This document shows positions 1 to 64,000 of a DNA stretch of 64,000 nt, piece after piece. Position numbers and translations under genes: made by a program. The first letter of the stretch is position 1. Each line of letters begins with the position of its first letter. The DNA is from Actinomycetota bacterium (lineage in GTDB: Bacteria > Actinomycetota > CADDZG01 > JAHWKV01). The stretch lies in assembly GCA_030447305.1 (NCBI GenBank), contig JAUJPC010000002.1, positions 314,815 to 378,814 on the forward strand, in the 5' to 3' direction. The notes beneath the pieces were generated by a model. That model worked only from the letters and a program-made list of their open reading frames with translations. It had not been told where the DNA came from and ran no database searches.

Positions 1-73
1 GTTCCTTGATCAAAGGCATTGAACACCGAAGCAACCGCACCTTCCCAAGTATAGGGGTCTGGCCAAATGTTCC

Positions 74-994
74 TCAGCTTTGCCCTCCTCCACAAGGGGG
101 CAAACCCCCCGAAGGTCCGGTCAGCCTCGCGAAGGTGAGAAAACCGGTGTGGGCGATCATCCGATGGTCGGGGCGCACCGACTGCCCGTCGATGTGCCAG
201 GTCCGGGTGAGGGTTTCCTGGCTCCACACGGAAGTCCAGCGCTCGTCCAGCTCCAACTCCAGGGTGAGCTTTTGGACCTGCAGGATAGTGGGGAGGAAGC
301 ACGCCAGGATGCCCCCCGGCCTGAGGGACCCCTTTATCTGTGGCAGGGCCCGCCACGGTTCCGGAAGATCCAACACCGCCCGGTCCACCTCCGTCTCGTC
401 GATAGTTTCGTAGATGCTTGCCATCCGGACCTGCAGGTTCTCGACCTTTCCCAGGAACTCCGCGATGTTGGTCAGCGCCCGCTCGGCGAAGTCCTCACGC
501 TGCTCGTAGGCGATCACCTCACCTTCGGGTCCTACGGCTCTAAGCAGTGCCATGGTCATGGCCCCTGAACCGATTCCCGCCTCCAGGACTCGAGCCCCGG
601 GGTAGAGGTCGGCCTGCATCAGAAGTATGGCCACGTCCTTGGGGTAGATGACCTGAGCGCCCCGGGGCATCTTTAGGACGTAGTCGGCGTAGGTTGGGCG
701 GAACACAGTCATCGTCTCGGCGCCGGTGGAGACCACCCGGCTGCCGTCGGGCAGGCCGATTATGGCGTCGTGGCGAACGATCCCGCGGTGGAAGTGGAAC
801 GATGCGCCCGAGCGCAAGGTCACCAGGTACCGCCGGCCGCGGCGGTCCGTCAGCAGGGCCTTGTCGCCGGGCTGGAAGATCACGGGACCAAGCGGTTCAC
901 GGATATCATGTCGGGCGATCTTAGCCGGAGGTTCCGGCACCCGCGACGCTGGCATTCCGGAGCGGCTACCAAGGCCCTCCACGTAGGGGTCCAT
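74..994 (-). CDS. trmI: tRNA (adenine-N1)-methyltransferase, TrmI family
   Basis: Class I MTase motif VLEAGIGSGAMTMALLRAVGPEGEVIAYE and TrmI-like N-terminus (VTLRSGASFHFHRGIVRHDAIIG). ORF extends to TTG at 1054; ATG at 994 preferred. Confidence 0.85.
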   Translation of the reverse strand: MDPYVEGLGSRSGMPASRVPEPPAKIARHDIREPLGPVIFQPGDKALLTDRRGRRYLVTLRSGASFHFHRGIVRHDAIIGLPDGSRVVSTGAETMTVFRPTYADYVLKMPRGAQVIYPKDVAILLMQADLYPGARVLEAGIGSGAMTMALLRAVGPEGEVIAYEQREDFAERALTNIAEFLGKVENLQVRMASIYETIDETEVDRAVLDLPEPWRALPQIKGSLRPGGILACFLPTILQVQKLTLELELDERWTSVWSQETLTRTWHIDGQSVRPDHRMIAHTGFLTFARLTGPSGGLPPCGGGQS

Positions 995-1036
995 GTGGCC
1001 GGGGAAGCTTATTCGTTTACTGAGCTGCGCCGTTCT

Positions 1037-1074
1037 GTAACTCGGTCTTAACAATTAGGCAAAGGGGTCGAAAC
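1037..1074 (+). promoter_or_regulatory. candidate GlnR box array upstream of glnA
   Basis: GTAAC-n6-TTAAC-n6-GCAAA-n6-GAAAC at exact 11-nt spacing, resembling the actinobacterial GlnR consensus gTnAC-n6-GaAAC. Confidence 0.45.
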
Positions 1075-1140
1075 ATTGTGCTTTTAAGGTCAGATTCGGC
1101 TGGAGACTTTGTTAGCGTTGGCCCACGACGCGACAGTGCG

Positions 1141-1156
1141 ATAACACTTTAGAAAC
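1141..1156 (+). promoter_or_regulatory. second candidate GlnR half-box
   Basis: ATAAC-acttta-GAAAC, 35 nt before the glnA ATG. Confidence 0.3.
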
Positions 1157-1191
1157 ACTTTTCCAATTTCTCAAAAGAGGAGGACGCATAG

Positions 1192-2622
1192 ATGCCGCAT
1201 GTGGACATGCAAGACGCCAAGCAGGTTCTTGAGCTCATCGGAAGGGAAGGCATCGAGCTGGTCGACATCCGTTTCTGCGACCTTCCTGGGCTCATGCAGC
1301 ACTTCACCATGACCTCCGAGGGCCTCGACGAGGACACCTTCAAGGAGGGGTTCGGCTTCGACGGATCGTCCATCCGGGGTTTTCAGAAGATTCACGAGTC
1401 CGACATGATCCTGTTCCCCGACCCTACGACCGCCTTCATCGACCCATTTATGAAGGAAAGGACGCTGGTGATGAACTGCTTCATCGGTGACCCGGTTACC
1501 CGCGAGTCCTACTCCCGGGATCCCCGCTACGTCGCCAAGAAGGCGGAGGACTACCTCACCGCGAGCGGTGTCGCCGACCAGTCGTTTTGGGGGCCCGAGG
1601 CTGAGTTTTACATCTTCGACGATGTCCGGTTCGACCAGACGCAGAATTCCGGTTACTACTTCTTGGACTCCGTCGAGGGCATCTGGAACTCGGGTGCCAT
1701 CACCGAGGGCGGCAACAAGGGGTACAAGCCCCGTTACAAGGAGGGTTACTTCCCGGTGCCCCCGATGGACCAGTACCAGGACCTCCGCTCCGACATGGTC
1801 CTGAACCTCCGTAAGGTCGGACTTGACATCGAGGTTCACCACCACGAGGTCGGTACGGCCGGGCAGGCGGAGATCGACCTGGGGTTCGCTCCGCTGCTCA
1901 AGATGGCGGATGCGCTGATGCTCTACAAGTACATCGTCAAGGGCACGGGTATGGCGGCCGGCAAGACCATCACCTTTATGCCCAAGCCGATCTTCCAGGA
2001 CAACGGATCCGGCATGCACGTTCACCAGAGTCTCTGGAAGGACGGCGAGCCGCTGTTCTACGGCGACGGATACGCCAACCTTTCTGAGATGGCCATCCAC
2101 TACATAGGCGGCATTCTGCAGCACGCTCCGGCGCTCCTGGCAATCGTCGCTCCGACCACCAACTCCTACAAGCGGCTGGTTCCGGGCTACGAGGCACCGG
2201 TCAACCTGGTGTACTCCCAGCGCAACCGCTCGGCGGCAGTCCGAATCCCGCTGTACTCCAAGAGCCCGAAGAGCAAGCGGATTGAGTTCCGTTGCCCGGA
2301 CCCCTCCTGCAACCCGTACTTCGCGTTCTCGGCGATGCTCATGGCCGGTCTGGATGGGGTGAAGAGAGGCCTGATGCCGGCGGAGCCGGTCAACCGGGAC
2401 ATGTTCGAGCACGACGGTGACGCCGGCCCGGTGCCGACCGTGCCCTCGACGCTCGAGGAGGCGCTGGACGCACTGGAGGGCGACCACCAGTTCCTGCTCG
2501 AGGGCAACGTGTTCACCCAGGACCTGATCGACACCTGGATCGACTACAAGCGGAACAACGAGGCAAAGGAGTTGAGCCTCAGGCCGCACCCCTTCGAGTT
2601 CTACATGTACTACGACATCTAG
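1192..2622 (+). CDS. glnA: glutamine synthetase type I
   Basis: GFDGSSIRGFQKIHESDM, GSGMHVHQSLWKDG, NRSAAVRIP motifs; full length 476 aa; RBS gaggagg. Confidence 0.97.
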   Translation: MPHVDMQDAKQVLELIGREGIELVDIRFCDLPGLMQHFTMTSEGLDEDTFKEGFGFDGSSIRGFQKIHESDMILFPDPTTAFIDPFMKERTLVMNCFIGDPVTRESYSRDPRYVAKKAEDYLTASGVADQSFWGPEAEFYIFDDVRFDQTQNSGYYFLDSVEGIWNSGAITEGGNKGYKPRYKEGYFPVPPMDQYQDLRSDMVLNLRKVGLDIEVHHHEVGTAGQAEIDLGFAPLLKMADALMLYKYIVKGTGMAAGKTITFMPKPIFQDNGSGMHVHQSLWKDGEPLFYGDGYANLSEMAIHYIGGILQHAPALLAIVAPTTNSYKRLVPGYEAPVNLVYSQRNRSAAVRIPLYSKSPKSKRIEFRCPDPSCNPYFAFSAMLMAGLDGVKRGLMPAEPVNRDMFEHDGDAGPVPTVPSTLEEALDALEGDHQFLLEGNVFTQDLIDTWIDYKRNNEAKELSLRPHPFEFYMYYDI

Positions 2623-2634
2623 TCCTCTGTGACG

Positions 2635-2703
2635 AAGGGCGCAGGTCCCGTGGGGGGCTCCGAGAGCTGGAGTCGCCCGCCATCGGGACCTGCGCCCTTT
2701 TTT
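2635..2703 (+). terminator. intrinsic terminator of glnA
   Basis: AAGGGCGCAGGTCCCG / CGGGACCTGCGCCCTT inverted repeat followed by a T run. Confidence 0.75.
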
Positions 2704-2857
2704 GCGTCTAGAGTTCCGCAGGCTGCATTCCGAAATGAGCTGGAGTCGCCCGCCATCGGGACCTGCGCCCTTTTTTGCGTCTAGAGTTCCGCAGGCTGTA
2801 TTCCGAAATGAGCTGGAGTCGCCCGCCATCGGGACCTGCGCCCTTCTCTAGCGTCTA
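2664..2857 (+). repeat. 73-bp tandem repeat, about 2.5 copies, carrying the terminator 3' arm
   Basis: gagctggagtcgcccgccatcgggacctgcgccc begins at 2664, 2737 and 2810. Confidence 0.9.
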
Positions 2858-2881
2858 GGTACCGCCGCCCTCGGAGGAGGC

Positions 2882-3337
2882 TTACTGCTTCACTACCAGC
2901 GTCTTGGCAATGATGTCGTGCAGCGCCTGCTTCCTCGGCGTGAAGGCCGCCATGATGTATCCGATCAAGAGGATGAGGGCGGACAGGAACTTGGAAAACT
3001 CTCGAGCTGTCGCCGTCCCAGCGGAGATGCGACCGCCCTCGATGTCGGTCACCTTTAGTCCCAGCGCCAGCTTGCCGAAAGTCGCCTGGCGGGATGAGCT
3101 CTGCATGACGACGTAGTAGGCGATTCCGATCACAAACCCAAGCAGTCCGGCAAAGATCTCACCCACCTCAGGGTCTGCTCCTGCGAGACCACCAACCAGC
3201 CCGACGACGAATCCGATTACGAACCCAACTACACTCAACAAGATGCTGTCGATTATTGCGGCGACAAACCGCACCCAGAAGCCTGCGTACCTGACGGTCC
3301 CTGCGGTGTACGGCGCCGAACCTGACTCTGCGGTCAT
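2882..3337 (-). CDS. RDD family membrane protein
   Basis: YAGFWVRFVAAIIDSILL and QATFGKLALGLKVTD motifs; RBS ggaggga upstream. Confidence 0.85.
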   Translation of the reverse strand: MTAESGSAPYTAGTVRYAGFWVRFVAAIIDSILLSVVGFVIGFVVGLVGGLAGADPEVGEIFAGLLGFVIGIAYYVVMQSSSRQATFGKLALGLKVTDIEGGRISAGTATAREFSKFLSALILLIGYIMAAFTPRKQALHDIIAKTLVVKQ

Positions 3338-3491
3338 CGCTCTCCCTCCAGTTTTGACTAAGAGTACGTTGGCGAATGACTGATGGATAGGGTTGATGCA
3401 AGATGCCTCCGCCTTGGTTTTGGTTTCACCGGCCGGCTGCGACGATAAGACGCAACTGCGCCCCATGGAGTTCCGGTAATAAGCTTGCGGA

Positions 3492-4073
3492 ATGAAGAGA
3501 CTCTGCGTCTTCGCCGGAGCAAGTCCCGGCGCTCTCCCTCAGTATGCCCGGGCTGCTCAAGATCTCGCGGAGGCCCTCGTAGAGCGTAATCTCACCCTCA
3601 TTTACGGCGGCTGCAGGGTGGGACTCATGGGCGTGCTGGCCGATGCGGCCCTGGAGGCCGGCGGGGAGGTGATCGGAGTGATCCCCGAGCGGCTGTTCGC
3701 CAAGGAGATTCCTCACATGGGGCTGACCGAGCTGCATATCGTCAAGTCCATGCATGAGCGCAAGCAGGTGATGGCCGATCTGTCGGACGGGTTTCTTGCT
3801 CTGCCCGGCGGGGTCGGGACCCTTGAGGAGCTCACCGAGATCTACACCTGGGGACAGCTGGGTTTGCACCGAAAGCCATGTGGCATTTTTAATGTTGAGG
3901 GCTATTTCACCTACCTGATCCAGTTCCTGGACCACGCCGTTCACGAAAGATTCCTAAAGCCAAGCCACCGGGACACGCTGTTGGTAGGGGATGACCCGAG
4001 AGGGCTGCTCGAAGAATTCGCGTCCTACCGGGCTCCGCGGCTTGGCAAGTGGCTCGACCGCGCGAGCACGTAA
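3492..4073 (+). CDS. LOG family protein (TIGR00730-like)
   Basis: FAGASPGALPQYARAAQDLAEAL, MHERKQVM, PGGVGTLEE motifs. Confidence 0.9.
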   Translation: MKRLCVFAGASPGALPQYARAAQDLAEALVERNLTLIYGGCRVGLMGVLADAALEAGGEVIGVIPERLFAKEIPHMGLTELHIVKSMHERKQVMADLSDGFLALPGGVGTLEELTEIYTWGQLGLHRKPCGIFNVEGYFTYLIQFLDHAVHERFLKPSHRDTLLVGDDPRGLLEEFASYRAPRLGKWLDRAST

Positions 4074-4080
4074 CCCCTGC

Positions 4081-5817
4081 CTACTCCGGGCGGTACCTGT
4101 TGGTGATGGGCAGCCGGCGATCTCTGCCGAAGGCTCGCGATGTCACCTTGATTCCGGGAGCTGCCTGACGACGCTTGTACTCGGCTTGGTCCACCATCCG
4201 TGCCACCCGCTTCACCATCTCCCGGTCGTACCCGAGCGCTGCGACCTCGTCGATACCTAGAAAGTCCTCGACGTATGCCTTAAGGATCGGGTCCAGGATT
4301 TCGTACGGCGGCAAGGAGTCGGTATCGAGCTGCCCGGGAGCAAGCTCCGCCGTGGGCGGTCTCTCGAGGATGGAGGAGGGAATGACCTCTCCCTGAGTAT
4401 TGCGCCAGCTCGCCAGCTCGTAGACCAACGTCTTGGGGACGTCCTTCAATACCGCGAACCCTCCCGCCATGTCGCCGTACAGAGTGGCGTAGCCGACGGC
4501 CAACTCAGACTTGTTTCCGGTGGACAGGACCAGCCGACCGGTTCGATTGGATACGAACATCCACAGGTTGCCCCGGATGCGGGCCTGCAGGTTCTGGTCC
4601 GCCACCGAGTACTCGGAGTCTGGGAATTCGTCCTCCAGCGTTCGCCGCATGGCGGCCAGGGCAAGGCCTATGGGCATGGTTATCAGCTCGAAGCCCAGGT
4701 TCTCGGCAAGCTGCTTGGCGTCCTGCGTGCTCTGCGATGAGGTGAACTCACTCGGGTTGCAGATTCCAAGCACGTGCTCGGCGCCTATTGCGTCGGCGGC
4801 TATGGCGGCGGTGAGGGCCGAGTCGATTCCGCCCGAGATTCCCACCAGACCTTTCTCGAATCCGTTCTTGCCCATGTAGTCGCGCACGCCCAGCACCAGA
4901 GCGCCGTAAACCTCGGCGGCCGGGTCCAGCTCGGGTGCGATCGTAGGTTCGACGGGTTCGGGCGGCGGTTTGGGATCTGTGTTGAGGTCGACAACTATTA
5001 CGGTTCCGCTCTTCTCCTCGCCGGACACTCCACTGCCAACCGACAGGCCGTCGTCGGATGGCTCCCAGTCATCGGCCGAGCTCTGCGAGTCGGGGTCGAA
5101 ATCGAATACCAGCAGCTCCTCGGTGAACTGGCCTGCTCGTGCCATCAACCTTCCGTCGGCGGACACGACCGCCGATTGCCCGTCAAAGATGACCTCGTCC
5201 CCCCCGCCCACGCAGTTCACATAGGCGATGGCGATTTGGTTTTCCCCGGACCGCCGGCTGAGGAGCTTCAGGCGTTCCTTGCCCTTTCCGGCGTGGTAAG
5301 GGGAGGCGTTGAGATTGATGACGATCGAGGCCCCCGCCGCGGCGCAGTCCACAAGCGGGCCGTTCTCGAGCCACAGGTCCTCGCACACCGTCACGCCGAG
5401 CGTCACTTCCCCGACCTCGACCAGGACGATGTCGGTGCCCGAGGAGAAGTAACGCCGCTCGTCAAAGACGCCGTAGTTGGGCAGGTGGTGCTTGTGGTAC
5501 ATGCCCTTGATCTGCCCACCCTCCAGCAGGGCCGCTGCGTTGTAAAGACGCCCGTCCTGCTCGTCCACGCATCCCACTATCACTGCGATCCCCGAGGTTG
5601 AAGCTGCAATCGCCTCGAGCGACCTGCGGCTGTCGGCCAGAAAGGACTTCTTGAGAAGCAGGTCGTCCGGAGGATAGCCGGTGATGACAAGCTCCGGAAA
5701 GGTGACGACGTCTGCAGCCCGGGATCTTGCCTGCTCGATGTACCGCTGAACCAGCGCGGTGTTACCCGATAGATCCCCGATGGTGGGATTCAGCTGAGCC
5801 AGTGCGATGCGGACCAT
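4081..5817 (-). CDS. nadE: glutamine-dependent NAD+ synthase
   Basis: N-terminal nitrilase domain plus SGGIDSALTAAIA PP-loop. Confidence 0.95.
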   Translation of the reverse strand: MVRIALAQLNPTIGDLSGNTALVQRYIEQARSRAADVVTFPELVITGYPPDDLLLKKSFLADSRRSLEAIAASTSGIAVIVGCVDEQDGRLYNAAALLEGGQIKGMYHKHHLPNYGVFDERRYFSSGTDIVLVEVGEVTLGVTVCEDLWLENGPLVDCAAAGASIVINLNASPYHAGKGKERLKLLSRRSGENQIAIAYVNCVGGGDEVIFDGQSAVVSADGRLMARAGQFTEELLVFDFDPDSQSSADDWEPSDDGLSVGSGVSGEEKSGTVIVVDLNTDPKPPPEPVEPTIAPELDPAAEVYGALVLGVRDYMGKNGFEKGLVGISGGIDSALTAAIAADAIGAEHVLGICNPSEFTSSQSTQDAKQLAENLGFELITMPIGLALAAMRRTLEDEFPDSEYSVADQNLQARIRGNLWMFVSNRTGRLVLSTGNKSELAVGYATLYGDMAGGFAVLKDVPKTLVYELASWRNTQGEVIPSSILERPPTAELAPGQLDTDSLPPYEILDPILKAYVEDFLGIDEVAALGYDREMVKRVARMVDQAEYKRRQAAPGIKVTSRAFGRDRRLPITNRYRPE

Positions 5818-5907
5818 CCCTAAAGACTAGTCCTTCGGGCCGGCCTCTGAAGGCGGGAAGGGGTTAAACGAACAATTTAGTCCGAGAAAGTGACCTTTGG
5901 AGTGTAC

Positions 5908-6936
5908 CTAATCCCTAGGCGTGGATCGGGCATCTAAGGATTCGATTCCCGGAAGCTCGACAACCATGCGGCAACCGGTGGGATCCCGGGATTCAACACG
6001 AATCTCTCCTGCGTGAAGGTCCACGATCCAGCGAGCGATCGAGAGTCCCAGGCCGGTTCCCCCCTGAGTGGACGACCGGGCGGCGTCGGCTCGGTAAAAC
6101 CGTTCGAACACCCTGCTGGCCTCAATTTGGGGTATCCCCGGGCCTTCGTCCTCGACCTCGATGGTGACCCGGCGCTGGTTGCCCCGCGCGGAGACGACCA
6201 CCTCGGCGTCGTCGGGGGAGTGGCGGACCGCGTTCTCGATCAGGTTGGCCACCACCTGGTGGATCCGCTCGGGGTCGCCGTGGGCGCTTAGATCCAAAGG
6301 GCTGACCCGGACCGACAGGTGCACGTTGTGTGAGTGGAGCTTTGACTCCCGTACCGCCTGCTCCAGGAGGTCCTCCACCCGGAAGGTTGTTCGCTGCAGG
6401 GGGACGGATCCCGATTCCAGGCGGGAGAGATCGAGGAGCTGGGACACGAGCCGGCCGAGGCGCTGTACCTGTTCGTGCATCGTGGTGAAGGTGACCGGAT
6501 CCGGTTCCTCTACTCCGTCGATCAGGTTTTCCAGTACCGCCTGCAGGGCGCTGATCGGCGTTCTGAGCTCATGCGACACGTTGGCGATGAGGTCCCGCCG
6601 CATCCGATCCACCTCTTCCAGCTCCGACGCCATGGAGTTGAACGCGCGGGCGAGGTCGCCCACCTCGTCGCGTGAGGTCGCAGTGACCCGCCGGGAGTAG
6701 TCACCCCGTGCCATGGTCTTGGCCGCCGACGCCATCTCACGAAGAGGCGACGTCATGCCATGGGCGAGAAACTGGATCATGACAAGGGAGAGGGCTCCCG
6801 ACGCTATTCCCACGAGCACCAGCGGCACGCCTGCTCGGAGGCCGAGGGTGTGCACTGCCACGGTGACTGCTACCGAGGCAACGATTACTACGCCAAGCTT
6901 GGTCTTGATTGAAGACAGCGGATCAAGCGGTCTCAA
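5908..6936 (-). CDS. sensor histidine kinase (HAMP, HisKA, HATPase)
   Basis: VSHELRTPISALQ H-box, NLIENAVRHS, DEGPGIP, GGTGLGLSIAR. Confidence 0.95.
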   Translation of the reverse strand: MRPLDPLSSIKTKLGVVIVASVAVTVAVHTLGLRAGVPLVLVGIASGALSLVMIQFLAHGMTSPLREMASAAKTMARGDYSRRVTATSRDEVGDLARAFNSMASELEEVDRMRRDLIANVSHELRTPISALQAVLENLIDGVEEPDPVTFTTMHEQVQRLGRLVSQLLDLSRLESGSVPLQRTTFRVEDLLEQAVRESKLHSHNVHLSVRVSPLDLSAHGDPERIHQVVANLIENAVRHSPDDAEVVVSARGNQRRVTIEVEDEGPGIPQIEASRVFERFYRADAARSSTQGGTGLGLSIARWIVDLHAGEIRVESRDPTGCRMVVELPGIESLDARSTPRD

Positions 6937-7619
6937 TATCCTCCCGCTTCCACTGCGTAGCCGACGCCGTGAACGGTGCGCAAAAGGTCCGGGCCAAGCT
7001 TACGCCGCAGGGCCCCCACGTGAGAGTCAACGGTCCTGCCGCCGAAACCCTCACGGTATCCCCAGACCTCGGAAAGAAGTTGTTCCCGGGTGAAGACCAC
7101 CCCGGGTCGGGCGGCCAGCGTGTACAACAGCTCGAACTCGATCGGCGTGAGGTGGATTACCTCCTCCTCGCGGCGAACCTGCCGCCGCGCCGGATCCACC
7201 TCCAGGTTGCCCACCCGAAAGGTGGTGTCGGGTGGTGAGGGAAACTTCCGTACCCGCCGAAGAAGGGCCCGTACCCGCGCCACAAGCTCCCTGGGGCTGA
7301 AGGGTTTGGTCATGTAGTCATCGGCTCCGATTCCAAGGCCGACCAGCATGTCCGTCTCGGAGTCCCTCGCCGTCAGCATGAGAACCGGGACCGGGCGTTC
7401 CCGCTGGATTCGCCGGCATACCTCCAGGCCGTCGAAGCCGGGGAGCATGACGTCCAGCACCACCAGGTCGGGACGGGTCCGCTCGCACAGCTCCACGCCG
7501 GTCGGGCCGTCGGGAGCCACCTCGACCCTGAAGCCTTCCCTCCGTAGGCGGGCGGCCACCGCAGCAGCGATGATCGACTCGTCCTCTATGACTGCGATCG
7601 TGGGGAACTCCATGGACAC
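6933..7619 (-). CDS. OmpR-family response regulator
   Basis: REC domain (VLDVMLPGFDG) and winged helix (RTVDSHVGALRRKLG); 4-nt overlap with downstream kinase. Confidence 0.95.
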   Translation of the reverse strand: MSMEFPTIAVIEDESIIAAAVAARLRREGFRVEVAPDGPTGVELCERTRPDLVVLDVMLPGFDGLEVCRRIQRERPVPVLMLTARDSETDMLVGLGIGADDYMTKPFSPRELVARVRALLRRVRKFPSPPDTTFRVGNLEVDPARRQVRREEEVIHLTPIEFELLYTLAARPGVVFTREQLLSEVWGYREGFGGRTVDSHVGALRRKLGPDLLRTVHGVGYAVEAGGY

Positions 7620-7700
7620 CAGTCTAGGAAGCCCCTGTGCGAATAGCCTGTGAACGGTGTCGAGATTTTGTAGAGATTGAGGCGGGCCGCCACACCTCGC

Positions 7701-8876
7701 CTACTTGGAATACTCCCTAACAAACTCGAAGTGCATGCCGTCGGGGTAGTGCCAGCGCCCTCCCCAGCTGAAACCGTGCCGCTCCATGATCTTCACTATG
7801 CGCGGATCCATGGTGGGAGACTCCCCGTACAGGTTCGTGGAAACGTTGAAGTCGAAGGCTGCTCCCCAGGCGTGGCGTGACAGCCCCGCGTCGTTGCCCG
7901 AACGGATGAAGCGGGGAGAGAAGCATCCGCCGAAGTCGTTCGGCCGGATCAGGTGTCCGAGGTCCTTTTGCTGCACCTCCTCGAACGCGCCGGCAATTTG
8001 AGCACCCATCTTCTTGTGGCACCGGAATACGCCCAGTAACGGAATGTTGGTCATCTCGGTGTTGGCATCGATCCATGCTTGATCGATTTGAATGGTTGAT
8101 CCGGCTCCGGTCACCGCTGCGAACTCTCCGAACCTCGACTTGATCTGCGCCATGGACAGGAGCGGTGACAGCCCCGCGGAAGCACCGCTGCCGGAAGGAC
8201 CGCGAACTCGCATTGTGGCACCCGAAGGGATTGCACCCCTTATTGTTTGCTCAACCAGCTTGCCGGACTCCACCTTGTTGAGTCCGATAACGAGGTAGCG
8301 AGTTTCGTCCAGGCCTACTGAAAGCCCGGTGTTGTGCGAAACGATGACCTCGTGATTGCGGATGAGGTGGTCGTCCACCACGCCGATTACCGGAATGGAC
8401 GTTCCCGGGAAGTGCAGGTTCCCGGTTTCCCTGATTCCGCGCAGCGCGGCTCCCGTCCGGGAGAGGATGGCCCCTCCATTCCCGAGGTCCAGGAATTTGA
8501 GCCGGAGGGGTTCGGGCACGAGATCGCGGAACTGTTCAGGGTCGACGGAGGCGACATCGACCGGTACCTGGTACCCGGGAGGCGGTGCTGTGGGGGTTTG
8601 GCTGCCATCGGCCGACCATGCGTTTAGCCATCTGGTGCCGCTTCTGATCTCGGCAACGCCGGCGACCTCGGGAAGGTGCTTCGTCGCCGTGACGACGTGG
8701 GCGACAAATTGAGGTCGAGGAAATGCCACCAACGCCGGCCCGGGCTTTCCGGCGGCTGGACCTCGCACCTCGGATTCGAGCGGGGGCAGCCGAAACCCGG
8801 TCAAGGCCAGCAACATGAGTGTTCCGATAAGGAACAGACTCATCCCGGGCGCGATTAAGACGATCGGTTTTTTCAT
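7701..8876 (-). CDS. secreted or membrane-anchored M15 (VanY-like) peptidase
   Basis: N-terminal hydrophobic segment; SRHAWGAAFDFN and DGMHFEFV C-terminal motifs. Confidence 0.75.
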   Translation of the reverse strand: MKKPIVLIAPGMSLFLIGTLMLLALTGFRLPPLESEVRGPAAGKPGPALVAFPRPQFVAHVVTATKHLPEVAGVAEIRSGTRWLNAWSADGSQTPTAPPPGYQVPVDVASVDPEQFRDLVPEPLRLKFLDLGNGGAILSRTGAALRGIRETGNLHFPGTSIPVIGVVDDHLIRNHEVIVSHNTGLSVGLDETRYLVIGLNKVESGKLVEQTIRGAIPSGATMRVRGPSGSGASAGLSPLLSMAQIKSRFGEFAAVTGAGSTIQIDQAWIDANTEMTNIPLLGVFRCHKKMGAQIAGAFEEVQQKDLGHLIRPNDFGGCFSPRFIRSGNDAGLSRHAWGAAFDFNVSTNLYGESPTMDPRIVKIMERHGFSWGGRWHYPDGMHFEFVREYSK

Positions 8877-9054
8877 GGGAAAACGACTATTGGGAGTAGG
8901 CTATCTTTCTCGATGCCTGTGTATCGGCACACCGGAACCGGTCGTTCAGCTTTTGTTGAACTTTGCGGCCAGCAGTATGCGCGAACAGGCGTTCGTTGGC
9001 AAGGTCAAGCGAAGCTGTTTGCCGCGGTGATACAGCTCCGAATCGACCTGCCGG

Positions 9055-11436
9055 ATGTGGTGCGTGAGGCCGATGTTGTCAGGCGCTAACTTTCCGGAGC
9101 CGGCTGACTTCCGAAGCCCCGGGCCCTCCGTGCTGGCGCGGCTGGTGCTGGCGATGGTGGTAGCCGGGCTGGTTACCGGAGTGGTGGGAAGCTGGCTGAT
9201 TGCCCGGTCGGCGGGCAGGGCCCTGCGATCGGAGATCGACCACCAGAACGAGAGCCTGTCGAGCAGTCTGGCAAAGAGGCTGGACGATCGGATCTTGGCG
9301 AGGGTTGACACGCTGCGGGTAATGGCAACCCGGCGAGATCTGCAGCAGATGAGCTCGGGCGCTCAAACCGAGGTCGACGTGGTCCTCAAAGTAATGCCGG
9401 ACATCGGCAGGTTGGCGGTCTTCGATGCAGCCGGGGACCCGATTGCCGCAGCGTCCGGCACCAGGCTGTTGAGCCCCGACGAGCTGGGGACCCGGCCGGG
9501 TCTAGTGAACGACATGTCTCCGGGTTCGTTCAAGACCACGTTGGTGGGATTGACGCCGGCGGTGGTGGAGATGGTGGTCCCGATCGAGAACCCTCGCGGG
9601 ACGGTTGCGGGATGCCTCGTGGCAGAGACACCGCTCGAGGAGCTGGCCGCCCACCTAGAGGAGGTTGAGACCGGCACCTCACGTACCGCTTTTCTGGTTC
9701 GACGGGACGGGCGCATCATGGTTCACAGGGACAGGGACCGGGTGTTGCGCGGTGAACGCTTCACCGTCCCGGGCGAGGCGGCGGTGCCGGCAGGCTCTTT
9801 CAGCGGCCGGGGACCGGACGAAGGCAGGTATCTGTTCTCCGGAGCGCGCACGTCGACGATCCCGACCGTCGTCGTCCTGCAACAACAGCAGAGCGAAGCG
9901 TTCACCTCCGTAGCCACCTCCAGCCGGAGTCTGGCAATGATCCTTCTCGCGGTGATGGCTGTGACAGTGGGAACCGTAGGCATCGTCGGGCGGCACTTGC
10001 TGGCACCGCTTCGCTCCATGGCCGTTGCGGCAAGAAGAATCGGCCGCGGTGAGCATGGCGCCCGGGTACCGGTCAGGGGTTACGGCGAGGTGGGAAGTCT
10101 TAGCGAAGAGCTCAATCGGATGGCCGGGGCACTCGAGCTGCGCATGGCGGAGCTTGAAGAACGAAGGGCGGCGGAGGAGGCGTTGCGTCAGCAGAGCCTT
10201 CTTGCGGAAACCCTTTACAACGTCGGAAGCGTCTTGACCGCCCAGCTCGACCTCAAAGAGGTGGTCCAGGCGGTCACCAACATTGCGACCGATTTGACCG
10301 GTGCCGGGTTCGGCGCCTTCTTCTACAAGGAGATCGATGCCGGAGGAGAGTCCCACGCGCGCTACACGCTGGCGGGAGTTGCTCCCGAGGACTTCTCCGA
10401 ATTTCTGATGCCACAGGACCCCGACATCTCCGGTCCGACCTTTTACGGCGAGGGCACGGTCCGCTCCGACGACATAACCAAGCACGCGGCATACGGGCGA
10501 AATAGGCCCTACTCGGGAACTCTGGAAGGTGATCTGCCGGTCCGAAGCTACCTCGCAGTGCCGGTGATCTCGAAGCGGGGAGAGGTCCTCGGGGGCCTGT
10601 TCTTCGGCCATGAGGAGGTTGGGGTATTCAACCAGGGTCACGAGCATCTGTCGGAAGGAATAGCGGCCCAGGCCGCCATCGCTATCGAAAATGCGCGCCT
10701 TTACGCCGCCCAGCGCAGTGCCGCCGAGACACTGCAGCGAAGTCTCTTGCCTGCAGGGCTGCCGGAGCTCCCCGGCTTGCAAGCGGCCGCCCGGTACCTT
10801 CCGGCTGTGCCGGGAGTTGAGGTCGGGGGCGACTGGTACGACGTGATAGAGCTTCCCCATGGGACGGTGGCCGTGGTCGTGGGAGATGTCGTCGGCCGTG
10901 GGATCGTTGCTGCAGGCACTATGGGGCAGCTGTGCCATGCGGTTCGGGCTTACGCCCTGGAGGACTCGGCGCCGGCAGAGGTCCTGGCACGGCTCAACCG
11001 CTTCCTCCTCCATGTCGGGGTCGACGAGCAGATCGCAACCGTCGTTTTCGCCGTGGTCAATCCGGCTGAGCGCACTATATGCATCGCCAATGCCGGACAT
11101 CCGCCCCCGTTGCAGCTGAATGCCGACGGGTCGGCCGCCTTCATAGAGCTGGAGAGTGGACCACCGGTGGGAGCGCTGCCCGACATGGTCTACAAAGAGG
11201 AGCTCACCAACATGCCGCCGGGGAGCCGGCTGCTCCTCTACACCGACGGCTTGGTGGAGGACCGCAGAATGCCCCTGACGGAGGGCCTGGAACGGCTGAG
11301 GAGAGCGGCGATGGACGCCCCCGAGGACATCGAGAACTTCTGCGATTTCGTGGTGCGCCGGCTGGCGCAGGGCCGTGACGTCCAGGACGACATCGCCGTG
11401 CTGGCAATAGGATCAGCCCCGTCGGAGCAGACCTAG
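9055..11436 (+). CDS. extracellular sensor / HAMP / GAF / PP2C (SpoIIE-type) phosphatase
   Basis: Two TM segments flanking a sensor domain, HAMP, GAF, and VGGDWYDVIELPHG...VGDVVGRGIVAA SpoIIE motifs. Confidence 0.88.
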   Translation: MWCVRPMLSGANFPEPADFRSPGPSVLARLVLAMVVAGLVTGVVGSWLIARSAGRALRSEIDHQNESLSSSLAKRLDDRILARVDTLRVMATRRDLQQMSSGAQTEVDVVLKVMPDIGRLAVFDAAGDPIAAASGTRLLSPDELGTRPGLVNDMSPGSFKTTLVGLTPAVVEMVVPIENPRGTVAGCLVAETPLEELAAHLEEVETGTSRTAFLVRRDGRIMVHRDRDRVLRGERFTVPGEAAVPAGSFSGRGPDEGRYLFSGARTSTIPTVVVLQQQQSEAFTSVATSSRSLAMILLAVMAVTVGTVGIVGRHLLAPLRSMAVAARRIGRGEHGARVPVRGYGEVGSLSEELNRMAGALELRMAELEERRAAEEALRQQSLLAETLYNVGSVLTAQLDLKEVVQAVTNIATDLTGAGFGAFFYKEIDAGGESHARYTLAGVAPEDFSEFLMPQDPDISGPTFYGEGTVRSDDITKHAAYGRNRPYSGTLEGDLPVRSYLAVPVISKRGEVLGGLFFGHEEVGVFNQGHEHLSEGIAAQAAIAIENARLYAAQRSAAETLQRSLLPAGLPELPGLQAAARYLPAVPGVEVGGDWYDVIELPHGTVAVVVGDVVGRGIVAAGTMGQLCHAVRAYALEDSAPAEVLARLNRFLLHVGVDEQIATVVFAVVNPAERTICIANAGHPPPLQLNADGSAAFIELESGPPVGALPDMVYKEELTNMPPGSRLLLYTDGLVEDRRMPLTEGLERLRRAAMDAPEDIENFCDFVVRRLAQGRDVQDDIAVLAIGSAPSEQT

Positions 11437-12461
11437 GACGCCGCTTCCGCTATAAGCTCCGACGCTTCTCGGGTCGATAACTGGTCCGGGGCTATCTTTC
11501 CGGCCACCGCCTCAACGGCGCGCTCCAGCCTGGTCGCTCCTTTCTCCTCTCCGACATGGCGCAGCATCATGGCGGCGGAAAGTATCGCTCCAACCGGGTT
11601 CGCCAGTCCCGTGCCGGCAATGTCGGGGGCCGAGCCGTGGACCGGCTCAAACATCGAAACCCGGCCTGGGTGCACGTTGGCGCTGCCGACGAAGCCGATA
11701 CCGCCAACCAGGCCCGCCGCAAGATCGCTGAGGATGTCGCCGAACAGGTTGTCTGTGACCACGACCCGGAACCGCTTGGGCTGGGTGACCATCAAAAGTG
11801 CGGCCGCATCGATGTGCTGGTAGGCGGTCTGGACGCCGGGAAATTCGCCACCGATTTCGGAGATCGCTCGCAGGTAGAGGCTTCCGGCTCGCTCGAGAAC
11901 GTTGGTTTTGTGCACCAACGTAAGGGACTGCTTGCGTTTAGCCGCCAGCTCGTACCCGTACCGTACGATTCGGCTGACCGCGGGCCAGGTATTGAGTGAA
12001 ACCTCGGTGGCCTGCTCCTTGCTGCTTCCAGGATCGGTGACCTCACCGCGGCCGCAGTAAAGGCCTTCGGTGTTCTCTCTTACTATTACAACGTCTAGCT
12101 GGTCGGCGTTGCTGAGTACGCTGTTGACGCCGCTGAGCAGGCGGGACGGCCTCAGGTTCACGTACAGATCCAGCTCCCGGCGCAGCCGCAGCAACAGGCC
12201 CTTCTCCAGGATGCCGGGCGGCACCCGGGGATCCCCAACGGCCCCCAGTAGCACCGCCTGGTGTTCGCTCAGCCGTTGCAGGTCGTCGTCGGTCAGCACC
12301 TGACCCGTCCTCAGGTACCGGTTGGCCCCGAGATCGTAATTGGTGACCTCCAAAGCGAAGCCCTCGGCATCCGCCACGGCATCGAGAGCCATCAATGCCC
12401 CCTCTGTGACCTCCGGACCAATACCGTCCCCCGGCACGACTGCAAGGCTGTGGGTCTTCAT
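11433..12461 (-). CDS. leuB: 3-isopropylmalate dehydrogenase
   Basis: VVPGDGIGPEVTEGAL, NLFGDILSDLAAGLVGGIGFVGSANV, FEPVHGSAPDIAG. Confidence 0.9.
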   Translation of the reverse strand: MKTHSLAVVPGDGIGPEVTEGALMALDAVADAEGFALEVTNYDLGANRYLRTGQVLTDDDLQRLSEHQAVLLGAVGDPRVPPGILEKGLLLRLRRELDLYVNLRPSRLLSGVNSVLSNADQLDVVIVRENTEGLYCGRGEVTDPGSSKEQATEVSLNTWPAVSRIVRYGYELAAKRKQSLTLVHKTNVLERAGSLYLRAISEIGGEFPGVQTAYQHIDAAALLMVTQPKRFRVVVTDNLFGDILSDLAAGLVGGIGFVGSANVHPGRVSMFEPVHGSAPDIAGTGLANPVGAILSAAMMLRHVGEEKGATRLERAVEAVAGKIAPDQLSTREASELIAEAAS

Positions 12462-12473
12462 CGTTTGCGGTCG

Positions 12474-14015
12474 TTAGAAGGAGGGGGCTTCCAGGGCGGC
12501 CCGCCGGGTGTTCACGTTCGTGGCCCGGTTCACCGCGTTCAGGAACGCACGTGCTGAGCCCTCCACCACATCTGTGGAGACACCTTTGCCCGAATAGATG
12601 ACCCCGTCCACGTTGACCTGGACCGAGATCTCGCCGACGGCGTCGGTTCCTCCAGTGACCGCTCCCACTTTGAAGGACACCAGCTTGGCATTGATTCCCA
12701 GTGCCCTTTGGATGGCGCCGCAGGTGGCATCGATCATCCCGTCGCCTTCGGCCGACTCCTCAAACGTCTCGTCACCGGAGCGAATGCGAACCTTGGCCGT
12801 GGGATGGACGTGAGTGCCACCCCGGACCTGGAGGTCCTCCAGGACGTAGGTGTCCTGGGCGGTACTGATCTCGTCGGTGACGATGGCCAGCAGATCGGCC
12901 TCTGTCATCTCGATCTTGCGGTCGACCAGCTCCCGGAACCGGCTCCACGCCCGGTTCAGGTCCTCGCCGCTCAGCTCGTAGCCCATATCGCCCAGGGTCT
13001 TGGCAAAGGCGTGCCGGCCGGAGTGCTTGCCCAGCACGATACGGTTGGAGTCCCAGCCCACTGAAGTGGCGTCCATGATCTCGTAGGTGGTCCGGTCCAT
13101 CAGCACGCCGTGCTGGTGAATTCCGGCCTCATGGGCAAAGGCGTTGGATCCGACGATCGCCTTGTTGGGCGGAACCTGATAACCGGTCAGGGCCGAAACC
13201 AGCCGGGAGGTGCGGACGATCTGGCGGGTTTCCGCTCCGGTTGTTACGCCCATCGAAGCTCCGCGGGTCTGGATGGCCATGATGACCTCCTCGACCGAGC
13301 AGTTGCCCGCCCGCTCGCCGATCGCGTTCATCGCCCCTTCGACCTGGCGGGCACCGGCCTGCACGCCGGCCAGCGCGTTCGCCACGGCCAGGCCCAGGTC
13401 CTGATGGGTGTGCGTCGACCAGATCACGTCGCCCGAACCCTCGACGTTGTCGATCAGATACCGGAACAGGTCTGCGTACTCGTTGGGCAGGGCGTACCCG
13501 ACCGTGTCGGGAACGTTGCAGGTCGTCGCCCCCGCCTTGATGGCGGCGCCGAACATCTTCACCAGGAAGTCCGGGTCGCTTCGGGTAGCGTCCTCGGCCG
13601 AGAACTCCACATCCGGCGTGTAGCTGCGGGACCGCTCGACCCCGGCGATCGCTGCCGCCATCACCTGCTCGGGCGTCTTGTGCAGCTTCTTTTCCATGTG
13701 GATGGACGAGGTGGCGATGAATACGTGGATCCGAGCTCGCTGAGCGTCTTTGATGGACTCCCAGGCGCGGTCGATGTCGGAGAGCTGCATGCGGGCCAGC
13801 CCGCAGATGACCGGCCCCTTTACGCTTTGAGCCACCGCCCTGACCGCATCGAACTCCGACTGCGAGTTGATGGGAAAGCCCGCCTCGATCACATCGACTC
13901 CCAGCGCGGCCAGCTGATGGGCGATCTCCACCTTTTCCTTGGCGGACAAGTTGATGCCGGGGGATTGCTCGCCGTCGCGCAGCGTGGTGTCGAAGATACG
14001 TACGTGGTCTGGCAT
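12474..14015 (-). CDS. leuA: 2-isopropylmalate synthase
   Basis: IFDTTLRDGEQSPGINLS start, HTHQDLGLAVANALAG, regulatory C-terminal domain. Confidence 0.95.
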   Translation of the reverse strand: MPDHVRIFDTTLRDGEQSPGINLSAKEKVEIAHQLAALGVDVIEAGFPINSQSEFDAVRAVAQSVKGPVICGLARMQLSDIDRAWESIKDAQRARIHVFIATSSIHMEKKLHKTPEQVMAAAIAGVERSRSYTPDVEFSAEDATRSDPDFLVKMFGAAIKAGATTCNVPDTVGYALPNEYADLFRYLIDNVEGSGDVIWSTHTHQDLGLAVANALAGVQAGARQVEGAMNAIGERAGNCSVEEVIMAIQTRGASMGVTTGAETRQIVRTSRLVSALTGYQVPPNKAIVGSNAFAHEAGIHQHGVLMDRTTYEIMDATSVGWDSNRIVLGKHSGRHAFAKTLGDMGYELSGEDLNRAWSRFRELVDRKIEMTEADLLAIVTDEISTAQDTYVLEDLQVRGGTHVHPTAKVRIRSGDETFEESAEGDGMIDATCGAIQRALGINAKLVSFKVGAVTGGTDAVGEISVQVNVDGVIYSGKGVSTDVVEGSARAFLNAVNRATNVNTRRAALEAPSF

Positions 14016-14159
14016 CTTTGAGAACTCCTATCTCTTGTTCGAGGTCGCTTTGGCTGTTTTCAAGCTCTGGACCGCACCTTCACAGCAGCGACCCGAGCCC
14101 TCAAAGCGCGAGTAAGAGAAGTTGTTCTTTTGTCAGAGGGTGACGCCGAAATCGCACGA

Positions 14160-15155
14160 TCAGTCCTTGCGCAACCAGGGCATCATGGACCGCAGCTCCC
14201 TGCCGACGCTCTCGATCTTGTGGGCAGCCGCCTGGTCCCGCATCTTCTGGAAGTTGGGCGCGCCCGCTTCAGCCTCCGCCACCCACTCGTTGGCGAAGTT
14301 GCCGCTCTGGATGTCGACCAGGATCCTGTCCATGGCCTCACGGGTCTGATCGGTGACTACTCGCTGGCCGCGAGTCAGGTCGCCGTACTCGGCGGTGTCG
14401 GAGATGGAGTGGCGCATCTTGGCCAGGCCACCCTCGTAGATCAGGTCGACGATAAGTTTCACCTCGTGCAGACACTCGAAGTAAGCTACCTCCGGCTGGT
14501 AACCGGCGTCGACCAGGGTCTCGAAGCCGGTCTGGATCAGGCGGGTAAGGCCGCCGCAGAGAACGGCCTGCTCGCCGAACAGGTCGGTCTCCGTCTCCTC
14601 CCGAAAGGTCGTCTCGATGAGGCCGGCCCGCGCGGACCCGATGCCGTAGGCGTAGGCCAAAGCGTAGTCGTGTGCCTTTCCGCTGGCGTCCTGCTCAACC
14701 GCCACCAGAGCCGGGGTGCCGATGCCCTCCCTGAAGGTGCGCCGCACCAGGTGACCCGGGCCCTTGGGAGCGACCATGAACACGTCGACACCACCCGGCG
14801 GTGTGATCCTGCGGAAGTGGATGTTGAAGCCGTGGGCGAATGCCAGGGCGTCACCGTCGTTGAGGTTGGGTGCGATGGACTCGTCGTAGACGGCCTTGGC
14901 GTGCTGGTCCGGCACCAGCATCATGATGACCTCAGCTTCGCCTGCCGCTTTGGAGGTCTCGAGGACCCGCAGACCGGCAGCTTCCGCCTCTGCCCAGGAG
15001 CTCGACCCGTCCCTCAGGCCGACCCGGACATCGAAGCCCGAGTCCTTCAGGTTAAGGGCGTGCGCATGGCCCTGGGAGCCGAACCCGATGATCGCGATGG
15101 GTCGCCCCAACAGAGCCTCGGGATCAGCGTCCTTTTCGTAGTACTTCGTGGCCAT
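14160..15155 (-). CDS. ilvC: ketol-acid reductoisomerase (class I)
   Basis: [42 protein letters not shown]. Confidence 0.96.
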
Positions 15156-15182
15156 GCAGATGCCTCCTAAATTCTTTAGTTG

Positions 15183-15695
15183 TTAACCGGCCACCCGCAG
15201 CTGACGGTCCTTGATTGATTTGGAACCGCGGCTGAGCCCCACCCGGCCGGACTTGACCAGCTCGATTATCCCGTAGGTTGCCACCAGGTCCTCGAAGGCG
15301 TTGATCTTGTCCGGGGAGCCGGTGACCTCGACGGTCATGGCGTCGGTGCCCACATCGATGACCTTCCCCCGAAAGATCTCGGTCAGCTCGATGATGCGAG
15401 CGCGCACCTCGGCAACGGCCCTTACCTTGATCAGCATCAACTCACGCTCGACGGAGGACTCCCGTTCGAGCTCGATGACCTTCAGGACGTTGATCAGCTT
15501 GTACAGCTGCTTGGTCACGTGCTCGAGCGGCCTCTCCGGCAGGTCGACGACGATGGTCATGCGGCTGACATTGGGGCTTTCGGTGGTCCCGACCGCCAGT
15601 GAGTGAATGTTGAATCCCCGGCGGGCGAACAGTCCCGAAACCCGGGAGAGGACACCCGGTTTGTTTTCGACCAGGACGGCGATCGTATGTTTCAC
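15183..15695 (-). CDS. ilvN: acetolactate synthase small subunit
   Basis: HTIAVLVENKPGVLSRVSGLFARRGFNIHSLAVG; GTG start inferred. Confidence 0.95.
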   Translation of the reverse strand: MKHTIAVLVENKPGVLSRVSGLFARRGFNIHSLAVGTTESPNVSRMTIVVDLPERPLEHVTKQLYKLINVLKVIELERESSVERELMLIKVRAVAEVRARIIELTEIFRGKVIDVGTDAMTVEVTGSPDKINAFEDLVATYGIIELVKSGRVGLSRGSKSIKDRQLRVAG

Positions 15696-15699
15696 GAGC

Positions 15700-15810
15700 C
15701 TCCGCTCCCTTCGGTCCCGTTCGGATCGGAGGATCCACCGCACTCCGCTCCCTGCGGTCGCTCCGGTGGACGGTGAAAGGCAATGCTTGGACCCTGCGCT
15801 CCCTCAGTCA
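15700..15810. repeat. short direct repeats (CTCCGCTCCCT[TG]CGGTC x2 plus a degenerate third copy) between ilvB and ilvN
   Basis: Seen by eye in the intergenic sequence. Confidence 0.5.
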
Positions 15811-15811
15811 T

Positions 15812-17611
15812 TTAATCGATCACCATCTCTTCGGTTTGCGAGTAAAGGTGGTCGCCCAGCTCATGCTCCACCGGGTCCTTCTCGAACTCGGGACCAAGGA
15901 TGATGTCGTCGTTGGAACTGCCGGCCGCCACCATCGGGTAGCACATCTCCTGAGGGTCGCACCGGAAGTCGATCACGACCGGGCGGTCGTTGACGCCCCG
16001 GGCCTTTTCGATCGCGGCGTCGACCTCCTGCATCGATTCCACCCGCAGACCGATACAACCGTATGCCTCGGCCAGCTTCACGTAGTCCGGGATGTCCCAG
16101 CCGAACTCCACCTCTGAGTAGCGCTCGTCGTAGAACAGCTCCTGCCACTGGCGAACCATGCCCAGGTAAGCGTTGTTGATGATGGCGATCTTGACCGGGA
16201 TCCGTTCCACCGCCATGGTTGCCAGCTCCTGGCAGGTCATCTGGAAGCAGCCGTCGCCGTCGATGCACCAAACTTCGTCGCCGGACCTGGCGACCTTGGC
16301 CCCCATTGCTGCGGGCACACCGAATCCCATGGCTCCCGAGCCGCCGGAGTTGATCCAGGTACGGGGCCGGCGGAACGGGATGAACTGCGAAGCCCACATC
16401 TGGTGCTGGCCCACGCCCGAGCAGTAGATGGCATTGCCATCGGTCAGGGCGGCTAGCCGCTCCACCACGTACTGCGGCTTCAGTGGCCCGTCCTGCGTCT
16501 GCGTGTATCTGTAGGGGTACCTGGCCTTCCAGTCGTTGACCGTGTCGCGCCATGCCGAGTAGTCGGGTCCTGATCCGTTGGCTGAGGGCCCCGGGTCCTT
16601 GCTCCGCCGGGACTCGATGACCTTGATCAGCTCAATCAGGGTCGCCTTTGCGTCGCCCACGATCGGCACGTCGGCCTTGCGATTCTTACCGATCTCAGCC
16701 GGGTCGATGTCGGCGTGGATCACCTTCGCCTCGGGGGCGAATGACGACAGCTTTCCGGTGACCCGGTCGTCGAAGCGGGGGCCGATGCCGATCAGCAGGT
16801 CGGAGCGCTGCAGCGCGGTCACAGCAGTGTAGTTGCCGTGCATGCCCGGCATGCCCAGGCACAGAGGGTGGTTGTCGGGCATAACGCCGCGGGCCATCAG
16901 CGTGGTGACGACCGGGATGCCCGTCATCTCGGCCAGTTGCACCAACTGTTCGGAAGCCCCCGCCTTGATGATGCCGCCGCCGGCGTAGATCACAGGACGC
17001 TCGGACTGGGCGATCAACTTCGCCGCCTCCACGATCTGTCGGTGGTTTGGCTTGGAGGTCGGCTGGTAGCCGGGAAGGTCGATGGGACCGGCAGGCACGT
17101 ACTCGACCTTGGCCTGCAGCACGTCCTTGGGGATGTCCACCAGCACGGGGCCGGGCCGGCCGGTGCCGGCGATGTGGAACGCTTCCGCGATGGTCTGGGC
17201 GATGTCGTCGGGCTCCATCACAAGGAAGGTGTGCTTGGTGACGGGCGCAGCGATGCCGGTGATGTCCGACTCCTGGAAGGCGTCGTAGCCCATGGCCGGG
17301 CGGGGGACCTGGCCGGTGATGGCAACCACCGGGATCGAATCCATGAAGGACGACGCCAGGCCGGTGATCAGGTTGGTGGCGCCGGGGCCCGAGGTGGCCA
17401 TGCAGACACCCACCTTGCCGGAGGCTTGAGCGTAGCCGTCGGCCGCGTGGGCGGCACCCTGCTCGTGGCGGCACAAGATGTGCTTGACCGTAGAGTCGAT
17501 CAGCGGATCGTAGGCAGGCAGGATCGCCCCGCCCGGTATACCAAAGATGTGCTCGACCCCAACCGCTTCGAGCGCAAGGAAAAGGGCCTTGGCCCCGGTG
17601 ACCTCGCTCAT
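15812..17611 (-). CDS. ilvB: acetolactate synthase large subunit
   Basis: [14 protein letters not shown], ThDP motif [29 protein letters not shown]. Confidence 0.96.
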
Positions 17612-17737
17612 AGTTCTGTCCTCTCCTCTTGTCGCTCTTTTTTCAGCAGTGGGTAGCAGTCGAAACGGCGTGGTTCAAAGTGCGAGCTGGACTCGTTGGC
17701 TCGAGATAGTGGACTCTGCAGTGTCCCGGGAAACAAA

Positions 17738-17762
17738 AAACCTCTCAGTCGAGAGGTTTTGT
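17738..17762 (-). terminator. ilvB attenuator terminator hairpin
   Basis: On the - strand: AAAACCTCTC-GACT-GAGAGGTTTTTTG, between the leader peptide and ilvB. Confidence 0.75.
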
Positions 17763-17789
17763 AGCGCTCGCCGGAACTGCAGGCGCGCG

Positions 17790-17855
17790 CTACCGCGATA
17801 CGAGAAGAAGGCCCAACTGCCCCTGAGGGCTCCTTTCCGTTTCGTAGCGCGTCAC
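17790..17855 (-). CDS. ilvB leader peptide (MTRYETERSPQGQLGLLLVSR)
   Basis: RBS AGGAG at 17863-17867, 7-nt spacer, GTG start, LGLLLV codon run, stop within a GTAGCGC/GCGCTAC stem upstream of the terminator. Confidence 0.7.
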   Translation of the reverse strand: MTRYETERSPQGQLGLLLVSR

Positions 17856-17958
17856 TGTCAGACTCCTGTTCGTTGCCTTGCGACCATCTTCCCCCAGGGG
17901 TAGAGGGGTGTCAAGCAATCCGGGCGCCGACCGGCGCCGCTCTGGAATAATTCCCTCC

Positions 17959-18999
17959 GTGAACAGACGCCCCATAAAGATAGCGGTTGCCGGAGCAGGT
18001 TACGGCAGGAAGGTGGCACTGCCCGTTTACCGGGAGATGGAGGAGTTTGAACCGGTCGCGTGCTGGTCCCACACCCCCGCGCGCGCCCGCAAGCTGGCGG
18101 ACGAGTTCGGGGTGGAGCTGGGGACCTCCGATTTCGACGAGCTGCTCTCCGTTCCCGGCCTGGAGGCGGTTCATGTGGCCACTCCGGTTGTCACCCACCT
18201 TCCTTTTGCTCGAGCGGTTACCGACCGGGGCATGCACCTTCTATGCGAGAAGCCGCTGGCCGAGAACCTGGCAAGTGCCCGTCAGATAGCCGAGGCGGTT
18301 CGCTCGGCGGGCGTGGTCGGCACGGTCGGGTACTCCCTGCGAATGAAGCAGACCCGGCGGCGGGTCATCGAGACGGCCCGGGAGGTCGTGGGGAACCCAC
18401 GGATGGTCTCCATTTCTCTGGTGCACTCAGACCATGCCCATTCCGAGTCACGGCCCTACACCTGGGTCCACGACGCCAGCCTGGGGGGTGGACGCCTGCA
18501 GGGTTACGGAGTGCACGACCTGGACCTTCTTCTGGCGATCTTCCCGGCGGTCGAGGCGGTGGTTGCGGCATTGGAGGTCGGCGTTCCGATGCGGATATCG
18601 GACGGCGGGCAGATGCGGCGGGTAACGGCCGAGGACGCCTATGGAGTCCTCCTGCGTTTCAAAGGGGGCGGCTTGGGTGTCGTCACCCTGGTAGCCACTG
18701 CCCGGCACGGCCGCAAGGACCTGATCGAGATCTACGGCGACGAAGGTACCGTCAGAATGGACTCCGACTTCCGTTTGTGGTCGGGCAGGGCGGGTGAGGA
18801 CCTGCAAGTCGAGGGGCCGCTCAGCAACGACTCGCAGGAGGCCTTCAAGGAGGTGGCTTCTAACTTCTGGCTGTCTGTACGTGAAGGGAGGCCCCCGAAC
18901 CCTTCGTTGGAGGAGGGGTTGAGGGTGCAGGCGCTGTTCGATGCGATCAAGATCGCCGACAGCGAGCGGCGCTGGGTTACGCCCGAGCCCGTCGCTTAG
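17959..18999 (+). CDS. Gfo/Idh/MocA family oxidoreductase
   Basis: IAVAGAGYGRK Rossmann motif, CEKPLAENL. Confidence 0.92.
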   Translation: MNRRPIKIAVAGAGYGRKVALPVYREMEEFEPVACWSHTPARARKLADEFGVELGTSDFDELLSVPGLEAVHVATPVVTHLPFARAVTDRGMHLLCEKPLAENLASARQIAEAVRSAGVVGTVGYSLRMKQTRRRVIETAREVVGNPRMVSISLVHSDHAHSESRPYTWVHDASLGGGRLQGYGVHDLDLLLAIFPAVEAVVAALEVGVPMRISDGGQMRRVTAEDAYGVLLRFKGGGLGVVTLVATARHGRKDLIEIYGDEGTVRMDSDFRLWSGRAGEDLQVEGPLSNDSQEAFKEVASNFWLSVREGRPPNPSLEEGLRVQALFDAIKIADSERRWVTPEPVA

Positions 19000-19018
19000 A
19001 CGCCACCTGTCCGGCACC

Positions 19019-19756
19019 ATGAAGTACCTGATCGCCAACTGGAAGATGTACACCACCACCACCGAGGCCGTGATGCTGTTTGCGGATATCCAACAGGGCC
19101 TCCGCCAGCGAGCCGACGCAGGCAAGGTGATGCCGCTGCCTATCATCTGTCCCCCGTTTCTGTCCCTGGCTCTCATTCGAGCCTTCCTTGACCATGCGCT
19201 GACCCGTTTGGGTGCCCAGAACTGCCATTGGGAGCCGGACGGCCCGTACACGGGCGAGATCTCGGCCCCAATGCTGAAGGAGCTCGTGGACTACGTGCTG
19301 GTCGGCCACAGCGAGCGCCGGGCCGCTGGGGAGACCGACGAGCAGATCGCTAACAAGGTGGCAGCCGTTGCCGAAGCGGGCCTGATTCCGATCCTATTTG
19401 TCGGTGAGGAGGAGCGGGCCACCTCTGCAGCCTCGCAGAGCGAGAAGCGGCTGATCGCAGGGCTTTCCCGTGCCAACGTCGAAAAACATCCGATCCTAGT
19501 TGTCTACGAGCCGACCTGGGCGGTTGGAGCCGACCGGCCGGCGGATGTCACCTATGTCGGCGAGGTGGTCGAGTACCTCAAGGCCCGGATGGGTGATATG
19601 GGCGTCCCACACCCAGAGGTGATTTACGGCGGGACGGTCACGGCTGAAAACGTCCGGCAGTTTGCGGATCTGAAGATCCTCGACGGTGTTGGAGCGACCC
19701 GTGCCAGCCTGAACTCGGGCAATTTCCTGGCGATGGTCGATCAACTGGGTGCCTAG
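19019..19756 (+). CDS. triosephosphate isomerase or close TIM paralogue
   Basis: LIANWKM (Lys), YVLVGHSERR (His), YEPTWAVG (Glu), VIYGGTVTAENV. Confidence 0.88.
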   Translation: MKYLIANWKMYTTTTEAVMLFADIQQGLRQRADAGKVMPLPIICPPFLSLALIRAFLDHALTRLGAQNCHWEPDGPYTGEISAPMLKELVDYVLVGHSERRAAGETDEQIANKVAAVAEAGLIPILFVGEEERATSAASQSEKRLIAGLSRANVEKHPILVVYEPTWAVGADRPADVTYVGEVVEYLKARMGDMGVPHPEVIYGGTVTAENVRQFADLKILDGVGATRASLNSGNFLAMVDQLGA

Positions 19757-19836
19757 CGCGGTAGCGCCTAACGGGGGTGCGCCTTAGCCGGAGCGCCGCC
19801 TTGTTATGCTCAATGAACTTTCAAGAGGAGACCCAG

Positions 19837-21537
19837 ATGAGCGACAAACCGGATCTCAAGCCGCGCAGTGCCGATGTTACCGAGGGCGCCAAGCGGGCCC
19901 CGGCACGAGCCATGCTGCGGGCGGTAGGAATGCGGGACAACGACTTCCCCAAGCCAATCATTGCCGTCGCGTCCTCCTGGAACGAGGTCACGCCGTGCAA
20001 CCTGCACCTGGACAAGCTCGCCGACCGCTCCAAGGCGGGGGTTCATGAGGCGGGCGGCTACCCGCTGGAGTTCACCACCATCGCAGTCTCCGACGGCATC
20101 TCGATGGGGACCGAGGGCATGCGAGCATCGTTGGTTTCCCGGGAGGCAATCGCCGACTCGGTAGAGCTTATGGTTCATGCCGAGCGGCTGGACGGCGTGG
20201 TCACCATCGCCGGCTGCGACAAGAGCCTTCCCGGCATGGTCATGGCGGCCGTGCGGCTGAACCTGCCGTCGGTCTTCCTCTACGGCGGCACCATCATGCC
20301 GGGGCGCTTCCGCGGCAAGGACGTGACGATCCAGGATGTCTTTGAGGGAGTTGGGGCACACGCCGCCGGCAAGATGACCGATGCCGAGCTGCACGAGCTT
20401 GAGTCCAATGCCTGTCCCGGAGCCGGCTCCTGCGCCGGCCATTACACGGCCAACACCATGGCGGCTGCGGTGGAGGCCATGGGCCTGTCGCTGCCCGGAA
20501 GTGCCTCGCCTCCGGCCATCACCGAACGGCGGGCGGAGTTCGCCTTTCAAAGCGGCATGGCCGTCGTCGAGCAGTTGAAGCTCGGCATCACGGCACGGGA
20601 CATCGTGACCCGCGAAGCCATCGAGAATGCCATCACCATCGTCATGGCCACCGGGGGATCGACCAACGCCGTTCTGCACCTGCTGGCCATCGCTCACGAA
20701 GCCGGCCTGGAGCTACAAATCGACGACTTCGACAGGATATCCCGCCGGGTCCCCCACATCGCCGACCTCCGGCCCGCCGGTCGGTTCATCATGGCCGACT
20801 GGGACCGGGTGGGCGGCGTCCAGGTGGTCATCCGCCAGCTGCTGGAGGCGGACTTGCTTCACGGTAACGCCCTGACCGCCAACGGGAAGACTCTGGCCGA
20901 GAACGCAGTGGGGGCAGGCGAGCCCGACGGCGAGGTCGTCCGGCCGATGTCGAAGCCGCTTCACCCCACCGGAGGCACGGTAATCCTCAAGGGGACGCTG
21001 GCGCCCGACGGTTCAGTTTGCAAGGCTGCCGGCTTGGAAGGTGCCGACGCAATCCGCGGACCCGCCCGGGTGTTCAACTCGGAGGACGATGCTTTCGAGG
21101 CCGTGGTCACCGGACAGATTCGTGCGGGCGATGTGGTCGTGATCCGCTACGAGGGTCCCAAGGGCGGGCCCGGCATGCGGGAGATGCTGGCCGTCACCGG
21201 TGCGATATTCGGCGCCGGTCTGGGCAGAGACGTTGCCCTGATCACCGACGGACGGTTCTCAGGTGCCACTCATGGGTTCTCGGTGGGCCACGTGGCCCCT
21301 GAGGCCGCCGACGGGGGGCCGATCGCTCTGGTCATGGAAGGCGACGAGATCGTTCTCGACGTGCCCAACCGAAAAATCGACCTGCTGGTGGACGACGAGG
21401 AGCTCAGCCGGCGGCTCGCCGCCTGGAACGCTCCGCCTCCCAGGTACGCCACGGGAGCCCTGGAGAAGTACGCCCGCACGGTCGGCAGCTCGGCCCGGGG
21501 GGCCGTTACGACGGCGTGGGTACCGCAGTCCAGCTGA
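19837..21537 (+). CDS. ilvD: dihydroxy-acid dehydratase
   Basis: [42 protein letters not shown] aagaggag. Confidence 0.97.
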
Positions 21538-21540
21538 TCT

Positions 21541-22058
21541 TCAGCTTGCCGCCTTCATAACGTCGAGCACTCTGCGCTTCACCCGTTGAGGCTCCAGGCC
21601 CACCGCCGATAGAGCGTCCTTGACGGTCGGGCCCGCGTCCAGAACGCCCAGCAGGATGTGGCCGTCCTCGATCGTCTTGGACTTGAGAGCCAGGGCGTGT
21701 CCCAGCGATAGCTCAAGGGCTTTCTTAGTATCGCTCGTAAAGGGGATGTGCCCCTTGTGTGCACCACTCCGGGCCCACGCCCCCTTTCCGAAACTGCGTT
21801 CCACCCGGCTTTTTACCTCGTCCAGGTCGATGCCGAGCTTGGCCAGCAGTGCGCCATCCTGGGTATCGATGGCGGCCGTCAGCGCCTCCCGGGTGGCTCC
21901 CAGCTCGGATAGGACCGCAGCTGCAGACTAGTCTCGGGCGCCGTGGCAACAGCGAGCAAGAGGTGATCGGGCCGGATCCTATCGTCCCCATGCCGGCCGG
22001 CAATCTCAACGGCCGTGCTGACGACGCTTAGCGCCTGCTTGGTGAATCTCTCGAACAT
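21541..22058 (-). pseudogene. Clp N-terminal-domain protein, frame disrupted near 21927-21935
   Basis: Frame 1: MFERFTKQALSVVSTAVEIAGRHGDDRIRPDHLLLAVATAPETS; continues only in another frame as SAAAVLSELGATREALTAAIDTQDGALLAKLGIDLDEVKSRVERSFG...LGVLDAGPTVKDAL. Confidence 0.75.
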
Positions 22059-22278
22059 CCCTACCTCCTAACTTGCGGCCGTGCTTGCGATGCACCGTCT
22101 GCTTGGTGACTCCGAGGGCTCCGGCGATCTCCTCCCAGGACCATCCCCGGTCGCGGGCGCGCTCAACGTGAAGGTCCTCCAACCGGTCCAGCGTCCGGCG
22201 CAGGGCCGCAATTGCCCGAAGACCGTCACCGGGATGATCGTCAGTCGCCGCTACAGCCATCTTCCTCAATTCGTCCAT
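22006..22278 (-). CDS. small helix-turn-helix protein
   Basis: RARDRGWSWEEIAGALGVTKQTVHRKHGRKLG; overlaps the Clp-N start by 53 nt. Confidence 0.8.
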   Translation of the reverse strand: MDELRKMAVAATDDHPGDGLRAIAALRRTLDRLEDLHVERARDRGWSWEEIAGALGVTKQTVHRKHGRKLGGRDVREIHQAGAKRRQHGR

Positions 22279-22284
22279 GGCGTC

Positions 22285-22314
22285 AGCATAGGCTGACAAA
22301 CGCATCTTTGACAA
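22285..22314 (-). promoter_or_regulatory. candidate promoter of a leaderless HTH gene
   Basis: TTGTCA (22309-22314) -18 nt- TATGCT (22285-22290), 6 nt before ATG at 22278. Confidence 0.5.
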
Positions 22315-22389
22315 CACATGCTGACGAATCCAGCCGTTGTATGTCGGTGGCGACCCCTAAAATTGCGGCATGAGTTGGACGCACCTGCT

Positions 22390-22935
22390 ATGACGCCGCC
22401 TGAACAAACCGCCTTGCCCGATGCCAGGGCAGAGTTCTTGCCCGAGATCGAAGTACGTCGGTCGGAGCGTCGTCACCGTACGGTTTCGGCGCGTCTCAAA
22501 GACGGCAAGCTGGTGTTGTACCTCCCTGCGTCCATGTCCCAAGCCGAAGAGGCCCGCTGGGTGGAGACGATGACGAAGCGGTTTAAGGCCCGCAGTCTCC
22601 GGCGCACCCTGAACTCGGACGGCGAGCTCCAGCGGCGGACGGCCGAGCTGAACCGGCTTTACTTCAACGGCCGCCTGAGGTGGTCTTCGCTGCAGTACGT
22701 GACCAACCAGAACATGCGGTACGGCTCATGTTCTCCCCGGGAAGGCACCATACGGATCTCGTCGGCGCTGGCGGAGATGCCTCGATGGGTTCGGGATTAC
22801 GTGCTGGTGCACGAGCTGGCCCACCTGGTGGAAGCCAACCACTCCCCGGCCTTTTGGACTCTGGTGAACCGTTATCCGCTGACCGAGAGAGCAAGGGGCT
22901 ACCTGATAGCGAAGGGGTTGGAAGAGGAGGGTTAG
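22390..22935 (+). CDS. YgjP-like (DUF45/M48-type) metallopeptidase
   Basis: [34 protein letters not shown] (HExxH). Confidence 0.85.
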
Positions 22936-23237
22936 GAGAGAAGTTTCTTGGCCCGGTCCTCGATGAGGCTTTTCGCCTTGCCTTCGAAGCGGCCGGTGCC
23001 CGGTGGCATCGAGCCCCGGATCTGGGCGCTTGAGGTGTTAACCAGAATGGTGCCGGAGAGCTTGAACATCTTCAGCTTCAAGCTGAAGTCGCACTTGTTG
23101 CCGTTCCACCGCTCGGTGACGTTGCCAACCTGGCTTCCGTACTGGCTCTTGAGGTCGGCCACCAAGGACTTGATGCGTGAGAGCGCCTCCTCTTCCGAGA
23201 GTTGGTGCGGCACCGAGACAACGAACTCTTTGCCCAT
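22932..23237 (-). CDS. polyhydroxyalkanoic acid system family protein
   Basis: [22 protein letters not shown]...[23 protein letters not shown]...[21 protein letters not shown]. Confidence 0.7.
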
Positions 23238-23336
23238 CCGCCCTCTTTTCGTCCGACCGAACCCAGGGTTGCCGAGCTTTGTGACGGCCGGTCGGCAGTA
23301 CACCCACCCCCGTAGGTGTACAGCCTGTTGCGTAAC

Positions 23337-23600
23337 CTAGATGCGCCGCCGCCGGCCCATTCCGCCTTCGGCTGCGCCGATCAGCAGAACTGCGGCAACC
23401 ACCGCGACGATGAAGCCGATTACGTTTAGCTCAAAGATGTCTCCGCTTCCGAGGAAGCTAGCCACAAGACCACCGATGAGAGCGCCCACCACTCCCAGCA
23501 GCATGGTCATGCCGATGCCGAGAGCCTGCCTGCCCGGCTTTAAAGCCCGTGCCAGCGCACCGATGATGAGGCCTACTATCAACAATCCGATTATCTGCAT
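23337..23600 (-). CDS. GlsB/YeaQ/YmgE family membrane protein
   Basis: IIGLLIVGLIIGALARALKPGRQALGIGMTMLLGVVGALIGG. Confidence 0.9.
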   Translation of the reverse strand: MQIIGLLIVGLIIGALARALKPGRQALGIGMTMLLGVVGALIGGLVASFLGSGDIFELNVIGFIVAVVAAVLLIGAAEGGMGRRRRI

Positions 23601-23745
23601 CCGTCACTCCTTGAGAGGTAGCCGACACCCGGGGTACTCCGGGCGTCTAGGGATTCCCCTTTAGGACCGAGTTCAACCGTGCCTCCTTCGAGGACGGCAC
23701 GCCCATACGGTGAGCAAAAGCGCTCAACTTTTTGGTCGACAGTAC

Positions 23746-24093
23746 CTAATCCTCCTTGCGCCTCCAGGAGGACTTCTTCTCCGGGATGATGCGGACCTGG
23801 GACTGCTCACTGCCGGTGCCCTTTGAGAGAATCTCGGCCCTGCCTGAGTTGAGAACACCCCACTTCGGTTTGCCGTGGATTAGAACCGACACCCTCGGAT
23901 CCCGCTGCAGGTTGCGGAGCTTTTTCGCGTTGGAGTCGGACTCGAACCGCAGGGCGCCCTCTTCCCACCGTACCCCTACGGGGACGCAATGGGGGTATCC
24001 GTCTCTGCCGTTGGTGGTCAGAACCCCAATGGTGCGGTCGGTCCGCTCCAGCTCCCATGGTTCGAACTCGGGACCGGCTGTTCGCTCACTCAC
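23746..24093 (-). CDS. pyridoxamine 5'-phosphate oxidase / F420-type split-barrel protein
   Basis: IGVLTTNGRDGYPHCVPVGVRWEEGALRFESDSNAKKLRNLQRDPRVSVLI. Confidence 0.8.
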   Translation of the reverse strand: MSERTAGPEFEPWELERTDRTIGVLTTNGRDGYPHCVPVGVRWEEGALRFESDSNAKKLRNLQRDPRVSVLIHGKPKWGVLNSGRAEILSKGTGSEQSQVRIIPEKKSSWRRKED

Positions 24094-24102
24094 CCGACCT
24101 CC

Positions 24103-24537
24103 TCAATGCACGTCGTTTCGGCCGCGGGCGATGACCTCGACCTCGTTGCCCTCGGGATCATCGACGTAGAAAGTTCGCACGTCCTTGAGAACCGGGTGTA
24201 CGCCTTGCCGGGTTTCCAGGCCCGCCCGGCGACAAGCTTCCTCGAGCTCATCGTATCGGGCGGGATTGACCGCAAAGGCCAGGTGATGAAGAACCCGGGC
24301 CGGCCTGTCTGCGGGAAACGGCGGCGCTTCGTCGGGGTGCGGGAACAAAACGATCATCTCCGGCACTCCGCCGGGTCCAATTCCGGCACTCAAGAACTTT
24401 GCTCGGAAATCCGGCTCCGAGATCATCTGTAGCCCGAACAGGTCGCGGTAGAAGCGAAGGGCGCTGTCCATGTCGCGGGTCCACAGCACGATCTCAGAGA
24501 TGCCGAGGACCGCACGATCGGAAGGAGGATCGGTCAA
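24103..24537 (-). CDS. VOC/glyoxalase family protein
   Basis: VLWTRDMDSALRFYRDLFGLQ...FYVDDPEGNEVEVIARG. Confidence 0.88.
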   Translation of the reverse strand: MTDPPSDRAVLGISEIVLWTRDMDSALRFYRDLFGLQMISEPDFRAKFLSAGIGPGGVPEMIVLFPHPDEAPPFPADRPARVLHHLAFAVNPARYDELEEACRRAGLETRQGVHPVLKDVRTFYVDDPEGNEVEVIARGRNDVH

Positions 24538-24570
24538 GCGAAACCTGGCGAACTTGAGTTCAGAACTTGC

Positions 24571-24711
24571 TCAGTGGCAGCCTTCGTGACCACATCCACA
24601 GTCGTGGGCTTCGTGGCCTTCGTGTGAGCCGTGCTGCTGGCAGTAGTCGCTGCAGTATCCGTCTTCCCGAGCTTCGCACATGCAACCTTCGTGACCGCAT
24701 TGCTGAGCCAT
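24571..24711 (-). CDS. metallothionein-like Cys/His-rich protein (46 aa)
   Basis: MAQQCGHEGCMCEAREDGYCSDYCQQHGSHEGHEAHDCGCGHEGCH; 8 Cys, 7 His; RBS ggaggcagc. Confidence 0.75.
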   Translation of the reverse strand: MAQQCGHEGCMCEAREDGYCSDYCQQHGSHEGHEAHDCGCGHEGCH

Positions 24712-24809
24712 GCTGCCTCCTCGAACTCGACTGTACATCCTTAACGATACGACTCGGAGGGCCTTCAGGTCTAACCGCAAGCGGCCCGGATTCCGTTACG
24801 CTGTGTCTC

Positions 24810-25754
24810 GTGCCAAAGGATGACGGCTCTCTCAAAATCGGCATCTCCGAATGCCTGCTGGGCGCGGAGGTGCGCTACGACGGCGGCCACAAGCGGAACA
24901 GCTTCGTAGTGGATCTGCTGGGCGAGGTGTTTGCCTTCGTGCCGGTCTGCCCTGAGGTGGAAGCAGGGATGGGGGTTCCCCGGGAACCGGTCCGACTCCA
25001 GGCCCTGGGGGGCCAAACTGGGATGGTGGGAACGGAGTCGGGAACCGACCACACCGAGTCGATGAGCCGTTTCATTGCAGGGAAGATGGCGGTCCTGGCG
25101 GAGGCGGACCTCAGCGGTTTCATCCTCAAGAGCGGGTCCCCAAGTTGTGGGATCGAAGTCGCCGTCGAGGGATCCGCCGGGCCCGAGGCCGGCCTGTTCG
25201 CCCGAGCGCTCAACGAGAGGCTGCCTCAGCTGCCGAAGATCGAAGAAACGGGCCTTAACGATGCCGAGACGCGCCAGAACTTCGTTGAGCGGGTATTTGC
25301 TTACGCCCGCCAGATGCGGTTTTTCGGCGAGGAGCGCAGCGTCGGGCAGCTGGTGATGGCGCACGCGCAGGCTAAGCTCCAACTGGACGCCCACAGTCCG
25401 GGCGTCCATGCCGAGATCGCCGATCTGTTCAAGAAGGCCGGGGAACTCTCCGACCAGGAGCTGAGAGCCCGGTATTTGACGCGGTTCATGGAGGCACTGG
25501 AGATTCCCGCCTCGCCCACCAGCCACTTCGCCGTGCTAAAGACGGTGTTCGACGGGGTTAAAAAGACCGTGGAACCTGCTGTCCAGAAGGAACTGGCCCG
25601 GGCGCTGCAGGATTACCGCCAGGGCAACGTTCCACTCAGTGTGCCGTTGACGCTGTTAAGGCACTACGTGCGAACCCAGGAGCACCCGCGCTTCAACCAG
25701 CAAACCTACCTCGAGCCGGAGCCCAAAGAGATGATTCTGAGGACCCGCGTGTAA
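24810..25754 (+). CDS. DUF523-DUF1722 fusion protein
   Basis: KIGISECLLGAEVRYDGGHKRN (DUF523) followed by a YbgA-like DUF1722 domain; GTG start. Confidence 0.8.
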   Translation: MPKDDGSLKIGISECLLGAEVRYDGGHKRNSFVVDLLGEVFAFVPVCPEVEAGMGVPREPVRLQALGGQTGMVGTESGTDHTESMSRFIAGKMAVLAEADLSGFILKSGSPSCGIEVAVEGSAGPEAGLFARALNERLPQLPKIEETGLNDAETRQNFVERVFAYARQMRFFGEERSVGQLVMAHAQAKLQLDAHSPGVHAEIADLFKKAGELSDQELRARYLTRFMEALEIPASPTSHFAVLKTVFDGVKKTVEPAVQKELARALQDYRQGNVPLSVPLTLLRHYVRTQEHPRFNQQTYLEPEPKEMILRTRV

Positions 25755-25768
25755 GCGGCTCGCCGAGG

Positions 25769-28405
25769 TCAGTCCCGCCTTCCGATGCCCTCGAGCAGTA
25801 TCTTCACCGCTTCCCGGGCGTACAACTCCTCATTGATCACGCCCTCCAGGTCACCGTTGGCGCCAAGTGCCTGCGCCGCCAGCGCGCCGATCAACAGCTG
25901 CGCCGCGTGCTCGGTGTTGCTGAGCTTCCCGATCCGGCCGAAGCGCTGCTCCAGTGTCAGATAGCCGCTGACGCGGGAGATGTCCAGGGCCGGCTCCCCG
26001 CTGGTATAGCCGTACCGGTAGTGATCATAGGTGGCCCTTGCCACCTCCTCGAGGTTGGACCGAACGTCGCCGTGTCCCGCCCTGAAAGGCAGATCCCTGA
26101 GGAGGGTGCCCAGCTCGGAAGGCGCCCGGTTTCCATCGGGGGAGGGAGGGTGCGAAGTGGCCGGGACCGCGGCCGGCGGCGCAAGCGCCGGCTCCAGATG
26201 GTCGGCCTCGGGGACGGGGCTGACGGCTGGCGCCTCCGGTTGCTCGGCGTCTTCGGACTCGATGTGGATCCTGGGAAGAACCCGGTCCAGCCACCGGGGG
26301 AGGTACCAGTTGGCCTCCCCCAGGAGCTCCATGGTGGCGGGCACCAGCACCATTCGGACGAGCGTGGCGTCGATCAGGACCGCTGCCGCCAACCCCAAGC
26401 CGATCAGCTTGGCGTTCGGGTTGGTGCCGAGAACGAACGAGAAGAACACCGTAACCATGATGGCCGCCGCGGCGGTGATGACCCGGGCGGTAGAAGCCAG
26501 CCCGTCGGCGACGGCTTGGGCGTTGTTGCGGGAACGGTCGTGCTCCTCCTTGATTCGGGACAGCAGGAAGACCTCGTAGTCCATCGACAGGCCGAACAGG
26601 ATGGCGAACAGCAGCATCGGGCTGAAGGCGGCGATTGGCCCGGTCCGGTCGACACCGATGTACTCGGCACCCCAGCCCCACTGGAACACCGCAACCAGGA
26701 CACCGAACGCCGCTGCGATCGCTATCACGTTCATGATCGCCGCCTTCAGCGGGACCAGGATGGAGCGGAAAGCTGCCATCAGCAGCAGGAAGCTGAGCAG
26801 GATGATGCCCCCGAAGAACCAGGGCAGCCGCTCGGTGAGCTTGTCGGTCAGGTCCACGCCGATTGCGGCCGCTCCTCCGGCATGCAGATCCAGACCGTCG
26901 CCGGCGGCGGGAGCGACGATGTCGTCCCTGAGGTGGTGCACCAGCTCGTCGGTCCTCTCGTCCTGAGGAGCGTACTTGCCGAATACCTGGATCACCGAAG
27001 CCGTGGGTCTCACCGGATCATTCGGGATTACCGGTGAGACGCCTGCGACGCCCGGGTCGGCGGCCAGCCGGGCGGCCAGTGCCTGCAACCTGGGCAACGC
27101 GGCGGGGGACTCGAAGCTGGCGGCCACCAAAAGGGGACCGTTCGAGCCGGGACCGAATGCCTCGGACAGCAGATCGTAGGCCCGGCGGCTGGTCAGTTCC
27201 GTAGGTCCGTTGCCTGCGTCCTGGTTGCCGAGCCGGATGCTGAACGCGGGAGCGGCCAGTGCTCCCAGGATGACCAGACAAGCAAAGGCCGAGATCAGCG
27301 GATGCCGCTGGATGGCGCGGCTCCACCGGTACCAGAATCCGGAATCCTTCGGTTTGGCAAGCTTGCCCTTACGCCGGAAATGGATGGACAGGCTGTCGAT
27401 GTGTCTTCCCACCAGGCTCATCAACGCAGGCAGAAGGGTTACAGAGGCGAGCATGGTCACGAGGACGGCGATACCCGCGCCCACGGCCAGGCCGTTCATG
27501 AACGACAGCTCCATCAGGAACATGCCCATCAGGCTGATGATCACCGTGACTCCGGCAAACAGCACCGCCCGGCCGGCGGTGGTCATCGCTTTGACGACGG
27601 CCTCCTCGGTCTCCATCCCGTCTATCAGGTTCTGCCGGTAACGGGTGACGATGAACAGGGCGTAGTCGATGCCCACCCCCAGACCGATCATCGCGGAGAC
27701 CAGCGGCGCAAAGGTCACCACGTCCATGTAAGCCGCGAGCAGAGTCAGCCCGGTGACGCCGATCCCCACGCCGAACAGCGCAGTGAAAATCGGCAGGCCC
27801 ATCGCCAGCACCGAGCCGAAGGAGACGAGCAGTATGAGCACCGCGGCGCCCAACCCGATGAGCTCGTTGCGGCCGAGCGGAGGGGCAAGCTCCTGGAAGG
27901 GCGGGCCCCCGTACTCGACGGTCAGCTTGTCGTCGGGCCTGACCGCCTCATTGACGGCTTCCTGGATCTCGTCGGATAGCTCGATCGGGAGCTCGGCGAA
28001 TCCCCGGTCGAACTGCAGCTCGGCGTACGCGATCCTGCCGGCGGATGGGCCGGCCGGCGCCACCTGACGTGCTCCCTCGGGAGTGTAGGGGCTGGTTAGA
28101 GAGACCAGATACTCGCCGGAGGCCCGCCGGGCGGCATCGAAGCCGGCCTCCATCCGCGCCCGAACCGCCTCGACGCCATCCTCGGCCCGGAAGACGATCT
28201 CGCCGGTGGTGCCGGCCCGGGCGGGCATCTTCTCCTCCAGGAGATCGAGGGTCTCCTGGGTTTCGGTTCCCGGAAGGCTGAAGTTGTTGTTGAGCTTGCC
28301 TCCCTGGGTCTCCGCGAGGATCACCGTGCCGGCAAGCAGCAGAATCCAGATGAGGAGCATCAGCCACTTGTGCCGGTAGCTGAACCGGGCGACACCTTCG
28401 AGCAC
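25769..28405 (-). CDS. MMPL/RND family transporter with long cytoplasmic C-terminal extension
   Basis: Two MMPL repeats (GLGVGIDYALFIVTRYR; GLSMDYEVFLLSRIKEEHDRS); RBS GGAGG before GTG 28405. Confidence 0.9.
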   Translation of the reverse strand: MLEGVARFSYRHKWLMLLIWILLLAGTVILAETQGGKLNNNFSLPGTETQETLDLLEEKMPARAGTTGEIVFRAEDGVEAVRARMEAGFDAARRASGEYLVSLTSPYTPEGARQVAPAGPSAGRIAYAELQFDRGFAELPIELSDEIQEAVNEAVRPDDKLTVEYGGPPFQELAPPLGRNELIGLGAAVLILLVSFGSVLAMGLPIFTALFGVGIGVTGLTLLAAYMDVVTFAPLVSAMIGLGVGIDYALFIVTRYRQNLIDGMETEEAVVKAMTTAGRAVLFAGVTVIISLMGMFLMELSFMNGLAVGAGIAVLVTMLASVTLLPALMSLVGRHIDSLSIHFRRKGKLAKPKDSGFWYRWSRAIQRHPLISAFACLVILGALAAPAFSIRLGNQDAGNGPTELTSRRAYDLLSEAFGPGSNGPLLVAASFESPAALPRLQALAARLAADPGVAGVSPVIPNDPVRPTASVIQVFGKYAPQDERTDELVHHLRDDIVAPAAGDGLDLHAGGAAAIGVDLTDKLTERLPWFFGGIILLSFLLLMAAFRSILVPLKAAIMNVIAIAAAFGVLVAVFQWGWGAEYIGVDRTGPIAAFSPMLLFAILFGLSMDYEVFLLSRIKEEHDRSRNNAQAVADGLASTARVITAAAAIMVTVFFSFVLGTNPNAKLIGLGLAAAVLIDATLVRMVLVPATMELLGEANWYLPRWLDRVLPRIHIESEDAEQPEAPAVSPVPEADHLEPALAPPAAVPATSHPPSPDGNRAPSELGTLLRDLPFRAGHGDVRSNLEEVARATYDHYRYGYTSGEPALDISRVSGYLTLEQRFGRIGKLSNTEHAAQLLIGALAAQALGANGDLEGVINEELYAREAVKILLEGIGRRD

Positions 28406-28526
28406 TTCTACCTCCGACACCGAGGAATGGGGCGAGCCTGGGGACTGGAAGCCGGGAACCCTATATCGCAACCATTATGGGTCGGAGGTAGAGGTCAGGG
28501 AACCGGTAATATCCCCGATGGCGGGG

Positions 28527-28970
28527 TCAGCTCCCGTGCTTCTCGTTGTGAACCTTGACGCCTTCCAGAAAGGTGTTCCAGCCCAAAAGGGCGCACTTGA
28601 TGCGCACGGGGTACTTCTGCACCCCCTGAAGCGCCACCAGGTCGCCCAGCGAGTCTTCGTCCTCGACGCTCTCGCCCTGCATCATCGCCTTGAAGGTGTT
28701 GGCCAGCTCCTCGGCCTCCGCAACAGGCAGACCCATCAGCTTCTCCGTCATCATCGACACCGATGCCTGGGAGATGGAGCAGCCGCGGCCCTCGAACCCG
28801 ACGTTGGTGACCTTGCCGTCCTCGATGTCGACGTACAGGTCGATCTCGTCGCCACACAGCGGGTTGTCCCGGTGCAGGTGAACGTCGGCTCCCTCGATCT
28901 TGGTCCGGTTACGTGGCGTCCGGTAGTGGTCGAGGATTACTTCCTTATACAGGTCTTCCAGGTCGCTCAA
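28527..28970 (-). CDS. sufU: SufU/NifU-like Fe-S assembly protein
   Basis: DLYKEVILDHYRTPRN, NPLCGDEIDLYV, GCSISQASVSMM; RBS AAGGAGG before TTG. Confidence 0.93.
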   Translation of the reverse strand: MSDLEDLYKEVILDHYRTPRNRTKIEGADVHLHRDNPLCGDEIDLYVDIEDGKVTNVGFEGRGCSISQASVSMMTEKLMGLPVAEAEELANTFKAMMQGESVEDEDSLGDLVALQGVQKYPVRIKCALLGWNTFLEGVKVHNEKHGS

Positions 28971-28983
28971 ACGGATGCCCTCC

Positions 28984-30204
28984 TTAACCGAACATCTCTC
29001 TGCAACTCTCCAGGGCGTCGACGAGGGCGTCAACATCGCTAGAGGTGTTGTAGATGTAGAAAGAAGCGCGATTGGTCGCGCTCACGCCAAGTTTACGCAT
29101 CAGCGGCTTTGCACAGTGGTGACCGGCGCGGATGGCCACTCCTTTTCCATCCATGATGGTCCCAACGTCGTGCGGATGAATATCGCCGATGTTGAACGAC
29201 ACCAGCCCGGCCTTGTTCTCAGCATTCTTGGGACCGTAGACGGTGATGTCCGGGATGGCCGCCAGCCGCTCCAGGGCATATCGGGTGATCTCAACCTCGT
29301 GGCGCCGGATGGCATCCCACCCGATCGCATTCAGGTAGTCGATGGCCGCGCCCAGCCCCACCGCCTGCGCAATAGGCGGAGTTCCGGCTTCGAACTTGTA
29401 GGGAATGTCGTTATAGGTGGAGTGATCGATCCACACGTCGAGGATCATGTCGCCGCCGCCATGGAAGGGCTCCATGTTCTCCAGGATCCGCTCCCGACCC
29501 CAGAGAAATCCGATGCCGGTCGGAGCACACATCTTGTGGCCGGTGCCTACGTAGAAATCGCAGTCCAGAGCGCCGACGTCGACCTCCATGTGCGGCAGGG
29601 CCTGAGCGCCGTCGCACACCACGATCGCTCCGACGTCGTGGGCCTTTGCAGCCATCTCGGCGATGGGGTTGATCGTCCCAAGCACGTTGGATACCTGCGT
29701 CACGGCTACAACCTTGGTCTTGTTGGACAGAAGCCGCTCGTACTCCTCCAGGTCCAGCGTTCCCTCTTCGGTCACGGGAACAGGCCGGATAACCGCTCCC
29801 GTGTCCTTGCACGCCAGCTGCCAGGAAACGATGTTGGAGTGGTGCTCCATCTCGGTGACCAGGACCTCGTCTCCGGGCACCAGATGGTGGCGGCCCCAGG
29901 CGTAAGCCACCAGGTTCAGCGCCTCGGTGGCCGACTTGGTAAAGACGACGCCCTTGGGGCTCGGAGCCTTGATGAGCTGGGCAACCTTGCTCCTGGCGCC
30001 TTCAAACAGGACGGTGGCCCGCTGACCCAGCGTGTGGACGGAGCGGTGGACGTTGGCGTTGTCCTCCTCGTAGAAACGCTTGACCTCATCGATCACGGCG
30101 AGAGGGCGCTGCGACGTGGCACCGTTGTCCAGGTACACCAGAGGGAAGCCATTGACCTGCTGATGAAGGACAGGAAAATCCTTGCGAATCGCTTCAGCGT
30201 CCAT
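28984..30204 (-). CDS. sufS: cysteine desulfurase SufS
   Basis: GTGHKMCAPTGIGFLWG PLP lysine motif, RAGHHCAKPLM. Confidence 0.95.
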   Translation of the reverse strand: MDAEAIRKDFPVLHQQVNGFPLVYLDNGATSQRPLAVIDEVKRFYEEDNANVHRSVHTLGQRATVLFEGARSKVAQLIKAPSPKGVVFTKSATEALNLVAYAWGRHHLVPGDEVLVTEMEHHSNIVSWQLACKDTGAVIRPVPVTEEGTLDLEEYERLLSNKTKVVAVTQVSNVLGTINPIAEMAAKAHDVGAIVVCDGAQALPHMEVDVGALDCDFYVGTGHKMCAPTGIGFLWGRERILENMEPFHGGGDMILDVWIDHSTYNDIPYKFEAGTPPIAQAVGLGAAIDYLNAIGWDAIRRHEVEITRYALERLAAIPDITVYGPKNAENKAGLVSFNIGDIHPHDVGTIMDGKGVAIRAGHHCAKPLMRKLGVSATNRASFYIYNTSSDVDALVDALESCREMFG

Positions 30205-30255
30205 GGGTAGATCCTACCTCCGACCCGGGAACTATAGCGTCCCCGGGACGGGATG

Positions 30256-30283
30256 GATATTCTCCTGGGGCACGGGAGAATCC
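30256..30283. promoter_or_regulatory. inverted repeat upstream of sufS, possible operator
   Basis: ATTCTCC-tggggcacg-GGAGAAT (30259-30281) in the divergent intergenic region. Confidence 0.3.
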
Positions 30284-30344
30284 GGTTCCCTAGCAGCGGC
30301 CATCGGGTTTCGCTTCAGAGGGCGGCGATCCTCGGCCGGGTGGT

Positions 30345-30866
30345 TTGGCTGATTCGAGGCTTGTGGGGGCTTGGTTGGTAACTGCGACTTTGGAGTCCGG
30401 GAGCCGCCGCTCACGGCGGTTTCGCGATCTGGTTGCAGTTCTAACGGTGGCGGCTCTGTTTGCGGGATCGCTGTTCTGGTCCGACGACGCGTGGCCGTTT
30501 GCTCCTTTCCGCATGTTCTCTAAAGCCCCTAAAACCATTTTCGTGCTGACGCTGGAAGCCGACCTGGCCGGCGGGAGAACGGTGAGCATGCCCTTCGGAG
30601 CGTTTCACCTTCGCCGGGCTGAGGCGGAGGGCCAGCTGCCACGGATACGGCAGTACCCACGTCTGCTGGGCGACTTGATGGCCTCTTACAATCGCAAAGC
30701 GCCCCAGGACGACCGCATAGTCGCAATCCGAGCAGTGGGTAAGAACCTTGCCGTCAAAGACGGCCGTCCGATCCGTGCAGGTGTATCTCCAGGCCTCCCG
30801 GTGGACCAGGGTGACCGGCCCAGCTGGCAGGTGGAGGTGATCGCGCGGTGGCCGCCGGCGCAATGA
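30345..30866 (+). CDS. uncharacterised membrane-anchored protein paired with HTTM protein
   Basis: One N-terminal hydrophobic segment, ATGA overlap with downstream gene; start uncertain. Confidence 0.6.
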   Translation: MADSRLVGAWLVTATLESGSRRSRRFRDLVAVLTVAALFAGSLFWSDDAWPFAPFRMFSKAPKTIFVLTLEADLAGGRTVSMPFGAFHLRRAEAEGQLPRIRQYPRLLGDLMASYNRKAPQDDRIVAIRAVGKNLAVKDGRPIRAGVSPGLPVDQGDRPSWQVEVIARWPPAQ

Positions 30867-31720
30867 GAGCCCGCTGGGATCGGTTCTGGCACACGCCGGC
30901 GCCCTTGGGCCGAATCGCGGTCTTCCGGGCCGTCGTCTACCTTTACCTGCCCCTGCATGTGATTCGTACGACCTGGGTGACCGACCACAGCCTGCTCCCC
31001 TCATCCTGGTATGCCCCGCTTCAGGTCGGCCGGATCCTCAACATTCCCCACCCGACGCAGGCTGTGGCCTTCCTGGTCGTTGCCGGGATTGTCGGGCTGT
31101 CGCCCTTTGCAATCGCGGGCCGGGGACGCCGTTTGGTTGGGCCGGCCCTTGCTTTGCTGTACCTGTACTGGTGTTACATGGGGTTCTCGTACGGCAAGGT
31201 TGACCACGACCGGTTGGGCCTGCTGGTGTCACTCGCGGTGCTTCCTTCGGTGCCGTGGTCCACGTTCGGCGACAACGCTAGAAGTGCGGCTGCCGGTTGG
31301 GCGTTGCGAGCCGTGCAGGTCTCGGTGGTGCTGGTCTACTTCCTTTCCGCGGTTGCCAAGTTGCGACTTACCGGTCCGAGCTGGATAACCAGCTCCATCC
31401 TCGCCTGGGCCATAGTTCGGCGCGGGACCGACTTGGCGCAGCCTCTGCTCGACTTCCCGGCCCTTCTCAAGGGAGTGCAGGCAGGGCTGGTGGCCTTTGA
31501 GCTCGCATCTCCGCTTCTGCTGCTCAGGGGAATTATCAGCCGTCTCTACCTGATCGCTGCCGTCATCTTCCACGCAGTTACACTCGCCGCCCTCACCATC
31601 AGCTTCGAGGCTCATATGGTGTGCCTGCTGGCATTCCTGCCCCTCGAGCGTTTCCCGGAGAGGTTCAGGGGATGGTCGGTTTCGCTGCCGCAGCCCAGGT
31701 TCAGCTTCTGGCACGCGTAA
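30863..31720 (+). CDS. HTTM (vitamin K-dependent gamma-carboxylase-like) membrane protein
   Basis: PLGRIAVFRAVVYLYLPLHV, many TM helices, VQVSVVLVYFLSAVAKL. Confidence 0.75.
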   Translation: MRARWDRFWHTPAPLGRIAVFRAVVYLYLPLHVIRTTWVTDHSLLPSSWYAPLQVGRILNIPHPTQAVAFLVVAGIVGLSPFAIAGRGRRLVGPALALLYLYWCYMGFSYGKVDHDRLGLLVSLAVLPSVPWSTFGDNARSAAAGWALRAVQVSVVLVYFLSAVAKLRLTGPSWITSSILAWAIVRRGTDLAQPLLDFPALLKGVQAGLVAFELASPLLLLRGIISRLYLIAAVIFHAVTLAALTISFEAHMVCLLAFLPLERFPERFRGWSVSLPQPRFSFWHA

Positions 31721-31822
31721 AAAGCCCACAGCAGCCGGCGCCCGCCTTCGAATTGTCATCAACTGGTCCCTGACTTGAAGGCGGTGTTACTCTCGACTTG
31801 AGAGGAATCTAAGGAGATTGAT

Positions 31823-32047
31823 GTGAAGACGGGAATTCACCCCGATTACAAGATTGCCACCGTCCACTGTTCCTGCGGGAACACGTTCCAGACCCGGTCG
31901 ACCCGCTCGGAGATGCGCACGGAGCTGTGCTCCGAGTGCCACCCCTTCTATACCGGCAAGCAGAAGATGGTCGACACCGGCGGCCGGATCGAGCGCTTCG
32001 AGCGCAAGTACGGCAAGCGTGCCAGCGCCACACCATCATCCTCCTAG
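31823..32047 (+). CDS. rpmE: 50S ribosomal protein bL31 (Cys-containing form)
   Basis: [27 protein letters not shown]...[13 protein letters not shown]. Confidence 0.97.
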
Positions 32048-32112
32048 GACGCGGTTGAGCGAAGGACATCCAGATCTGGTGGAGCCGGTCCGCCCTGGCT
32101 TGAGGGCAACGC

Positions 32113-33117
32113 GTGGCCAGTAAGCCGTCCATCGGCGGGCAGGCCGTGATGGAGGGCGTCATGATGCGGGGGCCGGAAACCTGGGCTGTCGCCGTGCGCA
32201 AGCCCGACAAGGAGATCGCGGTCCACGCCTTCCCGCTTCCCAGGTACGCGTCCGAGCACCCGTGGACCCGCAAGCCCCTGCTGCGGGGAGTCTGGACGCT
32301 GGTTGAGTCGCTGAACCTCGGTTTCAAGGCGCTCAAGATCTCCGGCTCCTACGCTGTCGAGGAAGAGAACGACACCCCCGAGGAGGCCGCCAAGGTGGAG
32401 AAGGCGATGAACGCCAGCCTCGGAATCGGGATGGTCCTCATCCTGGGGCTCTTCGTCACCATCCCCGCCTTCATCTCCAAGTGGGGCGGAACTCGGATCG
32501 GTGTGGAGGGCGACCTTCTGCAAAACCTGTTTGAGGGCGGCATCCGCATCAGCTTCTTCCTGGGATACATTCTGTTGATCTCGCTGGTTCCCGATATCAA
32601 GCGGGTGTTCCAGTACCACGGCGCCGAGCACAAAACGATCTATGCCTACGAAAACGACGACCCCATGGATCCGGAGGTCATAGACCGGTACTCCACCCTG
32701 CACGTGCGCTGCGGCACGAACTTCCTGTTCATCGTGATGTTCGTGGCGATCGTCGGCCACCTGGTGGCGGACCTGTTGCTGGCACAGGCGCCGCTGGCGG
32801 TCAAGCTGGCGGCCCGGATCCTGATGATCCCGGTTGTCGCCGGACTGTCGTACGAGGTCATCAGGGCAGCCGGAAAAAACGATCGTTCACTCATCTTCCG
32901 TACCGTCAGTCTTCCGGGGCTGGCCCTACAGAAGATCACCACCCGGCCGCCGACACTCGACCAGATCGAGGTCGCGATCAAAGCGATGGAAGGGGTCATA
33001 AACCGGGTAGGCGCCGCAGAGCCCTCCACCGTGCAGGTCTACGAGGTGCAGTCGCCGGCAGAGACCGCCGACCTGCTTCACCCTGAAAAGGGAATGCCGG
33101 GAGTCGAACCCGCTTAG
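32113..33117 (+). CDS. DUF1385 family protein (YqhQ-like)
   Basis: SIGGQAVMEGVMMRGPETWAVAVR, FQYHGAEHKTIYAYE, HVRCGTNFLF. Confidence 0.9.
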   Translation: MASKPSIGGQAVMEGVMMRGPETWAVAVRKPDKEIAVHAFPLPRYASEHPWTRKPLLRGVWTLVESLNLGFKALKISGSYAVEEENDTPEEAAKVEKAMNASLGIGMVLILGLFVTIPAFISKWGGTRIGVEGDLLQNLFEGGIRISFFLGYILLISLVPDIKRVFQYHGAEHKTIYAYENDDPMDPEVIDRYSTLHVRCGTNFLFIVMFVAIVGHLVADLLLAQAPLAVKLAARILMIPVVAGLSYEVIRAAGKNDRSLIFRTVSLPGLALQKITTRPPTLDQIEVAIKAMEGVINRVGAAEPSTVQVYEVQSPAETADLLHPEKGMPGVEPA

Positions 33118-33179
33118 CGGATTTCCATCGACCAGCACTACATGCGCGTCCGGAAGAAGAAATCGGAGAAAAGCAACAA

Positions 33180-34256
33180 TTGAGCGAAGCCTTGTTCGGG
33201 CGACTTAGCGAGATCGATTCTCGCTATCGACAGGTCCAGTCCAAGCTGATGGATCCCAGCGTCACGTCGAAACCCGACCTGCTGCGGGAGCTGGGCAAGG
33301 AGAATGCCGAGCTGGAGCCAACCGTTTTCACCTATCGCAGGTGGAAGGCGGCCCTCGATGAGGTTGAGTCCGCGCGCAAGGTGTTGAACGAGACCTCTGA
33401 CCCGGAGATGAAGGAGATGGCGGAGGCCGAGATCGACGACCAGCAGGCTCTGGCCGACAAGCTGGAGGAGGAGCTCAAGGTCCTTCTGGTCCCCACCGAC
33501 CCCACCGATAACAAGGACGTCATCGTTGAGATCAAAGCCGGTGAGGGCGGCGACGAGTCGGCACTGTTCGCCGGGGAGGTCTTCAAGATGTACGAGGGTT
33601 ATGCCGAACGGCGAGGTTGGAAGACGGAGGTGCTGTCGTCCAACCCGTCCAACCTAGGCGGGTTCAAGGACGTTACCTTCGCCATCAAAGGCAAGGGGGC
33701 CTACTCCCGGATGAAGCACGAAGCGGGCGTCCACCGCGTCCAGCGGGTGCCGGAAACCGAGTCGCAGGGCCGGCTGCACACCTCAGCCATCGGAGTGGTG
33801 GTCATGCCCGAGGCGGAGGAGGTGGAGGTACAGATCGATCCTAAGGACCTAAAGTGGGACGTCTTCCGCTCCTCCGGACCGGGGGGGCAGTCGGTCAACA
33901 CCACGGACTCCGCCGTCCGCCTGACCCACCTGCCGACGAGCCTGGTTGTGACCTGCCAGGACGAGAAGTCGCAGCTGCAGAATCGGGACAAGGCCCTTCG
34001 AATCATGCGGGCTCGCCTGCACCAGGCCGAGCTGGACCGCCGGGCGGCCGAGGACTCCGCCGCCCGCAAGGGCCAGGTCCGCAGCGTCGACCGCTCCGAG
34101 AAGATTCGCACCTACAACTTCCCGCAGAACCGGGTGACCGATCACCGGGTGAAGGTGTCGGTTCACAACGTTCCTGAGGTGATGAGCGGAGGGTTGGACC
34201 CGTTCATCGACGCCTTGATCACCAAATTGAGGACCGAGCAGCTAACCGGGGAATAA
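33180..34256 (+). CDS. prfA: peptide chain release factor 1
   Basis: RSSGPGGQSVNTTDSAVRLTHLPT GGQ motif. Confidence 0.97.
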   Translation: MSEALFGRLSEIDSRYRQVQSKLMDPSVTSKPDLLRELGKENAELEPTVFTYRRWKAALDEVESARKVLNETSDPEMKEMAEAEIDDQQALADKLEEELKVLLVPTDPTDNKDVIVEIKAGEGGDESALFAGEVFKMYEGYAERRGWKTEVLSSNPSNLGGFKDVTFAIKGKGAYSRMKHEAGVHRVQRVPETESQGRLHTSAIGVVVMPEAEEVEVQIDPKDLKWDVFRSSGPGGQSVNTTDSAVRLTHLPTSLVVTCQDEKSQLQNRDKALRIMRARLHQAELDRRAAEDSAARKGQVRSVDRSEKIRTYNFPQNRVTDHRVKVSVHNVPEVMSGGLDPFIDALITKLRTEQLTGE

Positions 34257-34263
34257 CCTTGGT

Positions 34264-35121
34264 ATGAAGATGACGGTTGGTGCGGTGCTGGATCGGGTCA
34301 CCACAGATCTGGAGAGGTCGGGGATCTCCGGGGCTCGCAACGAGGCGGAGGTCCTGCTCAGCCATCTGCTCGGCCTTCGCCGTACCGACCTCTATTCCGG
34401 CACCGAAAAGGCCGTCTCCGTCTCGCAGGCGGCGCAGCTGGACAAGATGGTCGCCTCCCGCTGCACGGGCCGGCCGCTCCAGTACATAACCGGGGTCCAG
34501 CGGTTTCGGCGGCTCTCTCTCAAGGTGGGCCCCGGGGTCCTGGTGCCCCGTCCGGAGACCGAGATGCTCGTGGAGAGGTGCCTGGAGCTGCTGGAGGGAG
34601 TGCAAGATCCGGCAGTGCTGGACCTGGGAACCGGCTCGGGGGCGATAGCGCTGTCACTGGCGACGGAGCGGCCGGATTGCCGCGTCTGGGCCACCGAGAT
34701 CAGCGAAGATGCCCTTTGGTGGGCTGAGGCCAACCTGAAGAACTCCGGATTGAGCAACGTCGAGCTGGGTTACGGAGATCTGTTTTCCCCGCTGCCCAGC
34801 TCCGAGAAGGGAAACTTCGACTTGATCGTGTCCAACCCGCCTTATCTTTCCCAGGAGGAGCTGTCCAGGGCTCCCGTCGAGGTGCGTGACCACGAGCCGG
34901 AGATGGCGCTGCTGTCCGGAGACAAAGGCCTGGCTACGTGTATCCGCATCATCCGAGAGGCGTTCATCTGGCTGAAGCCCGGCGGCCATCTGGTGATCGA
35001 GACGGCCGGCACGTCGCAGTACGAGGATCTGCGGATCTTCCTCGCACGCCGGTACGAGGGCGTGCAGATCACCAACGACCTCACGGGCAAGCCCCGTTTT
35101 GTGGAGGGCCGCCGGCCATAG
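34264..35121 (+). CDS. prmC: release factor glutamine methyltransferase
   Basis: VLDLGTGSGAIALSLA, DLIVSNPPYLS. Confidence 0.95.
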   Translation: MKMTVGAVLDRVTTDLERSGISGARNEAEVLLSHLLGLRRTDLYSGTEKAVSVSQAAQLDKMVASRCTGRPLQYITGVQRFRRLSLKVGPGVLVPRPETEMLVERCLELLEGVQDPAVLDLGTGSGAIALSLATERPDCRVWATEISEDALWWAEANLKNSGLSNVELGYGDLFSPLPSSEKGNFDLIVSNPPYLSQEELSRAPVEVRDHEPEMALLSGDKGLATCIRIIREAFIWLKPGGHLVIETAGTSQYEDLRIFLARRYEGVQITNDLTGKPRFVEGRRP

Positions 35122-35681
35122 CTACCATCCTGTCCAGCACCTCCCGTTCTGCCCTCTACAAGACCGCAAAGGTTCTGAACGAGGGGGATGTGGTGGTCAT
35201 TCCCACCGACACGGTGTACGGCGTCGCGGCCCGGCTCGACCGGCCGCGGGCCATCGACAAGATCTTCAAGCTCAAGGGCCGGCCGCGCTCCAAGCCGCTG
35301 CCCATCCTGGTTCCCGACATCAAGACGGCACGCACGCTGGGGGAGCTCGACAAGGAGGCCCTCGAGCTGGCGATGAGGAGCTGGCCGGGAGCGGTGACGA
35401 TAGTGGTCCGCACCACTGAGGATGTACCGGACATCGGGGGTGACGGCACGACCGTGGGTTTAAGGATCCCAAACCACCCGTTCACCCTGGAGCTTCTGCG
35501 CGACTGCGGCCCCCTGGTGGCGACCAGCGCCAACCCCAGCGGCAACCCCACCGGCGCCGTGCTCCAGGAGGTCCTGCTCGACCTCGGCAACGGCCCGGGT
35601 ATATACGTGGACGGCGGAACCCTCGACTCGCCGCCTTCGAGGGTCATCTCGATGCTGGGGGAGCCGAGGATTCTGCGATAG
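35118..35681 (+). CDS. tsaC: L-threonylcarbamoyladenylate synthase (Sua5/TsaC)
   Basis: VVVIPTDTVYGVAARLD, KLKGRPRSKPLPILV, ATSANPSGNPT; no ATG/GTG/TTG at the expected N-terminus, start drawn at ATA overlapping the prmC stop. Confidence 0.85.
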   Translation: MATILSSTSRSALYKTAKVLNEGDVVVIPTDTVYGVAARLDRPRAIDKIFKLKGRPRSKPLPILVPDIKTARTLGELDKEALELAMRSWPGAVTIVVRTTEDVPDIGGDGTTVGLRIPNHPFTLELLRDCGPLVATSANPSGNPTGAVLQEVLLDLGNGPGIYVDGGTLDSPPSRVISMLGEPRILR

Positions 35682-35716
35682 ACATTCCCGGAATGGACTC
35701 CGGTAGAGTGGCCAAC

Positions 35717-36175
35717 GTGAAAGTTGCCATCGCCTCCGACCACGCAGGGTTTCCGCTTAAGACAGCCCTGGTCGAGTACCTGACGGACAAGGGGCACGAG
35801 GTGCACGACTTCGGCACTGACTCCGAGCAGTCCGTCGACTATCCCCCGTTTTGCGCCGCGGCTGCCCGTGCGGTGGTCAAGGGAGAGGCGGAGCGAGGCA
35901 TTGTCCTGGGCGGCAGCGGGCAGGGCGAGCAAATATCAGCCAACAAGGTTCACGGCGCCCGCGCGGCTTTGTGCAATGAGCTGTGGACCGCCAGGATGTG
36001 CCGGCTTCACAACGACGCCAACGTGCTGGCGATGGGAGCTCGGATCGTGACGCCCTACATGGCCTACGAGATCGTCGACCTGTTTATCAACACCGAGTTC
36101 GAGGGAGGCCGTCACCAGCCGAGACTCGATCAGGTCCGCAAGATCGAGCTCGAGGAGTGCGAAGCGGCGGACTGA
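35717..36175 (+). CDS. rpiB: ribose-5-phosphate isomerase B
   Basis: VAIASDHAGFPLKTALVEYL, GIVLGGSGQGEQISANKV, HNDANVLAMGAR. Confidence 0.95.
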   Translation: MKVAIASDHAGFPLKTALVEYLTDKGHEVHDFGTDSEQSVDYPPFCAAAARAVVKGEAERGIVLGGSGQGEQISANKVHGARAALCNELWTARMCRLHNDANVLAMGARIVTPYMAYEIVDLFINTEFEGGRHQPRLDQVRKIELEECEAAD

Positions 36176-36486
36176 CTCTCAGCCGATGTTGGCGCTGGAG
36201 GACTCCGGAGCTCAAAAGGGTCGAGTTTGTTCACCGTCTCTTCAGAGATCCCGATCCGCTCGTGGGGGGGCTTGGGCCCCTCCGGATTGAGCAGCGCTTC
36301 CATCGAGGACCCAGAGATGTCGAGGCGGGCGGCCAGCTTTTGAGGTTCCATGCCTTCCCCGGCCACGGCTTCTATCAACTTGCCGGCCTTGGCCTCTCTT
36401 TCGGCGGCCACCTTCTCCAACAACACAACGCTTTCCAGGAGAGTCTTGGCGTCGTCGAGCTTGCTGTCGTGGTCCGTATCTGACAC
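36130..36486 (-). CDS. uncharacterised small protein, possible HTH
   Basis: MEPQKLAARLDISGSSMEALLNPEG; overlaps the rpiB 3' end by 46 nt. Confidence 0.45.
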   Translation of the reverse strand: MSDTDHDSKLDDAKTLLESVVLLEKVAAEREAKAGKLIEAVAGEGMEPQKLAARLDISGSSMEALLNPEGPKPPHERIGISEETVNKLDPFELRSPPAPTSAESQSAASHSSSSILRT

Positions 36487-36602
36487 TTGCGTCCCCAATT
36501 GACTGAACCACGTATACAACCCGGCTTTCCAGGCACCAATCATAACGACCACGCCGAGATAATCTTCTGCTTGGATTCGGGAGGGTGGTTCTGGAGTTCG
36601 GT

Positions 36603-37862
36603 TTAGGCGTTGATCGTCCCGGGTGCGGGGAAGCTGCGGCACAGCTCGGAGATCTCGCCGGAGACCTTCTTCGACATGTCGTCGTCCTCAGGGGCGCTGA
36701 TGATCTTATCCATCCACTCCGCGATCTTGACCATCTCCGGCTCTTTCATGCCCCGGGTGGTGACCGATGGGGTCCCCAGGCGGATCCCGGACGGGTCGAA
36801 AGGCTTCCGGGGGTCGAACGGAACCGTGTTGTAGTTCAGCTCGATTCCCGCACGGTCCAGCGCCTTGGCGGCCGGCTTGCCGAAGACGCCTTTGTTGGTC
36901 AGGTCGATGAGGATCAGGTGGTTGTCGGTGCCGCCCGAAACCAGATCGAAGCCACGCTCCAGCAGAGCGGCCGCCAGCGCCTTGGCATTGGCGACGATCT
37001 GGTGGGCGTAATCCGCGAAGTCCGGCTGCGCCGCTTCCTTCAATGCCACCGCGATGGCCGCGGTGGTGTGGTTGTGGGGTCCGCCCTGAAGGCCCGGGAA
37101 CACCGCAAAGTTGATTGCCTTGGCGTGCTCGGTGCGGCACATGACCATCGCGCCCCGGGGACCCCGCAGGGTCTTGTGGGTGGTGGTGGTCACCACGTCG
37201 GCCACCGGTACGGGGGAGGGATGGGCACCGCCCGCCACCAGGCCCGCAATGTGCGCAATGTCGGCGGCGAAGATGGCTCCGACCTCCTTGGCCACCTCGG
37301 CGAAGATGGCAAAGTCGATCTGCCGGGGGATTGCGGTGCCGCCTGCCCAGATGAGCTTCGGCTTCTCCTTCAGCGCAAGATCGCGCATCTCGTCGTAATC
37401 GATCAGGTGGTTGTCTTTGCGCACGCCGTACTGGACCGCCCGGAACCACCTGCCGGTGGCCGACACGCTCCAGCCATGAGTCAGATGTCCCCCGGATGGC
37501 AGGGCCATGCCCATGACCGTGTCCCCGGGATCCAAAAACGCCAGGTACACCGCAAGGTTGCAGGGTGAGCCGGAGTAGGGCTGCACATTTGCGTGCTCGG
37601 CGCCGAACAGGTCTTTCGCCCTCCGCACCGCAAGGTCCTCAACCGGGTCGATGAACTGCTGCCCCTCGTAATAGCGCCTGCCGGAGTACCCCTCGGAGTA
37701 CTTGTTCGTGAGCAGGGAGCCGGTGGCTGCTAGGACCGCCTCGGAGACGTAGTTCTCGGAAGGGATCAACCGGATGGTGGAGGCCTCGCGCTTTGCCTCC
37801 GAAACGATCAGATCTGTGATGTCGGGATCGGAGGCTTCCAGCGCCTTCCAGTAGCTGTCCAT
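36603..37862 (-). CDS. glyA: serine hydroxymethyltransferase
   Basis: LIPSENYVSEAVLAATGSLLTNKYSEGYSGRRYY, TTTTHKTLRGPRGAMV. Confidence 0.97.
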   Translation of the reverse strand: MDSYWKALEASDPDITDLIVSEAKREASTIRLIPSENYVSEAVLAATGSLLTNKYSEGYSGRRYYEGQQFIDPVEDLAVRRAKDLFGAEHANVQPYSGSPCNLAVYLAFLDPGDTVMGMALPSGGHLTHGWSVSATGRWFRAVQYGVRKDNHLIDYDEMRDLALKEKPKLIWAGGTAIPRQIDFAIFAEVAKEVGAIFAADIAHIAGLVAGGAHPSPVPVADVVTTTTHKTLRGPRGAMVMCRTEHAKAINFAVFPGLQGGPHNHTTAAIAVALKEAAQPDFADYAHQIVANAKALAAALLERGFDLVSGGTDNHLILIDLTNKGVFGKPAAKALDRAGIELNYNTVPFDPRKPFDPSGIRLGTPSVTTRGMKEPEMVKIAEWMDKIISAPEDDDMSKKVSGEISELCRSFPAPGTINA

Positions 37863-37944
37863 GTACCCAGCACCGTAAGGCTGCGGATCTTAACGGTCAA
37901 ACGCGGTCACGGACCCCATGGAAAGCGGGAATAGAATGTGCGCC

Positions 37945-39060
37945 GTGACCCTATACCTGTTGGTTCTTTTGGTTGGAGCGCTCGTTACCTACATCGCTAC
38001 CCCTGCGGTCCTGACGTTGAGCCGCCGGGTCGGAGCAGTCGACGTGCCCAACGACCGCAAGGTGCACGCCGTGCCGACGCCCACGCTTGGCGGAGTAGCC
38101 ATGTTTCTCGGGTTCATCGTGGCTCTGGCTTTCGCATCGCTTCAAAGCCCGTTCATCCGCTACTTCCGCCCTCTTTTCGTGTGGCCGGCACCGGAGCTGT
38201 TTGCAATCGTCATCGGCACGGCCGTGGTTTTCCTCCTGGGGGTGGTGGACGATCTCAAGGGAATTAGCGTTCCGGTAAAGCTCGCCGGCCAGTTCCTGGC
38301 CGCGGGATTTGTGTTCCTGAGCGGCGTGCGCCTGGAGTACTTCCGGGTGCCCTTCCGGGATGTGGGGGCGCTTTCGATGTCCCCTGACGTCTCGGCCCTG
38401 GCCACCATCGTTTGGATAGTGCTCATCGTGAACGCCGTCAACCTGATGGACGGGCTCGATGGCCTGGCGGCCGGCGTGACGGCAATCGCCGCCGCAACAT
38501 TCTTCGTCTACACCTACCAGCTAGACGTGCAGGGTCTTGCCGGCCCCGAGCCGACCGCCGCCCTGCTCTCGGCCGTCATCGTCGGGGTAACCATCGGTTT
38601 CCTGCGCTACAACTTCAATCCGGCCAAGATATTCATGGGTGACTCGGGGAGCATGGTCCTGGGCTTTTTGGTCGCGACCTCCACCGTCGCGGGAGTGGGG
38701 CGCTCCGCCACCCAGAACCAGTCCGATATCTCCGCCGCCTTCCTCTTCTACCTTCCTCTGGCCATCCCTTTGATAGTCCTGGCGATACCTCTCCTGGATA
38801 CGGCTCTTGCAGTCCTGAGGCGAGCCAAGAAAGGCCTTCCCGTCTTCCACCCGGACAAGGAGCACCTGCATCACCGGCTTTTGGAGATCGGCCACGGTCA
38901 CCGGCAGGCCGTTCTGATCATGTATGCATGGACCGCAGTGATCGCGGGAATGACTCTGGCGTGGACGTTTGCCCCCGTCTACATGGTGCCGTTTGCGGCG
39001 GCGGCGCTGGGGATGGTTCTGTACACAGCTCTCCCCAAGCTGAGCGGTCGATCTTTTTGA
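37945..39060 (+). CDS. undecaprenyl-phosphate sugar-1-phosphate transferase (WecA/MraY family)
   Basis: DVPNDRKVHAVPTPTLGG, NAVNLMDGLDGLAAG, FMGDSGSMVLGF, HLHHRL. Confidence 0.92.
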   Translation: MTLYLLVLLVGALVTYIATPAVLTLSRRVGAVDVPNDRKVHAVPTPTLGGVAMFLGFIVALAFASLQSPFIRYFRPLFVWPAPELFAIVIGTAVVFLLGVVDDLKGISVPVKLAGQFLAAGFVFLSGVRLEYFRVPFRDVGALSMSPDVSALATIVWIVLIVNAVNLMDGLDGLAAGVTAIAAATFFVYTYQLDVQGLAGPEPTAALLSAVIVGVTIGFLRYNFNPAKIFMGDSGSMVLGFLVATSTVAGVGRSATQNQSDISAAFLFYLPLAIPLIVLAIPLLDTALAVLRRAKKGLPVFHPDKEHLHHRLLEIGHGHRQAVLIMYAWTAVIAGMTLAWTFAPVYMVPFAAAALGMVLYTALPKLSGRSF

Positions 39061-39202
39061 TGAGGCTTTCATCCGGCGTAGCGAGATCTCATTTGCCCGT
39101 GACTTCCAACTCCGACTACTATGTGGACGGCTCACGACACCGAACGGTTGTTCTAGGTGCCGCGGGCTGCGTTTCGCGCCCCGGTAAGCGCTGACTGTCA
39201 AC

Positions 39203-39427
39203 ATGCCCTACGACCCCAAAAAGCCTTCTGCGACGTCGGGCTACGGGTTCGCGATGGGTCTGGCAGCCGAACTTGTGGTCACGACCGGCGTGGGCGCCTT
39301 CTTGGGCTGGTTGTTGGACGGGTGGTTGGACACTCGAGTGGTCTTCTTGTTTATCGGGGCCTTGTTGGGTGGCGCGGCGGGAGTTCTGAGGCTCTACAGG
39401 ACATATGGAACAGACAAAGGCGACTGA
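39203..39427 (+). CDS. AtpZ/AtpI-like small membrane protein
   Basis: GLAAELVVTTGVGAFLGWLLDGWLDTRVVFLFIGALLGGAAG directly upstream of the atp operon. Confidence 0.75.
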   Translation: MPYDPKKPSATSGYGFAMGLAAELVVTTGVGAFLGWLLDGWLDTRVVFLFIGALLGGAAGVLRLYRTYGTDKGD

Positions 39428-39884
39428 CCAGGGACCGGTAGAAGAAAGCCTTACGCATGCCGAACCGCAGGCCGAGGCTGCCGTCGAGGTTTCCGAGCCG
39501 GCATCGGTCACCGCCCGGCGAGTGCTGATCAAGGCATTCACCGTGGGAGCGGTTGCCGTCATCATCGGCCTTGGAGCCGGGGGTAGCGCTGTGGCGATAG
39601 GTGCGTTCGCCGGCTGCCTGGCAGCCGCAGTTTACGTGACCGGCTACATCCGTTCGCATGTGTTTCGAAAGTTCGCAGACAGCACGTTCGACCCACGGGT
39701 AACGAGGTTCGCCGCAATGCGCATGGGGACGATCATCGCCGTCGGCGTCGGGCTGTACGTGATCCTCGGTGAAGGCGCGACCAGGGCCTACCTGCTGGCA
39801 CTGGGGGCTTGCTGGCTGATTCTTGTAGCTACGGAGGCACCTCGTGCGCTTAGGCAGCTGAGGGCCCGAGGCATCATCGGTTAG
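39405..39884 (+). CDS. ATP synthase I-like membrane protein
   Basis: About 4 TM segments, between atpZ-like and atpB. Confidence 0.65.
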   Translation: MEQTKATDQGPVEESLTHAEPQAEAAVEVSEPASVTARRVLIKAFTVGAVAVIIGLGAGGSAVAIGAFAGCLAAAVYVTGYIRSHVFRKFADSTFDPRVTRFAAMRMGTIIAVGVGLYVILGEGATRAYLLALGACWLILVATEAPRALRQLRARGIIG

Positions 39885-39896
39885 GAGGAACCAGCT

Positions 39897-40703
39897 TTGG
39901 CGGTCTTGGCAACTGAGGCACCGGAGGAATCACCGTTTACCGAGCTCACGGGGCACCTTACGCCCCACCACTACGGCTGGGCGCCCCACTGGGAGATAGG
40001 CGGTATCGACCTGTCACCGACCAACGCAGTCGTCAACATATGGCTTGCGGCCCTTCTGTGTGTGGCAATCTTCTGGATAGCGGCCAGGAAGCGAGCACTG
40101 GTACCGCAGGGGATCCAGAACGTCGTCGAGGTCCTGGTCGACTTCGTGAAGGTCAACATCGTCTACTCGGTGATGAATACCAAAGATGGCCGCAACTGGT
40201 TCCCGTTCATCGGGACGGTTTTCTTCTTCATCTTCTTCATGAATGCAGTTGGACTCGTCCCCTACATCGGGTTCACCCCCACCGCCAACATCTTCGTGAC
40301 GGCCACCATGGCCCTGATGGTTTACCTCCTGGCAGTCGCGATCGGCATGGCCCGCAACGGGCCCCTCAAGTTCTGGGTGAAGACCCTGGTTCCCCCGGAC
40401 GTACCCAAGGTCATGCTCCCGCTGATGATTCCTATCGAGATCATCTCCCAGCTCGCCCGGCCTCTTTCGCTGGCGGTCCGGCTCTTTGCCAACATGCTGG
40501 CGGACCACCTGATGCTGCTGGTATTTGCCGGCTTCATCTTTCTCGCCGCCGGTAGTGCGGCGATCTTTGGCATCCTTCCGATCTCAGTGGCCTTCATGGT
40601 CATCTTCACAGCCTTTGCCCTTTTCGTGGCGTTCATCCAGGCCGTGATCTTCGCTTTCCTCACCACCATCTACATCAATGACGCACTTCACCCGGGCCAC
40701 TGA
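39897..40703 (+). CDS. atpB: F0F1 ATP synthase subunit a
   Basis: IEIISQLARPLSLAVRLFANMLADHLMLLV. Confidence 0.96.
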   Translation: MAVLATEAPEESPFTELTGHLTPHHYGWAPHWEIGGIDLSPTNAVVNIWLAALLCVAIFWIAARKRALVPQGIQNVVEVLVDFVKVNIVYSVMNTKDGRNWFPFIGTVFFFIFFMNAVGLVPYIGFTPTANIFVTATMALMVYLLAVAIGMARNGPLKFWVKTLVPPDVPKVMLPLMIPIEIISQLARPLSLAVRLFANMLADHLMLLVFAGFIFLAAGSAAIFGILPISVAFMVIFTAFALFVAFIQAVIFAFLTTIYINDALHPGH

Positions 40704-40742
40704 CCTCGCTGGCGGCTCGGTAAGGATCGAAAGGAGAAGGAT

Positions 40743-41015
40743 TTGAGCTTTACAACACTGGCGCAGGAAGCTGCGACCGGCATGACCGACAAGGGGCTCC
40801 AGCAGCTTGGGGCCGGTCTGGCCATCGGCCTGGCGGCAGGTGGAGGCGCCACGGGTATCGGCATCCTGTGGTCCAAGGGACTGGAGGGCATCGGCAGACA
40901 GCCTGAGGCGCGGGGCACCCTGCAGGGTCTTATGTTCGTTGGATTCGCACTTGCCGAGGCGCAGGTTCTGTACGGCCTGATCGTCGCTCTGCTCCTTCTT
41001 CTGGGCATCTTCTAG
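40743..41015 (+). CDS. atpE: F0F1 ATP synthase subunit c
   Basis: GIGRQPEARGTLQGLMFVGFALAEAQVLYGLIVALLLL. Confidence 0.96.
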   Translation: MSFTTLAQEAATGMTDKGLQQLGAGLAIGLAAGGGATGIGILWSKGLEGIGRQPEARGTLQGLMFVGFALAEAQVLYGLIVALLLLLGIF

Positions 41016-41024
41016 GAGGCATTC

Positions 41025-41582
41025 ATGTCGTCGTTCGTACTACTAGCTACAGAGGCCGCCGAGGGCGAGGGGGGATTCAACCCCTTCGATCCCGAGTTCG
41101 GATTGGTCGTTTGGACCGGTGTCGCCTTCCTGACGGTGCTTTACCTGCTCGCCAAGAAGGTCTTCCCGAAGCTTCAGGAAGGCCTGGCGGACCGGGAGCG
41201 CAAGATCGCCGATGAGATCAAGGCCGCCGAGAAGACTCGGGCGGAGGCCGAGAAGATACTGGCCGACTACAAGTCGAGGGTGGCTGCGGCCCGCGAAGAG
41301 ACGACCGGGATGATCGAGGAGGCCAGGGCCGCGGCGGAGAAGGTTCGCCAGGAGCTAATCGCTCGCGCCGAAGGCGATGCCCGTTTGATCGTAGACAAAG
41401 CTCGCAAGCAGCTTTCCGGCGAGCGTGAGCGGATCCTGAGCGAGCTGGAAGGCTCACTGGCGGAGTGGTCCACGAACATCGCAGCGCAGATCGTCCAGAA
41501 GGAGCTCACGCCCGACTCCCACCGGGACCTGGTGGAGGGCTTCATCGCCGATGTCCGTAAGAGTGAGGCGGCGAAGTCTTGA
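41025..41582 (+). CDS. atpF: F0F1 ATP synthase subunit b
   Basis: Single TM then long helix; operon position. Confidence 0.95.
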   Translation: MSSFVLLATEAAEGEGGFNPFDPEFGLVVWTGVAFLTVLYLLAKKVFPKLQEGLADRERKIADEIKAAEKTRAEAEKILADYKSRVAAAREETTGMIEEARAAAEKVRQELIARAEGDARLIVDKARKQLSGERERILSELEGSLAEWSTNIAAQIVQKELTPDSHRDLVEGFIADVRKSEAAKS

Positions 41583-42121
41583 GCGATCCGATGGGACAGG
41601 GAGTCAAGGGATACGCCCGGGCCCTCTACGAAATCGCACAGGTCGAGGGGGATGTCGACCGGGTGTCGGACGAGCTGTTCCGCATCGCACGTGCAGTGGA
41701 GTCCAACCATGAGCTTCGCCGTGCTCTGACCGACATTGCGATCCCGTTCGCCGGCAAGGAGCAGCTGCTTCAGGAGCTCTTGGGCAACAAGGCATCGCCC
41801 CACACCCTCAACGCCATCCGCTTCGTCATCAGCCAGGGCAAGTCCCGTGAGCTGGTGGAGATCGCGGACACGCTGGCGCAGATTGCAGCAGCGGAAACGA
41901 ACAAGCAGGTGGCCGAGGTGCGTGCCGCCGTCCCCCTGAGCAACGAGCAGAAGGCTGCTCTTGCCGAGGCCCTCAACCAGGCCACCGGCTACAACGTTGA
42001 GATCAAGGCAATCGTCGACCCGAGCGTCATCGGGGGAGTGATTGCCAAGGTCGGCGACGTCGTGATCGATGGCACGGTTCGAGGCAAACTGGAACAGCTA
42101 AAGCAACACCTGGGGGCATAA
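41579..42121 (+). CDS. atpH: F0F1 ATP synthase subunit delta
   Basis: YARALYEIAQVEG...DPSVIGGVIAKVGDVVIDGTVRGKLEQL. Confidence 0.96.
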   Translation: MSDPMGQGVKGYARALYEIAQVEGDVDRVSDELFRIARAVESNHELRRALTDIAIPFAGKEQLLQELLGNKASPHTLNAIRFVISQGKSRELVEIADTLAQIAAAETNKQVAEVRAAVPLSNEQKAALAEALNQATGYNVEIKAIVDPSVIGGVIAKVGDVVIDGTVRGKLEQLKQHLGA

Positions 42122-42158
42122 CCCAAGTTTATTGAGCCGGTAACGTAGAGGAGAACTG

Positions 42159-43835
42159 ATGCCCGATCTGACCATAGGACCGCAAGAGGTAAAGGCAGCA
42201 CTCGACAACCTCTTCCAAAACTTCAAGCCCTCCACCACTCAGCAGGAAGTCGGCCGGGTCATCAACGCCGGCGACGGCATCGCTCGCGTTGTTGGCCTTC
42301 CGAATGTCGTGGCCAACGAGATGCTGGAGTTCCCCGGGGACCTGATCGGCATCGCACTGAACCTCGAGCCCGAGCAGCTGGGTGTCGTCATCCTGGGCGA
42401 CGCCAACGCGGTTGAAGAGGGCATGCCGGTGTCGCAGACCCACAAGGTGCTGTCGATTCCGGTCGGCGACGCCTACCTAGGACGGGCAGTGGACGCCCTG
42501 GGCAACCCCATCGACGGCAACGGCCCGCTGGACAAGTCCAAGCTGGACGGCAGCCGTGAGCTGGAGCTGCAGGCCGCGTCGGTCATCAACCGGCAGCCGG
42601 TTACCGAACCGCTCCAGACCGGTATCAAGGCCGTCGACGCCATGATCCCCGTGGGCAGAGGGCAGCGAGAGCTCCTCATCGGGGACCGGCAGACCGGGAA
42701 GACGGCCGTGGCCATCGACACCATCGTCAACCAGAAGCAGTACTGGGGCACCGATAAGGCGGTCAAGTGCATCTACGTGGCCATCGGACAGAAGAACTCG
42801 ACCGTCGCCGAGGTCCTCAACGGACTGAACGAGTCCGGAGCCATGGAGTACACCACAGTGATCAACGCTCCGGCATCGGCTCCGGGAGCCTTCAAGTTCC
42901 TCGCACCATACTCCGGTTGCGCCATCGGCCAGCACTGGATGTACAAGGGCGAGCACGTTTTGATCGTGTACGACGACCTTTCCAAGCAGGCCGACGCCTA
43001 CCGTCAGATCTCCCTGCTGCTGAGGCGGCCTCCGGGCCGTGAGGCGTACCCCGGCGACGTTTTCTATCTGCACTCCCGACTGCTGGAGCGTTCCGCCAAG
43101 CTTTCCGACGAACTGGGGGGCGGGTCGCTGACCGCACTGCCTATCATCGAAACCAAGGAGGGAGACCTCTCCGCCTACATCCCCACTAACGTCATCTCCA
43201 TCACCGACGGCCAGATCTTCTTTGAAACGAACCTCTTCTACCAGGGCTTCCGGCCGGCCATCAACGTCGGCACCTCGGTGTCCCGAGTGGGAGGAGCAGC
43301 GCAGATCAAAGCCATCAAGAAGATCGCCGGACCGCTGAAGATCGAGCTGGCCCAATACCGTGAGCTCGCGGCATTCGCGGGTTTCGGATCGGACCTGGAC
43401 AAGGCGTCGCAGGCGCAGCTGAACCGGGGAGAACGACTCACCGAGCTGCTGAAGCAGCCCCAGTTCTCCCCAATTCCGGTCGAGCACCAGTGCGTGTCCA
43501 TCTACGCCGGCTCCAACAAGTATCTGGACGATGTTCCGATGTCGGAAGTGGTCGAATTCGACCGTCAGCTCCGGGAGTATGTCGGGGTGCGTGCACCGGA
43601 GGTCTATGAGCACCTTCGCACGAAGGGTGACTTCCCGGAAGAGATCGAGCAGGCGCTGCGGAAGGCGATCGAGGACTTCACGGCCGGATACACCTCCGGT
43701 GAGGTCTCCCTGCCAGAGGCTCCCGCTAAAGGCACCACCGCTCAGGCTCCGGCGGTTGCAGCTCCGGTTGAGGAAGCCGAGCTCACAGGCGACACCGCTG
43801 CCGCGACGGTCGGTGCGGACTCCGACCAAGCCTAA
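42159..43835 (+). CDS. atpA: F0F1 ATP synthase subunit alpha
   Basis: [18 protein letters not shown], full length with Ala-rich C-terminal tail. Confidence 0.98.
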
Positions 43836-43855
43836 GAAGAGAGGCGCAAGACCAA

Positions 43856-44740
43856 ATGGCAGAAAAGGCACGCGATATCCGGCGGCGGATCCAAACGGTC
43901 GAGTCGACCAAGAAGATCACCAATGCCATGCAGCTCATCGCTGCCAGCCGCATCGCCAAGGCCCAGGCCAGGGCGGAACGGGCCCGCCCGTTTGCTCGGG
44001 CCATCGGGGAAATGATCGAGATGCTGGCCGGCGAGGCGAAGTCCTCACCGCTTCTGGCGGAACGGGACCCGGTTACAAACGTGGGCCTCATCGTCCTCAC
44101 CGGTGACCGGGGGCTGGCGGGCGCGTACAACTCCAACGTCCTGAAGGAAGCGCAGCGGGTGGCAGAGCGGCAGCGCCAGGCGGGCAGGACCGCCATGGTC
44201 ACCTCGGTGGGTCGCAAGGGGGCGAACTTCTTCAAGTTCCGGCAGGTACCCCTCGCAGCCGGGTTCTCGGGGATGAGCGACAAGCCGACCTACGCGGATG
44301 CCAAGACGATTGCCAAAGACATCATCGACAACTACGTGTCCGGCGAGCTCGACCTGGTGATGATCGCCTACACCGAGTTCCTGTCGGCCGCCGTGCAGCG
44401 GGCAAGGGTGGCCCAGATCCTTCCCGTGCCGAAGACCGAGAGCGACGACAAGAAGACCTCTGGGGATCCGTCCGCGGTGTTTGAGTTCGAGCCGGAGCCG
44501 GACCAGTTGCTGGACGCCCTGCTGCCTCGCTACGTCGAGACCAAGATTTATGGAGCACTTTTGGAATCGTCGACCTCGGAGCACGCCTCGAGAATGCGCG
44601 CAATGAAGAGCGCCACCGACAAGGCGGAAGAGCTGATCAAGAGCTACCAGCTGCGGGCGAACAAAGCCCGGCAGTCGGAGATCACCAACGAAATTGCGGA
44701 CATAGTGGGTGCTACCGAAGCCCTTAGCGGGAAAAAGTAG
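43856..44740 (+). CDS. atpG: F0F1 ATP synthase subunit gamma
   Basis: RRRIQTVESTKKITNAMQLIAASR...EITNEIADIVGATEAL. Confidence 0.97.
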   Translation: MAEKARDIRRRIQTVESTKKITNAMQLIAASRIAKAQARAERARPFARAIGEMIEMLAGEAKSSPLLAERDPVTNVGLIVLTGDRGLAGAYNSNVLKEAQRVAERQRQAGRTAMVTSVGRKGANFFKFRQVPLAAGFSGMSDKPTYADAKTIAKDIIDNYVSGELDLVMIAYTEFLSAAVQRARVAQILPVPKTESDDKKTSGDPSAVFEFEPEPDQLLDALLPRYVETKIYGALLESSTSEHASRMRAMKSATDKAEELIKSYQLRANKARQSEITNEIADIVGATEALSGKK

Positions 44741-44783
44741 GCCCTTAGCGGCAAGAGTGGCCCTGACAAGGTGGAGCAAGTAG

Positions 44784-46298
<1,515 letters not shown>

Positions 46299-46300
46299 GC

Positions 46301-46552
46301 GTGGCGACGCTGGAGGTTCAACTGGTCTCGGCCGAGGACGACCTCTACGTAGGACCGGCGGAGTTTATCTCCACGCAGACCGTGGAAGGATCCATCGGCA
46401 TCATGCCGGGGCACACGCCCATTCTGGCGCAGCTGCCGGCCGGTCAGGTGAAGATTGTCTCGGGCGGAACGGACCACAAGTTCCAGATCGAGGGCGGTTT
46501 CTTGACCCTAAAAGAGAACAAGGTCATCATCCTGGCCGAGCCGGAATCCTAG
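46301..46552 (+). CDS. atpC: F0F1 ATP synthase subunit epsilon
   Basis: MATLEVQLVSAEDDLYVGPAEFISTQTVEGSIGIMPGHTPILAQL. Confidence 0.95.
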   Translation: MATLEVQLVSAEDDLYVGPAEFISTQTVEGSIGIMPGHTPILAQLPAGQVKIVSGGTDHKFQIEGGFLTLKENKVIILAEPES

Positions 46553-46586
46553 GGAATCGGTCTGACTTCGTGAACGGGGTTGGATT

Positions 46587-47858
46587 GTGAACTACCTGTC
46601 GATTGTTGGCGGCCAACGGCTCCAGGGCCGGGTGCAGATCTCGGGTGCCAAGAACTCGGCGCTGAAGCTGATGGCTGCGTCTCTGTTGGGACACGGTGAA
46701 ACCGTTCTCACCAACGTCCCTCGCATCAGTGACGTCTTCACGATGGTCGAGGTCCTTCAGCGCCTGGGTGCGACCGTCGCCTTCGACGGCGACGTCCTGC
46801 GGATCGACACCTCGGGTGAGATCAGCACCGTGGCGCCCTACGACCTGGTCCGCCGGATGCGGGCATCTATCAACGTGCTGGGGCCGCTGCTGGCGAGGTC
46901 GGGCCACGCCCGGGTGGCCATGCCGGGCGGCTGCAACATCGGCAGTCGCACGATCGACATGCACGAGGCCGGCCTGACGCAGCTCGGGGTGAAGTTCACG
47001 TTCGACCATGGCTACCTCGAGGGCATCGCCGAGAGGCTTCTCGGCAAGCGGGTGCTGCTCGAGTTCCCCAGCCGGGGCGCCACGGAGAACCTCATGACCG
47101 CCGCGGTTCTGGCGGAAGGCGTGACCGTTATCGAAAACGCGGCCCGGGAACCCGACATCATCGACCTGGCCAGCTTCCTGAACGCCATGGGCGCTGAGGT
47201 GTGGGGAGCCGGGACGTCGACCATCGAGATAACGGGTGTCCCGCGCATGCACTCCACGTCGTACAGAGTTTCTGCCGACCCCATCGAGGCGGGAACCTTC
47301 GCCCTTGCCGTGCTGACCACCGGCGGAGAAGCGGAGTTGGTCGGAGCTCAGCCGGAGACGATGGAGATCTTTCTGGAGAAGCTCGAGCTGGCCGGCGCCC
47401 AGTGGGCACCCATCGAGGATGGAATCCGGGTGTCCGGGGATCATCGAGCGCACGCTGTGGACTTCGCCACGCTGCCCTATCCGGGGTTCCCCACGGACCT
47501 GCAGCCGCAGATGATGGGCTACCTGATTACCGCCGAGGGCACCAGCATCGTCACCGAGAACGTGTTCGAGAACCGTTTTGCGCATGCGCAGGAGCTGGTG
47601 CGCATGGGCGCGGACATCCGAACCGAAGGCCACCACGCGGTGATCCGGGGTGTGCGGCGCCTGCAGGGGGCTCCGGTCAAGGGCTCGGATCTGCGGGCGG
47701 GTGCGGCACTTGTAGTGGCAGCCCTGGCGGCCGAGGGCCAGACCGAGGTGCATGACTTCCACCACGTGGAACGGGGCTACGAGGACTTTGCCGGAAAGCT
47801 TCGGGGCTTGGGAGCGTCGGTCGAGTTGGTCGAGGAAACCACGTCGCTGCCGGTTTAG
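46587..47858 (+). CDS. murA: UDP-N-acetylglucosamine 1-carboxyvinyltransferase
   Basis: ISGAKNSALKLMAASLL, MPGGCNIGSRTIDMHEAGL, IENAAREPDIIDLASFL. Confidence 0.97.
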   Translation: MNYLSIVGGQRLQGRVQISGAKNSALKLMAASLLGHGETVLTNVPRISDVFTMVEVLQRLGATVAFDGDVLRIDTSGEISTVAPYDLVRRMRASINVLGPLLARSGHARVAMPGGCNIGSRTIDMHEAGLTQLGVKFTFDHGYLEGIAERLLGKRVLLEFPSRGATENLMTAAVLAEGVTVIENAAREPDIIDLASFLNAMGAEVWGAGTSTIEITGVPRMHSTSYRVSADPIEAGTFALAVLTTGGEAELVGAQPETMEIFLEKLELAGAQWAPIEDGIRVSGDHRAHAVDFATLPYPGFPTDLQPQMMGYLITAEGTSIVTENVFENRFAHAQELVRMGADIRTEGHHAVIRGVRRLQGAPVKGSDLRAGAALVVAALAAEGQTEVHDFHHVERGYEDFAGKLRGLGASVELVEETTSLPV

Positions 47859-47871
47859 AGCACAGTTTCTA

Positions 47872-48171
47872 TTACAGGCCTTTTCGGATGAGCCAGTACA
47901 CGTAGAGGCCCGCGATCAACACCACAACCATCGCGATCGGTGCAATAGCGCTGATGATCCGGTCCCCGCGGGTCCGGACCGGTCGAGGGATGTCTTCGCC
48001 GGGTGATTCGTAAGGCGGCAAGACGGTGTGCGACGAGGCGGCCGCCGTCGGCACTGCCTCAGGCGTACCGCCAGTTGCCGGGGTTGCGGTTAGCAATGGC
48101 ATCAGAACAAGCAAAGCCGTCCAATGCTCGCCCGCCCTGTGCCGGCGCCAGGGTCGGGAGGTCAATCGCAA
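47872..48171 (-). CDS. small tail-anchored/secreted membrane protein, unknown
   Basis: N-terminal hydrophobic segment and C-terminal TM (IAPIAMVVVLIAGLYVYWLIRKGL). Confidence 0.5.
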   Translation of the reverse strand: MRLTSRPWRRHRAGEHWTALLVLMPLLTATPATGGTPEAVPTAAASSHTVLPPYESPGEDIPRPVRTRGDRIISAIAPIAMVVVLIAGLYVYWLIRKGL

Positions 48172-48394
48172 GCACGGACACCACGCCCGCCGGCTGGATC
48201 AATTCGACAGATCCCTGACGGCCGGAGCGGTATCCGGGTTCGATGTGTATTCCGCCTCGTTATCCAGCAGATGGTCACTGCAGGTTCCGCCGTCTCATAA
48301 GCCGCGGCGCCCCTGCATGAGCTCTCCGAGAGTACGCTCATGGGGTCAGACGAGATCAAAGACGACGGAACGGAATACTTTGTGAGTGACGCCG

Positions 48395-48937
48395 TTAGGC
48401 GCCTGAGGTATTTTTGTCGTCCCCGCCGCTGAGCTTGTCGACGAGCTTGGACTCCCACTTCATGCCTTCGTCGTCCGACATGATACCGGCCGCCTTCTGC
48501 CCGGTGGTCAACTCGTCCCCTTCTTCGGAGGAGTCGGTGGCCTTGAAGACGCTGGCGAGCTTCTCGCCCGCACTCGCGTCGTCGCCTGAGTGGCTCTGCT
48601 TCTCCCTGAGCACCTCGTCGGCTGTATCCTGAGCCGCGGCCTGCTGCTCTCCCGATGGAGCACTGGTTCCGGCGGCCACCGCGCCGGGGCCACTCGGGGC
48701 CGACTCTGACTCATCTCCCTCTCCGGAGGGAGGCCCGCCTTGGGCCACGGATTCGTCGGCCTCACTCTCTACGCCGCCTCCTCCACCGTAGGTTCCGCCG
48801 AACTCGGCCTTCGCCCGCTCGGCAGCCTCTACGCCCTCTTCTAGTGGAACTCGCGGGAACTCCTGCTGCGGCTCGCCCTGCGACTCGCCGGAGGGACTGC
48901 CGCCACTGCTCTCTCGGATCTCCTGATCCATATCCAT
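48395..48937 (-). CDS. acidic low-complexity protein, unknown
   Basis: MDMDQEIRESSGGSPSGESQGEPQQEF...; RBS gaaaggaagg upstream of ATG. Confidence 0.6.
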   Translation of the reverse strand: MDMDQEIRESSGGSPSGESQGEPQQEFPRVPLEEGVEAAERAKAEFGGTYGGGGGVESEADESVAQGGPPSGEGDESESAPSGPGAVAAGTSAPSGEQQAAAQDTADEVLREKQSHSGDDASAGEKLASVFKATDSSEEGDELTTGQKAAGIMSDDEGMKWESKLVDKLSGGDDKNTSGA

Positions 48938-49066
48938 GCGCCTTCCTTTCTTCCGCATTATGGAATTGGCCGTTGTAAACCTTCCCCTTACCTACCCGTA
49001 GGTACAGTGCGTGAAACAGTGGCACGGGCGTAACGGGGTGCTGGTGAGGCCCTAGAATAAGAACGC

Positions 49067-50232
49067 ATGATTTACCTCGATTACGCCGCGACAACCCCGA
49101 TGATAGACGAGGTCATCACCGCCATGCTGCCCTACCAGCAGCAGTTTTTCGGCAACCCGTCGAGCGTCTACGCGGCGGGCCGCCAGGCGAAGAAGGGCCT
49201 GGAGGAGGCCAGGGAGAAGGTGGCGGATGCCATCGGTGCCCAACCGGCTGAGATCATCTTCACCGCCGGCGGCACGGAGGCCGACAACCTGGCCCTCAAG
49301 GGTGCCGTCGCGAAGGCGGATCCCCGCCGCAGGCACGTCATCACCACCTCCATTGAGCACCATGCCGTTCTGCACTCTGCCGAGTGGCTGGAGCGCCAGG
49401 GATATCGCGTGACCTTTCTGCCTGTGGACAACAACGGGATTGTGAGCCTGGACGCCCTGAAGGCATCGCTGTCGCCGGAGACCGCTCTGGTCTCGGTCAT
49501 GCTCGCCAACAACGAGGTCGGCACCGTCCAGCCGGTGCGCGAGGTGGTCGATATCGTCAAGGCACACAGCCGGGCGCTGGTGCACACCGACGCGGTGCAG
49601 GGACTGGGCAAGGTTCCGGTCGACGTCGAGGATCTCGGAGTCGACATGGCGGCATTCGCCGCTCATAAGCTCGGTGGACCTAAGGGCGTCGGCGTTCTCT
49701 ACCTGCGCAGCAAGACCTCCATTGCCCCCCAGCTCCACGGCGGAGGCCAGGAGCGGGGGCTGCGCAGCGGCACCCCGAACGTCGCCGCCATCGTGGGTTT
49801 CGGGACGGCGGCTGAGATATCGGCTTCCGAGGTGGCCGAGGTGAGTCAGCAGCTGTCGGACATACGGGACCGCCTTCAGGAGTCCATCCTTCGGGCCATC
49901 CCCGACGTCACGGTCAATGGGGCGGAGGGACCTCGGGTGCCGGGGACGCTCAGCGTGTGCATCCGGGGAGTGGAGGGCGAATCCCTTCTGCTGATGCTCG
50001 ACTCAAAGGGCGTCGCAGCTTCCAGCGGCTCAGCCTGTGCATCCGGCTCACTCGAGCCCTCCCACGTGCTGATGGCGATGGGGGTGTCGCCCGAGACCGC
50101 CCATGGGTCGCTGCGGCTCTCGCTGGGCCGGGGAAGCGTGGACCTGGACGTAAAGGCGGTCGTGGAGACCCTGCGCCAGGTCGTGACGCGGCTTCGGTCC
50201 ATCGCCCCCCGCTTCGCAAAGACCGCCAGTTA

Positions 50233-50233
<1 letters not shown>
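49067..50233 (+). CDS. cysteine desulfurase (NifS/IscS family)
   Basis: MIYLDYAATTPMIDEV, AAHKLGGPKGVGVLYLR, SSGSACASGSLEPSHVL. Confidence 0.95.
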
Positions 50234-53958
<3,725 letters not shown>

Positions 53959-53986
53959 TTGTCCTCCTCCCGGCACTCAGCTAATG

Positions 53987-54022
53987 AAGAAACCCCCGCC
54001 CTAACCGCGACGGGGGTTTCTT
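53987..54022. terminator. hairpin between two minus-strand genes, downstream of sod
   Basis: AAGAAACCCCCG-n12-CGGGGGTTTCTT perfect 12-bp inverted repeat. Confidence 0.7.
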
Positions 54023-54036
54023 GAGAAAGTTCTGCT

Positions 54037-54720
54037 TTACCGCTCCAGCACCCGGCCCTTGAACATGCCGGTCTTGATGGCGACGTCTTCGACGTTGCCG
54101 TAGTTGTCCTCGACCTGCTTCCAGTTGACGACGTTCCAAAAGGCGTCGATGTAGTCCGGGCGGCGGTTCTGGTACTTGAGGTAGTAGGCGTGCTCCCACA
54201 GGTCCAGACCCAGAATGGGAGTGTGCCCGCCCATCACCGGAGAATCCTGGTTCGGCAGGCTGAGCACCAGTAGCTTCTTCTGGTCCTTCGTCTTCCGCTC
54301 CCCGGCGGCGATCACGATCCACGCCCAGCCGCTTCCGAAGTGGTTGACGGCGGTCTGCTTGAAGACCTCCTTGAGCTGGCTGAATGAGCCGTACTGCATT
54401 TCGACAGCCGATCCAAGTGGACCTCGGGGCTCGGTGTCTTCCGGGTTGGGGGTCAGGATCTTCCAGAACATACTGTGGTTGGCGTGACCGCCCCCGTGGT
54501 TGCGAACGGGCTTTTGGATCCGCTCCGGCAGGTTCGCATAGTCCTCGAGCAACTCCTCCACCGTCTTCTCGGACAGGCTCTCGCCTTCCATGGCGGCGTT
54601 GAGCTTGTCGATGTAGGTCTGGTGGTGCTTGCGGTGGTGCACCTCCATCGTCTCAGCGTCGATGTGAGGCTCGAGTGCGTCATACGCGTACGGCAGGTCG
54701 GGCAGAGTGTACTTTCCCAT
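54037..54720 (-). CDS. Fe/Mn superoxide dismutase
   Basis: [57 protein letters not shown]. Confidence 0.96.
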
Positions 54721-54818
54721 CTGATTCTCCCCTTTTTTGTGGCGGGCTCGGCCACGTCGCCGCCCAAGAAATCGTGTGATCCACGGTAAATCTACCCCAA
54801 ACCGGTGCTTGGGCAATC

Positions 54819-55298
54819 TCAGGCGTCGCCCAAGGTGTGCAAAAGGATCCGTACCGCTTGTGCAGGAGAGGCGGCGGCGGGGATGGGGGCCGTTGCGTCT
54901 CCGACAGAGGCACTCCAGGTCCCCACGCCGGCGATCGGCTTGTCCAGCTTCAGCGCCAGGGCAATCTCCGACAGGGTGCCGAATCCCCCGCCGACGGCGA
55001 GCACCGCATCACTGCTGCGCACCACCAGCGCGTTGCGCATCTCACCCATTCCGGTCGGAATGGACATGTCGAGGTACCGGTTGCCCTCATAGCGCGAGGC
55101 GCCGGGCAGGATTCCCAACGTCAGCCCGCCGGCCTGCTTGGCTCCCCGGCACGCCGCTTCCATTGCGCCCGCTCCGCCGCCGGTGACCAGGATCGCGCCG
55201 GCCCGCGCGACGCACGCTCCCGCTTCCTCGGCGACCCTCAGTACCTCCGGCGACGCGTCGGAAGGGCCGATGATACTGATGTAGGTTTGCGGAGTCAC
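54819..55298 (-). CDS. TIGR00725-like LOG family protein
   Basis: [48 protein letters not shown]. Confidence 0.88.
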
Positions 55299-55366
55299 CG
55301 GACCTCCCGGGCTTCAGCGAGAGTTGCGATGTTTATATTAGGCAGCCGGTCGAAACGCGGAGGGGC

Positions 55367-56209
55367 ATGATGTTGAACGCGGGGCTCGCGGGGAAGCGGT
55401 ACCCCGCGTCGACCTACGAGGTGACGGCCGACGCCATTCGCAGGTATGCCCAGGCCACCAACGACCTCAACCCCGTGGTGAACTCCGACAATCCGATCGC
55501 GCCGCCCTCCTTCCCCTGCGTTATGGGCATCGCCCAGCTGAACCAAGTGATGTACGACCCCGGGCTGGGAGTGGACATGGCAATGCTGGTCCACGCGCGC
55601 CAAGAGCACCGGCTCTTCGCACCGATCAAGGCGGGCGACCGGATGGAGGTTTCAACTCTATTGGAGGAGGTGGACCTTGCCGACGTCGGTCATACCTTCA
55701 CCGTTGCCACCTCTCTCATCAACCAGAATGGCGATTTGGCCGGTGAGGCGAGGAGCACGATGTTCATCAGGCGCACCGGAAAGGTCAAGGCTTCACCGGA
55801 GAAGACTGAGCGGGGCGAACCGGTTTTCGAAGCCACCGAGGAGGTGACCGAGGACCAGGCCACCCGTTATGCGGAGGCCTCCGGCGACCACAACCCAATC
55901 CACCTGGATCCACAAGTGGCCAGAGGCGCCGGATTTCCGGGCGTGATCCTGCACGGCATGTGCACTATGGCCTTTGCTTCCAAGGCTCTGGTCGACCGCC
56001 TTGCCGGCGGCGATCCCTCCCGGGTCAGGCTGCTGGGGGTCGAGTTCTCCCGGCCGGTGTTTCCCGGCCAGACGCTTATCACAAGGGCGTGGCGGCTCGA
56101 TAGCGGTGGCACCGGCGAGGGCGCAGCGGCATACGGGTTCGAGACGGTCAACTCCCGAGGTTCGGCGGTGTTGAAGTCCGGCCGGGTTGAGATTGTTGAC
56201 TCTGGATAA
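55367..56209 (+). CDS. FAS1-dehydratase-like / MaoC double-hotdog dehydratase
   Basis: N-terminal FAS1-DH region; C-terminal YAEASGDHNPIHLDPQVARGAGFPGVILHGMCTMAF. Confidence 0.88.
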   Translation: MMLNAGLAGKRYPASTYEVTADAIRRYAQATNDLNPVVNSDNPIAPPSFPCVMGIAQLNQVMYDPGLGVDMAMLVHARQEHRLFAPIKAGDRMEVSTLLEEVDLADVGHTFTVATSLINQNGDLAGEARSTMFIRRTGKVKASPEKTERGEPVFEATEEVTEDQATRYAEASGDHNPIHLDPQVARGAGFPGVILHGMCTMAFASKALVDRLAGGDPSRVRLLGVEFSRPVFPGQTLITRAWRLDSGGTGEGAAAYGFETVNSRGSAVLKSGRVEIVDSG

Positions 56210-56282
56210 CAGCTTTGTCCCTGGATTTGGTCAACCCTGACGTTATAGTGAGTTCGTCCACGACAGAAACGGGCTTCTTAGC

Positions 56283-56867
56283 GTGAGTTTTCTCAGAAAT
56301 GCGCTCATCTACCTCGGCTTTGTCGAGGACGACCTCCAGGGCGAGATAGCGTCCTACGGGGACCCTCAGGCCCGGCGGACGGCTCGTCAGCAGGAGCAGG
56401 AACGCTACGAACCGCAGGTTCGGGCCTACGACGAGCGCTGGGAGGGCTCTTCCTCACGTTCCTATGAGGAACCCCGGGCGTACGAGACTACCCGGGCCTA
56501 CGAGTACGAGGAGCCTCGCGAGCCCAGGCAGATCCGTTCGCCGCAGGGCCCGGAACCGCTCGCGTCGGTGCACCAGTTCCCGCCCAGGTCCATGGGCCAG
56601 ATGCACATCGTTCGTCCGGAATCCTACGGCGACGCTCAACAGATCGGTGACCGCATGCGCAGAGGCCTGCCGGTGATCGTCAACCTCGAGGAAGCAGAGA
56701 GCGAGCTGGCCCGCCGCATCGTCGCCTTTGCCAGCGGGCTGGTCTACGGACTGGACGGCAATCTACAGAAACTCTCCCGCCGCATCTACCTGATCACCCC
56801 TGCCGAGATGGAAGTGTCCTCGGAGGACAAGCGCCGTTTGGCGGAAGATACGGGCCTCAGTTTCTAG
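56283..56867 (+). CDS. sepF: cell division protein SepF
   Basis: RPESYGDAQQIGDRMRRGLPVIVNLEEAESELARRIVAFASGLVYGLDGNLQKLSRRIYLITP. Confidence 0.95.
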   Translation: MSFLRNALIYLGFVEDDLQGEIASYGDPQARRTARQQEQERYEPQVRAYDERWEGSSSRSYEEPRAYETTRAYEYEEPREPRQIRSPQGPEPLASVHQFPPRSMGQMHIVRPESYGDAQQIGDRMRRGLPVIVNLEEAESELARRIVAFASGLVYGLDGNLQKLSRRIYLITPAEMEVSSEDKRRLAEDTGLSF

Positions 56868-56878
56868 CGCGGACCTTA

Positions 56879-57883
56879 CTAAGTTCGCAGCACCGCAGCC
56901 CCCCCCACGTTGCCCGTCGCCAGAGCCGCCAGCGCTTTGTCTGCCTTCTCCAGGGGAAACGACTGAGTCGAGATAGCAAGTTGAATCCGGCCGGCCAGGT
57001 CCAGAAACTCGTCTCCGTCTCTTCGGGTGTTGGCCGTGATGGTTGTGAGAGTCTTCTCGTTGAACAGGTCCCGCTGATAGTCGAGCTGTCCGGGGGCTGT
57101 CACGTGGATTCCGGCGACCGCCAGTGTTCCCGAACGATCCAGCGCAGACAGAATGACCGGTATCAAGTTTCCGGCCGGCGCAAACAGGATGGCTGAGTCC
57201 AGTGGCCGGGGAGGCGGTTTATCGGCATCGCTCGCGGATGCGACCCCCAGCTCCAGCGCCAGGCGCTGAGCGGCCTTCGAACGAGTCCCCACGTGGACCG
57301 TTGCTCCCTCCGCCAGCGCCACCTGCGCTGCGATGTGGCCCGACGCGCCGAATCCGTAAATACCCAGATGCCCTCCGCGCGGCAGCTGGGAACGCCGCAG
57401 TCCCCGGTATCCGATGATCCCGGCGCAGAGCAGGGGAGCGGCATGCTCGTCGTCGAAACTCTCCGGAAGCCGGTAGGCGTAGTCGTCGGGTACCAGCGCA
57501 TACTCGGCATATCCTCCGTCGGCGTCCCAGCCGGTGAATCGGGGACTCAGACACAGGTTCTCGTCGCCGCGAAGGCAGAAACGGCATTTGCCGCAGGTGT
57601 GGCGCAACCAGGCAATGCCGACCCGCTCCCCAATGCTGAATCGCCCGGTGCCCGGCCCCAGGGCGTCGATCACTCCCACCACCTCATGTCCCGGGACCAC
57701 TCCGGGCTTGTGGACCGGAAGGTCTCCCTCTGCCACGTGCAGGTCCGTGCGGCAAATTCCGCACGCCGACACCTTCACCCGTATCTCGCCGGGCCCGGGC
57801 TCAGGCGGGTCCACCTCGACCCATTCCAGCGGTCCGGACCGGACGGGCCCCGGGCGCCGGACCTTCCATGCGTGCATCGTCAA
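56879..57883 (-). CDS. zinc-dependent alcohol dehydrogenase
   Basis: CGICRTDLHVAEGDLP, PGHEVVGVID, zinc-site cysteines CGKCRFCLRGDENLC. Confidence 0.93.
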   Translation of the reverse strand: MTMHAWKVRRPGPVRSGPLEWVEVDPPEPGPGEIRVKVSACGICRTDLHVAEGDLPVHKPGVVPGHEVVGVIDALGPGTGRFSIGERVGIAWLRHTCGKCRFCLRGDENLCLSPRFTGWDADGGYAEYALVPDDYAYRLPESFDDEHAAPLLCAGIIGYRGLRRSQLPRGGHLGIYGFGASGHIAAQVALAEGATVHVGTRSKAAQRLALELGVASASDADKPPPRPLDSAILFAPAGNLIPVILSALDRSGTLAVAGIHVTAPGQLDYQRDLFNEKTLTTITANTRRDGDEFLDLAGRIQLAISTQSFPLEKADKALAALATGNVGGAAVLRT

Positions 57884-57986
57884 ATTGTGCAGTTCCCGGC
57901 CGCTTTGTGCCGTACAGGCACATTTCCGGGCACTTTGAGCGCCCGATTGCCACCGTTTTTCCCCAACTCGTTGCTAACGTCTCCTC

Positions 57987-58439
57987 ATGAGGTTGCAAAG
58001 GACCGGTGCGACGCTTCGGCGCGTCATGCTCCTGGCACTCGCCTGTGCGGTGGGACTGCTGGTTGCTTCGTCATGCCAGAGGACGGACGACGGAGCAGAG
58101 GAGCGGCTGTCGAAGATGGAATCCTCGATCGCCCGGGTCAACGGACTGGCCACTCAGGTCCAGACTCTGGAGGGCAAGGACCAGGGAATTGAGGGCCGGG
58201 TCGCCACGCTTGACCAGTCGCTAAACCAGTCCGTCGCCGAGCTGGAGGGCAGCATCAACGAGCTTTCGAAGAAGGTTGCCGCGTCCAGCGGCTCCCACGC
58301 CGAGCTGCGCAAGAAGATCGACGCGGTCTCCGGACAGGTGGGCTCGGTCAGCTCCAAGGTCAGCTCCGTGGAGCAGAAGATCTCTCTACTCGAGACCCGC
58401 TACAACGACCACCTCCGCAAGTATCACAGCGGCGGATGA
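57987..58439 (+). CDS. predicted coiled-coil lipoprotein
   Basis: Signal segment with LLVASSC lipobox-like site, heptad-rich region; 4-nt overlap with kinase gene. Confidence 0.65.
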   Translation: MRLQRTGATLRRVMLLALACAVGLLVASSCQRTDDGAEERLSKMESSIARVNGLATQVQTLEGKDQGIEGRVATLDQSLNQSVAELEGSINELSKKVAASSGSHAELRKKIDAVSGQVGSVSSKVSSVEQKISLLETRYNDHLRKYHSGG

Positions 58440-60229
58440 GGCGGCTTGAAGAAGCTCCTTCGGAGGTTGCCGGCCGCTATGTGATCGCCGGGAGGATCGG
58501 TTCGGGCGGCATGGGCGAGGTATTCCGAGCCCGGGATTCGGTTCTGGGCCGGACCGTGGCTCTCAAGATGCTGCCGTTCGAGCTGGCCATCCAAACCGGC
58601 TTTATTGAGCGCTTCAAAGCCGAGGCCCAGGCGGTCGCGAGGATATCCCACCCGAACGTCGTGCAGGTGCACGACTGGGGACGGGAGAACGACACCTACT
58701 ACATGGTCATGGAGTACATCCGCGGCAAGAACCTGAGGCAGATCCTGGCGTCCACCAAACGCCTTCATCCCCGCCAGGCCGCCCAGGTCACCGGACAGGT
58801 GCTCGGGGCGCTGGGAGCAGCCCATGAGAAAGGCGTCATTCACCGGGACGTGAAGCCGGAGAACGTCGTCGTGGCTATCGACGGCCGCGTGAAGGTCACC
58901 GATTTCGGGATCGCCCGGGCGGCGGAGAATGCGGCGCTCACCGGCGGAATGCTCGGCACCGTGGCCTACGTCGCGCCGGAGCAGGCTCGCGGCGAGCAGG
59001 TCGATCCCCGTACCGACCTGTACTCCACCGGGTGCATGCTGTACGAGCTCCTGACGGGTTCCCTTCCTTTTGAGGGAAACGCCGCGAAGGTGCTCCAAGA
59101 CCACCTGAACGCCCGGGTCCCTGCGCCGTCAATTCTGGCTCCCGAAGTGGGCGAGGCCCTGGATCGGGTGGTTATGAAGGCCACCGCACCCCTGCCGGCC
59201 GACCGCTACCGCTCCGCCGCCGAGATGCGCAAGGATCTGGGGTCCGCCATAGCTTCGCTTCCCGAGGCCCCTCCTCTATCGGCCTTAACCGATGAGTTCA
59301 CCTCCGAGGCCTCGTCCGACAACATCGAAACCGTTATTCCCCAGGCGCCCGTGCGCCGCAAGAGAGGGTGGCGAAAGTGGGCGATCGCAGCCGTCCTCGT
59401 CCTGGCCCTGGCCGGAGGTGTCTTCTACGTCGGTCCGACCCGGGTTCCGTCGATGGCGGGGGAGTCTAGAGCCGTTGCGGAGGAGCGCCTAAATCGAGTT
59501 GGACTGAAGGCTAAGTATTCCGATGTCTTTTCCGATGACGTTCCGGCGGGCGAGGTGATCACCTCCAGGCCGGGTGCCGGCTCCTGGACCAGGCGCGGCG
59601 GCTCCGTCGCGGTGTCGGTTAGTGCAGGGCCGAAGCTCAGCGATGTTCCCGACGTGGTCGGAATGCCGCTCGAGCAGGCGCGGGCTGCAATCCTGGAGAA
59701 CGACCTGGCCATCGGAAAGGTCGACAGGCGGCACAGCATCGAGCCGGTGGACAAGGTCCTCAGCCAGGACCCGACACCGAAGCAGGTTAAGAGCGGGGAA
59801 CTCGTGACGCTCGTGGTTTCTGACGGCCCGGCGATTCTGCCCATCCCGGAGCTGAACGGCAGATCCGTGGACGCCGCGGAGAAGCTGTTGCGTGACCAGG
59901 GCTTCACTCCTGCAAGGAGCTCAGTGTTCAACGAAGCTGCGGCCGGCACGGTAGTCGGCCAGTCACCCGCCGCCGGGCAACCGCATCCGCAGGGAACCCA
60001 GGTCAAGATCTCGGTCAGCAGGGGCCTCCAGCCGTTCCAGGTTCCCGAGGTCAAGGGCAAGTCCTGCACCGAAGCGAAGGGGCAGCTGGAAGGCCTGGGG
60101 ATGAAGGTGGTAGCACAGACCTCCGGCGGCGGACCTGCAAGCTGCGGCGGCAACAAGGTTCTGGAGCAGGATCCGCTTCCCCAGAGCCAGCGCAAGCCGG
60201 GGGCGGAAGCCACTCTGTACGTAGGTTGA
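58436..60229 (+). CDS. Ser/Thr protein kinase with PASTA repeats (PknB-like)
   Basis: IGSGGMGEVFRARD, HRDVKPENVVV, TM, four PASTA-like repeats. Confidence 0.95.
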   Translation: MRRLEEAPSEVAGRYVIAGRIGSGGMGEVFRARDSVLGRTVALKMLPFELAIQTGFIERFKAEAQAVARISHPNVVQVHDWGRENDTYYMVMEYIRGKNLRQILASTKRLHPRQAAQVTGQVLGALGAAHEKGVIHRDVKPENVVVAIDGRVKVTDFGIARAAENAALTGGMLGTVAYVAPEQARGEQVDPRTDLYSTGCMLYELLTGSLPFEGNAAKVLQDHLNARVPAPSILAPEVGEALDRVVMKATAPLPADRYRSAAEMRKDLGSAIASLPEAPPLSALTDEFTSEASSDNIETVIPQAPVRRKRGWRKWAIAAVLVLALAGGVFYVGPTRVPSMAGESRAVAEERLNRVGLKAKYSDVFSDDVPAGEVITSRPGAGSWTRRGGSVAVSVSAGPKLSDVPDVVGMPLEQARAAILENDLAIGKVDRRHSIEPVDKVLSQDPTPKQVKSGELVTLVVSDGPAILPIPELNGRSVDAAEKLLRDQGFTPARSSVFNEAAAGTVVGQSPAAGQPHPQGTQVKISVSRGLQPFQVPEVKGKSCTEAKGQLEGLGMKVVAQTSGGGPASCGGNKVLEQDPLPQSQRKPGAEATLYVG

Positions 60230-60290
60230 CCTCCCGTCAGCGCGGAGATCTTAAGGTTTGAAGCAGGGCTGGGGAGTCAAATAATCGAGC

Positions 60291-60638
60291 ATGGAAGCCT
60301 CTGTCTTCTTCAATCCCGACTGCACCAACTGTCAGACCGTTAAGGGCATCTTGAGCGAGCGGGGAATCGACGCCGAGTATGTCCGATACCTCGAGCAGGC
60401 TCCGACGAGAGCCGAGCTGGAGCGGGTCATGGGCCTTCTGAGCATCGATGATCCGCGGGAGATGATCCGCAGCAAGGAACCCGTCTTCGATGATCTCGGG
60501 CTCGCCTCGGCCGGACGGGACGAACTCCTGGACGCGATGGTGGCGCATCCAATACTGATCCAGCGGCCGATAGTCATTCTGGGCGACAAGGCTGTGATCG
60601 CCCGCCCGGCAGAAGAGGTGTTTACCATCCTGGACTAG
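60291..60638 (+). CDS. ArsC/glutaredoxin-family protein
   Basis: VFFNPDCTNCQTVKGILSERGIDAEYVRYLEQAPTRAELERVMGLL...RPIVILGDKAVIARPAEEV. Confidence 0.85.
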   Translation: MEASVFFNPDCTNCQTVKGILSERGIDAEYVRYLEQAPTRAELERVMGLLSIDDPREMIRSKEPVFDDLGLASAGRDELLDAMVAHPILIQRPIVILGDKAVIARPAEEVFTILD

Positions 60639-60658
60639 TACGGCTTCGGGGTTGAACC

Positions 60659-61696
60659 CTATGTCCGGGAAAAATAAATGCCTATACGCCGTACCATACC
60701 CAGCGCCACCAGGCAGACAAGCCCGATGGCCGGGATCAGTATCTCCACCCTTGGGCCGTCCGCAGCCATACCCGACTCGGTGTCTTCATGGATCTCGGGA
60801 TCCGCAACGTTGGGATTGAGGTCGGGCCGGATGGAGTAGCGGGAGTGAGCCTGCAGCGACGCCAGGTTGGCGAAGCCCCAGTCGTAGAGGGCCGTCGAGT
60901 CGCCGTAGTGGTTGGCAGACCCCATCACGACCGCGATCAGGGTGCGGCCGTCCCGGTGCACAGCTGAGATGAGGCAGCTTCCGGCTCCCCGGGTGAAGCC
61001 GGTCTTGACGCCCATAGCGCCGGGGTACCTCCACAACATCTTGTTGTGATTCATGAACAGGTGATCACGTCCGTCACCCCAGGGAACGACGTGGGTCTTG
61101 GACGACACGATTTGGGCGAAGGTTGGATTCTGCAGGGCTGCCGATGTGATAAGCGCCAGATCCCTGGCGGTGGTCTGGTGGCCGGGTTGGTCCATACCGT
61201 GAGGGTTCATAAAGTGCGTTTCGGTCGCCCCGAGCTCCTTTGCCCGCAAGTTGGCCAGCTTCATGAATCCCGCCTGGGTCCCGTCGGGGCTGATCTTCTC
61301 GGCCAGGGCAATGGCGGCGTCGTTACCGGATTGCAGCATCAAACCCCACAGCATGTCGCCTACCGTCATCGTCCAGCCTTCCTCTGCGAACATGCGCTGT
61401 CCCGGAGCATTCCTGGCTGCATCGGATATGACCGCCGTATCCTCGGGGCTGCCGTTCTCAAGAGCCACCAGACCCGTCAACACCTTCGTGAGACTGGCCG
61501 GCGCCCGGATGGCGTTCTCGTCCCGGGCCCACAGCACGTTGCCGGATTCCATCTCGAGTAGCAGGCCCGCCTGCATCGAGGTATCCGGGGGCGGCGGAGG
61601 TGGAGGGTGCGCTTCCGAGGCCTTGGCCATGGGGGCCAGGCACACCAATAAAAGAAGGATCGTGGCGGCCACCACGGATCGGCGGTTGCTAAACAT
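60659..61696 (-). CDS. D-alanyl-D-alanine carboxypeptidase (S11)
   Basis: PASLTKVL (SxxK), SGN, KTGFT motifs; C-terminal TM. Confidence 0.95.
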   Translation of the reverse strand: MFSNRRSVVAATILLLLVCLAPMAKASEAHPPPPPPPDTSMQAGLLLEMESGNVLWARDENAIRAPASLTKVLTGLVALENGSPEDTAVISDAARNAPGQRMFAEEGWTMTVGDMLWGLMLQSGNDAAIALAEKISPDGTQAGFMKLANLRAKELGATETHFMNPHGMDQPGHQTTARDLALITSAALQNPTFAQIVSSKTHVVPWGDGRDHLFMNHNKMLWRYPGAMGVKTGFTRGAGSCLISAVHRDGRTLIAVVMGSANHYGDSTALYDWGFANLASLQAHSRYSIRPDLNPNVADPEIHEDTESGMAADGPRVEILIPAIGLVCLVALGMVRRIGIYFSRT

Positions 61697-61748
61697 CGGG
61701 AGAGGCCAACCTATTTGACCGCCCGTGCCAATGCAAGGATTGGGGCCC

Positions 61749-62147
61749 TCAATCCCAGGCTTTGAAATCCTGCAGATAACGTTCCAGGTTCGGCGTCAGC
61801 GGAAGACGCGAGAGTTCTTCCCGACCTGCCCATCGGACGTCGGCGGAGTCGTCGCCCGGCCGGAGGCTTCCTCCGGTTACGCCAACGAAGTAAGACAGGA
61901 TCACGTAATGCCGGGATTGCGCCGGATCAATCAGCTCGGCAATCCCGGCCGGTTTGAGCACTTGTACCTGCAGGCCCGTCTCCTCTCCGAATTCGCGGAC
62001 CAGAGCGTCCCTGTGCCTCTCCATTGGGTTCACCCGTCCGCCGGGCAGGGACCAATGGCCGGCGTAGGGGCCACGGCCCCGTTTTGCCAGGAGAATCCTG
62101 CCGGCATCCAATGTGATCCCGGAGACCCCGAGAATGATGTCGCTCAA
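61749..62147 (-). CDS. NUDIX hydrolase
   Basis: GGRVNPMERHRDALVREFGEETGL Nudix box. Confidence 0.95.
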   Translation of the reverse strand: MSDIILGVSGITLDAGRILLAKRGRGPYAGHWSLPGGRVNPMERHRDALVREFGEETGLQVQVLKPAGIAELIDPAQSRHYVILSYFVGVTGGSLRPGDDSADVRWAGREELSRLPLTPNLERYLQDFKAWD

Positions 62148-62161
62148 CGCTTTGCTGAGGG

Positions 62162-63151
62162 CTAAGCCGGGCGCTCTGAGCCGGGCGGTGTCTCTTCCGG
62201 GGTCTGCTCCGGCCGGCGCAGGGGTACCATTCGGCCGTCCCTGCGTTGCTCGACCGATTCAGGCGGGCTGCGGACCAGCAGAAAGAAGTTCGCAAGGATG
62301 GCGGAGGTCACCGACGTCAGAAGCAGTGACGTCAGGTATCCGGATATCCCGGTGACCATTGCGGCCGCCGGCCCCAAAGGTTCGGGAGGCGCGAAGAGCT
62401 CGGCATAAAAGGCGGGCGAGAGGGGATCGGCAGTGGGCTCGGGAGTGCGGCTTATGCTCACCACGCCGGCCGGTCCGGAGACAAAGATCGATATGGCCAG
62501 GCCTAATGCGAACGTCATGAGCAGGAGAAGGAAGAAGTCCCAGACGCGGCCCTTCGTCAGTTGCCAGCTTCTTCTTAGACTCGCCGCAGGGCCGGTTCGG
62601 TCAAGGGCGCTGGCGGGCTGGGAGAGTCCAAGCTTCAGGTAGACAAACGACATGGCAATGCCCAAAAGGGGAAGGCTGAAGAGCAGCCCAAGAAAGATTC
62701 GAAGAAAATCGGTCTCGGACAACCGGAAGGACAGGGCCCGGGAACCTACCGATCCCAGCGAAACGAAGAAGGGGATCAGGGCCAGCCCGGCCGCCACCCA
62801 CAGGACGAGATTGAACAACATTGAAGTGGCGATGTAACGGAGGAGCCCCGTGGAGGCGGTCCGGCGCATCAGGCCTCCCACGCCGGGATCGTTTCCTTCG
62901 GCGTACATGCCGCTGGCAACCGTGACGGCGTACGCCACGACTACGGTCAACAGGGCGCCTACGGCATATCCGGCCAACATGGCGCCCCAACCGGGTCGAA
63001 GTGACGTGTACGCGCCGATGAAAGCAAGAGGTATGCACAGAATCGCCGCCGTACCCAGGCTGGTTACGGCATGGTCCTTGAGCTGCCTGAAGGCCTGGTT
63101 GAGGGCCAGTGGAGCCAGGTTGACCTTCTTGTTTGTCACGGGCCGAACCAT
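62162..63151 (-). CDS. polytopic membrane protein, unknown
   Basis: Multiple TM segments; RSWQLTKGRVWDFFLLLLMTF motif common in membrane-domain GdpD-like families. Confidence 0.7.
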   Translation of the reverse strand: MVRPVTNKKVNLAPLALNQAFRQLKDHAVTSLGTAAILCIPLAFIGAYTSLRPGWGAMLAGYAVGALLTVVVAYAVTVASGMYAEGNDPGVGGLMRRTASTGLLRYIATSMLFNLVLWVAAGLALIPFFVSLGSVGSRALSFRLSETDFLRIFLGLLFSLPLLGIAMSFVYLKLGLSQPASALDRTGPAASLRRSWQLTKGRVWDFFLLLLMTFALGLAISIFVSGPAGVVSISRTPEPTADPLSPAFYAELFAPPEPLGPAAAMVTGISGYLTSLLLTSVTSAILANFFLLVRSPPESVEQRRDGRMVPLRRPEQTPEETPPGSERPA

Positions 63152-63261
63152 CGTGGGACTCCTGACTCCAGTCGGGCCGTTAGGCGCCGCCAACTTTCCC
63201 GCTGAAGTGTAAGTCCGGGAAGCAAGCGCTCGGGATTGGTCCCGATTACTCTAATCACACG

Positions 63262-63651
63262 ATGGCGCCAAGGACGGTTCTCCTGCTTGAGGACAACGAT
63301 TCGGTACGTGAGCTGATAAAGGTTCTCCTCGAGACCGAGGGCTACCTGATCATTGAGGCCAGTGACGGGCAGGACGGCCTCAGCAAGGCGGAACAGCTGA
63401 AGCCGGATCTGATGATCCTCGACCTGGTGATGCCCGGCCTGGATGGGGAGAACGTGCTGAAGACCATGCGGCGGCACTCCAAGCTCTCCAAGGTTCCCGT
63501 TCTTGTGGTTAGCGGCAAGTACGAGTCTCTCGACGCCTTGCGGAGCCAGATAGGGGAGGAGAACATCTTTCCCAAGCCGTTCGAGCCATTCCGGATGCTG
63601 GACCGCATCGGCGAGCTGATCGGTTATCCGGACGACACCACGCCGCTCTAG
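63262..63651 (+). CDS. stand-alone response regulator receiver protein
   Basis: VLLLEDNDSVRELIKVLLETEGY, MILDLVMPGLDG, KPFEPFRML. Confidence 0.93.
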   Translation: MAPRTVLLLEDNDSVRELIKVLLETEGYLIIEASDGQDGLSKAEQLKPDLMILDLVMPGLDGENVLKTMRRHSKLSKVPVLVVSGKYESLDALRSQIGEENIFPKPFEPFRMLDRIGELIGYPDDTTPL

Positions 63652-64000
63652 TCGTCCCGGGGAGGAAACGGCTCAAGGAAAAGTGCCACGCTGGCTGTGA
63701 AGCCGTGGAGGAAGTTCTTTCCGCCGATGGGCCCGATCTCTCCGCCGCAGAACATTCCGGCTACCGGCAGTCCCGGTACGTTGTCCCGAAGGACGTTGAC
63801 ATCGTGGTTCGGAGAACCGAACAGATTCGAACCCCGCCCGTTGCATGTGAATAGCAGCGCACCCACCGGGTCGCGCCCGCCGGTTTGGCCGAGCCGCTCC
63901 TCCAACAGCCCTCGGAAATCGGCGTCGGCCGTGGCGGCGTCCCGGACCTGGAACTGCACTGTCTGACCCACGGTGAGGACGTCACCCACCGAGATGGCGC
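63648..64000 (-). CDS. FIST C-domain protein (5' part beyond window)
   Basis: LLFTCNGRGSNLFG...VPVAGMFCGGEIGPIGGKNFLHGFTASVALF; open at the window edge. Confidence 0.85.
   Translation of the reverse strand, partial: AISVGDVLTVGQTVQFQVRDAATADADFRGLLEERLGQTGGRDPVGALLFTCNGRGSNLFGSPNHDVNVLRDNVPGLPVAGMFCGGEIGPIGGKNFLHGFTASVALFLEPFPPRDD

Follow-up and report, generated by a model that had tools for sequence, protein, structure and literature searches.

Operons classically pair a TetR regulator with an efflux pump, and the regulator normally works on DNA. In the 64,000-nucleotide stretch of Actinomycetota DNA analyzed here (the window), a transporter gene encodes a pump that itself carries a piece of such a regulator. 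An earlier note, made from the sequence alone, had read the cytoplasmic tail of this MMPL transporter as the ligand-sensing half of a TetR protein without its helix-turn-helix (HTH), and the whole as an unusual fusion of a transporter with its own effector-sensing domain.

An MMPL transporter with an uninterrupted C-terminal tail

The gene (25769..28471, minus strand) encodes an MMPL transporter of the RND superfamily with a TetR-derived C-terminal tail, 900 aa long as called from a TTG start; the true start probably lies a little further downstream, since orthologues start at the residue aligned with ‘VLEGVARF’ (around residue 23). Both halves expected of an MMPL transporter are recognized by Pfam MMPL (PF03176), which matches residues 65-392 and a second stretch (E 1.1e-80), while scores against the NCBIfam equivalogs for MmpL3, ActII and HpnN all fall far below cut-off. 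The membrane core (26288..28399; residues 25-728) is followed by a poorly conserved, Pro/Ala-rich cytoplasmic linker of about 55 aa (26123..26287; residues 729-783) and then by the TetR C-domain-like tail of about 115 aa (25772..26122; residues 784-900), all on the minus strand. The frame from 28471 to 25769 is open end to end, tail included, with neither stop nor frameshift. The same fusion, with a core 80-82% identical, is present in two congeners (G002 and G003) that were assembled independently, so neither misassembly nor a frameshift can account for it; as the earlier reading presupposed, no TetR gene has been split off by a frameshift. In a third congener (G001) the contig ends just inside the tail.

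Genes resembling sufS and sufU precede the MMPL gene on the same strand, both in the window (25769-30204, minus strand) and at a congener locus (L123, 4476-9182, minus strand). The window also holds an unlisted 46-aa Cys/His-rich, metallothionein-like ORF (24571-24711, minus strand; MAQQCGHEGCMCEAREDGYCSDYCQQHGSHEGHEAHDCGCGHEGCH), and a near-identical copy of it lies in the same neighborhood at L123.

Homology of the tail to TetR C-terminal domains

As a single sequence, the tail matches no family in Pfam, NCBIfam or the PDB, and the Pfam TetR_C models do not match it directly. A profile built from four transporter tails retrieves TetR regulators, with per-genome E-values up to 5.1e-22 (in G060, an unselected genome). 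The matches made outside the genus by the A2 profile, which consists of transporter tails alone with no TetR input, are to free-standing proteins about 200 aa long from other families, and always to residues ~65-200, i.e. the C-terminal half. In these proteins Pfam identifies TetR_N and, in the best case, also TetR_C_7 above cut-off. Alignment of 15 tails with five TetRs by hhalign gave a probability of 99.1% and an E-value of 1.4e-18 over 118 columns. Across 397 genomes of the phylum, searched by profile at E<=1e-4, a match was found in 25 genomes outside the genus; all 25 of the out-of-genus loci fetched encode the TetR HTH signature, and none encodes a transporter fusion. The tail aligns with TetRs only from the last part of helix 4 onward and thus has no HTH, and a Pfam scan of the four fused proteins from the window's genome found no TetR_N in any. 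By these profile comparisons the tail is truly homologous to the C-terminal domains of TetRs, and the resemblance to the C-terminal half of a TetR without the HTH, proposed earlier by eye, is borne out.

Carriers of the tail and their distribution

A search of the window's own genome (G000) with a 98-aa tail query recovered three paralogues, all of them C-termini of other transporters: a DrrA-type ABC ATPase (L008:4741-6276) and two DHA2-type MFS transporters, MFS-b (L009:4168-6561) and MFS-a (L010:5783-8206). The profile search of the same genome returned exactly these and the MMPL transporter, i.e. four tailed proteins, and all tailed proteins are drug-export-type transporters. The fusion is not peculiar to one MMPL transporter; the tail also sits on pumps of other superfamilies, three unrelated ones in total. 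Two weaker matches from the own-genome search are ascribed to chance, one inside a LOG-like ORF (L005) and one in an amine oxidase by Pfam (L006). Also rejected were a match to a ferritin-like protein (L116, E 0.0018) and an apparent 852-aa fusion in G150, where an MFS frame runs into a separate TetR across masked bases.

The three sampled congeners share the carrier set and add a third MFS type, MFS-c (L125, L126, L127), with not every type found everywhere. Complete tails number 15 in four genomes of the genus (4 MFS-a, 2 MFS-b, 3 MFS-c, 3 ABC and 3 MMPL). The fusion, sought in other genomes, thus recurs in all three congeners and in no genome sampled outside the genus, as judged by the profile over the 397 genomes of the phylum. 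A whole-MMPL scan of GTDB yielded 80 relatives, with the tail in 0/80, and scans of IMG/VR gave no match. A search of the open-access literature found no description of transporters that end in a TetR C-domain. As far as tested, the fusion architecture is new, as is its occurrence on pumps that are unrelated to each other; the parts (TetR C-domain, MMPL, MFS and ABC) are known.

Origin of the tail

In a tree that combines the 15 tails with 27 TetR C-domains, all tails lie on one side of a branch with 100/100 support, and among them each transporter type forms its own group. The simplest reading is that the domain arose once, was placed on five pump types ahead of the divergence of the genus and has been inherited vertically ever since. 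The ABC, MMPL and MFS cores lack homology to one another, so the domain must have been placed three times or more. Among non-fused TetRs, the best matches are those of G060, of family f47 (four genera plus a further pair of genomes) and of G225. The genes for these TetRs sit directly behind an MFS gene, usually overlapping it, and the MFS proteins end without a tail; they are 56-69% identical to the MFS-a core. At two loci (L175, L176) a DrrA-like ABC gene comes after the MFS-TetR pair. Since the nearest TetR lies directly behind an unfused MFS gene of such similarity to MFS-a, sequence relationships indicate that an MFS-TetR operon was probably the source of the tail. A TetR-family C-domain would have been captured once, shorn of its DNA-binding half, most likely from a tetR gene behind an MFS pump gene. 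Copying inside the genome would then have carried the captured domain to pumps of three or more unrelated superfamilies (MMPL, DrrA-type ABC ATPases and DHA2 MFS). Sister genera of the family yielded neither a close MMPL orthologue nor a tail.

Retained and lost segments of the domain

Helix segments were delimited with the TetR of L113 as a ruler, their limits being set by the alignment and by the general topology of TetRs rather than by a solved structure of this protein. Only the end of helix 4 remains in the tails. In the window (minus strand throughout), the equivalent of proximal TetR helix 5 (VRSNLEEVARATYDHYRY; 26012..26065) is followed by GYTSGEPAL (25985..26011), a short replacement for about 28 TetR residues comprising distal helix 5 and helix 6. 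The equivalents of helix 7 (25931..25984), with the signature GYLxLEQRFGRI, of helix 8 (25853..25915) and of helix 9 (25781..25831) come next, the last two corresponding to the first and second helices of the dimer four-helix bundle in TetRs (PMC6755732). Over all tails, proximal helix 5 and helices 7, 8 and 9 are retained, with an occupancy of 0.91-1.00 and 21-38% identity to TetRs. The stretch of 28 residues that spans distal helix 5 and helix 6 shows 44% occupancy and 8% identity to TetRs, being either missing or swapped for non-homologous low-complexity sequence. Helix 7 with its GYLxLEQRFGRI signature is the best-conserved stretch of the tail, ahead of helices 8-9; helix 8 contains more small residues in the tails than in TetRs, and helix 9 is only about 21% identical to its TetR counterparts. 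A poor AlphaFold model of the tail from a single sequence (mean pLDDT 42) places the helices roughly where expected. In MFS-a (L010, L117, L118, L119) a short conserved basic stretch (RLxYRRxxR-like) follows the tail, and this is not seen in other carriers.

TetR C-domains of efflux operons usually bind substrates of the pump. A tail that bound pump substrates in a remodelled pocket could switch or prime transport, each pump having its own sensor, and such a role would suit carriers that are all of drug-export type and a tail whose best-conserved part is helix 7, one of the pocket walls of TetRs. In MtrR, however, the drug pocket takes residues from every C-domain helix except 9 (PMC6755732), and the alignment reveals no complete effector pocket (helices 4-8) in the tails, which retain no more than the end of helix 4 and have either lost or exchanged distal helix 5 and helix 6. 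One domain is moreover common to pumps with presumably different substrates. We consider such ligand gating unlikely. Of the proposed fusion of a transporter to its own effector-sensing domain, the fusion stands, and the effector sensing, which in TetRs draws on the lost block, is not supported in the form proposed.

Constraint on the tail

Comparison of congeners gives 79-82% identity for the MMPL core, 35-45% for the gap-rich linker and 64-71% for the tail, in which pN/pS is ~0.33. For MMPL, ABC, MFS-a and MFS-c, pN/pS ranges over 0.12-0.27 in cores, 0.30-0.74 in linkers and 0.24-0.39 in tails, and it is lower in the tail than in the linker in every pair compared. Judged by these ratios, purifying selection is maintaining the tails. 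The constraint bears on whether the tail is a passive appendage that merely aids folding, stability or membrane distribution, or even a neutral read-through remnant. The loose and variable linkers would agree with this, as would tail-less orthologues of the transport cores, which are presumably functional. It becomes improbable in view of the selection acting on every tail type relative to its adjoining linker, of the five transporter types that have kept the tail since before the genus diverged, and of the three or more separate placements on unrelated pumps.

Regulator genes and operator-like sites near the tailed pumps

Two congeners (G002 and G003) encode, directly behind the fused MFS-a, a separate TetR that has a homologous C-domain. 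In both, MFS-a is preceded by an operator-like palindrome (TGAGTGAGCGCTCACTCA; TGAGTGAGCRCTCACTCA), as is the unfused MFS gene in several other lineages. Sites of TGAGTGAGCRCTCACTCA before an MFS gene are located at L010 ~8245 (G000:C2:16241-16258), L117 2186, L118 2077 and L113 1967, as well as at L174-L176, L178 and L179, and several of them adjoin a TTGACA promoter element. Around MFS-a, the TetR and palindrome of a TetR-controlled efflux operon are thus both present in G002 and G003; the window's genome has the operator only. The TetR is absent from the place behind MFS-a in the window's genome and in G001. No TetR gene adjoins the MMPL gene of the window, no operator-like palindrome was found before the MMPL or ABC genes, and 0/9 TetRs of the window's genome (98% complete) match the tail, though all four tails have been kept.

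Such neighbors could be accommodated if the tail paired through the shared C-domain with an intact TetR, kept it at the membrane and thereby coupled pump expression to pump abundance or activity. The TetR with a homologous C-domain behind the fused MFS-a and the palindrome before that gene in G002 and G003 speak for this arrangement, and the anti-repressor ArmZ, which controls the regulator MexZ by binding, offers a precedent (PMC3575510). Yet the window's genome has lost that TetR, has no other that matches and retains four tails, and the MMPL and ABC genes lack the palindrome. A sink for a regulator is accordingly a quite unlikely role for the tail.

Several further features of these loci were observed. 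The window's genome retains the palindrome TGAGTGAGCRCTCACTCA, the sole perfect match in that genome, despite the loss of the neighboring TetR gene. Its MFS-b has another inverted repeat, GTGAGCGGCGCTCAC, in the promoter region (L009, near 4168). A gene recognized by eye as MarR-like lies next to the DrrA-type ABC gene with the tail, in divergent orientation, in two genomes (L008 6356-6823, plus strand; L120 3134-3607, minus strand), and its presence in both suggests that the tailed ABC pump is controlled by MarR, not TetR.

A putative cytosolic pairing module

We tentatively favor, at slightly less than an even chance, a role for the tail as a cytosolic pairing module, homotypic or heterotypic, over one as an intact effector sensor. 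Pairing is preferred to a TetR-type pocket because helices 8-9 are kept while distal helix 5 and helix 6 are lost. The C-termini of MMPL pumps, DHA2 pumps and DrrA are cytosolic; all tails are therefore in the same compartment and could meet. In MtrR, the four-helix bundle of helices 8 and 9 is the dimer interface (PMC6755732), and both segments are present and alignable in the tails, whose own dimerization is a prediction from what is known of TetRs. Two pumps of one kind would be held together by their tails, or different pumps bearing the same tail would be paired. A tail more probably pairs with another tail than with a regulator dedicated to it, since no TetR of the window's genome matches the tail. 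The dimer interface may nevertheless not be kept, given the small residues of helix 8 and the low identity of helix 9, and the position of helix 7, rather than helices 8-9, as the most conserved stretch may point to another function. A broader role as a portable cytosolic tag, which would bring RND/MMPL, ABC and MFS pumps into a common assembly or control circuit, for example by heterotypic tail pairing, is possible and rather doubtful.

A TetR C-domain has here been relocated to the pump protein, and within one genome this has happened repeatedly, on pumps of unrelated mechanism. Should the tails act in pairing or sensing, a former repressor domain would control pump activity at the protein level, and unrelated pumps might be linked physically. 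Similar cases may be hidden elsewhere, because standard annotation misses the domain.

Comparison with known systems

The tail is most readily compared with TetRs that have an AefR-like C-domain (TetR_N with TetR_C_7/TetR_C_11; for example L113:3633-4241), to which the window tail aligns with 23-42% identity and with which it shares a homologous proximal helix 5 and helices 7-9. The genes of these regulators adjoin DHA2 MFS pumps. Unlike them, the tail lacks the HTH and distal helix 5/helix 6, is itself fused to pumps and is membrane-tethered. The transporter of the window resembles the MMPL/HAE3-type RND transporters of Actinomycetota (PF03176) in its full MMPL core and is 48-51% identical to same-order orthologues; in contrast to it, these (L189-L191) end some 20-60 residues past the core and are tail-less. 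The MFS-TetR(-DrrA) operons of other families in the phylum (L113, L174-L179, L181) contain the closest non-fused relative of the tail and an MFS protein close to MFS-a (56-69% identity). Their MFS and TetR are separate proteins, while pumps of the window's genus have the C-domain fused to them in addition. In MalK-MalT, a transporter component controls a regulator by binding. This system and ArmZ-MexZ offer a functional analogy only, and one that applies to the regulator sink; the tail described here descends from the regulator itself.
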